From: a virus | DNA: 34,484 nucleotides | Direction: 5' to 3' (one strand) | IMG/VR virus record: IMGVR_UViG_3300034356_001095 | Location: 1-34,484 of that record | Shown: in pieces, positions 1 to 34,484 of the stretch | Numbering within the stretch: the stretch's first letter is position 1 | How the letters are laid out: every line of letters starts with the position of its first letter | Notes under the pieces: generated by a model | Databases searched by the model: none | The model's input: only the letters and a program-made list of their open reading frames with translations | What the model was told of the DNA's origin: nothing | Made by a program: the position numbers and the translations under genes

Positions 1-125
1 GTGCCGTTGGGCTGGGCTGGGCAGGGCAGGGCGTGCCGATGGGCAGGGCAGGGCAGGGCAGGGCGTGCCGATGGGCAGGGCAGGGCAGGGCAGGGCGTGC
101 CGATGGGCAGGGCAGGGCAGGGCCT
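1..125. repeat. 32-bp G-rich tandem repeat at the window edge
   Basis: GTGCCG occurs at 1, 33, 65 and 97, an exact 32-bp period. Each unit continues with TGGGC and several GGGCA pentamers. The first unit carries T variants (GGGCTGGGC); the last runs into GGGCCTTTCTCC. Runs such as GGGCAGGGCAGGGCAGGG fit the canonical G-quadruplex pattern on the plus strand. The window starts inside the array, so its true length is unknown and it may mark an assembly break. The open frame through it is only repeat read as Gly/Arg/Ala and is not taken as a gene. Confidence 0.9.
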
Positions 126-297
126 TTCTCCCTTCCATTTAATCACCTATTCGTGAAATACTCTTCTATTCTTGTTCTATTCCATTCTATTCCCAATTCT
201 ATTCCAATCTATTCACGATTCTATTTTTTTGTATTCTGAATTGGATTATGGAAAATATGGAGAATATGAAAATTATAGTCGGATTTTCCGAACCTAC

Positions 298-830
298 CAT
301 TCCGAACATTATTTTTTATTCAGAGCGCCCCATTCCGAACATTATAATCATTCGCAAGTTCCATAAGTTCCATAAGTTCAACAATTATCAGCAATTCCCA
401 TAATCTCCATAAGTTCTATAATTACTATAATTTCCATAAATTCCATAAATGCCATATTTCCAGAACCTACCATTCCGAACATAGATCCGCTTCCCGAACC
501 TGCCATTCCGAACATTATTCTCATTCCAATTTCGGGCCATTCCGAACATGACCCCCGCCCTCTATTCTAAGCGTCCGGCAACATACCCCCGCCCTCCAGT
601 TTGAAAATCAAATACAAGGGACACCCCCAGTGACTCATAGAATTGGCGGAGCTTGATTTGCTAATCGCCGGGACTACCATTCCGAACATAGATGGTCAGC
701 GGAATTGAACCACTGGCAACCACACCCCCGCCCTCTCATGGAATCCTTGGCAATGCACCCCCGCCCACCTATGGTAAAAATCATTGCATACCCCCGCCCC
801 CATTTTAAAAAGTCGGGACATTCCGAACAT
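298..830 (+). repeat. Seven copies of the 12-mer CATTCCGAACAT (iteron-like)
   Basis: Exact copies start at 298, 331, 471, 504, 538, 678 and 819, all in the same orientation. Distances between starts are 33, 140, 33, 34, 140 and 141 bp, so only two spacing classes occur: about three helical turns and about 140 bp. The DNA between copies is not conserved. Same-direction, regularly spaced 12-mers resemble iterons bound by a replication initiator, but no initiator gene is recognised here. Confidence 0.85.
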
Positions 831-939
831 GGCGTCCATTTGTAATTTTGGCAGATTCACCGAGGTTGGCTGCGCAACTCATGCAACTCGGTGAACCTAC
901 CCTGCTCTAGGTGGGCAAGGGTTACGCCATACCCCGCCC
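551..939 (+). repeat. ACCCCCGCCC box repeated at fixed spacings
   Basis: ACCCCCGCCC starts at 551, 585, 724, 757 and 790, with a four-C version at 931 and a weaker relative near 623. Distances are 34, 139, 33, 33 and 141 bp, the same two classes as the CATTCCGAACAT boxes with which they interleave. Several copies are preceded by GGCAAC or GCAAT. The minus strand reads GGGCGGGGGT, so the box is G-rich on the transcribed-sense strand of the phage genes. Confidence 0.8.
856..895 (-). terminator. Long inverted repeat downstream of the last gene
   Basis: TTCACCGAG (856-864) pairs perfectly with CTCGGTGAA (887-895), with extra pairing inside the 22-nt loop. It lies about 70 bp past the stop of the glycosyltransferase gene, on the side where the long minus-strand transcript would end. 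No clear U-tract follows, so it may be a factor-dependent terminator, an mRNA 3'-end protector or a protein-binding palindrome. Confidence 0.45.
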
Positions 940-943
940 ACCT
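909..943 (-). terminator. GC-rich hairpin 20 bp after the last gene
   Basis: AGGTGGGC (909-916) pairs with GCCCACCT (936-943), an 8-bp perfect stem around a 19-nt loop. It starts about 20 bp beyond the stop codon at 963-965 in the direction of transcription. Together with the inverted repeat at 856-895 it makes a double stem-loop at the end of the gene array. There is no T-run, so intrinsic termination is only suggested. Confidence 0.45.
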
Positions 944-962
944 TAGTCAAAATTCAATACCC

Positions 963-1718
963 TTAAAATGGTGGCGGCACAAAAATTCCCTTTGGCCATT
1001 TGGCATAGAATGCGGCGGAGTCCGCTTGGAACACCGGGCTTGCCATGTATGCATCCCAGTCGCCAGTCTGACCCCCGCCCCCAATGTGATCGACCGAGAC
1101 ATTAGGGGTGATCCCCCAAAAATATCCATTCTTGAGCATTGTGTTGAGGATGTCATTATCACCGAACCACCACATACACTCCTCGGGAAATCGATACCCA
1201 TCGGCGAACCATTCACCCTTGACCATGAAAGCGAACCCAGGAACGCCACCCTTGCCATCATACTGATTGGCACAGATTCGGTCGTAGATGGTGGTGCAAG
1301 GAATCACTCGCCCATCGTAGTTCGGCGAGATCGCCATCAACCGATGTCCTGACCTAAGTGCCGTCGCCAATGTCCGAATGAAGTCATCGCCGAGGATCAG
1401 ATCATTATTAAGGAAGGTGATGTTGCAGGCTGACCCCTTCTCTAAAGCAATCTCCACTCCCATATTCCACATTCGATGTATCCCCGCCCCTTCCGCGTTA
1501 ATCACTCGGGCGATTGACTGCTCCTCCAAATATTTTTTGGTCTCCTCGCCACTACCATTGTCCAGCACGATGATACCATCGTAGCCACCCTGCCGATCCA
1601 ATTGGTTCAGCAGATTCTCGGTCATCTCCTTCTGATCCTTCACAGGAATCACCACATAATTCCTGATTCTTAGCGTTGGCGTCTGAGGTTCGATTACTGC
1701 GTACTCTTTGTTTTTCAT
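963..1718 (-). CDS. GT-A fold glycosyltransferase (family 2-like)
   Basis: The 251-residue protein probably transfers a sugar from a nucleotide sugar to an unknown acceptor, perhaps modified phage DNA or a surface glycan. Seen: an N-terminal beta strand YVVIPVK at about 21-27, the sequence IIVLDNGSG near 49-57, and NND at 104-106, the usual place of the metal-binding DxD-like motif. GGVPGFAFMVKGEW and a FGDND stretch further on match the acceptor-side region of family 2 enzymes. It is the last gene of the array. Its ATG overlaps the stop of the Cys-rich gene upstream as CTATGA. The acceptor cannot be read from sequence. Confidence 0.75.
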   Translation of the reverse strand: MKNKEYAVIEPQTPTLRIRNYVVIPVKDQKEMTENLLNQLDRQGGYDGIIVLDNGSGEETKKYLEEQSIARVINAEGAGIHRMWNMGVEIALEKGSACNITFLNNDLILGDDFIRTLATALRSGHRLMAISPNYDGRVIPCTTIYDRICANQYDGKGGVPGFAFMVKGEWFADGYRFPEECMWWFGDNDILNTMLKNGYFWGITPNVSVDHIGGGGQTGDWDAYMASPVFQADSAAFYAKWPKGIFVPPPF

Positions 1719-1921
1719 AGGTTATTTTTTAAATGTTTGGTTGATCTGATTCCCCACAGGATGCTGTCTTCTTCGATAATTTCGATGTCAAAATCCTCGG
1801 CATTATGTGGGCCAATACAGGAGCATTCTGCATAATGTTCAGCGTGAGTTGGACACCAAGGTTCTTCGCAGCATTCGCATCTTGGCAGTTCGTCCGCGCA
1901 GACAATGCGAATGCGCTCCAC
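1715..1921 (-). CDS. Small Cys-rich protein, probable GTG start
   Basis: A 68-residue reading begins at a GTG (1921-1919) and ends in Leu-stop coupled to the next gene. It holds CECCEEPWCPTHAEHYAECSC, a dense Cys/His cluster that probably binds zinc, then an acidic segment (EDFDIEIIEED). The open frame extends upstream to 2149, but that part lies over the methyltransferase core and looks like shadow sequence. The last 23 bases before the next gene are a repeat also found at 2547-2569. Function unknown. The start is uncertain because no clear ribosome site is visible. Confidence 0.5.
   Translation of the reverse strand: MERIRIVCADELPRCECCEEPWCPTHAEHYAECSCIGPHNAEDFDIEIIEEDSILWGIRSTKHLKNNL
1721..1743. 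repeat. 23-bp junction repeat, copy 1
   Basis: This 23-bp stretch (starting GTTATTTTTTAAATG on the plus strand) is identical to 2547-2569. Both copies sit at the 3' end of a gene directly before the next start codon. They are read in different frames: here as ...TKHLKNNL-stop in the Cys-rich gene and ...QPNI-stop in the methyltransferase frame; in the other copy as ...NQTFKK-stop. Confidence 0.9.
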
Positions 1922-2544
1922 TGCGCCGCCATTGCATCCGCGATTCCCTGATACGTCTTGCTGCGGAGCTTCCATCGATCTGGGCTTGGCGGCAACTTGT
2001 TCTGCGATCCCTTCGCACATTGGTTCTCCCAGTGTCCGCTTGCTGGTTTTTGCAATATGTTTGACGGCATGAGTGAAGGGAGATTTTTTAGCCATAGACA
2101 AGTCGTTTTTGATTCTGGATGCCCGAACTGCCAAGGATGAATCACGCAATCAGGCTTGCGGATTCTTGTTGAGATTGCCCCCACTGGATTCTCCAAGGCG
2201 ATGTGGGGCGCGTCAGCGTTGAGTAATGCAGCCACAAACAGCAGTGCATCCTCAGTTAATTGCGGATCACGTTTTCCACGCACAGTCCAATGCATTCCCG
2301 ATGAGCAAAGATAAGTACATGGAGGAAATGCAATTATGATGTCCCACGATTGACGCAACAAAGGAAGGACATCTCCCATATGATGTGAACCAGGCGCATC
2401 GGTTGGCAGTAGATCGCAACTCACCGCATCGTGTCCAAGAGCGCAGAAGGCATCACGAACAACGCCAGAGTACTCACACGCAACAAGCACGCGAAGAACT
2501 ATATGTTCTGCGTTAGTCGGTGATGCTTGTTCTCGATTCTCCAT
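1729..2544 (-). CDS. C5-cytosine-methyltransferase-like protein
   Basis: Probably transfers a methyl group from S-adenosylmethionine to cytosine C5 in DNA. Seen: RVLVACEYSG (18-27) as a motif I variant, SCDLLP (42-47), AFPPCTYLC (72-80) with the catalytic-type PPC at 74-76, ENP at 118-120, and a C-terminal block (RWKLRSKTYQGIADAMAAQW) typical of a compact phage family that normally ends there. The remaining 62 residues look like low-quality sequence read through in a frame overlapping the Cys-rich gene, so the natural stop seems lost. It may provide the 5-methylcytosine that the nearby glycosylation module would need; that link is inference. Confidence 0.7.
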   Translation of the reverse strand: MENREQASPTNAEHIVLRVLVACEYSGVVRDAFCALGHDAVSCDLLPTDAPGSHHMGDVLPLLRQSWDIIIAFPPCTYLCSSGMHWTVRGKRDPQLTEDALLFVAALLNADAPHIALENPVGAISTRIRKPDCVIHPWQFGHPESKTTCLWLKNLPSLMPSNILQKPASGHWENQCAKGSQNKLPPSPDRWKLRSKTYQGIADAMAAQWSAFALSARTNCQDANAAKNLGVQLTLNIMQNAPVLAHIMPRILTSKLSKKTASCGESDQPNI

Positions 2545-2546
2545 CA

Positions 2547-2569
2547 GTTATTTTTTAAATGTTTGGTTG
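2547..2569. repeat. 23-bp junction repeat, copy 2
   Basis: Identical to 1721-1743. It forms the last codons and stop of the primase-like gene and lies 2 bp before the ATG of the methyltransferase gene. Identity over 23 bp in two reading frames implies copying of DNA rather than protein-level selection. Confidence 0.9.
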
Positions 2570-3420
2570 CCCCGCTTCCAGAGCGTGTCCTTGATCATCG
2601 ATTCGATCAAGGCTTTTGTCGCGCCCTTCTGCACGAACGCCCGAATATCCTTCGTTGGAGGAATCAATTTCACCACAGGTTTGCTGATGCTCTTGATCAG
2701 TTCGTTCGCTCCCTCTAACCCAGGCCCATCGTTGTCGCACACCATCACCACCTCTTGAGCGATCTGATCGACAATGGCTTGAATGATCGGCACGCCACCG
2801 CGACAGGACGCTCGCCCAATTGCGAATAGACCGAGGGACAACAGAGCAGCGGTGTCAGTCGGCCCTTCACAAATGAATAGGCGTTTAGCATCAATCAGCA
2901 GTTGGGCGCGGAATGGGAAAAAGACGCCAGATTTCGAACCTGAGACCGCAAACTTTTTGCCATCAATCGTCCGTAGTCGAATCCCGCATACGCAGTCGAT
3001 CCCCCATGCCGTCTCGTCATACATCGGGAACGCCATCAAACTCTTACTCTCAATCCATGTCGCCCCGAGTAGCCAGAGGGATTTGGTAGTCACTCCTAAC
3101 CTTTCTGCCATCTCGGTCAATCGTTGCCCCGGCGCTTCACCTCTCCATCCATTCATCATCCCCGCGAAGTCCATCGTAGCCTCTTGTTTCTTAGGGGGCG
3201 TAGGTCTGTGGACATACATAGGGGCGTCCACGTCAAATTTGTGAAACCATCCGCCATTGGACATCGGTCGATCACTCTCTGCTCGCATACAGCATCTCCC
3301 CTTGTCGCCGATGGTACACCAGTCACCCTTGTGGCAGATTCCACAAGGGTGAGCCTTAGTGACCTTCTCCCATTGACCAGTTGGCAATGGTGAGTTGTCC
3401 CACTTGAAGTCTGCTACCAT
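2548..3420 (-). CDS. DnaG-type primase with zinc finger and TOPRIM domain
   Basis: A likely RNA primase for phage replication, 290 residues. The N-terminus has Cys26, Cys29, Cys35 and Cys43/44 (CGICHKGDWC...RCC), a zinc-binding motif as in primases that recognise template DNA. The centre (about 120-170) resembles the primase/gp4 core. TOPRIM residues are clear: CEGPTD at 184-189 with the conserved Glu, and CDNDGPG at 228-234 with the metal-binding aspartates. Its ATG overlaps the end of the helicase gene (ATGGTAG), so the two are translationally coupled, mirroring the primase-helicase pairing of T7-like and prophage replication modules. Confidence 0.8.
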   Translation of the reverse strand: MVADFKWDNSPLPTGQWEKVTKAHPCGICHKGDWCTIGDKGRCCMRAESDRPMSNGGWFHKFDVDAPMYVHRPTPPKKQEATMDFAGMMNGWRGEAPGQRLTEMAERLGVTTKSLWLLGATWIESKSLMAFPMYDETAWGIDCVCGIRLRTIDGKKFAVSGSKSGVFFPFRAQLLIDAKRLFICEGPTDTAALLSLGLFAIGRASCRGGVPIIQAIVDQIAQEVVMVCDNDGPGLEGANELIKSISKPVVKLIPPTKDIRAFVQKGATKALIESMIKDTLWKRGNQTFKK

Positions 3421-5126
3421 TCGTTCTTGCCTAATGGCTTCGCAGTCACACGATTCCGAGCGACACTTAGCTGATGTTCAGGAGGAAGCTTCTTCCAACG
3501 ATTCTTTGCCAGCGCATCAATGATTCGTTTGGCATCATCTCGCTTCATGTTCGCACCATCGTAGCCATGTGAGTTCAGCAGCGCCGATTGCTTGACTGAG
3601 CATAGGTCTTTGTTCCAGCGGCGGAACTGCTCGTCGAGCAACTGCTTTGCCTGATCGTTGGTCATCTTATCTGGATCGATCCCCTGCTTTCGGAGGATAT
3701 CCTTCTGCTTGCTGGTCAGAGGATTGCGCTGAGTCACAGATGGATGCACAGGACGAATATCGAACGCATCAAACGGATTGATGTTTGAAGATGTCCACTT
3801 CGCCTTCGCTACAAGCTTCCGTTTCCTTGCTTCCTCCAGTTGTTTCTGCAATTCCCGCTCCGCCATCTCTTTGGCAATGATGGCGTCTCGGGCATCTTCC
3901 AAAGCGTCTTCAATATCGTGGACATCTCCATCGGCGATGATCTCCTTAGCGATCTTGCGCTCCGCCTCGGTATACTTTCCACCGAGGAGATCGAGTCCAT
4001 TGATCAACTTGTGGCGTCCGCTATTGCCACAAAAGTCAATGAGCATAGCGTTGGGCTTTTTGCTAGTCCAGATTGCTCGCTTCCTCTCTGTGGCAGTGGC
4101 GAACTGATCGACCAACCCTGCTTGTGGCCGAGTCGCTCTTCCTGCCATCTGAGCGTAAAGCGCCCGTGACTTCGTTGGACGAGCCATGACGATCACCTCA
4201 ACGCCAGGAGCATCGAATCCCTCGGTCGCTACGCCAACATTGCAGAGAATCTGCGTCCTTCCAGACACCACATTATCCATGATCTTGCGTCGAGCTTCCT
4301 TCTCGGTCTTGCCCGATACCCACTCGGCAATTCCCTGCTTGTGTCGATTGAAGATAGCGCACGCCATCTCAGCGTGTTTCACCGAGGGCGTGAACACGAT
4401 AGTCTGCTTATCGCCGATGATGTCAAGTGTCGCCGAGCATACTCCTTGGCAGACTGTCTCAGCTTCCATGATCGCCGCTAGATCAGCACCATTCAGATCT
4501 CCGGCAGTGGTGCGAACCTCGCTGAAGTCTAGTCCCGCGATGCTCACCATCTGGCAGGAAATCGGAACGAGCCACCCATCGCTGATGGCCTCGGTGATCG
4601 TGTAGTTAAACGCTACCGAATCGCACACTTGACCGAGCGCCTCCTCGTCAGTTCGATCAGGCGTTGCTGTCACACCGAGGATCTTGATGTCTGGATTTGT
4701 CTTGAAGTAGTCCAAAATCTTGACGTACGTGCTGGCAGTAGCGTGATGAAACTCATCGATGACGATGGTCGAGAAGTCCAATGGATTGAATTTCTCCATC
4801 CGAGGTCTGACCCTCCCCGACACCAGTGTCTGGACTGTGGCGATGACCACAGGCTGGGTAGACCACAAAGTTTTCGACGCTGTGAGTTCGCCCATCTCAA
4901 TCTCGCAATCAAGACCAGTAAACTTCTCGATCTTGTCCTTCGCCTGAAAGATCAGTTCTTCCCGATGTGCCAGCACCAAAGCTCTGCCGGGAAGTCGCCG
5001 CTTTACGATGTCTGCGAACAGTACGGTCTTGCCAGCGCCCGTGGGCATTACCACCATCGTAGACTGATTCTTTTCCCAGTGAGCGATGATCGAATCGCTC
5101 GCTTGTTGTTGGTATGGTCTTAGCAT
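3414..5126 (-). CDS. Superfamily 2 DEAD/DEAH-box helicase
   Basis: A 570-residue ATP-dependent helicase/translocase of the RecG/UvrB/type III restriction-like SF2 group, probably for replication or recombination. Motifs in order: Q-like LRPYQQQA at the start, Walker A PTGAGKT (28-34), motif Ia VLAHREELI, DEFHH as the DEAH box (124-128), TATPDR (153-158), IVFTPSV, VATEGFDAPG, and QMAGRATRP as motif VI (from 326). A charged, coiled-coil-like segment (about 395-440) and a C-terminal extension follow. The start overlaps the stop of the preceding gene (ATGCTAA), and the end overlaps the primase. Confidence 0.9.
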   Translation of the reverse strand: MLRPYQQQASDSIIAHWEKNQSTMVVMPTGAGKTVLFADIVKRRLPGRALVLAHREELIFQAKDKIEKFTGLDCEIEMGELTASKTLWSTQPVVIATVQTLVSGRVRPRMEKFNPLDFSTIVIDEFHHATASTYVKILDYFKTNPDIKILGVTATPDRTDEEALGQVCDSVAFNYTITEAISDGWLVPISCQMVSIAGLDFSEVRTTAGDLNGADLAAIMEAETVCQGVCSATLDIIGDKQTIVFTPSVKHAEMACAIFNRHKQGIAEWVSGKTEKEARRKIMDNVVSGRTQILCNVGVATEGFDAPGVEVIVMARPTKSRALYAQMAGRATRPQAGLVDQFATATERKRAIWTSKKPNAMLIDFCGNSGRHKLINGLDLLGGKYTEAERKIAKEIIADGDVHDIEDALEDARDAIIAKEMAERELQKQLEEARKRKLVAKAKWTSSNINPFDAFDIRPVHPSVTQRNPLTSKQKDILRKQGIDPDKMTNDQAKQLLDEQFRRWNKDLCSVKQSALLNSHGYDGANMKRDDAKRIIDALAKNRWKKLPPEHQLSVARNRVTAKPLGKNEW

Positions 5127-5473
5127 TGCATCGCCTTCCTAATCTCTTTCATTTCGTCTGGCACGCAGACTTGCCACTGCACCTTCGACAGGAATCCTCT
5201 CCCCTTGCACATGACGCAGTCAGCCACGGCGATGCCTTGGCATGAAGCGCAGACGGCGTATGGGACTGCACAGAGCAAGTCTCGGTACACTGCCTCAAGT
5301 TTACTAGCGATGCCAGACAGGCTGACTGGCAAGTAGAGCGGATCTTTCTGCCACGCAGTCGCAACGCTCTTTCTAAGAACCTGAATGTGGCGAAGCGTAT
5401 CTGCCACCTCTTCGCGGCGCATCCAAAGTGCCTCAAGATGTGCGGGAATGGTCATCCCCGTCAGGTCAATCAC
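5120..5473 (-). CDS. Zinc-binding phage protein (CxxC...CxxC)
   Basis: A 117-residue protein of unknown function next to the helicase. The C-terminal half carries VCASCQG...DCVMCKGRGF, two Cys pairs in a DnaJ-like zinc arrangement, likely for protein or DNA contact. I start it at GTG 5473: it forms a GTGA overlap with the upstream stop and is preceded by GGGAGG, one of the few good ribosome sites in the window. A longer frame begins at GTG 5518. Position just before the helicase suggests a replication accessory role, by inference. Confidence 0.65.
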   Translation of the reverse strand: MIDLTGMTIPAHLEALWMRREEVADTLRHIQVLRKSVATAWQKDPLYLPVSLSGIASKLEAVYRDLLCAVPYAVCASCQGIAVADCVMCKGRGFLSKVQWQVCVPDEMKEIRKAMQC

Positions 5474-5667
5474 GGCATCCCTCCCAGCGAGGTGATGAGC
5501 GCCGTCTTGACTAGACACGCCATGAACTCCGATTGGCTCAATGACATCTCATGGCGGAGCGTCTCGAACGCATCGGCAACGTGCGGCTCAACCCTGATTG
5601 TTAATGCCACACGCTTGATCTTCCGAGGCTTGCGCCCCCTCTTCTTCTTTTCTGGTTTGTCGTTCAT
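5470..5667 (-). CDS. AT-hook plus ribbon-helix-helix-like DNA-binding protein
   Basis: 65 residues. The N-terminus is a run of basic residues with KKRGRKPRKIKR (about 8-19), containing the GRKP core of an AT-hook. VALTIRVEPHVADAFETLRHEMSLSQSEFMACLVKTAL follows, resembling a ribbon-helix-helix (CopG/Arc-like) strand and two helices. It probably binds A/T-rich DNA as a small regulator or architectural protein. The ATG overlaps the preceding stop (TTATGA) and its own stop overlaps the next GTG, so it sits in a tightly coupled operon. Confidence 0.6.
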   Translation of the reverse strand: MNDKPEKKKRGRKPRKIKRVALTIRVEPHVADAFETLRHEMSLSQSEFMACLVKTALITSLGGMP

Positions 5668-6050
5668 AATGCTTGACCTCCGCTAAGTTTGATGAGGTTG
5701 GTAAGGCGAGTCACTTCCAATTTTTCCGCCTTCAATTCTTCCGCCAGAATCTCCATTTGCGTTGGCATCCGAGTGGGAGGATTTACGCAGGCACATCGAA
5801 TCTCCTCAATAGATTCCATCCACTGAAAGCAGTAATGCTCTCGGCGGAACTCGATGGTAGAGACTCGCCCCCGACTGGCTTCGGTCACGTGGAAGATCGA
5901 AACATAAATGGAGCTTCTGCTGACGCTTAAGCTTAGTTCTATTTTGCCCGCTGGGACTGACTGAGACAGCAGAAGTAGATGCATCTGCACCTCGTCGAAT
6001 GTTGGAGTCAACGAGAGAAACTCTCGGTCTATTAATTGTTGGTATGTCAT
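5664..6050 (-). CDS. Hypothetical protein with C-terminal coiled coil
   Basis: 128 residues, not recognised. The N-terminal two thirds alternate strands (KIELSLSVSRSSIYVSIFHV) and contain CFQWMESIEEIRCACVN. The last third (MPTQMEILAEELKAEKLEVTRLTNLIKL) is strongly heptad-like and likely forms a coiled coil. It ends in Leu-stop through a TTATGA overlap with the AT-hook gene. It is first in the stretch after a 60-bp gap, so it may follow a transcript break. Confidence 0.5.
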   Translation of the reverse strand: MTYQQLIDREFLSLTPTFDEVQMHLLLLSQSVPAGKIELSLSVSRSSIYVSIFHVTEASRGRVSTIEFRREHYCFQWMESIEEIRCACVNPPTRMPTQMEILAEELKAEKLEVTRLTNLIKLSGGQAL

Positions 6051-6117
6051 AAGGCGAGTAATCTGCTTGCAGATCAGATTGGTGTCAATGATTTATTTTC
6101 GTTTGCCAGCAACTTTC

Positions 6118-6231
6118 TCAAATTAGTTCATGCTGAAAGTCACCGCAGATTCCACAAAGCCTTGTGGTGCAACACTTAACACGATCATTAACCTCGCCTC
6201 GATTCGGTAGTTTCGATGGGTTAAATCCCAA
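6118..6231 (-). CDS. Possible 37-residue Cys-rich mini-protein (TTG start)
   Basis: In the 226-bp gap between two larger genes there is a TTG-started frame of 37 residues. Its C-terminal half reads VKCCTTRLCGICGDFQHELI; the spacing of its four Cys and one His suits a small zinc ribbon, and composition before it (NPSKLPNRGEVNDRV) looks protein-like. No ribosome site is visible and the start codon is weak, so it could be a decayed gene remnant. The rest of the gap holds only a short ATCTGC/GCAGAT hairpin near 6061-6074. Confidence 0.4.
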   Translation of the reverse strand: MGFNPSKLPNRGEVNDRVKCCTTRLCGICGDFQHELI

Positions 6232-6276
6232 TCACCAAAGTTTAAACAAAGGATTGGGGCGTATCGAATTGAGCGA

Positions 6277-6504
6277 TCAAGCGTCATTTCTGGACACCTT
6301 CGGGAGGCTTACTGTGTATGTTGGCAAGCCTCTCCCATCGCCAGTTTTCTTGCTCTTGTCTCGGCGATCCAGCGAGTGATCCTTCTGGTAGCATCCCACG
6401 CAGATTCTGGCGTTGCCAATCTGATACGCCGCGAGCGTCCCGCAGTCGCAGTAGTTCTGCCTGCGCGGATCAATTGGCTTTGGCTCGCGGATCACTCTGC
6501 CCAT
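6277..6504 (-). CDS. Small zinc-ribbon protein, paralogue 1
   Basis: 75 residues with CDCGTLAAYQIGNARICVGC, two Cys pairs about 16 residues apart, and a C-terminal TYTVSLPK. The same plan (C-x-C, then hydrophobic and Asn/Ala residues, then C-x2-C, ending in Tyr-x-Val/Ile-x-Leu-Pro) recurs at 9536-9829 and 10426-10623, so the three are one family. Function unknown; binding of nucleic acid or a host protein through a zinc ribbon is likely. It overlaps the end of the preceding gene by 13 bp. Confidence 0.65.
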   Translation of the reverse strand: MGRVIREPKPIDPRRQNYCDCGTLAAYQIGNARICVGCYQKDHSLDRRDKSKKTGDGRGLPTYTVSLPKVSRNDA

Positions 6505-6692
6505 AGCATTGGTTCGGGAGGACGATTGTCTGGCAGATCGACATAGTCTCTGGCAGTCTCTTGGGCCTCCGTAACCGAGTGGGCGCGAACAAGGTATGTC
6601 TTGCCATTTCGTTTGACTATATACTCATTTGAGCCAAAAGAATCGGCCATGCATTCAATGCGAGGGGAGGTGATTTTAATTAGTTTGCTCAT
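6492..6692 (-). CDS. Hypothetical small protein
   Basis: 66 residues, not recognised. It shows a beta-rich centre (YIVKRNGKTYLVRAHSVTEAQETARDYVDL) that resembles small phage proteins of the read-through-hairpin type with a following helix. The start overlaps the end of the VRR-NUC gene through CTATGA. It lies between a nuclease and a zinc-ribbon protein in a row of coupled short genes. No signal peptide or membrane segment is seen. Confidence 0.5.
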   Translation of the reverse strand: MSKLIKITSPRIECMADSFGSNEYIVKRNGKTYLVRAHSVTEAQETARDYVDLPDNRPPEPMLWAE

Positions 6693-7096
6693 AGTAGGGA
6701 AAGGATTGCAAATTTGACTGCCTCATCGAAGTTCCAGCAGACCTTCGTTGGAATGCCTGACTGATTCAACTCATCAATGCACTCGACTTGATGCTTACTT
6801 AATTTGCCTCCAGCAGCCTTGAGTTCGATACAGCACACCTTACCCTGGTGCATCACAGTCAAATCGGGATGGCCTCGGCGAATGGTTGACTCCTTGTCAG
6901 TCCTGCTGACCAGAACATAGTAGCCCCGGCGGCGCAGGTCTGTGCAGACTAGGGCATTCAACTCACGCTCTTCACCTGCTTGCCAGCGTTCTTGAGCCAG
7001 CGTCGGTTGCTCAACAACGCTGATTGGTTGATCCAATGCACATTGAAACTTGTTCTTGTATTGATGCTCACGCACCTGTTGCTCTGTCATTTTCAT
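6689..7096 (-). CDS. VRR-NUC family nuclease
   Basis: 135 residues. The C-terminal half has GHPDLTV (75-81), CCIELKAAGG (88-97) and KLSKHQ (98-103): the Asp...Glu-x-Lys...Gln signature of VRR-NUC endonucleases of the restriction-enzyme fold, which in phages cut branched or structured DNA. The N-terminal 35 residues are a separate, poorly conserved lead. Its first codons (MKMTEQQ) are nearly identical in DNA to the start of the gene at 7949-8203, a shared start cassette. It overlaps the stop of the glycosyltransferase upstream. Confidence 0.8.
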   Translation of the reverse strand: MKMTEQQVREHQYKNKFQCALDQPISVVEQPTLAQERWQAGEERELNALVCTDLRRRGYYVLVSRTDKESTIRRGHPDLTVMHQGKVCCIELKAAGGKLSKHQVECIDELNQSGIPTKVCWNFDEAVKFAILSLL

Positions 7097-7959
7097 TTTA
7101 TTTTTACCATTTTCATCCCGTAGTTATTCACTCCTTCAAAAACCTTTGTTCCATCAACCTTAATCAACTTATTTCTTTTAAATCTTGAGTAATCCACATG
7201 ATGATGCCATCGGTTAAACTTCCATACCACCTCGGCAACATCTGGGTGCATTAGCGCAATCATTTGGGATTTTGGCAGTGTTCCTTCCTTAGCATAAAAC
7301 TCTTCTGTGTTTCCGCCGCTCATGGTTTGAGTAGTGGCTTTTTCTTGCAAAAAAGCATTGAACTGCACAGTGCAAAGTCCATCTTTCAGCGCTCTTAAAG
7401 AAAGATCCGTATCTTCGTTATACCTACCACGCCATCGAATCGACAGATCGTTTTTAATTAACAAGCATGAGTAGATGCGCGTGTTGAGAACAAACGCAGG
7501 AATTTGTGTCTTAGCCTTTGCAAAAAAATCATAATTGAATCCCGCAATTGCGATATTGCAGTAACGATCAACAAAATCTTCCGCAACTTTGAATATTGTT
7601 CCAGATGTAACCTTGACCATCAGATTGCGATTAAGTCGCTGAAATGATGCGATATTGTCGTCCATAACCCAATGCCGCGCACTCCCGAGGGCGACAGAGT
7701 GATCCCAGCAAAAGTTCCGCGCCGCCCCTGGGCCTTTGCTCATACCGCCCCCCACATCATCGCAAGTCTCGTAGGACTCTAAGTATTTTTGTGGCAAAAC
7801 AAGCACTTTTTTTGGATCAATAACTGACGCATATCGATCGCGTTCACTAGCCTCTACAACAATATGGTGCGGGACATTGATCTGATCCAATGCCTTGCTT
7901 GTTAGCCGAGTGTCCCATCGCCCCTTAGAGACGATATAAATTGGGTAGCTAGGATTCAT
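7093..7959 (-). CDS. TET-associated-type DNA glycosyltransferase (TAGT-like)
   Basis: 288 residues, starting at ATG 7959; a TTG one codon earlier is weaker. YPIYIVSKGRW (5-15), RLTSKALD, VVEASERDRYA, LPQKYLESYETCDD, GPGAARNFCWDHSV (77-90) and HWVMDDNI (96-103, with the metal-binding DD) match the glycosyltransferase family first found beside phage TET/JBP dioxygenases. Those enzymes put sugars on oxidised 5-methylcytosine in DNA. GRYNEDTDLSLRALK in the second half fits the acceptor/catalytic loop. It sits next to two DNA methyltransferases and a PP-loop ATPase, but no TET-like dioxygenase is visible. Confidence 0.75.
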   Translation of the reverse strand: MNPSYPIYIVSKGRWDTRLTSKALDQINVPHHIVVEASERDRYASVIDPKKVLVLPQKYLESYETCDDVGGGMSKGPGAARNFCWDHSVALGSARHWVMDDNIASFQRLNRNLMVKVTSGTIFKVAEDFVDRYCNIAIAGFNYDFFAKAKTQIPAFVLNTRIYSCLLIKNDLSIRWRGRYNEDTDLSLRALKDGLCTVQFNAFLQEKATTQTMSGGNTEEFYAKEGTLPKSQMIALMHPDVAEVVWKFNRWHHHVDYSRFKRNKLIKVDGTKVFEGVNNYGMKMVKIK

Positions 7960-8203
7960 CAACGTACCTTTTGTCGGAAGCGATTCTGTTGTCCATTTTA
8001 GGAAACCAGCAACTCGGCTGCTTGGGCGTGATTCGCTGATTTAGTAGCTTTGAAAATTCCTCAACATCGGCGTCGTTTCTAAAATGAATAACTATTTTTC
8101 TGTGGGATGTTAAGTCTTCTTGCACAAATTCTGGCATTCCTTGCCATTCAAGTTGCCAATTACTAGGCACGTCAAAAAGCGACTGTTGCTCGGTCATTTT
8201 CAT
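7949..8203 (-). CDS. Conserved phage protein of the DNA-modification block
   Basis: 84 residues starting MKMTEQQSLFDVP. Its core (EWQGMPEFVQEDL...IVIHFRNDADVEEFSKLLNQRITPKQPSCWFP) is a pattern I recognise from small phage proteins of unknown function that sit before DNA-modifying enzymes. The start overlaps the stop of the methyltransferase (TTATGA), and its stop overlaps the glycosyltransferase start, so all three are co-translated. The first 20 bases almost repeat the start of the VRR-NUC gene. It may bind or present DNA to the enzymes; that is inference. Confidence 0.6.
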   Translation of the reverse strand: MKMTEQQSLFDVPSNWQLEWQGMPEFVQEDLTSHRKIVIHFRNDADVEEFSKLLNQRITPKQPSCWFPKMDNRIASDKRYVDES

Positions 8204-8217
8204 AAGGCAAGGAGTTC
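8200..8217. repeat. 18-bp junction repeat, copy 1
   Basis: Minus-strand GAACTCCTTGCCTTATGA encodes the last four residues and stop of the methyltransferase (ELLAL-stop) and contains the ATG of the next gene. The same 18 bp occur at 9475-9492. Confidence 0.85.
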
Positions 8218-8679
8218 TGTTTTCATAAAGCAAATCCAATGTGTTTTTGCGTGTTTGCCAGAGCGATGTCCAAACAATGCTTCTACTGGAGATAATGACA
8301 AAACCTCTTTTAACGGAATCTCGTACTCGTTCCATTTAAAAACTAAAATTCCATCTTGCTTCAAAACTCTAAAACATTCTTTAAATCCGCCTGATAAAAC
8401 ATCCCTCCAATCATCTGGAAGGCTGCCATATTTTTTTGACATATTTGATGTTTTGGAGACTGATTTTAAATGGGGAGGATCAAAAACAACCAAAGAAAAT
8501 AAATTTGATTCAAATGGAAGATTTGTAAAATCACATATCACATCTGGATCAACATCTATAATCCTTCCATCAGAATATGGATATTTACCCTTACGATTGT
8601 CACAATATATAACAGAGTCATTTTTTCTATTGAACCAAAACTCTCTACCTGAACAACAAACATCTAGTATTTTTTTCAT
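8200..8679 (-). CDS. Class I SAM-dependent methyltransferase (DPPH)
   Basis: 159 residues from ATG 8679, 4 bp after the upstream stop. ILDVCCSGREFWF (4-16) is the SAM-binding motif and VVFDPPH (64-70) is the DPPY-like catalytic motif of amino-methylating DNA enzymes. GFKECFRVLKQDGILVFKWNE and LFGHRSGKHAKTHWICFMK complete a compact family common in phages and prophages. It probably methylates adenine N6 or cytosine N4 to protect or mark phage DNA. A target-recognition domain is absent, as usual for this short form. The last codons form an 18-bp repeat also found at 9475-9492. Confidence 0.75.
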   Translation of the reverse strand: MKKILDVCCSGREFWFNRKNDSVIYCDNRKGKYPYSDGRIIDVDPDVICDFTNLPFESNLFSLVVFDPPHLKSVSKTSNMSKKYGSLPDDWRDVLSGGFKECFRVLKQDGILVFKWNEYEIPLKEVLSLSPVEALFGHRSGKHAKTHWICFMKTELLAL

Positions 8680-8683
8680 AAAA

Positions 8684-9478
8684 TTAGCCGTCGTAGCATC
8701 CGCATGGGATTTTGTGCGGGTCTTGCTCATCCAACCATTTGAAAAGCTTCAACTGGTCATCGTCTGCGTTAACAATTTCGCTCCACGGGATTCCAAAATT
8801 CAATCCCCTCACTCGCCCCTTCACTACCATATTGGTTTCCATTGCAATCGCTCGCTTAAAGTACTCTGGATACTCATCTCGCAAGCGCAAAATTTCACTG
8901 CTCTTCATGGCGGGGCAAAAGAAGCACGATGACTTTCCCGGCAATGGCAACCCGTGTCGCTTGATCGTCTCAACGCATTCTTTGCGAGTCCACATCCATT
9001 CAATTAATGGATACCAGTAATTCTCTTTTTTCCCTTTTGCTAGAGATGCTTCAGTCATGCTAATCTTTCTGTGTCCCTCGGCAGCATCATAACCAATTGC
9101 TTTAATGATTTCGGATGTTCCATTATCCTTCATCCATTGCCGGGCCAACTTGTTTTGAGGTTCAACCTTGTGCTTCATTGAGCAAGATTTGAATCCATAA
9201 GCAAGGGATGGAAGTAGTTTCTTCCTGAGAGAAGAATCCTCCAATGTCTCGTACTCGCCTTTGTAAGTAGCGTACACTTTTTTAATCTCAATTCCCCACC
9301 ACTCTTGGGTTTTCTTGCTCATTAATTCAATGTGGGCGTAAGTTGTTGGAAGCTCGCCACCAGTGTCAGCGAACGCAATTAAGTCTGGGCGGATTCCTCG
9401 GTCGAGGAATCCGCATAGCATAGCAACTGAGTTTGTGCCGCCGCCGTAGGCAACAACGAGTGGTTTATCAATGATCAT
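8684..9478 (-). CDS. PAPS-reductase/DndC-like PP-loop ATPase
   Basis: 264 residues. VVAYGGGTNSVAML (8-21) is a PP-loop that binds ATP and forms an adenylated intermediate. ADTGGELPTTYAHI follows as in PAPS reductase-like enzymes. Cysteines at 99 (SCSMKHKVEPQNK) and at 185 and 188 (SCFFCPAM), plus a C-terminal CGCYDG, could hold a thiol relay or metal cluster as in DndC-type proteins. The true substrate is unknown; sulfur or other nucleotide chemistry linked to the neighbouring DNA methyltransferase and glycosyltransferase is plausible. No dndB, dndD or dndE partners are seen. Confidence 0.75.
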   Translation of the reverse strand: MIIDKPLVVAYGGGTNSVAMLCGFLDRGIRPDLIAFADTGGELPTTYAHIELMSKKTQEWWGIEIKKVYATYKGEYETLEDSSLRKKLLPSLAYGFKSCSMKHKVEPQNKLARQWMKDNGTSEIIKAIGYDAAEGHRKISMTEASLAKGKKENYWYPLIEWMWTRKECVETIKRHGLPLPGKSSCFFCPAMKSSEILRLRDEYPEYFKRAIAMETNMVVKGRVRGLNFGIPWSEIVNADDDQLKLFKWLDEQDPHKIPCGCYDG

Positions 9479-9492
9479 AAGGCAAGGAGTTC
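9475..9492. repeat. 18-bp junction repeat, copy 2, with orphan gene tail
   Basis: Identical to 8200-8217. It carries the ATG of the PP-loop ATPase. In frame it reads IAELLAL-stop but is preceded by a stop codon, so it looks like the leftover tail of a gene whose body is gone. The interval from there to 9535 holds no other feature. Confidence 0.8.
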
Positions 9493-9535
9493 AGCAATTT
9501 ATTAATTAATTCGCAGTCCTGCAAGCAATTTTTAA

Positions 9536-9829
9536 TTATTTTCCCCACCTTGGTAGCCGGACATTGTAAGTCTCTCCAACTGACTGGGTTGCAGTATTCC
9601 CACGATGCCCCTGGGACTCGCAGTCTCGGCATCGTTGGCAAATCTTCACCGAGGCGTTTCCTGCCGAGAATGTAGTGGCAAGGTTTCCGCACTCGCATCG
9701 ATGCTCGTTTTTCTCCCGTACAATGTTGCGCTTCCTCTCTGCGCGAACTACTGGCAATCCTCGGCAATGGAACATCCTGCCAAGGTTTGCCCCGCTCCAG
9801 ACTTGACCACACATCTCACAGGTTGCCAT
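9536..9829 (-). CDS. Two-finger zinc-ribbon protein, paralogue 2
   Basis: 97 residues. An N-terminal CEMCGQVW finger half is followed by RCECGNLATTFSAGNASVKICQRC, the same Cys-x-Cys ... Cys-x2-Cys ribbon as at 6277-6504 and 10426-10623, and the C-terminus ends TYNVRLP like its paralogues. The extra N-terminal finger makes it the longest of the three. It overlaps the preceding gene by 14 bp. A 57-bp gap with a repeat remnant separates it from the PP-loop ATPase. Role unknown. Confidence 0.65.
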   Translation of the reverse strand: MATCEMCGQVWSGANLGRMFHCRGLPVVRAERKRNIVREKNEHRCECGNLATTFSAGNASVKICQRCRDCESQGHRGNTATQSVGETYNVRLPRWGK

Positions 9830-10202
9830 CGGTCAGTTCCTGTTCATACCCATTGCATCCAAAGGTTGCTTCTGTGACAAAAGACTCAAGGAACGGAAGG
9901 TGAGCTTCAATCTCGCTATCGAAAGTAGTAAGTTTTTTGAAGATTTCTTTACAGTTCCTTGTCGAAGCGTAAGCAAACTCCCATTTTCTTTCTATGTCGT
10001 TACCCCAATGCTTGCAGGTCTGGCAAGTCTTGGGTTCTTCCTTCAATTTCGTTCGGAAAGGTTCTGGCAATCCGTCAACCAACTGGTCAAACGGAGTTTC
10101 GGTAAACAAACTTTCGCCCCAGAGTATAGAGTATTCGCGAGGATTGAGCTTGCGGACTTTTTCGTAGCGAGTCGCGGCGAGGAGGATTTCTGGTGTAGTC
10201 AT
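9816..10202 (-). CDS. Hypothetical protein with Cys-rich C-terminal half
   Basis: 128 residues from ATG 10202, which overlaps the upstream stop as TAATG. The N-terminal half (TTPEILLAATRYEKVRKLNPREYSILW) is helical. The second half has CQTCKHWGN, RNC and FGCNGYE, a spacing typical of small phage proteins that bind a metal through four Cys, often described only as hypothetical. No enzymatic motif is visible. It sits in the row of short coupled genes around the zinc ribbons. Confidence 0.6.
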   Translation of the reverse strand: MTTPEILLAATRYEKVRKLNPREYSILWGESLFTETPFDQLVDGLPEPFRTKLKEEPKTCQTCKHWGNDIERKWEFAYASTRNCKEIFKKLTTFDSEIEAHLPFLESFVTEATFGCNGYEQELTDGNL

Positions 10203-10429
10203 TAAACGATTTTGTAGAACGCTTGAGTTGCGGCCAGATGCTCTGGAGTCGCGTTGATCTTCCATTTGCGATTTCCTACCTTAATTACCTTGTACATATC
10301 CTTTGGCTTGAGTCCTAAAGATTCTGCCGTCATTGTGAGCCAATAAGACTCTTTAATTGTTTCAGCTATGTGGCGACAGTCATTTTCTGCACACCATTTT
10401 GCCGTGTATACTTTGTCTACGATGATCAT
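10202..10429 (-). CDS. Small hypothetical protein, possible HTH
   Basis: 75 residues. YWLTMTAESLGLKPKDMYKVIKVGNRKWKINATPEHLAATQAFYKIV contains a helix-turn-helix-like stretch (LGLKPKDMYKVIK) followed by a beta wing, compatible with a small DNA-binding protein, but the match is weak. A Cys pair (WCAENDC) precedes it. Start and stop both overlap neighbouring genes (ATGA and TAATG), so expression is coupled. Confidence 0.5.
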   Translation of the reverse strand: MIIVDKVYTAKWCAENDCRHIAETIKESYWLTMTAESLGLKPKDMYKVIKVGNRKWKINATPEHLAATQAFYKIV

Positions 10430-10623
10430 TTTGTTGGTAGATGAATTCGGTAGCAGTCAACTGCTCCAGCAACGCCACTTCGGGTCTTGCTGTCCATCAG
10501 TTGGTTGATGAGACTTTTTTCAATTCTGGCACATCTGTCACAGACTGCACCAAAATTCTTTTTTATTGTTGCGGGGTTGCTACACGCACAGAACTTGTTT
10601 GTGCTGTTGGAGTTAGATTTCAT
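10426..10623 (-). CDS. Zinc-ribbon protein, paralogue 3
   Basis: 65 residues. The true start is ATG 10623, which overlaps the stop of the 29-residue mini-ORF upstream. A longer frame to 10728 would read through that mini-ORF in another frame and is discarded. FCACSNPATIKKNFGAVCDRC holds the ribbon shared with 6277-6504 and 9536-9829, and the end YRIHLP matches their Tyr-x-Val-x-Leu-Pro tail. A central helix (IEKSLINQLMDSKTR) is specific to this copy. Confidence 0.6.
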   Translation of the reverse strand: MKSNSNSTNKFCACSNPATIKKNFGAVCDRCARIEKSLINQLMDSKTRSGVAGAVDCYRIHLPTK

Positions 10624-10709
10624 ACTACAAATTCTCTGGCAGATGCCCCGTCGATGTCTGTCCACCCGCACGCTCTCGCGATGGCGATGCGTTGTTGTTC
10701 TGGACTCAT
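10620..10709 (-). CDS. 29-residue mini-ORF, truncated copy of the 11342-11716 protein
   Basis: It begins MSPEQQRIAIARACGW, against MSPEQQRIAIAKACGW at the start of the protein at 11342-11716, then diverges and stops at residue 29. The ATG overlaps the stop of the mini-ORF upstream (QPQ-stop as ATGA), and its own stop overlaps the ATG of the zinc-ribbon gene. It is either a decayed paralogue or a relay peptide that keeps translation coupled across the cassette. It is too short to call a function. Confidence 0.5.
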   Translation of the reverse strand: MSPEQQRIAIARACGWTDIDGASAREFVV

Positions 10710-10783
10710 TGTGGTTGGGTATGTTCACGAAACAGATTTCGTGAACATATTGGCAGGGTTTGGAAGAGGTCTTTGCGTGTCAT
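10706..10783 (-). CDS. 25-residue mini-ORF between two seam repeats
   Basis: It starts MTRKDLFQTLP, close to the MTRDELDEIL and MTRNELYELL starts of the two genes upstream, and ends in TQPQ-stop exactly as they do. Both ends lie in CAACCACAATGA seams, so it is a complete but nearly empty member of the cassette chain. Most of its body is the stem-loop at 10720-10749. It is probably a deletion derivative whose reading frame stayed open. Confidence 0.5.
   Translation of the reverse strand: MTRKDLFQTLPICSRNLFREHTQPQ
10720..10749. repeat. Perfect 13-bp stem-loop, copy 1 of a duplicated palindrome
   Basis: TATGTTCACGAAA (10720-10732), a CAGA loop, then TTTCGTGAACATA (10737-10749). The core ACGAAACAGATTTCGTGA (10727-10744) recurs at 11995-12012, where GGCAGG follows at a similar distance. 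It lies inside the 25-residue mini-ORF. On the mRNA it would fold stably just before a start codon, so it may act on coupling, or it may be a small mobile palindrome. Confidence 0.85.
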
Positions 10784-11046
10784 TGTGGTTGGGTTGGGGT
10801 TGGCGGCAATTTATTCTCAGTTAGTTGCAAGTCCGCTTGCTTGAGCCAATCCTTGTATAACTCAGTTAATTGCAATTCCGCTTGCTTGAGCCAATCCTCG
10901 TATAACAAGGCTTTCTCTGCAAATGACTGGATCTTCTCTGTCTCTCCGTCGAAGACTTTGCCCCAGATCAACTCCGCCGCCTCCTCTGGAAAGATTTCCA
11001 CCGAGTAGCATTGGTGGAGGATTTCGTCTAATTCGTCGCGTGTCAT
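10780..11046 (-). CDS. Seam-cassette protein with 15-residue tandem repeat
   Basis: 88 residues from ATG 11046; the longer frame to 11127 overlaps the neighbour and is not used. MTRDELDEILHQCY...IWGKVFDGETEKIQSFAEKA parallels MTRNELYELLKKCG...IWGQPFEGETEKIKPDAEKS in the next gene upstream, so the two are tandem paralogues. The second half repeats L-Y-x-DWLKQA-x-LQLTE twice (45-bp direct repeat). It ends PTPTQPQ-stop, overlapping the next ATG. Function unknown; helical and probably cytoplasmic. Confidence 0.6.
   Translation of the reverse strand: MTRDELDEILHQCYSVEIFPEEAAELIWGKVFDGETEKIQSFAEKALLYEDWLKQAELQLTELYKDWLKQADLQLTENKLPPTPTQPQ
10816..10905. repeat. 45-bp tandem duplication inside a gene
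   Basis: 10816-10860 and 10861-10905 are near identical, both starting CTCAGTTA and ending GTATAA. In frame they add one extra 15-residue unit to the encoded protein. The few differences are single bases, so the duplication looks recent. Confidence 0.85.
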
Positions 11047-11345
11047 TGTGGTTGGGTTGGAGTTGGTGTGGGCAGAAACTCTTCCAAACAGGCGATGATG
11101 TTTTTCGATCCGCAATCTCCATCCCACCCCCAGTTCACTCGCTCAAATTGTTCCAGTGCCGTACGAATAGCCATATAAGCCAGTTCAAGTTTTCGCTCGG
11201 CAGTTGACGACGATTTCTCCGCATCTGGCTTAATTTTCTCCGTCTCGCCTTCAAAGGGTTGCCCCCAAATTTTGTCAAGAGTGTGTATAGGAGTAGTTTC
11301 CCATCCACACTTTTTAAGCAGTTCGTAGAGTTCGTTGCGTGTCAT
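11043..11345 (-). CDS. Seam-cassette protein, paralogue of 10780-11046
   Basis: 100 residues. The N-terminal 45 residues align with the downstream neighbour (MTR-x-EL...IWG-x-x-F-x-GETEKI). The C-terminal half differs: helical ERKLELAYMAIRTALEQFERV, then GWDGDCGSKNIIACLEEFLP. It ends PTPTQPQ-stop in the same seam. Shared head and tail with a different middle is what recombination at repeated junctions would give. No domain recognised. Confidence 0.6.
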   Translation of the reverse strand: MTRNELYELLKKCGWETTPIHTLDKIWGQPFEGETEKIKPDAEKSSSTAERKLELAYMAIRTALEQFERVNWGWDGDCGSKNIIACLEEFLPTPTPTQPQ

Positions 11346-11716
11346 TGTGGTTGGGTTGGGTTTTCTTGCCAGAGTCCGAGAGTGCGGAGGAAAGCCTCTG
11401 CTCGTTGGTCGGCGGTGGCGTGTACAAGGCTAAAAACTTCCAGTTGAATATCCTTTTTTTTCTCAGAATAATGAATGTCCGCAAACGGATGCAGGTGGTT
11501 AATCCAAAAACCAAACCTTTCCTTTTGCCCTTCATCCAAAAGTTCTTCCATTTCGTGGCAGGCGTTGAGGTCGCCGAGGTAATCGGGCAATTCCCATGAA
11601 TTGTATGGAGTATTCGGAGGTTGTCCGTATTGGATAGCCCCCTCGTGGGATGCGCTGTTAAAATTCTTCCATCCGCACGCTTTCGCGATGGCGATTCGTT
11701 GTTGTTCTGGACTCAT
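11342..11716 (-). CDS. Head of the seam-cassette chain, unknown function
   Basis: 124 residues. MSPEQQRIAIAKACGWKN is shared with the truncated mini-ORF at 10620-10709. The body (GDLNACHEMEELLDEGQKERFGFWINHL, then KDIQLEVFSLVHATADQRAEAFLRTLGLW) resembles phage proteins of the 'Phage ABA sandwich' type, in which a short N-terminal GW segment precedes a helical body; this match is tentative. It ends ENPTQPQ-stop at the first seam. It lies 12 bp after the DUF3310-Sel1 gene, without overlap. Confidence 0.55.
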   Translation of the reverse strand: MSPEQQRIAIAKACGWKNFNSASHEGAIQYGQPPNTPYNSWELPDYLGDLNACHEMEELLDEGQKERFGFWINHLHPFADIHYSEKKKDIQLEVFSLVHATADQRAEAFLRTLGLWQENPTQPQ

Positions 11717-11728
11717 TGTGTCTGATTG

Positions 11729-12481
11729 TTAGCTGGTTGCGTGAAAGCTCTTGTCGAGCCAATAGTTTGCCAGCTTCTCATCCTTAGCAACGCCTTCGCC
11801 GTTGCGATAAGCCTTGACCAGACTCAGTTGAGCATCGTAGTTACCTTGCTCCGCCGCCTTCTGCCACCACTTTACCGCAGCCTCGTAGTCCTGTGGCATG
11901 CCGTCGCCATAAAAGCACATACGTCCCATCTGGTATTGCCGACCCGCATCGCCAGCCTGCGCATATGCCAGAATGTTGCCAGTCAGGTTTGGTGACGAAA
12001 CAGATTTCGTGACCAGATCGGCAGGTTTTTGCTTATTTGCCTTGCGATTTTGTTCCGCAAGTTCCCACAATCGCTCTGCCTCCTCTTTGTTTTTCTCTAC
12101 CCCTCGGCCAAACAAATAGGCGTTGCCAAGAATCCATTGTGCCTCTGCATCTCCCTCCATCGCCTTCTTTTTTACATAGCCCAAATGATGGTCGGGAGCT
12201 ACATCCGTCTGGGGAACTTCCGCAGGTTTCTCTGCTCGCACAATGCATTGCCTTTCCAGTTCCATCTCGTCAATGCGCTTATCGATCTCGCGCTGAATGT
12301 ACCAGATTGCTTTGCGGAGGTCATCGTTGACATCCTCCCCAGTTTTTTGCCCATCTCGCCAGATGTATTTAATCGCATTTCCCAAGCAAAATCCCATATA
12401 TTGGGCCACTTCGATGCATTCGATTCCGCTAGGGTGGCCTGTGTAATGTAATGGGTGGTCAATTCTGTCGTTATTTTTCAT
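11729..12481 (-). CDS. DUF3310 domain fused to Sel1-like repeats
   Basis: 250 residues. Residues 5-70 (DRIDHPLHYTGHPSGIECIE...LGNAIKYIWRDGQKTGEDVNDDLRKAIWYI) form a DUF3310 domain, a short phage domain of unknown, possibly nucleotide-related, role. After a linker come Sel1-like helical repeats (about 104-145 and 165-245: GDAEAQWILGNAYLFGRGVEKN, GDAGRQYQMGRMCFYGDGMPQD, GNYDAQLSLVKAYRNGEGV), which usually serve protein-protein contacts. The linker between repeats is encoded by the second copy of the 18-nt palindrome. Upstream lies a 63-bp gap to the next gene. Confidence 0.75.
   Translation of the reverse strand: MKNNDRIDHPLHYTGHPSGIECIEVAQYMGFCLGNAIKYIWRDGQKTGEDVNDDLRKAIWYIQREIDKRIDEMELERQCIVRAEKPAEVPQTDVAPDHHLGYVKKKAMEGDAEAQWILGNAYLFGRGVEKNKEEAERLWELAEQNRKANKQKPADLVTKSVSSPNLTGNILAYAQAGDAGRQYQMGRMCFYGDGMPQDYEAAVKWWQKAAEQGNYDAQLSLVKAYRNGEGVAKDEKLANYWLDKSFHATS
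11991..12014. repeat. Stem-loop, copy 2 of the duplicated palindrome
   Basis: GGTGACGAAA, loop CAGA, TTTCGTGACC: a 10-bp stem with one G-G mismatch. The core 18 nt (11995-12012) equal those at 10727-10744. Here it is translated as part of a linker (ADLVTKSVSSPN) between Sel1 repeats, a position that tolerates insertion. Confidence 0.8.
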
Positions 12482-12544
12482 AGGTAAAGTGTGCAGTCTC
12501 TCCCGCTGTCACGACGTTATACACTGGTGTCGTTGACCTATTGT

Positions 12545-12799
12545 TTACCGAGTCTCGTCGGTCTTGTGAATCTTCGCCTGACGAGCGTAATACGCTTTCT
12601 GATAAGCCTCGCGTTCAGCGTTGCTCGGTGGATTAATTCCCTCTCGCAACAGATTGATGCAATTTTTCTCCCATCGGACAAAGCGAATGCATTCCGGCGA
12701 GATGTCAGAGAACTCCTGACTGCCATCTGGCAAAGTGTTTCTCACCCTCCAGCGTTCCCATGCCGTGTCCTCATCCTTAGCGTGTTGTGATTTTTCCAT
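12545..12799 (-). CDS. Hypothetical 84-residue protein
   Basis: Not recognised. It is hydrophilic and helical, with WERWRVRNTLPDGSQEFSDI and a basic Arg/Ala/Tyr-rich C-terminus (NAEREAYQKAYYARQAKIHKT). No Cys cluster, signal or membrane segment. Its ATG overlaps the stop of the ERF gene (TAATG), so it is co-translated with a recombination protein and may help it. The following 63 bp (12482-12544) contain no gene; TATAAC near the middle could be a -10 element, but no good -35 is seen. Confidence 0.5.
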   Translation of the reverse strand: MEKSQHAKDEDTAWERWRVRNTLPDGSQEFSDISPECIRFVRWEKNCINLLREGINPPSNAEREAYQKAYYARQAKIHKTDETR

Positions 12800-13359
12800 T
12801 AGAATGGGATCTCGTCGTTGTCGATTTCCATGTTGCGAAGGTCTTGCCTCGTCTGCACCACCTTCGATGCTGCCACCTTCGCGTTGTGGTCATTAATCCA
12901 CTTGTCCTGCTGCTCTTCAGATGGCCCTTCCTTGCTATTAGTCGCCGGGCGATTGACTGCCTGTGCTGGTCTGCCCATCGCACCTTCGCCATCGTCATCC
13001 TCGGGAGCGATACCGAGGATGCTCGCCAATGCTCCCCGGCGAGCGTAGGTTGTGGCGCTCATAATTCCTTGTGGATCGTCCTTGAGCGGCGTCACATAGA
13101 AGATGCCACTCACCCATTCGCCCGAGGAATGAGTAAGGACGGTTTCGACAAAGTGACCTTGAGCATCACGCCCTGGAAGCTGAATGACTGCCAGTCCATT
13201 ATTCGTGAGTGGGAGGCGAGCAGCTTCCCAAACTGAGGCAAGATCAGCATACTTGCTCTTGAAAAAGGTGTTGGACACCTCCTTCTTTGCTCCGCCCATC
13301 TGCCCCTGCGCCTTGGAAAGCGCCGCCGCCAACGCCGCGATTGATTCAGACTTGTTCAT
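12799..13359 (-). CDS. erf: ERF-family single-strand annealing recombinase
   Basis: 186 residues from ATG 13359, which overlaps the previous stop and follows a purine-rich GGAAGGCGGGAG. The N-terminal domain carries NTFFKSKYADLASVWEAARLPLTNNGLAVIQ, the signature of phage ERF proteins that anneal complementary single strands, and SATTYARRGALASILGI further on. An acidic, Gln/Lys-rich tail follows and the protein ends DNDEIPF, like the C-terminal tip of bacterial single-strand DNA-binding protein. It would serve recombination-dependent replication with the helicase and primase. Confidence 0.85.
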   Translation of the reverse strand: MNKSESIAALAAALSKAQGQMGGAKKEVSNTFFKSKYADLASVWEAARLPLTNNGLAVIQLPGRDAQGHFVETVLTHSSGEWVSGIFYVTPLKDDPQGIMSATTYARRGALASILGIAPEDDDGEGAMGRPAQAVNRPATNSKEGPSEEQQDKWINDHNAKVAASKVVQTRQDLRNMEIDNDEIPF

Positions 13360-13598
13360 TCTCCCGCCTTCCACCCAATAGTTTTAGCGTTGCCGAGGAT
13401 TGGCGACTTGACCTTTGCTTCTCGCTCTTCCTTTGTGGCGTCCTGCTTGACCATCCACTCGCCGTATGGTGAGTTTGGCGTCTCCACCAAGGTGAGCGAT
13501 AGGAAGAGGGCGTCTGATCCATCCTTCCGAGTGAAGGGCTTAAGTTTTGCTTTGTCGATTAACTTACAATCGATACTCAATGTGATGTTTTTGCTCAT
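13356..13598 (-). CDS. Small protein upstream of ERF, possibly ssDNA-binding
   Basis: 80 residues. NITLSIDCKLIDKAKLKPFTRKDGSDALFLSLTLVETPNSPYGEWMVKQDATKEEREAKVKSPILGNAKTIGWK has the strand pattern and conserved turn (KDGSDALFL-L-L) of short phage proteins that resemble a shortened OB-fold and precede recombinase genes. Single-strand DNA binding is an inference from fold-like pattern and place, not from a known motif. Both ends overlap neighbours as ATGA, giving strict coupling with ERF. Confidence 0.55.
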   Translation of the reverse strand: MSKNITLSIDCKLIDKAKLKPFTRKDGSDALFLSLTLVETPNSPYGEWMVKQDATKEEREAKVKSPILGNAKTIGWKAGE

Positions 13599-13768
13599 AA
13601 GTGTGTGATTTGGTAGGTGATAATGCCGATGATAATTGCTAGCGTGATGCTGAGTTTGACTGTTAGTTTGTCTTCTCGGAGCTTATTCAGCTCCGCCATC
13701 TTCTGATTGTGCTGGCGCTTGACGCGCTCGGCCTCATCGTGAAACCAAGGGTAATATTTCATTTTCAT
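13595..13768 (-). CDS. Small tail-anchored membrane protein with coiled coil
   Basis: 57 residues from ATG 13768; longer frames reach into the neighbour. A charged helix (HDEAERVKRQHNQKMAELNKLREDK, 10-34) with heptad spacing leads to one hydrophobic span (LSITLAIIIGIITYQITHL, 39-57) at the extreme C-terminus. It would sit in the inner membrane with its coil in the cytoplasm. It overlaps both neighbours through TTATGA. Function unknown; exclusion or membrane-tethering roles are possible. Confidence 0.6.
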   Translation of the reverse strand: MKMKYYPWFHDEAERVKRQHNQKMAELNKLREDKLTVKLSITLAIIIGIITYQITHL

Positions 13769-14103
13769 AAGTAGATGCAGAGACCGTTGCATCCGATGAC
13801 AAACCCATTGTCGTTTCGGATTAATTCGCCGGGCGAGAAGGTGTCCTCTCGGTTCAGTTGCGTACATTTTTGAGCAACTAATGCTGAGGCGACATACCAG
13901 ACGCCCTCGGTCGGTGGCGGCATATCCACCAAATCCCCAAGGATGGTGGATGCGATTGGGATGGTGATTCCGTCCACCTCAACGGAGGGAAGGGAGATGC
14001 GCTCAACCATTAGTCGAGCAATAACGCCCGATGGGCTAATAACGATGATTTGCCCTGAAGCGTGGATGTTGATGACGTGTGGGGTAAGGTTGATTAATTT
14101 CAT
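13765..14103 (-). CDS. Conserved phage protein of the NLTPH type
   Basis: 112 residues from ATG 14103. MKLINLTPHVINIH...VISPSGVIARL...STILGDLVDMPPPTEGVWYVASALVAQ...SPGELIRNDNGFVIGCNGL is a pattern I know from small conserved proteins of phages and prophages with unknown function (start NLTPH, then P-SG--AR, and a VSALVA stretch). It is beta-rich and compact. A longer frame starts 6 codons upstream. Gap of 44 bp to the HTH gene upstream. Confidence 0.6.
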   Translation of the reverse strand: MKLINLTPHVINIHASGQIIVISPSGVIARLMVERISLPSVEVDGITIPIASTILGDLVDMPPPTEGVWYVASALVAQKCTQLNREDTFSPGELIRNDNGFVIGCNGLCIYL

Positions 14104-14147
14104 GTGCAAGCAATCTATCACCCCAAATCAGCATGGCAAGAATTTTT

Positions 14148-14465
14148 TTAAATTATTTCATTAGCCTGTAACACTGCGTCTGGTTCTGGCGTAAGTTCTT
14201 CTTCCACAACCACATTTGCCACTGGGAACTTTTTCCAAGGGCCGCGAGGGCCAGTCTGTTTCGAGGACAAATCAACCTCCATCTCAAGGAATTGCTCAAT
14301 GCTCCGTTTCCATCGGCGATTCGGCCTGCTCTTGCTACTCAGCCAATTCGCCACTGTTCCTGGGCTAATCTCCAATACCTCTGCGGTTCGACTCACCGAT
14401 CCACGGATGAGTTTGCCAGATGCGTTGCTTAATTTTGCCCTTAATTTTTCGATTACTTGTGTCAT
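14148..14465 (-). CDS. Helix-turn-helix regulator
   Basis: 105 residues from ATG 14465; an alternative TTG lies at 14489. GSVSRTAEVLEISPGTVANWLSSKSRPNRRW (about 22-52) is a helix-turn-helix of the Cro/C1 or MerR-like XRE type, where ISPGTVANWLSSKSRP would be the recognition helix and following basic loop. The tail is acidic and Pro-rich. It is the only clear transcription-factor-like protein in the window and sits between lysis and early genes. A site with TTCAA / TTGAA arms lies in the 57-bp leader (14466-14522). There is no divergent partner gene as in a lambda-type switch. Confidence 0.7.
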   Translation of the reverse strand: MTQVIEKLRAKLSNASGKLIRGSVSRTAEVLEISPGTVANWLSSKSRPNRRWKRSIEQFLEMEVDLSSKQTGPRGPWKKFPVANVVVEEELTPEPDAVLQANEII

Positions 14466-14522
14466 CCGCCCACCATCACACAAATTCAAAAAAAGTTCAA
14501 CCGAGATTTAATTGAAATATTG

Positions 14523-15158
14523 CTACAATTTCTCGCAAGGCGTTGCTCTGCACAGCATTGTGAGTCCGTTCTGATGCTCAGTTTTGTAGGCGATGTGCCA
14601 GTCTGGATTAGTGATCAAGAACTCATCAATCGCTGGACTTAGCCCAAGCTCAAAGTCAGATTTATCCCATCCAATTTGTTCGCTCAACGAACCTACATCC
14701 CAACCATTCCGAACTGGTTCTCCCACCTCGCCATCGATCTGCGTATCGTGCAGGATGATGGTGTCCGTGTTCAGAGAAAACTTCTCCAACTCCCGGCGGA
14801 GTTGCCCATAGCAATGGAGGGTGTCAATGAAGATCATGTCGTACCGAGTGTTTGGAAGCGTCAGATCGTTCTGATGAAAGAAGTTAAATCCAATCTCAGA
14901 CGCTTCACAATGTCCTGTGACCTCGTTAAGCGCAGACGCTCCGATGTGCGCTATGTCACAGCAATGGAGTATCTTGCCTGCTGACTGATTCATGCTCAGT
15001 CCAGCAATGAATGCCCATGTGCTGACAATCCCTCGGACACCGCATTCAAGGATTGACGAGCATTTTGATGCCTCTGCTGTGAGGAAGATCAGATGCTGAT
15101 CAATGTCTCCGTTGCTCTTGATCGCGGCAGTCAACCGATTAAATACGTTATTTTTCAT
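14523..15158 (-). CDS. SAM-dependent methyltransferase (Methyltransf_24-like)
   Basis: 211 residues. SSILECGVRGIVSTWAFIAGL (34-54) is the SAM-binding loop. RYDMIFIDTLHCYGQLRRELEKFSLNTDTIILHDT is the acidic motif and following helix-strand typical of class I O-methyltransferases that act on sugars or small molecules. DNA-methylase motifs are missing. Such enzymes often travel with glycosyltransferases and may cap a sugar. It follows the 27-residue membrane ORF by 3 bp. Confidence 0.7.
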   Translation of the reverse strand: MKNNVFNRLTAAIKSNGDIDQHLIFLTAEASKCSSILECGVRGIVSTWAFIAGLSMNQSAGKILHCCDIAHIGASALNEVTGHCEASEIGFNFFHQNDLTLPNTRYDMIFIDTLHCYGQLRRELEKFSLNTDTIILHDTQIDGEVGEPVRNGWDVGSLSEQIGWDKSDFELGLSPAIDEFLITNPDWHIAYKTEHQNGLTMLCRATPCEKL

Positions 15159-15161
15159 AAA

Positions 15162-15245
15162 TTATTCTTCCATCGATCCCTTGAGAACTCCAGCGAAAAT
15201 CAGCACAGCGACAAGCCAGATAAGCGCGAATGCGGTCGAGGTCAT
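15162..15245 (-). CDS. 27-residue single-span membrane peptide
   Basis: Read directly: after MTSTAF comes ALIWLVAVLIFAGVL, a membrane-length hydrophobic run, then KGSMEE and stop. Its ATG overlaps the endolysin stop (GTATGA), so it would be translated by the same ribosomes. Its place suggests a lysis accessory or anti-holin-like peptide. Too short for family assignment; it could also be chance, though the hydrophobic span and coupling argue for a gene. Confidence 0.5.
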   Translation of the reverse strand: MTSTAFALIWLVAVLIFAGVLKGSMEE

Positions 15246-15730
15246 ACTGTGAATCGAATCCGAGTCTTAACGCTTGAGAGCTTGCGATGATGCTTCCACA
15301 CGCCACCTCCTTCGCGAGATCCCTCGGCATCCGAGTTGCCCTCAATTGTAGGGATCATTCCAGCAACTGGCGATCCGATTGCGAGTCCAACATGACTGAA
15401 TTTGAAGATCACAATGTCTCCAGCTTTGATGTCATTCACTCCAGGGTTGCGCTTGGTTTGCGTGGATTTATCCTGCTTGAGTGACCAGTTCTCCAAATCC
15501 CATGCCCCAGCAGTGCGCGGACGCTCAAAAGAGTAGCTCTGCTTGGTATCGCTTATCGCCATCCAGATAAGCCAGTCGATGAACGCAGCGCACCACGGCC
15601 AAGATTCCTCGCAGGGCAACCAAGTTGCCGACTTGTAAAAATTCACCCGCTCACCGCAATTTGTGTTGCCAACCTCTTGTACCCCAACCTCTTTCAACGC
15701 TAGTTCAACGAGTCGTTGTGCTAGTCTCAT
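15242..15730 (-). CDS. CHAP-like peptidoglycan amidase/endopeptidase (endolysin)
   Basis: 162 residues, probably cuts host peptidoglycan at the end of infection. SWPWCAAFIDWL (43-54) carries the nucleophile Cys47, AGDIVIFKFSHVGLAIG (103-119) carries His113, and TIEGNSDAEG (128-137) completes the Cys-His-Asn/Glu pattern of CHAP/NlpC-type enzymes. There is no signal peptide, so it should depend on a holin. No separate cell-wall binding domain is present. It overlaps the lipoprotein stop (TTATGA). Confidence 0.8.
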   Translation of the reverse strand: MRLAQRLVELALKEVGVQEVGNTNCGERVNFYKSATWLPCEESWPWCAAFIDWLIWMAISDTKQSYSFERPRTAGAWDLENWSLKQDKSTQTKRNPGVNDIKAGDIVIFKFSHVGLAIGSPVAGMIPTIEGNSDAEGSREGGGVWKHHRKLSSVKTRIRFTV

Positions 15731-16113
15731 AAGCCTTTCTGTTCTGCCGCATGACTAATCGCACTGGCAATTGCATCTGTCACCTGGGACTGTTGCTTTG
15801 AGTTCTGTGGGTTGGCATACGCATACGCCTTCAGTGCCTCTGTAGAGAGTTTATGCAAGCGGTCAGCACTCCATGCATCCGCAATACGCTTGATCGATCC
15901 TGCGGTCACCTGTGGATTCTGCCACAATCCCTGTGCCATCGAATGTCCTAAATCCACCTTGCTCTCAGAAGTGAACGATTGAACAGCAGCGTTGAAAACC
16001 ATCGTTCCAATCTCGGACAGAACTGCTTTGGTGGTGTTGCTCTTCATCCACTCGGTGGAGCAGGAAGAAAGGAGGAAGATGGATGGTAGTAGGAGGAGGG
16101 TTTTTGGGTTCAT
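15727..16113 (-). CDS. Lipoprotein with lipobox (LLSSC), lysis block
   Basis: 128 residues. MNPKTLLLLPSIFLLSSC is a short signal peptide ending in a lipobox with Cys18. The mature part is hydrophilic and helical (ESKVDLGHSMAQGLW..., EALKAYAYANPQN). Placed directly before the endolysin, it could be an outer-membrane spanin-like or other envelope protein, which would mean a Gram-negative-type host; it lacks the Pro-rich tract of many o-spanins, so this is tentative. A 117-bp hairpin-rich region lies upstream. Confidence 0.65.
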   Translation of the reverse strand: MNPKTLLLLPSIFLLSSCSTEWMKSNTTKAVLSEIGTMVFNAAVQSFTSESKVDLGHSMAQGLWQNPQVTAGSIKRIADAWSADRLHKLSTEALKAYAYANPQNSKQQSQVTDAIASAISHAAEQKGL

Positions 16114-16230
16114 ATATACTAAAGTTACTGTGGTTTATGCTCGCGAGCATACTTATGAACAGTTTTCCTGTTTATAGCAATTTCTTAGGGGTTCTAGCAG
16201 GTTTCTGCTATAGATGCAGTCACAGGCGCA
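16114..16230 (-). promoter_or_regulatory. Palindrome-rich intergenic region in the lysis block
   Basis: Between the holin-like and lipoprotein genes lie the perfect 16-bp palindrome TATGCTCGCGAGCATA (16136-16151), a small AACAG-CTGTT hairpin next to it, and TAGCAG-GTTT-CTGCTA. The 117 bp contain no ORF. It is one of the largest gaps between structural-side genes, so it may combine a terminator with a binding site or promoter for the downstream lysis genes. Hexamers matching a strong promoter are not evident. Confidence 0.45.
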
Positions 16231-16470
16231 TTACCCCTCAATTTTAGGGGGTGCAGACGGGTCTGACTGCTTATTTTGGGCAGTCAGAGGCACATTGTCG
16301 CGGATAATCCGCAGAATTACGGTTGCAATTGCACCAACGACAAACACCCGCTCTTTCCACTCTGGCGGGATGATCGTCGCCACCTCACCGAGGGTGTACG
16401 GAGCAGCGGCAAGTGCGGTCAGCAGAGACATAATAATGCTGCCGTATCCAGCAAGAGATTTAGCGTTCAT
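16231..16470 (-). CDS. Holin-like protein with two membrane segments
   Basis: 79 residues from ATG 16470, chosen because AAGGAT precedes it by 8 bases and it overlaps the stop of the gene before. Membrane spans are SIIMSLLTALAAAPYTLG (11-28) and VFVVGAIATVILRII (42-56), followed by a hydrophilic tail. Two spans and small size fit a class II holin that would release the endolysin. A longer frame to 16551 would overlap the neighbouring membrane gene. Confidence 0.65.
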   Translation of the reverse strand: MNAKSLAGYGSIIMSLLTALAAAPYTLGEVATIIPPEWKERVFVVGAIATVILRIIRDNVPLTAQNKQSDPSAPPKIEG

Positions 16471-16747
16471 CGTTAGCATCCTTCTCTTTGTGGGTCTTGT
16501 AGATGCGTTGGCAGATTGAAACAAGCATTGCCACAGAAGACAAAAACCCAACGACGAAAGCGGCAGTGTGGATCATATTGTCAAATTCCTCATGTGTAGA
16601 GGAGATGACAGCAAGTGTTGAGCCAAGAAAGCCAACGCCCCCTCTCCACAAATCTCCAACAATTTCGTTTCTGAGCAAGTGATAATGATCCATTGATTGG
16701 CGGTTTTGAATGGTAGTTTGCTCATGGGGAGAGTGGGTTAAATCCAT
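16460..16747 (-). CDS. Second small membrane protein, holin or anti-holin candidate
   Basis: 95 residues from ATG 16747. Hydrophobic stretches GGVGFLGSTLAVIS and IHTAAFVVGFLSSVAMLVSI are followed by a basic tail (RIYKTHKEKDANDER). It partly overlaps the 79-residue holin-like gene. Two adjacent, overlapping membrane genes before an endolysin commonly form a holin/anti-holin pair. The start is uncertain: frames to 16768 (TTG) and 16693 (ATG) are also possible, and none has a ribosome site. Confidence 0.6.
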   Translation of the reverse strand: MDLTHSPHEQTTIQNRQSMDHYHLLRNEIVGDLWRGGVGFLGSTLAVISSTHEEFDNMIHTAAFVVGFLSSVAMLVSICQRIYKTHKEKDANDER

Positions 16748-16751
16748 TGGG

Positions 16752-17063
16752 CTAAACAGGCGGGACAATCGGAGGCGTTGGGAAGAGCGAGTTAAACTCG
16801 GCGGGTGTCGTGACAGTCACCCCAGCGAGCAGGTCAGCGGTCGCCTGCGCCGCCGCGATTTGTGCGTCGTATGCGCTCTGCTCGCTCACCCGCTGACGCA
16901 GATATTGAGCAATCATCGTCACCCCGTAATCCTCTGCGGTGATGGGGTTTGGCTCGCCTTCGACGAGGGCTTGCCAGCCTCCTGAGCGAGCGAATAAAAG
17001 CGTGGCGGCGTCTCGCTGTTCCTCGGTGAGGAAGGCGACATCGATTGTGATAGTGGTGGACAT
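16752..17063 (-). CDS. Small protein after the tail fibre
   Basis: 103 residues from ATG 17063 (a TTG frame begins at 17087). TITIDVAFLTEEQRDAATLLFARSGGW, then GVTMIAQYLRQRVSEQSAYDAQIAAAQATADLLAGV and a Pro-rich end. Helical and acidic; it looks like a small tail-fibre assembly helper or structural accessory, by position only. No motif recognised. It sits between the fibre and holin-like genes with 4-bp gaps on both sides. Confidence 0.55.
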   Translation of the reverse strand: MSTTITIDVAFLTEEQRDAATLLFARSGGWQALVEGEPNPITAEDYGVTMIAQYLRQRVSEQSAYDAQIAAAQATADLLAGVTVTTPAEFNSLFPTPPIVPPV

Positions 17064-17067
17064 AAAT

Positions 17068-19011
17068 TTAGAGAACTGCGGTAACAATTTTTGCTGATCC
17101 GTTGTACATTACCTTGCATTTTGCGCTTCCTCCCGCATTTACAGTCGATCCAACAACAGGGGTAAGAGCATCAGTCACAACTGCCTCAAAGTAAGTTGTT
17201 TGAGGAAAATTTGAGACAGTGAAAGATCCAAAAACAACTCCTCCTGCAAGAGTGATTGTTCCAGCTGTGTTTACCGCAAATTTTACTACCGAATTTTGAT
17301 AGCAGTGAAAGAGATCGGCAGTTTGAGTCGCGTCCTGAGTCCCAATTGAGAGAACCACCTTTGATGCAGATGCTGTGCGATTAGTGAAGAAAAATGAATG
17401 CGTCGAATCTTGTCCTATTTTAAAGAATGCAATTACATTGTTTAAATCTTGATAATTTCCTGAAAACACATTTTCAGCGCACTTTACATTTTGCATTGTT
17501 GCTGTTCCAACGCAGTAAATATCTCTGATCCTAGGAGAAGCACTTTGCCCGATGTCGTAAGCGTTATCTAGTGATGGGAGGATGTGTCCGCCAAATGTAA
17601 GTGTTCCTCCCACATAGAGTTTTTTCGCTACCGCTAAACCACCCGCAATTGTCACCGCTCCACCATTTGACGCTGAACTTGCGTCAGTTTGTGATGCCAC
17701 CCCGATTCCACCTGTAACTAGCAGTGCGCCAGTTAAAGAGGAAGTGGATGCGGTCGAGTTGGAGAAGGTGTTTACCTGCGTAAACGCCTGCGTCATTTGC
17801 AGTCCCGCCAAAGTCGTCGCCCCGGTCGCATTTGGGAGCGTGATCGTCTGCGAGGTCGTGGACGAGGATGCAAGCGTGGTGATAATTCCCGTGCCGTTGC
17901 CACTCGCCGCGAATCGCAGGCGTTTCGTGTCGTCTGTGCCATCCTGCACATTCACAAATCCCGCGCCTTTTGCCTGAAGGTGTAGACCGATAAGTTCGTC
18001 CGATCCTTGAGCGTAAATATGGACAGGTGAGCCAGTTACGCTCGGCTCAATTGCCAGATAGTTGACGCTGGATGCGACTGGAAGGAGTTCAAATGTGGGA
18101 TTAATGGCTTGATCAAAAAAAGTTATAGAACCTGCAGCTCTTCCCACAAAAGTATTTGCGCGCACATCTCCGCTAAACTCTGCGTTGTCGCCAAAGTAAG
18201 AAAACTGCCCCACATAAAGCGACTTCGCCACCGCCATCCCCCCCGCCGTCTTGAGCGGAGCGGTCGTGGAATTTGTCGCCTCGGTATTGTCGCTGAACGC
18301 GCCCGTGGTGGGCGTAATCGCCGCTAGCGCAATCGTGATCGCTGGGGTGGTGGTCGAGGTTGCCACTGTCCCCGAAACGCCGTTTGCGGTCGTCACGCTT
18401 ACGCTCTGCACTGTCCCTGTTCCCGCGCTGTCCACCGCCCAACTCCCCACGCCTGCGCCGTCGGTTTTGAGGACGTAATTGTTCTCCCCATCGGTCGTGG
18501 GCATTGCGAACGATTTGCTGACTGTGAAAGTCTGCCCAGATGCGACGATCAACGTCCCACTCGCCGCCGTCGGCGTTGTCCCTTCAAGCGTGTAATCGGG
18601 CAGAATCGTGCAGGTGATCGCTGGAAGAGTGGCGATCAAGTTGACTGTGTCGCGGATTGAAAACGCCGCAAAATTGCTCACCGCAGTGACAGTCAATAAC
18701 CACGCTCGCAACTCGGTCGAGTCGAGGAGCAGGGTGAAGGTGTAAACTGTTGTGGTGGTTGAGCCAGTTTGCACCGCCGCGGTCGTCTGACAGAGGTAAT
18801 CGCCTGCCACATCGTTGATCGGTTTGATCCCGCAAATGAACTGCGGAGCGGTCAGTTCAATGACCACTCCAGACCGCACAAATTGCACTGCAAACGCGAT
18901 GGAGTCTGACTGGCCGAGAACCAGATTAGGTTGGCGAGCGATTCCTCCAACAGCACTCGTCCAGAGAAGCAGGTCAAGGTCGTAGTAAAGCGGGATGGTG
19001 ATGGATGCCAT
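17068..19011 (-). CDS. Tail fibre / receptor-binding protein
   Basis: 647 residues. The first 150 residues (LYYDLDLLLWTSAVGG...DSIAFAVQFVRSGVVIEL...FICGIKPIND) resemble the N-terminal baseplate-attachment domain of BppU-type fibres. After LKTDGAGVGSWAV comes a long Ser/Thr/Gly/Ala-rich region with repeated modules (TKSAG-style GGMAVAKSLYVG, GGIGV, GGLAVAKKLYVGGTLTFGG), typical of trimeric fibres. Receptor-binding specificity should lie in the last 150 residues. No chaperone or enzyme domain seen. Confidence 0.75.
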   Translation of the reverse strand: MASITIPLYYDLDLLLWTSAVGGIARQPNLVLGQSDSIAFAVQFVRSGVVIELTAPQFICGIKPINDVAGDYLCQTTAAVQTGSTTTTVYTFTLLLDSTELRAWLLTVTAVSNFAAFSIRDTVNLIATLPAITCTILPDYTLEGTTPTAASGTLIVASGQTFTVSKSFAMPTTDGENNYVLKTDGAGVGSWAVDSAGTGTVQSVSVTTANGVSGTVATSTTTPAITIALAAITPTTGAFSDNTEATNSTTAPLKTAGGMAVAKSLYVGQFSYFGDNAEFSGDVRANTFVGRAAGSITFFDQAINPTFELLPVASSVNYLAIEPSVTGSPVHIYAQGSDELIGLHLQAKGAGFVNVQDGTDDTKRLRFAASGNGTGIITTLASSSTTSQTITLPNATGATTLAGLQMTQAFTQVNTFSNSTASTSSLTGALLVTGGIGVASQTDASSASNGGAVTIAGGLAVAKKLYVGGTLTFGGHILPSLDNAYDIGQSASPRIRDIYCVGTATMQNVKCAENVFSGNYQDLNNVIAFFKIGQDSTHSFFFTNRTASASKVVLSIGTQDATQTADLFHCYQNSVVKFAVNTAGTITLAGGVVFGSFTVSNFPQTTYFEAVVTDALTPVVGSTVNAGGSAKCKVMYNGSAKIVTAVL

Positions 19012-19054
19012 TGGTTATTAGGGTAGAGGAAGTTGCAAAATTATACAACTATCA

Positions 19055-20410
19055 TCAAGGAAGAACCGCAGCCCTTCCAGTAATCGTGCTTTTGACTTCC
19101 TTGGAGATGAAAACTAGCGATCCCCGAGCGTCAAACGAGAGTGATCTAGTGTAAATGTTGTAAATGAATCCCTCGGTTGGATTGCTTTCTGTCGTTCCAA
19201 CTGATCGGTAGAGACTACCAGTCACTCCGAACGTCTGGATTCCAGCAGTGTTCGATGGTGGTCGATCTCGATGCCACTCATCTTGAAACGCTGAATCTGT
19301 AGCTACTCCAGCAATGCCGTCGCTGACGCCTCCCCAAGGGCCAGTTGTGTTGGCGGGAGAACCATCCATTGCTGATCCATACTTTTGACCACCAAGGATG
19401 TATGGGTTCTGAAGGACACCAACATCGTTGATTAGCGTTTCTTCGCTAATGCCAATGAGCATTCCCCGGCAATCGTGCTGGGCAGATCTTGCGTAGATCT
19501 GATTGATTGGCCCACTAGGCGAGGTAAAAACGTAGGCGCTTATCCCAGGAGAATAAAGGCTAAGTCCAGACACCACACGAAGGAATGGTCCGCTCACTCC
19601 AAAACTTTGTAGGTTTCCAATAGCGGTCAGCGGCGCTCTATCCCTGTTCCACTGGTCAACGTATATTCCATTAACAAAACCAGTGGTGATGGCATCAATC
19701 GATCCACCCCAAGGCCCAGTCGCACCATTTGGTCCACTAAGGCTTGATGCATGGCGACAAGTGCCTAGTTCATACTGCGCTGTGTACGCACCGTAACCGC
19801 TCCCTAGCAAGACTTCGGGCGAGATTGATACCAACACTCCACGAAGGTCAAACATCGGCGTCCTGCGAGCCAATCCAAACACTGGGCCACCAGTATATGT
19901 TCCCGTGATAAATGTGCGAAATCCAGTCGCGGAGATTGAGTAAAATCCATCATACGCTCGGACAAATGGAGCAATTACTCCCCTACTCTCATCGCCCTTG
20001 TCAAATCCTGAGACTGCGAATGGTTGTCTAGGATTCCGCTCCCGATGCCACTCATCGACCTGCATTGACTCAAGAGAGAATCCTGTGGGAATATTGCCAT
20101 AGGTAGCGGTCGCCGCATCACTGACGCCCCCCCAAGGGCCGTATGTGCCACCTCCGCCAGTCGCAGTAGTTACGAAACTTGCAAAGTGGCAAGACGCAAG
20201 GGTGTAGGGATTGTCGAACGCCCCTACAACATACTGTCCAGCAAGCGTATCAATGACCATGCCATCTGGCGTTCTGGTCATTTTCAATCCGTTCCCGGCA
20301 ATTGGCGTAATGCTTTTTACGTAGGAGACGAATGCGTTAAGCTTTTCAGCGCCTAATTCAGACGCGATAGGTTTGCCTGACGAAAATACTGGAAGCTTGT
20401 TTTGTGTCAT
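19055..20410 (-). CDS. Tail protein with three tandem ~125-140-residue repeats
   Basis: 451 residues from ATG 20410 (overlapping the previous stop). Three units each contain GPWGG (91, 232, 357), D-E/Q-W-H/N-R-x-R-x-P (119, 252, 377), an SF-x-V-x-G turn and D-x-RG-x-L-V-x-IS (188, 313, 428). The head (residues 1-60, SITPIAGNGLKMTRTPDGMVIDT) is a short attachment-like segment. The repeats are beta-rich and would form a spike-like multi-domain body, probably host-recognition or tail-tip decoration. I do not recognise the unit as a named family. Confidence 0.65.
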   Translation of the reverse strand: MTQNKLPVFSSGKPIASELGAEKLNAFVSYVKSITPIAGNGLKMTRTPDGMVIDTLAGQYVVGAFDNPYTLASCHFASFVTTATGGGGTYGPWGGVSDAATATYGNIPTGFSLESMQVDEWHRERNPRQPFAVSGFDKGDESRGVIAPFVRAYDGFYSISATGFRTFITGTYTGGPVFGLARRTPMFDLRGVLVSISPEVLLGSGYGAYTAQYELGTCRHASSLSGPNGATGPWGGSIDAITTGFVNGIYVDQWNRDRAPLTAIGNLQSFGVSGPFLRVVSGLSLYSPGISAYVFTSPSGPINQIYARSAQHDCRGMLIGISEETLINDVGVLQNPYILGGQKYGSAMDGSPANTTGPWGGVSDGIAGVATDSAFQDEWHRDRPPSNTAGIQTFGVTGSLYRSVGTTESNPTEGFIYNIYTRSLSFDARGSLVFISKEVKSTITGRAAVLP

Positions 20411-20775
20411 GGAGCAACGCCGCGCACCAACAGATTGCATCCAGTCACGTTAGATCTAGCATAAATCGTTGATCCGTTGTTTTGAGCAATAATAAATCCA
20501 CCTTGTGTGCCGGAAACTGCCGCCAATCTGATTGGGTAGGTAGTGCCATCAAAGCCAACGTCCACAAAATTGGTCGGATCAATGTTTTGGAGCATGAATA
20601 CGCCAACCGTGCCAACCGTACCGAATGTAACGGTCACGCCTGCTGTGGTGATCGCCTGCATTACATCGGCGTACCTGACGCCTGCAACGGTGGCGACGGT
20701 TGAGCATTGGCTACTTAGCGAAGCGCCGCTTTTCGAGTAGTTAAGTTGTGCTGAGAATGAGATTTCTGATGCCAT
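20407..20775 (-). CDS. Small tail-tip protein, beta-rich
   Basis: 122 residues, not recognised. Ser/Thr/Gly/Val-rich beta sequence (VTVTFGTVGTVGVFMLQNIDPTNFVDVGFDGTTYPIRLAAVSGTQ...) without charged helices, like capsid or tail-tip decoration domains. It is coupled to the triple-repeat protein by an ATGA overlap, so they probably assemble together. Confidence 0.55.
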   Translation of the reverse strand: MASEISFSAQLNYSKSGASLSSQCSTVATVAGVRYADVMQAITTAGVTVTFGTVGTVGVFMLQNIDPTNFVDVGFDGTTYPIRLAAVSGTQGGFIIAQNNGSTIYARSNVTGCNLLVRGVAP

Positions 20776-20789
20776 ATTAGTAGTCTAAA

Positions 20790-21647
20790 TTAAAGTGGAA
20801 CTCTCTTAGTGTCTGCTGCTGATAATCTTTCAGGCGCTCCTGAACTTTGTGGTTTTTCATAGACATGAATATTGAATCCAGACGCACCGGAAAGCATAAA
20901 TTCCTCGGTGATTGTAACGAGGTTGGCTTGCTTTTTCCAAGTCAACGATGTCTGCAAATAATTGCGAGTGCCTCCTAATACGCCGGGAGCGGTCGCCGCA
21001 GGCTTTCCCATCGCTTTAGGAATTGTGATGTACCCTACATTTGAGTAATCTATTGGAATTGTCTCGCTTACGTATGTCCTGCGGAATGTGCCGCCGAGGG
21101 TCAAGTAGGACTCAATGCCAAACTTTTTAAGGATGTACAGCAGTCGCCCCGCTTGAGTTGCTGGAACTGCTTCTCCAGCAACGCCAATAAATTTGTTTTC
21201 TTTCCCGTAGTCAACATTGTTTTCAAGCGCCCTTTTTACGGCAGAAAGTTCTTGAGGAATTACTGGAGGTGCTGAAAATGGATATGCAAACTTTGGATGC
21301 GTCTCAATTGGCTCAGAGGTTGTTCCAGCGTTAAATTCTGTTTGAGCAACGTCCTCTCCACTATCATTTCCAATTCCTTTGTAGGTCAACGCAACCTTCA
21401 TTATTGATCCGCTTTCTCTGCTCGCGGCAATCTCGAAAACTTTTAGCCTATCTTCATCCGGATGGGATGAACCTAGCAAAGGGAGCTTATCAAGGTCAAA
21501 ACCATCGGCGTCAATACAGTAAGTGACTGTGGCGGTTACAGATGCGTCAAATGATATACGGAAATCGTATCCATCTGGCTGCATAACGCCATCGGAAGGT
21601 GATCCAAAAATCTCCTTAGGTAAATTTCCAATAGTCGTTACGGCCAT
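20790..21647 (-). CDS. Tail protein following the tape measure
   Basis: 285 residues. The position directly after the tape measure is where distal tail or baseplate-hub proteins lie. Seen: FRISFDASVTATVTYCIDAD, a middle FAYPFSAPPVIPQEL, then a C-terminal beta domain (RNYLQTSLTWKKQANLVTITEEFMLSGASGFNIHVYE). No recognisable Dit, Tal or peptidase motif. It starts after TAATATG without a ribosome site. Confidence 0.55.
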   Translation of the reverse strand: MAVTTIGNLPKEIFGSPSDGVMQPDGYDFRISFDASVTATVTYCIDADGFDLDKLPLLGSSHPDEDRLKVFEIAASRESGSIMKVALTYKGIGNDSGEDVAQTEFNAGTTSEPIETHPKFAYPFSAPPVIPQELSAVKRALENNVDYGKENKFIGVAGEAVPATQAGRLLYILKKFGIESYLTLGGTFRRTYVSETIPIDYSNVGYITIPKAMGKPAATAPGVLGGTRNYLQTSLTWKKQANLVTITEEFMLSGASGFNIHVYEKPQSSGAPERLSAADTKRVPL

Positions 21648-21648
21648 A

Positions 21649-22953
21649 TTAGTTTAGAAGAGGAAGTCCTCGCCCTGTTTTTGCAATGTCAATAAGTTGT
21701 TGCGTAAGTTGATTCTGAATCAGAGCGGCTTGCCCATTGAGAATCAACTGCCTAGCTTCAGCACTCATGCCAGTCTGGATGTAGTTGCCGCCTCCGCCAA
21801 TCTTCGCCATCGATGATCCGATTACAGAGTATGGATCTTGCTTACCAAGTGCCGAGTAGTTGAGTTCCGCCTTGCTTCTGTCTCCAGCGTTTTTCTTCAT
21901 GAATGCCTCCCCAGAAATGCTAGCGGCATCTGTAAGTTTTTTTAGCGAATCTTCTGCTTCTTTCTGCTGTTTGGTAAATCCTTCGCCAAATCCTTTTGCT
22001 CCTGGTATTGCATCTAAATATTTTTTTAAAGATTCATTTGAACTAGCTTCACGGCTTTTTATTTCGTCATCATTTTGTTGTATTGTTTCCTTATTATAAA
22101 ATGGAATCTTTTTTAATATTGCATTAATACCACGCGTCATTTTAGCAATAAATAAATCAACAATAGCAAGAAATGCATCTTTTATGCTCATTAACCAACC
22201 TCCTTGAAAGTAATCAAGCATTTCCTTACCTAGACCACTTGCCGCACCAGCGAAAACTGTTCTAAGTGAAGTTTCCATAGTCGCAAAAAACTTATCTGCA
22301 CCTATAGCTAGAGACAATCCGAATGCTTCTGATAGTTTTCCATCGTTGAAAAGCCCAACAAGAATTGTTGACACGCTTGCTATTGAATCCCCAAGTTTTG
22401 CTCCAAAATCAGCAACGTCCACATTGTTGAGCGCATTCAAAACTGCCTCAAGCGGAAGGATAAACTTAGCGGTCATCGCCAAGAAGAATGTCTTTATTTT
22501 ATCGGCGATGCTTTGAATGTAGTCAAATGCCCTAGACAAGTTTGCGGCGCTGGCAGTTAAGACCGCTGCTTGACTTCCGTAGTTTGCTTTTGCCTCCGTA
22601 ATCGCCTTTGTAAAATCGCCGGGACTTTTGAATGCCGTAGAGATTTGCCTGCCAGATCGCATGAACGACTCAACTTCTTCCCTTGCTGCGGATGCGCTTA
22701 ATCCTCCTGCTTGCAATGCTTTTTGTAGGAGGAGGAGTGATCCTGGATCAATGTTGCCCATCGCCTTCCCGGCGTTGTACATCTCGTTGCCAAAGTTAAT
22801 TGCCTCCTTGACTCCGTCCTTGAAAAACTCTGCAACTTTTATCGCTGCAAACGCTGCTGTAAGTACGGTCAACGCCTTCTTGGCAGACTCAATCGCACGA
22901 TTGAATCCGCTAAGGTCAAGTTCAAGGTATCCTGTTGCGACTGGGCCTGCCAT
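21649..22953 (-). CDS. Tape measure protein, short (434 residues)
   Basis: It sets tail length and passes into the host during injection. Seen: an N-terminal helix region (FNRAIESAKKALTVLTAAFAAIKVAEFFKDG), long alternating helices, hydrophobic stretches at about 140-200 (FFLAMTAKFILPLEAVLNAL), a second hydrophobic stretch at about 245-300, and a Gln-rich C-terminus. At about 0.15 nm per residue it implies a tail of roughly 65 nm. It starts at a TAATG overlap with the preceding gene, right after the assembly chaperones, its normal place. Confidence 0.75.
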   Translation of the reverse strand: MAGPVATGYLELDLSGFNRAIESAKKALTVLTAAFAAIKVAEFFKDGVKEAINFGNEMYNAGKAMGNIDPGSLLLLQKALQAGGLSASAAREEVESFMRSGRQISTAFKSPGDFTKAITEAKANYGSQAAVLTASAANLSRAFDYIQSIADKIKTFFLAMTAKFILPLEAVLNALNNVDVADFGAKLGDSIASVSTILVGLFNDGKLSEAFGLSLAIGADKFFATMETSLRTVFAGAASGLGKEMLDYFQGGWLMSIKDAFLAIVDLFIAKMTRGINAILKKIPFYNKETIQQNDDEIKSREASSNESLKKYLDAIPGAKGFGEGFTKQQKEAEDSLKKLTDAASISGEAFMKKNAGDRSKAELNYSALGKQDPYSVIGSSMAKIGGGGNYIQTGMSAEARQLILNGQAALIQNQLTQQLIDIAKTGRGLPLLN

Positions 22954-23429
22954 TATAGGTATTGCCCAGAAGTGTTAGCCTTCCAAGCTTGATTGATTTT
23001 TCGAGTAATGGCGGCAAGTTTCCGCTGGAATCTTTCCCCAATATAATTTCCAGCGCTGATAGTTACGTGATCTCTTTCCTCAATAATCGCAGAGTACTTG
23101 ACCGTGTTCTGAATCCAGATCTGAATCCGTTCCTTGCTTTGATTAATCAACCAGAATCGCCATCCTTTGGAGAATGTGTTCCTTGCTCTTAGCCGCCGGG
23201 TTAATTCTTGATCTGGGTTTTGAGACCTACCACGCAAAATCATTCGCCACCCTAGCTCAGTTCTCACCTGAGTGATTGCTTCCCTACTCATAACCGAGTC
23301 CTTGCTCTCTCGGCGAGTCCTCATCACGAACTGCCGTCCCGCTTGACGCATCACAAGCACACCCTGTCGGCGAGATTCCTTCTGAATCTTGACGAATGAC
23401 TTCTCAATAGCGGTAGCGTTAAATCTCAT
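22953..23429 (-). CDS. Basic protein between chaperones and tape measure
   Basis: 158 residues, strongly basic (many Arg/Lys). IEKSFVKIQKESRRQGVLVMRQAGRQFVMRTRRESKD, WRFWLINQSKERIQIWIQNTVKYSAIIEERDH, then SAGNYIGERFQRKLAAITRKIN. The helix-strand-helix order and size recall tail-completion (gp10/gpZ-like) proteins, but its place between chaperone and tape measure is unusual for those; call tentative. Its start lies inside the -1 frame end of the chaperone (overlap 11 bp). Confidence 0.5.
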   Translation of the reverse strand: MRFNATAIEKSFVKIQKESRRQGVLVMRQAGRQFVMRTRRESKDSVMSREAITQVRTELGWRMILRGRSQNPDQELTRRLRARNTFSKGWRFWLINQSKERIQIWIQNTVKYSAIIEERDHVTISAGNYIGERFQRKLAAITRKINQAWKANTSGQYL

Positions 23430-23975
23430 CTGCGAAAGCGTTGTCTAGCGGAGTGAATTCAAGTGGTTTTGTCCCGATGTTGTGCAGTCTTAGCAATGCA
23501 TGACAATAGACATTACCTCGGTACAAAGGCAACTCCCAAAGTATGAAATGTTCTTCCCATCGGAAGTATCGCGCAAGAGTAGCCACATAGGCCGCGCACG
23601 ATGGCGGCTCAATTAGTTTGGGTCTGCGTCGAGAGTAGGATCTTCATTTGATGTCGCTCGCCCATCGTTACTGTGCTTGATCAGAGCGCCTACGATCTCT
23701 CCCGCTTCGTAGCAATCTTGAATCGAGTACTTGATCTCATCGATCCACTTTGCAACAGCAATATCAAACTTCTCTGGCGTCCTACGCCACTTGATCAGGT
23801 CTCGCTCGTTACAGATGCATCCGTAAATAAACGATGGCAAGTCCATGAATGTTGGCTCAACAAGGTTCACCATGCTGAGTACCAACGCTCGCCGAGCATA
23901 GGTAAGTGGCTTAATCTCAATACCTTTAAACTCAAAGGTCTTGAAAAAGTCTTCATTTTCGTCTGGTTGTGTCAT
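23419..23975 (-). CDS. Frameshifted tail assembly chaperone (GT-type product)
   Basis: Ribosomes that slip -1 at CCCAAAC (23616-23622) in the 120-residue chaperone bypass its TAA and read 65 more residues, ending at 23419 just inside the next gene. The added part reads LIEPPSCAAYVATLARYFRW, then a stretch with ILWELPLYRG and HALLRLH, and ends FADEI; this is ordinary protein composition. The frame has no good start of its own and fills an otherwise empty 180-bp gap. This mirrors lambda G/GT, where the long form recruits tail tube subunits onto the tape measure. Confidence 0.75.
23591..23622 (-). promoter_or_regulatory. -1 ribosomal frameshift site: CCCAAAC, spacer, hairpin
   Basis: The slippery heptamer C-CCA-AAC (zero frame shown) spans 23616-23622, directly before the zero-frame stop. 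A 7-nt spacer (23609-23615) leads to GCCGC (23604-23608), an 8-nt loop and GCGGC (23591-23595). X-XXY-YYZ form, spacer length and stem position all match known -1 sites. Confidence 0.8.
23613..23975 (-). CDS. Tail assembly chaperone, zero-frame (G-type) product
   Basis: 120 residues. FFKTFEFKGIEIKPLTYARRALVLSMVNL, a helical centre (LPSFIYGCICNERDLIKWRRTPEKFDIAVAKWIDEI), and an acidic tail (EDPTLDADPN) match the general form of siphophage tail chaperones in the slot between tail tube and tape measure. The tail end carries the slippery codons. Start overlaps the stop of the upstream gene as TTATGA. Confidence 0.75.
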   Translation of the reverse strand: MTQPDENEDFFKTFEFKGIEIKPLTYARRALVLSMVNLVEPTFMDLPSFIYGCICNERDLIKWRRTPEKFDIAVAKWIDEIKYSIQDCYEAGEIVGALIKHSNDGRATSNEDPTLDADPN

Positions 23976-24370
23976 AATAGCGATTTCATTCTGCCCTTTA
24001 GCGTAGGATTTGCTCTATCTCCGATAAGCACAGTCTTCTCCCCATGCTTGATGATTCTCATTGGAGCTACCTTCTTGCGAATCCAATTCAGCAAGACCTC
24101 GCGGTTCTCAAGGACACCCTTCATGTAGTAGAGCGGATGCTCTGTAGGAAGCGTAAATGCAGACCAGTTTCTTGCCTTCTCATACGCATTGACAATCTCT
24201 AATGCTTTATCCCTTACTCCAGTGACATCAAACCAAAAGGTGTATGTCTCCTTCCTGATGCCATTAGTGTCTGTGGCCAAGCAGGTTATGGGATCTTCAT
24301 TGCGAATAGGAATGCCTAGAGCAATTAGGATTGCCGCGAGCTTAATGTCGCAAATGTAAATAGTGTCCAT
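23972..24370 (-). CDS. Tail-region hypothetical protein
   Basis: 132 residues, between the tail tube and chaperone genes. IYICDIKLAAILIALGIPIRNEDPITCLATDTNGIRKETYTFWFDVTGVRDKALEIVNAYEKARNW, then a basic C-terminus (IRKKVAPMRIIKHGEKTVLIGD). No domain recognised. Position argues for a structural or assembly role. It ends Leu-Leu-stop through TTATGA. Confidence 0.5.
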   Translation of the reverse strand: MDTIYICDIKLAAILIALGIPIRNEDPITCLATDTNGIRKETYTFWFDVTGVRDKALEIVNAYEKARNWSAFTLPTEHPLYYMKGVLENREVLLNWIRKKVAPMRIIKHGEKTVLIGDRANPTLKGRMKSLL

Positions 24371-24394
24371 AAGGATATGTCATTTTAAAAATTA

Positions 24395-24769
24395 CTAGGA
24401 AGTGATCAACGGATACTGCGTAGCGTTAACCGTAATCTTCTTGAACTCGGTGTTGCTTTTTGCCACCTCAACATCGTCAGTAAAAATTCCACCTGTAGTA
24501 ACGCCATTTGTGGTTGCTGTATTCACTAAGCCTAGCACAAGACCTGGGAACGCAGCTCCAACTCCAGACTGGGCAGGGCCAGTCATGACTCCAGAAATTG
24601 AAAATGTTTGCAGAGCGTTATAGAAAGCCACAGCAACAAATTCTCCTTCAGCATTCCTGACTTGATTTTTTTCACGGCTAGTTTTTGCGGTGAATGACTG
24701 ACAGAGAATCCCAGTCTCTGCTGTGAGTCCCCACATTACTCCAGTTGATCCGATGGTTGTGACTGGCAT
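24395..24769 (-). CDS. Major tail tube protein (short)
   Basis: 124 residues. Gly/Thr/Ala-rich beta sequence (TTIGSTGVMWGLTAETGILCQSFTAKTSREKNQVRNAEGEFVAVAFYNALQTFSISGVMTG) with the NAEGEFVA hairpin typical of small tube subunits; one alpha helix only. Order in the cluster (connector, terminator, tube, chaperone, tape measure) supports it. Preceded by an A/T-rich leader without a ribosome site. Confidence 0.65.
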   Translation of the reverse strand: MPVTTIGSTGVMWGLTAETGILCQSFTAKTSREKNQVRNAEGEFVAVAFYNALQTFSISGVMTGPAQSGVGAAFPGLVLGLVNTATTNGVTTGGIFTDDVEVAKSNTEFKKITVNATQYPLITS

Positions 24770-24811
24770 ATTTTATGAATTTAAAATTTTGGTAGTTTCA
24801 TGTTAAATACG

Positions 24812-25249
24812 TCAGTTGTCTCTCGGCATACAATACAACGAATACATGACATTGTAAACATACGCCTTCATTTCTCCATCAACTGTCATTGACCCTGATG
24901 CTGGAACAAAACCATGACAATGAAATCCTGTGGTAGCAGAAAGCGCGGATGCCGGAGATGTGTACGCCATGTTGTTTATAGCGTTGACCACATCTGTTCG
25001 TTGATCGGTCGATGTCTCCTTTACGTGTGATCGAAACATCACCTTGATAGACACAAGGTAGAGTCCGCACCCAGGCGTTACCTGCTCCTCGGCAGACTCG
25101 GCGTGAACAATGACATATGGCATCGGTTGCTTAATCTCGTCGTTGTCACTGATGTATACTTGATCTTTGGCAACCGTAGACTTGAGGTTGGTTATCAGTA
25201 GGCTTGAGATGGCTTGCTCTGCCAGCGAGATGACGTTGTTTGTAATCAT
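24812..25249 (-). CDS. Tail terminator / minor tail protein U-like
   Basis: 145 residues. LAEQAISSLLITNLKSTVAKDQVYISDNDEIKQPMPYVIVHAESAEEQVTPGCGLYLVSIKVMFRSHV...DVVNAINNMAY follows the helix-strand-strand-helix plan of tail terminators (lambda gpU-like), which cap the tube. The stop of the preceding gene is immediately before its ATG (1-bp gap). Family assignment rests on order and pattern. Confidence 0.6.
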   Translation of the reverse strand: MITNNVISLAEQAISSLLITNLKSTVAKDQVYISDNDEIKQPMPYVIVHAESAEEQVTPGCGLYLVSIKVMFRSHVKETSTDQRTDVVNAINNMAYTSPASALSATTGFHCHGFVPASGSMTVDGEMKAYVYNVMYSLYCMPRDN

Positions 25250-25250
25250 G

Positions 25251-25601
25251 TTAAGCGCCCCTCACCCTTACAATCAACTCGTTGCCGTCAGCGGAAATCG
25301 TTGTGCTGATGACAATTTTCTTGCGATTTACTTTGTCTCCAATCTTCCCTTGCTCGTCCAAATCTTGAATGTAAATCGTGTCCCCCGGCTCAATTCCCGG
25401 AAGGTCTGCCGCTAGGAAGTGGACGATTTGCCCCATGTTGATTTGAGGCCCACCAAAGTCATCAATCTCATCCTCACTCATGTCGTTTAGCAACACGGTG
25501 TAGGTGGCAGTATTACCATTTGTGATGATAATTGCCGTCCGAGGAATGTCGTACTGAAACACTCCTGCTAAATCCTGCGCTAGGTAACTGCTGATACTCA
25601 C
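25251..25601 (-). CDS. Head-tail connector / joining protein
   Basis: 116 residues, GTG start. Short helix, then beta-rich body with FQYDIPRTAIIITNGNTATYTVLLNDMSEDEIDDFGGPQINMGQIVHFLAADLPGIEPGDTIYI. The segment IEPGDTIYIQD and following strands fit head-tail joining proteins of the gpFII or HK97 gp10-13 kind by order only. It lies just before the tail terminator, as such proteins do. Confidence 0.55.
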   Translation of the reverse strand: MSISSYLAQDLAGVFQYDIPRTAIIITNGNTATYTVLLNDMSEDEIDDFGGPQINMGQIVHFLAADLPGIEPGDTIYIQDLDEQGKIGDKVNRKKIVISTTISADGNELIVRVRGA

Positions 25602-25610
25602 AATTACACG

Positions 25611-27074
25611 CTACTCAGCATTTGCCTCTCTGTCAATAACGGTGTAAACATTGGAAAGCTTATCCTTCTCCAAAAGATTCGGCAGGAAATCTTGAGTCTC
25701 TGGCACTGTCACATTTCCGTGAACCCAAGTATCCCACAAATCTTTTGGCATGATGTTGTCAGATGCTGGAATGATAATCTTCCCTCTGGCAAGCTTTGCC
25801 CCGCCAACAAGTAATTCGGCGATTGTGGAGTCTTTTTGGCAGATCTGATGGCGGAATCCCTTGTACATCTCTAAGGCGCGAGAATCGTCTTCCTTGAGCG
25901 TAAAAATCCACTCTACCTTGTTTGCGTACTCGGCATTTGTTAGCCACACCTCTCTAGCTTGCAATCCAATCATATAGTCGGATTCTGATGCGTAGATGAT
26001 TGAGAATGTTGGCCCTCCTTCACCAAAGTAGGTCTTCTCAAATACATCGATCTCACCGTCTGTCAGCCGGAGGCATTGAGCAAAGAGTTCTGTGCCTCTC
26101 CATGCGTACCATAAATGATTCAGACACCAATAGCTTTGTGCAGGTTTTGGAATGCCAATCATCACCGTAGCAAGTTGCATTGCCTTTGGATAATTCTTGT
26201 CCACGATAGCGTAGGAACAGAGCAGTGCCAATGCTTCCCGGCGATCTGGCATGACCGCGAATGCTTCGGCGGCATACTTTTTAGCAATTGGCCCGTCTTC
26301 GCACTGAGCAAGATTGAGCAGGATCTCGTATTGCTCTAGGACGCCGAGGTCTGTGCAATTCAACGCCGCATGACCAAATGTCTTTGCCTTTGCAACTTGC
26401 CTTCCTTCAAACGCCTCTTGATGCAGGTAGAAATAATTTCTGGATGCATCGCGAACCTCCCGAGAAAGGATGTTCGTGTTCCGATCTCGCCCACCCCCTT
26501 TAGTTGCCAATGGTCGATGCCAGAAGACGATGTCTTTTGCGATGGTGTATGTCGCCTGCTTCTTGAATCCTAATTGCTCATGGATGGCGTATCTCCAGTA
26601 GCTCTTCTTGTTGTTTCGCACTACTCGCTCACGAAGCACCTGCTGTTGCACTACAACGCCTCCACGCACGTTATATGGGCAAATAAAGATGTCGTACTTA
26701 CCTTCAGTAGCAAAGTTACGAAGTGGCTCAATAGCTCCGTCATCAAGGATGTCGTCGCAGTCTGCCCACATCAAGTACTTTGCCCTTGTCTTCTCTGCCG
26801 CTGACCAGCCCATCTGCCGAGCTTTGCCAAAGTTGTCAACGTGATCGAACTCCACCTCGTTAGTGTAGTGCAGGATTTTGAATGGCAATCCAAGCTCGGT
26901 GCATACTCGCTCAATAACTTCCTGTCCTCCATCCCTCGGAAGATTGCCGCGAGCAAATGTGAATACCGCAGTATCTACTGCCGGGAAAAATGATCGAATA
27001 AATCGCTCAAGCACATCTGCTTCATTCCCAACGATTACGGATAACGCGATTAATGGACGAGGCTTTTTATTCAT
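25611..27074 (-). CDS. Two-domain glycosyltransferase inside the structural cluster
   Basis: 487 residues. Domain 1 (about 8-210) is a family-2 GT-A enzyme: IALSVIVGNEADVLERFIRSFF and ADCDD (104-108, DxD). A TPR-like helical linker (about 220-360) follows. Domain 2 (about 370-455) starts FSIIYASESD and reads EWIFTLKEDDSRALE, then KIIIPASDNIMPKDLWD, a second GT-A-like fold with a degraded DxD (SDN). It stands between the major capsid gene's terminator and the connector gene, so it is an insert in the morphogenesis order and may glycosylate virion proteins or the host surface. Confidence 0.75.
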   Translation of the reverse strand: MNKKPRPLIALSVIVGNEADVLERFIRSFFPAVDTAVFTFARGNLPRDGGQEVIERVCTELGLPFKILHYTNEVEFDHVDNFGKARQMGWSAAEKTRAKYLMWADCDDILDDGAIEPLRNFATEGKYDIFICPYNVRGGVVVQQQVLRERVVRNNKKSYWRYAIHEQLGFKKQATYTIAKDIVFWHRPLATKGGGRDRNTNILSREVRDASRNYFYLHQEAFEGRQVAKAKTFGHAALNCTDLGVLEQYEILLNLAQCEDGPIAKKYAAEAFAVMPDRREALALLCSYAIVDKNYPKAMQLATVMIGIPKPAQSYWCLNHLWYAWRGTELFAQCLRLTDGEIDVFEKTYFGEGGPTFSIIYASESDYMIGLQAREVWLTNAEYANKVEWIFTLKEDDSRALEMYKGFRHQICQKDSTIAELLVGGAKLARGKIIIPASDNIMPKDLWDTWVHGNVTVPETQDFLPNLLEKDKLSNVYTVIDREANAE

Positions 27075-27089
27075 ATGTCAATATTGAGA

Positions 27090-27137
27090 GATTACTATAA
27101 AATAATGAGGAGTCAAGCATTTCTGCCTGACTCCTCA
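27090..27137 (-). terminator. Rho-independent terminator after the major capsid gene
   Basis: TGAGGAGTCA (27106-27115) pairs with TGACTCCTCA (27128-27137); with GC/GC inside, the stem is about 12 bp with one A-C mismatch and a 6-nt loop. On the minus strand it is followed by TTATTTTATAG (27095-27105). It lies 24 bp after the capsid stop and separates highly expressed head genes from the glycosyltransferase. Confidence 0.85.
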
Positions 27138-27160
27138 CTGAACCAACCCCAGAGAACTTG

Positions 27161-28129
27161 TTACGCGGTGTAACTAGTGGCGATCAGCGTGCCAGCAGTA
27201 GAGTCGATGATTTTTTCAACAACAGTCTGCCGAACACGCATGATGTTAGATCGGCGTTCATCAGAGCGATAGGTTTCAGGAGTGAATAGACCAGTGGTAT
27301 CCTTGCTCCATTGAATCGTCCGCCCAACTCCGCCAGCGGTGTACTCGCCACCAGCAACTTGACCAACCCAAATGTGAGTGCTTCCCCAGATGAAGTCGCC
27401 AGAGAACGCCAAACCTTTGCCAGCGGTGTTCTTAGGCGCTTTGCCAATGTAAAGCGTTTCCACTCCGAGTGCTTGAGCAACGTCTTGCTCATTTGGAAGA
27501 GCGCGTTGGTTCGCTCCGCGAGGTACAACGCCGTAGATTTGATTCTGCATCAATGTCGCACGGCGAACGCGATTGAATACGTTCTGCGACATACACACAG
27601 CATTAGCAATAATGCCACGCTTTAGCAGTACGGTCTTGGCCGCATCAATGTCTTGCGCTGGATCGGTTGTGGCGAACAGATCCGCCGTGTAAGCAACTTT
27701 GGCGTTGTTAGAATCAAACGTCGAGGTGTTAATGATTGCCGCAGCAACACGCGCTTCGTAGCTAATGCGAAGCGAACGCTCAAGGAGCATCGCCTCGGTA
27801 GCCTCAAGGTTCATAAAGCGTTCAACTTCAGCTTCGTAGGAATCATCGACCACAGACTCAAGTCCGTACTCTTGACAGTCAAACGTGTCGGTGTCAAAGC
27901 GGCGATTGACGCGATTGTAGCCTGCGCCACCTTCGCGAGCTTGCGCGTCGGCGTTGAGGAGTTCAGCGTTGGCGAGGTTCGCTTTAAGGTAGACCCCTCG
28001 GCGGACTTCTTCAGGCTTTACTGGGAGAACGAGGTCTCCGATGAAGAGTTTGCCGAAATCTGCGTTCGCCTGTTGGACAAGGGCGTAGATGTCGGAGCGA
28101 GGCGTTGCTTGTGCATTCGTGTAAGGCAT
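27161..28129 (-). CDS. Major capsid protein
   Basis: 322 residues, forms the head shell. Seen: an N-terminal helix (SDIYALVQQANADFGKLFIGD), GVYLKANLANAELLNADAQAREGGAGYNRV, FDCQEYGLESVVDDSYEAEVERF, a long central helix and YTADLF, then a beta-rich C-terminal part (GVETLYIGKAPKN..., WVGQVAGGEYTAGG). It lacks an enzymatic motif. Order protease/scaffold, decoration protein, capsid protein, and the strong terminator right after it, support the call; HK97-like fold is expected. Confidence 0.85.
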   Translation of the reverse strand: MPYTNAQATPRSDIYALVQQANADFGKLFIGDLVLPVKPEEVRRGVYLKANLANAELLNADAQAREGGAGYNRVNRRFDTDTFDCQEYGLESVVDDSYEAEVERFMNLEATEAMLLERSLRISYEARVAAAIINTSTFDSNNAKVAYTADLFATTDPAQDIDAAKTVLLKRGIIANAVCMSQNVFNRVRRATLMQNQIYGVVPRGANQRALPNEQDVAQALGVETLYIGKAPKNTAGKGLAFSGDFIWGSTHIWVGQVAGGEYTAGGVGRTIQWSKDTTGLFTPETYRSDERRSNIMRVRQTVVEKIIDSTAGTLIATSYTA

Positions 28130-28162
28130 AAGTAGTTAAGTAGTAGAGTGTTGCGTTGATTG

Positions 28163-28522
28163 TTAGAGTTTGCCAGCGTATTCAATTGTGGAACTGATAG
28201 CACCAGACGAGAGGGCTTGAAGCGCAATTGGAAAGGTTGTTCCAGTAACCAAAGATGCGTATCCTCCAGTGGCAACAGAGTAATTATTGCCAGCAGTGGT
28301 GAGTGCAATGGTTTGAATCATGAACGTGCCGGGAGCGGTAAACAGTTTAACCTGACCGTATCCACCAGCAGCAACGTCCTGTTGAAGAACACCAACGGCC
28401 GCGGTTACCCCGCCAGCAGCAGGACTAATTGAACCGTCAGACAGCACGTCTACCACAAGAAATGCGGAGATTGCTGGACTGGCGATGAAGGATCGAAATC
28501 CATTGTCGTTTTGTGAAGCCAT
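28163..28522 (-). CDS. Capsid decoration protein (D/DUF2190-like)
   Basis: 119 residues. GFRSFIASPAISAFLVVDVLSDGSISPAAGGVTAAVGVLQQDVAAGGYGQVKLFTAPGTFMIQ has the alternating hydrophobic and Gly/Ala-rich beta sequence of small decoration or stabilising proteins placed between protease/scaffold and major capsid genes. It contains no Cys and is acidic-neutral. Gap of 28 bp before and 33 bp after; starts at AATTTATG without a ribosome site. Confidence 0.7.
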   Translation of the reverse strand: MASQNDNGFRSFIASPAISAFLVVDVLSDGSISPAAGGVTAAVGVLQQDVAAGGYGQVKLFTAPGTFMIQTIALTTAGNNYSVATGGYASLVTGTTFPIALQALSSGAISSTIEYAGKL

Positions 28523-28550
28523 AAATTTGAGTTATTTGATTTGTTGATTG

Positions 28551-29975
28551 TTATCGGACGTTGCGGGACGCCGCGTATTCCGCAGAATAGGTCTTGATGC
28601 AGTGAATCATTGCTTTGGTCTTGTCTCCGTCAAAGCGCTTAGTCTCGGACTCGACAATTTCAGCAAAGCTCTTTTTGGTTGGCACGGTAGATGCGCCAGC
28701 GGAAGGAAGGTGAATCCCCATTTTCGAGGCGAATGCCTTGATGGCAAGTTCAGCGCCAAGTTGCGCCGCCTTCTTAAGTTCCTTTTCCTTGTCCTTCTCA
28801 CTCTCTATTTTTTCAGGAACGTCCTCACCCATAGCCGTGTCAGCATCTTCCAGCGAACCCTTGCCCTTAACCACAGGACTGATGTTAGGATCTTCTCCAA
28901 CTGGAGCAGCACCTTCTGCGGTGTCGTTGATTGGATAATCTTTTGCCATGCACTTTTTGAACTCAGCATATTCAGCCATGTGAGCGGCAAACATAGCAGC
29001 AAGATCTCCCTCTGCCATTTTAGCTTCAGGTTTCACTTCAGGATCGGTAGATGTTTCGAACTTCATATTTTTACTAGTATTTATTGTTTTTGTAACAGAT
29101 TGTTTATGTAAGTCAACAGTTTCTTTAGATGAGAAAAATAGAGAACTATTTGCGGCAGGATCACTTACTAGAGCGGCAGTGATTACTTGATCGCATCGAG
29201 CCATACATCCTCCCGACATTTCCTCGTCCATACCCATAAATTCAAGGGATAATCCCATGTGAGCAGGATTCTTTCTAGCAATCTCAAATATCTTAGGGGA
29301 TTCCTCTTCGCTATCGTAGATGTGCAAATCGCCAATGACGCGAGATTCCTCCAATTCAAATTTGTCCACATAGCCAATGGTCGAAAACACGCCGCTGCCG
29401 TGATCCACTTTGACCTTAAGCGTCCCGCTTTCTTCGCAGCACTTAAACACTTGAGCGAGAGTGGTTCGATCCACAAAGACTTTTGATCCCGTCTTGTCTG
29501 ATCGATGCCCCTTAGCCTCCCCGAGGGAGATTAACGACACGCTGTGAATAGTGCTGGTTTGCTCGTCAACTAGCGACTCGGTATTTATTGCTTCCAAGAA
29601 CATAGGATTTGAATTTTGATCGGCGTCACCAACGCTGAGTTTTTTGTCGGCAGCTATTTTCTCCGCCTTGTTTTTGAACCAGTCTCTTGCTGGTTGCGGA
29701 TTCAGTGGATTGATTCCCCATAGAAAATGGGCAACTGCACCTGCTCCTGGGTAATCTTCGTGAGATGCATTGTTGTTTTTGCCTGCTTGCAGATCGACTG
29801 AATGCCTTGCGCCCCAAGCATTTGCAAGGATGACCTTCTCTTCACTGATCTCGCCAGATGCCATCTTTCGAGCGGCAGCTTTTGTCCCCTCGGTCAATCC
29901 ATCTCCACCAAACCCTTCCCGGAGGAACTCCAGTCCTCGCTTTGCTGCGCTAATAATGTAGTCGGGAGGATTCAT
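28551..29975 (-). CDS. Prohead protease with C-terminal scaffold region
   Basis: 474 residues. The N-terminal domain (8-90: SAAKRGLEFLREGFGG...NAWGARH...GAVAHFLWG) is a phage-typical lead. The protease part (about 125-275) shows VKVDHGSG with His192, a GYV-x-x-F strand, SRVIGDLHIY and MGLSLEF with Ser243, the His/Ser pattern of U35-like prohead proteases. The acidic, Lys-rich C-terminus (about 304-474) looks like scaffold. An ATG at residue 304 (29066) could start a separate scaffold protein as in lambda C/Nu3; no ribosome site supports it. Starts at TAATAATG after the portal stop. Confidence 0.75.
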   Translation of the reverse strand: MNPPDYIISAAKRGLEFLREGFGGDGLTEGTKAAARKMASGEISEEKVILANAWGARHSVDLQAGKNNNASHEDYPGAGAVAHFLWGINPLNPQPARDWFKNKAEKIAADKKLSVGDADQNSNPMFLEAINTESLVDEQTSTIHSVSLISLGEAKGHRSDKTGSKVFVDRTTLAQVFKCCEESGTLKVKVDHGSGVFSTIGYVDKFELEESRVIGDLHIYDSEEESPKIFEIARKNPAHMGLSLEFMGMDEEMSGGCMARCDQVITAALVSDPAANSSLFFSSKETVDLHKQSVTKTINTSKNMKFETSTDPEVKPEAKMAEGDLAAMFAAHMAEYAEFKKCMAKDYPINDTAEGAAPVGEDPNISPVVKGKGSLEDADTAMGEDVPEKIESEKDKEKELKKAAQLGAELAIKAFASKMGIHLPSAGASTVPTKKSFAEIVESETKRFDGDKTKAMIHCIKTYSAEYAASRNVR

Positions 29976-29977
29976 TA

Positions 29978-31597
29978 TTATGGAGCCTTTGGTGACGCCT
30001 TAATTTCTCCGCGATCTGCGGCGGCAAACTCACTGAGCGTTTCTTCCGAGGCTTTTGCAACATCGGCTGGATCTGGAACGATGGAGGTGGACATTGACTC
30101 AGACTGACTGATGTTTGCTGGGCGAGCAATTCCTGCTCCAAACACATCTTCCACCGAGAATCCAGCGGCGGCGGCCTTGTCCCGCTTGATCTTTGCCCAA
30201 CGAACCATGTCGTCCGCAACCTTCTCGGGATCTTTGGAATCCTCAGTCCAGTAGGACATAGGATTTAGCAGTCCGTTCTGATAGAGGTTCATGTTGGCAT
30301 TTGCTTCCTTGCCAATGTCGGGCTGCGGATGTGGTCGGTAGCTCCACCGTCCAAAGCAAATTTTCTCCATCGCCGAAACTGGGAAGATGCCCTTAGCAAT
30401 AGCGTCGAGCAGAGCAGCGTCCTTGATTCGATGCGCCAATGGAGCAAGAACTTTCTGTCCTCGGTTGAACTCGGCTTTTGCCTGCTCACTCTCAAGGCGA
30501 CTGGAGACGCCACCAAGACTGGTAGCATCCAACCCGAACGAATAGGGGAGGTTGTAGCTCATGCAAGTCATCTTGAGGAGCAACTGCATGAGGTACTGCG
30601 TCTCTGCTCCTGGGGATGCGGAGTCTGGAAACTTGATGTCTTGACCAGCAGGCAGATGATTGATCTGACCGTACTGAATGTCCTGCTGTAATCCAGTTTG
30701 CTGGTTGTCAAAATGCGTGGATGCATATCCGTCCATTGATCCTGATCCGGCCGATGCGCCAATGGAGTTGGTGAAGATGGTCAATGCCGATGCCAGTTTT
30801 GATTTGCCTTTGGTGAACTCAATCAACTCGTAGAGGTCACGCAGATTTGCCACAGCGGCGTCCAATTTGCTTACCCCTCGGTAGGCATCGATCTGCATCG
30901 GATCTGTGTAGTGGACGAACTGGGATGCTGGGACATCGACTGGATCGGTGTACTGCCCTGCCGCCATGCCTCGGCGGAATACGCGGAATGCCGTTGGTTC
31001 TCCATTCGGCCCGATGCAGACTCCACTGACATAGTCCTCGGAGACCACGTTCTGGTAAACACCTCCAAGTCTATCTGGCTCAACTGCTTGAATGCGAAAT
31101 GGCAGGCGGATCAATTCCTCGTAACTCATTGACGAATCACTGCCGGGGCGAACAAATGCCCATCCGTAGTCGCCACCTCGGTTCATGCCGAGGACGCCGA
31201 ACTCCATCAGGCGAAAGAAATCCACTCCTCGGTTTGCTGAGTCGCAGTGAGGAAACCATTCGTTGTTCAGCCACCGCTCAATGTCTGCGTCCAGAGCGGA
31301 GTCGCCAGTCTGTGCATGGTATGCAACAGGCGCTACGTACATCGCGTATTTACGATTCAGCACCTTTGCTGGAGCAAAGTTATTCTCTAGGTCAGTAGCT
31401 TCGCGGAGCAATTGCAATCGATCGCGCTGAACCTGAAACGAGTTGGGAGCAATCTGCGCTGGGCCATTTGCTCTGCGGTTTGTGAATTGCGCCCCATCAT
31501 AGGAAAAAGCATGGAGCAGGCGCTTTGCTGCAAACCTGCGGACTGCCGCAATTGGCGAGATGATTCCAATTGCCCGATCAAGGATGGATGGTTTCAT
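29978..31597 (-). CDS. Portal protein, lambda gpB-like
   Basis: 539 residues, forms the 12-subunit DNA gate. Seen: N-terminal RAIGIISPIAAVRRFAAKRLLHAFSYDGA, DADIERWLNNEWFPHCDSANRGVDFFRLMEFGVLGMNRGGDYGW, RLPFRIQAVEPDRLGG, PASQFVHYTDPMQIDAYRGVSKL, YLMQLLLKMTCMSYNLPYSFGLDATSLGGVSSRLESEQAKAEF and an acidic tail. These are the hallmarks of lambda-type portals. It follows the gpW-like gene by 0 bp and precedes protease/scaffold: the A-W-B-C order of lambda. Confidence 0.9.
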   Translation of the reverse strand: MKPSILDRAIGIISPIAAVRRFAAKRLLHAFSYDGAQFTNRRANGPAQIAPNSFQVQRDRLQLLREATDLENNFAPAKVLNRKYAMYVAPVAYHAQTGDSALDADIERWLNNEWFPHCDSANRGVDFFRLMEFGVLGMNRGGDYGWAFVRPGSDSSMSYEELIRLPFRIQAVEPDRLGGVYQNVVSEDYVSGVCIGPNGEPTAFRVFRRGMAAGQYTDPVDVPASQFVHYTDPMQIDAYRGVSKLDAAVANLRDLYELIEFTKGKSKLASALTIFTNSIGASAGSGSMDGYASTHFDNQQTGLQQDIQYGQINHLPAGQDIKFPDSASPGAETQYLMQLLLKMTCMSYNLPYSFGLDATSLGGVSSRLESEQAKAEFNRGQKVLAPLAHRIKDAALLDAIAKGIFPVSAMEKICFGRWSYRPHPQPDIGKEANANMNLYQNGLLNPMSYWTEDSKDPEKVADDMVRWAKIKRDKAAAAGFSVEDVFGAGIARPANISQSESMSTSIVPDPADVAKASEETLSEFAAADRGEIKASPKAP

Positions 31598-31876
31598 TTA
31601 CGATGTTCCTTTGCCGATGGATGGATTGAAGTTTGCACGAACATTCATAGACCTTGTTCCGTTCAACAATCCAAGTGCAAAGTTGCATTCTTGGAGCATT
31701 CCCGCCGCAGACTCCAAACTCGGGAAGGTAAACTGCCTTCCTGCGATGGAGTAGCTAATTCCGCGAACCGCATTAGCAACGATACAAGATAATGCCGCAG
31801 CACGAATTTCATTTAATTCGGCTACGGTACAACCAACCAGCAATTGTCTGACTGCCATATAGACTATGGCTACCAT
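31598..31876 (-). CDS. gpW-like head-tail joining protein
   Basis: 92 residues. The middle (LSCIVANAVRGISYSIAGRQFTFPSLESAAGMLQECNFALGLLNG) matches lambda gpW: a short helix, a beta hairpin (SIAGRQFTFPS) and a helix. It is needed for head completion before tail joining. Location between terminase and portal equals lambda gene W. The stop lies directly before the portal ATG (TAAATG). Start may also be the Met at residue 7. Confidence 0.75.
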   Translation of the reverse strand: MVAIVYMAVRQLLVGCTVAELNEIRAAALSCIVANAVRGISYSIAGRQFTFPSLESAAGMLQECNFALGLLNGTRSMNVRANFNPSIGKGTS

Positions 31877-31881
31877 GAATT

Positions 31882-33738
31882 TTATAACTCTGCAACATTA
31901 GCTTCCACCTCTTCCATTGCCGCATCTCCTGTGGTGAACAATACCGAGCGCAATCTTGCGTCGAGCAAGGCGCTTACTAGACACATCTGATCGCAATCAA
32001 GTAAATGGTTTGCCTTACCTTTTGACACCGTCCAAGACCATTTTTTCTGCCCTGCTTTGTCTACTTCCTGCCGTTTAAACTCAACCGAGGTTTGCTTTTG
32101 GTACTCAACCGAGACGTTTTGCGGAGCGGTGAATTTGTAGGTACTCATGCCGCCGCGCATCCGATGATACATATTCTTGATTGGTTGTTGCGCCCAGAAG
32201 AAGTATCTCGCCTGACGCACCTTGCCTCCTTTGCCAATGCCCACGTGACCTACGTTGACCGAGGAGAATGGATATTTTCGGACAATCCGCTGGCCATTAA
32301 AATTCTCATGATGCGGAAACTCGCGTCGATTGGTTGAGTCGCCCCATAATCCTTGCCATCCGTATCGAACGCACACTTCTTGCACTGCTTGAGTGTCGAA
32401 CGCGATGTCCACAAGTGTTCGCCCAGGTTCAACGCCAAGTTCGATACGTAGTTCCTCCAACTCCTCCCAAGTGACGATTCGCCCCTCGTCAATGATGCGG
32501 GATTCGGACTGACCAAACGCCCGGCAGACGTACCATCGATGAGCGCCTTCGCCTTTGCTGGCTCGCCCTGCTTGGTTATCAATGCACAGGAAGCGCCCGA
32601 TCTCGCCATCAAATGGTTCTCGCTTCAAGTACGCGCCCTTAATTCGGTCAAACTCAATATTCGCCTCACTGTCAGCGGGAGACTCGTCCCACGCCAACGC
32701 TCGTCGCTTCTGCATATAATCTCTGAGTGGCTCAATTTGCCCCGCTTTGGCTGCTGTTGACGCTTTCAGCTTCTCCATGAGTATTTGACCAAGGTCGAAG
32801 TAATGCACGGATACAGCTTCCCAATGGAATGAGCGATGGTTTGCCGGGGCGTTTGGGTTGGTCACCTCGTACCTGCCGAGTTGCGCCTGCGATCGGCGAC
32901 TTGATTCGTCATTCGGCCAATCCAATCCGCAATGCTCGCAGTTATATCGGACGGTCGGCAGGATTCGATTCCAGATGTACTCACCATTCTCGGTGATGGT
33001 CTCTGGCGATCGCTCAAAGATCAGTCGGTCTCTGCTGTCAATCATGCGTTGAAACTGACGGCAATGCGGGCATGGCACTTGCCACTCCTCACAAGTGCCA
33101 GACTGGTAGGCGGCGTCTGACTCGTCGCCAAGAACGCTCCCAGTCGAGAGGGTTAAAATTTTGGCATTCCGCACCCCTTCGCACCGTTTCTCAAAAGCGG
33201 TCATCATTCCCGCCTTGTACATATGCGGTTCTTCCATCGTCAAATATTTGACGCGCTTGCTCTGCGCCGAGGACATATTCGCTCCAACGCAGTACAGACT
33301 CATGTGTGGAAACACGATCTTTGCAATCCGTTGCTTGTGACGATCGTTAGGAAGCTTCCTTGCCAGAAAGTCGTTGGCTTGAAGCATTGGCAGGATTCTA
33401 TCCTCCATTGCATCTGTCCCATCAGGATCAGACTGATGGACGTAGTAGTAGAGTCCAGGCTCGTTGTCGATCGTCCACGCGATGTGCATCTCGCCAATCA
33501 ATGACTTTGCCGCGCCAGCAGGGCCACGGACGTCCACACGCTTGATCCCCGGCTCACCAATGGCTCGCATTGGCTCAATCAACCACGGCGACTCCTCGGC
33601 GATGTACATCGGGTAGCGCGTCGAGTGAGGCAGTCGAAGCTTGCCATCGAAGTATTCGACCATCGATCCGCCAAACTTCTCGGGAATCATTCCCTTTGCC
33701 AATGTCGCCAACCAAATCTGCTGTTCTGTCATGCTCAC
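31882..33738 (-). CDS. Large terminase subunit, lambda gpA type
   Basis: 618 residues from GTG 33738 (an ATG lies two codons later). It packages phage DNA. ATPase: VRGPAGAAKS (70-79) as a variant Walker A, and KYLTMEEP (164-171) as Walker B with the catalytic Glu pair. A zinc-like cluster follows with CPHC (223-226) and CEHC (267-270). The nuclease half (about 380-470) has RFLCIDNQ (Asp387) and LVDIAFDTQ (Asp444, Asp448). gpA-type enzymes normally cut cos ends and pair with a small subunit; no small-subunit gene is visible upstream. Confidence 0.9.
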   Translation of the reverse strand: MSMTEQQIWLATLAKGMIPEKFGGSMVEYFDGKLRLPHSTRYPMYIAEESPWLIEPMRAIGEPGIKRVDVRGPAGAAKSLIGEMHIAWTIDNEPGLYYYVHQSDPDGTDAMEDRILPMLQANDFLARKLPNDRHKQRIAKIVFPHMSLYCVGANMSSAQSKRVKYLTMEEPHMYKAGMMTAFEKRCEGVRNAKILTLSTGSVLGDESDAAYQSGTCEEWQVPCPHCRQFQRMIDSRDRLIFERSPETITENGEYIWNRILPTVRYNCEHCGLDWPNDESSRRSQAQLGRYEVTNPNAPANHRSFHWEAVSVHYFDLGQILMEKLKASTAAKAGQIEPLRDYMQKRRALAWDESPADSEANIEFDRIKGAYLKREPFDGEIGRFLCIDNQAGRASKGEGAHRWYVCRAFGQSESRIIDEGRIVTWEELEELRIELGVEPGRTLVDIAFDTQAVQEVCVRYGWQGLWGDSTNRREFPHHENFNGQRIVRKYPFSSVNVGHVGIGKGGKVRQARYFFWAQQPIKNMYHRMRGGMSTYKFTAPQNVSVEYQKQTSVEFKRQEVDKAGQKKWSWTVSKGKANHLLDCDQMCLVSALLDARLRSVLFTTGDAAMEEVEANVAEL

Positions 33739-34484
33739 ACTCTAGGCGATACCAGACATTCTGCAATCTTTTTAACTCTGGGATTTGCCAGTCTGAATAT
33801 GGGCTTGCAATGTTTAACGCTAGCGCTTCCCTGCTTAAGCTTGTCGTTCTACCACACTTTAGAGTTGCGGAGGTTAATCGCTTATGCTCAGCGACTTAAG
33901 CTAGGACAACTACCAGAGCGGGAGAATAGGAGTGAAGCAAGGAGACCCACCCTGCCCTCCCACCGTGTGGTGGAGTGGCAGGATTGGGTATCTTAGACTA
34001 CTACCGTCGCTATCGAATTAGGTCGTTTTCCAAGTCGGAAATTCTCGGTGCAAGAACCAGAATTTCCTCTGCGAGCATCGCTCTGTAGCGATTGATTCCA
34101 GAGAACTCTAGGGATGTTTTTGTGTTGCCATCCCGTCCTAAACTCTTACTGCTCGATACCCACCTCCGTGACCAGCCCTTTTCAGCCACGCGACGTTTTT
34201 GCGGAATCAGTAGGGCGGAGATTCATGGTTTTGTCGTATTCATAAATGGCCTCACCCCTACTCAGATCGGACGCCGCCTGTAGCGATGCGCCTCAAGGGG
34301 TTTGTTCTCCCCAATCAGTCGTTGCCTGCTCAAAGAGCCGCCAAGGTAGTTTCGATGGTCTTAGCTAGCAATGCTGTGCGGAGGCCACAGTAATCTAGGA
34401 AAACCTGTCTAGATCTACGACGAAGCACTAAGATGCGCGATGATCTGATGAAACGCAACAACTTTCTCAAACTATTTTACCCGA
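33739..34484. other. Non-coding region upstream of the terminase
   Basis: 746 bp with no convincing ORF on either strand; frames on the plus strand lack protein-like composition and those on the minus strand stay short. It contains the long stem-loop 33946-33988, several CTAG-rich patches (GCTAGC near 33821, CTTAGCTAGC near 34361, TCTAGATCTACG near 34409) and A/T-poor sequence. In phages with a gpA-type terminase this place usually holds the packaging site and late promoter. I cannot identify a cos site. Confidence 0.55.
33946..33988. repeat. Strong stem-loop before the terminase gene
   Basis: CCTGCC (33951-33956) pairs with GGCAGG (33977-33982), and inner CCACC pairs with GGTGG around a GTGT loop, with a small internal mismatch region; outer bases extend the stem partly. 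The stem-loop is symmetric enough to work on either strand, as a terminator-like RNA hairpin, a structured non-coding RNA or a protein-binding palindrome for packaging. Confidence 0.6.

Follow-up and report, generated by a model that had tools for sequence, protein, structure and literature searches.

Why should a run of very small phage genes be joined, at one junction after another, by the same short stretch of DNA? The window analysed here, a 34,484-base IMG/VR virus record, has such a run on its minus strand, and a sequence that we call the seam contains the stop codon of each upstream gene together with the start codon of its downstream neighbour. From comparison with related contigs we infer that this array probably consists of accessory genes that have been gained, lost and reordered by recombination between repeats at the gene junctions.

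The seam and the genes that it joins

A preliminary description of this locus reported one 14-mer at four gene junctions. This is confirmed: CCCAACCACAATGA has exactly 4 exact copies in the window, all on the minus strand and all at the four consecutive junctions reported. Similarly, CAACCACAATGA has 4 exact minus-strand copies, at 10706, 10780, 11043 and 11342, and zero elsewhere in the record; by simple arithmetic, 69 kb (both strands included) should contain any one 12-mer about 0.004 times. The length of 19 nt given for the seam holds for two of the copies. The 19-nt form CCCAACCCAACCACAATGA is complete at 11342 and 10780, but 18 nt are found at 11043 and 15 nt (ACCCAACCACAATGA) at 10706, i.e., the long form (18-19 nt) is present at 3 of 4 junctions. 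As was also described, in every copy the upstream frame closes with ...QPQ-stop and the next frame opens with ATG; stop and start form an ATGA overlap of the neighbouring genes. The seam is not palindromic. At the junction into gene A (11716) only CACAATGA is present. The array and its anchors, with G001 and G002 denoting related contigs, are as follows.

11729..12481, minus strand: left anchor, a DUF3310 + Sel1-repeat gene of 250 aa (Pfam PF11753, PF08238)
11342..11716, minus strand: gene A, 124 aa, MSPEQQ...NPTQPQ, no known family
11342..11360, minus strand: first copy of the seam, CCCAACCCAACCACAATGA, joining gene A to gene B
11043..11345, minus strand: gene B, 100 aa, MTRNEL...PTPTQPQ, no known family
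11043..11060, minus strand: second copy of the seam, 18 nt long, joining gene B to gene C
10780..11046, minus strand: gene C, 88 aa, MTRDEL...PTPTQPQ, at the DNA level 96% identical to the cassette in G001 from the seam onwards
10816..10905, minus strand: 45-nt tandem duplication within gene C, single copy in G001
10780..10798, minus strand: third copy of the seam, 19 nt long, joining gene C to the 25-codon ORF
10706..10783, minus strand: 25-codon ORF, in which a cassette head is followed by a segment similar to the hairpin region of the DUF3310/Sel1 gene and then by the seam
10706..10720, minus strand: fourth copy of the seam, 15 nt long and fused to the hairpin, joining the 25-codon ORF to the 29-codon ORF
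10620..10709, minus strand: 29-codon ORF, a truncated second copy of the gene A head (53 nt, 94%)
9536..9829, minus strand: right anchor, the MATCEMCGQ gene, common to G001 (75% identity)

The window thus reads A-B-C-25-29, with three other genes before the MATCEMC anchor. Its ORFs have 124, 100, 88, 25 and 29 codons, in keeping with the two tiny ORFs noted earlier. The common PTQPQ tails of that description are present in the seam-ended genes, in full or as TQPQ, but the 29-codon ORF ends in AREFVV, followed by a further ATGA overlap and no seam. Genes B and C are related in their N-terminal halves. No family was found for the array proteins in Pfam and PHROG, even at relaxed thresholds, and searches of IMG/VR and of GenBank phages with genes A and B gave no relatives. 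The array DNA has no match in plasmids, and comparison of the wider array region with GenBank phages gave no useful relative.

Gene C is probably a working protein gene, because between the window and G001 its core has 6 synonymous changes (35 sites) against 2 non-synonymous ones (151 sites). The G001 relative of gene A (L067 5401-5771) has a single in-frame stop at codon 16 and is otherwise open. Thus not every array member is intact, and some array ORFs may be decaying and not used.

A census of exact direct-repeat pairs in the window (at least 14 nt, more than 60 nt apart, with the repeat-rich contig end excluded) found 22 pairs, and in 10 of them each copy lies on a gene start. Rotating the gene starts around the genome gives on average 0.03 such pairs, and as many as 10 are obtained in 0 of 2000 rotations; a chance origin of the boundary repeats is therefore rejected. 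It should be noted that 7 of the 10 gene-start pairs lie inside the array (6 seam pairs and the head pair of gene A and the 29-codon ORF) and are not independent. The contig end, window positions 1-735, consists of dense tandem repeats with GGGCAGGGC and CCATTCCGAACAT units, and related repeats are found in G001.

Cassettes and breakpoints in related phages

A scan of IMG/VR for the seam gave two records with several copies. G001, of 33.7 kb, has DNA mostly 77-88% identical to the window over much of its length; G002, of 34.5 kb, is more distant, with about 68-83% DNA identity where alignable. A scan with the 17-nt seam additionally gave G028 (L133) and L039/L106. G028 is a fragment of 12,853 bases; its first gene is the same DUF3310/Sel1 gene, followed by the seam. 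Past the seam its genes are unlike those of the window, and L133 is either a different seam-carrying phage or a chimeric contig. L039/L106 have a DUF3310-like gene (assigned by eye) with a 23-nt form of the seam behind it. The seam in array form is carried only by three near-complete contigs (the window, G001 and G002) and the G028 fragment; the other contigs of the same terminase group, most of them partial, have no seam. Among 84,980 bacterial and archaeal genomes the 17-nt seam has 32 single matches, none with a second copy nearby, and these are taken as chance.

Between the same two anchors, DUF3310/Sel1 and MATCEMC, G001 has the order X-C-A-Y, plus one further gene. The DUF3310/Sel1 gene of G002 carries the hairpin and the seam at its own end, and is followed by a short gene, a second seam and a relative of window gene 9816. 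The search of related phages proposed in the preliminary description thus finds different cassettes joined in different order in G001, G002 and G028, and one cassette has different neighbours in different relatives. At the seam junctions, relatives with the same genes and unrelated junction sequences were not found.

Shared and unshared DNA of the window and G001 meet at the seam, both for cassette C and for the tail of gene A. The similarity of cassette C begins and ends at the seams, and the sequences differ beyond them; identity is 96% from the leading seam to the 45-nt unit, compared with 77-88% over most of the genome, and 91% from there to the trailing seam. The 3′ end of gene A is common to both contigs through the seam and three bases past it. 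The 46-nt tail of G001 gene Y, which has the seam without a stop, recurs in G002 after another gene and in another frame, such that the translated sequence is TIATNPNPTTM in G002 and LPLPPIPTQP in G001. In G028 an 11-codon ORF, MTPQPTPTQPQ, consists of 20 nt of the Y head joined to the seam and looks like a cassette collapsed onto its own ends. Some breakpoints are inside genes and outside the seam, as seen in the sub-gene mosaics of the hairpin segment and the Y tail.

The hairpin occurs at two places in the window.

10726..10743, strand not assigned: perfect hairpin core CACGAAATCTGTTTCGTG
11994..12011, strand not assigned: the same hairpin with one arm mismatch, inside the DUF3310/Sel1 gene; the same gene in G001, G002 and G028 has the hairpin too

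The hairpin was considered as a recombination site and dropped, as it adjoins 1 of 4 seams in the window and 1 of 2 in G002. The hairpin sequence GGTCACGAAATCTGTTTCGTSACC is present in six IMG/VR stretches (among its positions are L305 13204, L306 6966 and L307 2624), some of them from unrelated phages, and is possibly a mobile palindrome. A host search with the hairpin, covering 388 genomes from one phylum and 199 from a second, found no match.

Other boundary repeats and seams of other sequence

Three further boundary repeats, S2, S3 and S4, flank accessory genes in the window.

2547..2569, minus strand: S2 copy 1, CAACCAAACATTTAAAAAATAAC
1721..1743, minus strand: S2 copy 2; the S2 copies flank gene 1729-2544
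9475..9492, minus strand: S3 copy 1, GAACTCCTTGCCTTATGA, at a gene junction
8200..8217, minus strand: S3 copy 2, at a gene junction, overlapping S4 copy 1
8183..8203, minus strand: S4 copy 1, ATGAAAATGACCGAGCAACAG
7076..7096, minus strand: S4 copy 2; two genes lie between the S4 copies in the window

At the S2 slot G001 has a different gene and one diverged S2 copy. S4 (ATGAAAATGACHGAGCAACAG) is found at two gene starts. The S4-flanked window gene 7093-7962 is a TET-associated glycosyltransferase (PF20691, E 3e-44), which suggests hypermodified DNA. G001 has no S4-flanked genes and one hybrid S4 copy, whose left flank is that of copy 1 (14 of 14 bases) and whose right flank is that of copy 2 (36 of 40). 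Judged by these flanks, the G001 state is as expected for the product of recombination between direct repeats, or for the starting point of an insertion. It is S4, and not the main seam, for which both a two-copy state and a one-copy state with a hybrid copy are found. G002 has repeat pairs of its own; e.g., the head of the DUF3310/Sel1 gene recurs across an extra gene as a ten-codon ORF, MITDKINHPK (reverse-complement coordinates 6631 and 7470).

In a survey of the retrieved contigs we found a second, unrelated seam, AGGCACAAGARAAATGA, at 20 places in 10 contigs (L190, L202, L238, L219, L229, L217, L216, L200, L252 and L031). These are mostly ERF phages, but 9 of the 10 came from a search for ERF, so their ERF proves nothing. 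Through this sequence one frame ends in ...KAQEK-stop and the following one opens at ATGA, and the small genes joined in this way stand in varying order: MSANTTYY precedes MNDTDIKK in L190, a relative of MSANTTYY precedes MNAIKGL in L202, and cassette MSLWDEAG follows different genes in L217 and L229. At two places AGGCACAAGARAAATGA closely trails another stop and therefore adds no gene tail. It looks like a ribosome-binding region. A third candidate seam, GAGGAGGGCTGACCCATGG, is found in L231; as GAGGAGGGCTGACCCATGGC it is on the minus strand at up to four consecutive junctions, with starts at 963-1839 (reverse-complement coordinates).

Seam arrays might then be recurrent in phages, a generalization that we put forward tentatively. 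A lineage-specific start-region sequence would double as recombination homology, and accessory genes would plug in along one operon; at least two unrelated seams (CCCAACCCAACCACAATGA and AGGCACAAGARAAATGA) and perhaps a third (GAGGAGGGCTGACCCATGGC, L231) would be instances.

Explanations for the seam and comparison with known systems

In the mechanism that we propose, the start region of a gene, which overlaps the preceding stop, would be copied along with the cassettes, and the several seam copies would act as short homologies. An annealing recombinase would pair seam copies during replication, within a genome leading to loss and collapse, and between genomes to gain and exchange. With the joint inside the stop/start overlap, neighbouring genes would stay readable. 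The seam would also be kept as a usable translation start that is unstructured and stop-coupled, with no Shine-Dalgarno sequence. The pairing is probably carried out by the ERF protein of the phage itself, the gene for which is two genes upstream of the array.

12799..13359, minus strand: ERF-type single-strand annealing protein, candidate recombinase (Pfam PF04404, E 6e-19; PHROG 2324)

ERF is present in 3 of 3 near-complete genomes. The ERF of phage D3 recombines diverged DNA efficiently, in assays on 800-bp substrates (PMC3945230); the seam-type repeats, at 15-26 nt, are short for efficient recombination. No site-specific recombinase of the tyrosine or serine type was found, and PF00589 is absent in G000, G001 and G002, contigs that may be incomplete. 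Thus the gene shuffling based on the seam, as first suggested, agrees with the different cassettes and order in relatives and with the breakpoints on the seam, but there is no sign of a dedicated shuffling machine.

The seam could be mainly a translation signal, a stop-coupled unstructured start under selection, comparable to the start-associated sequences of cluster K mycobacteriophages, with the breakpoints as a by-product. This explanation, which is compatible with recombination, is plausible, if somewhat short of an even chance. Seam starts are weakly folded, with a mean of -1.5 versus -4.9 kcal/mol. A Shine-Dalgarno-like core is found at 6 of 53 gene starts in the window, and therefore translation start in the host is probably largely without Shine-Dalgarno. 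Both the second seam and the L231 seam contain Shine-Dalgarno-like bases, and in G001 and G002 the C/A-rich sequence CCAACCCAACCAACACCATGAA forms the leader of another gene. However the seam is missing from about nine other ATGA overlaps of the window, and a translation signal alone leaves the reordering, the hybrid S4 copy and the collapsed cassettes unexplained. A translation role in addition to recombination is likely, because Shine-Dalgarno-like bases are rare and the seam starts are little structured. Tandem duplication and decay of one gene family, with the same ends, diverged middles and the seam as remnant likeness, would account for the related N-terminal halves of B and C, the common head of gene A and the 29-codon ORF, and the gene tail carried by each seam. 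It is nevertheless unlikely, as genes A, X, Y and the G028 gene are unrelated to B/C and yet have the exact seam bases, including synonymous positions, and as the seam joins other genes in G002 and G028 and is also used in another frame.

Conservation of PTQPQ at the protein level, as a peptide with a function of its own such as a tag or a binding motif, is very improbable, although eight tails across four contigs read PTQPQ. The window tails, three full PTQPQ and one TQPQ, have identical codons throughout, a likeness beyond that of the residues, for which phage codon use and independent draws give a probability of about 1e-7; common descent could also yield identical codons, however most of the gene bodies are unrelated. 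Furthermore one G002 gene uses the same DNA in another frame, and the last G001 gene carries the tail without a stop. Protein-level homology of the tails, which the preliminary description had named as an alternative, is thus rejected as the sole explanation, and the tail peptide may be merely the translated start region of the next gene. An assembly or binning artefact at repeats is hardly credible. The contigs are metagenomic and contain repeats, and in G028 the array sits next to genes that do not resemble those of the group, but the repeats, at 26 nt or less, are below usual assembly k-mers, the pattern is common to independent contigs, and the substitutions in cassette C are mostly synonymous.

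The lambdoid boundary-sequence model reportedly goes back to Susskind and Botstein in 1978 and to Clark et al. in 2001 (HK620). In lambdoid phages, short conserved boundary sequences between genes have been proposed as targets of homologous module exchange (PMC3233612). Similar to the window seam, these are short conserved DNA between genes, but they are shared between phages, whereas in the window one sequence is at consecutive junctions of one genome. The longest run common to two O-to-Q junctions is 9 nt in lambda and 11 nt in HK620, versus 19 nt in the window. Small nonessential genes with ATGA overlaps form the "chain of interlinked genes" of lambda ninR (Kroger and Hobom 1982, cited in PMC8022706). 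The consecutive small genes and 4-base overlaps are like those of the window; unlike the window, the chain has no long identical seam at its junctions. In mycobacteriophage Island3 the last 18 residues of a gene and 60 bp repeat those of its neighbour (genes 67/68), and a relative has a hybrid single copy; a segment of LRRHood is flanked by 29-bp repeats (PMC3029335). These have the same anatomy as S4, but are single events without a one-seam array, as opposed to the four junctions of the window.

Cluster K mycobacteriophages have start-associated sequences, a 13-bp repeat just before the starts of many small genes of different families; these sometimes hold the upstream stop, contain AGGAG and have a proposed translation role, and cassette edges were not linked to the repeat (PMC3203893). 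Like the seam they adjoin starts of genes of different families, but the window seam (CCCAACCCAACCACAATGA) does not match their consensus GGGATAGGAGCCC. Integron cassettes are small promoterless genes, interchangeable through a common junction, with a tyrosine integrase in the element. The array resembles them in its small interchangeable units with a shared junction; it differs in that an integrase was not found and the seam is not palindromic.

The statement in the preliminary description that nothing of this kind had been described does not stand, since gene-boundary recombination is an old model with published cases (PMC3029335; for the nin ATGA chain, PMC8022706). For the combination of one seam along an array, several boundary-repeat slots and seams of other sequence in unrelated phages, no describing paper was found in the part of the literature covered. 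There is an old dispute on whether mosaic joints at gene boundaries reflect targeted homology at boundary sequences or random joints followed by selection, and the published cases of targeted boundary homology are few and single. A seam array with differing cassette content makes the targeted-homology model testable on sequence data alone. It also offers a possible explanation of why phage early regions contain tiny ORFs with oddly similar ends: these could be units that can be exchanged or that have collapsed. Compared with these known systems the principle is not new; what appears to be new is the reuse of one seam along a whole array.
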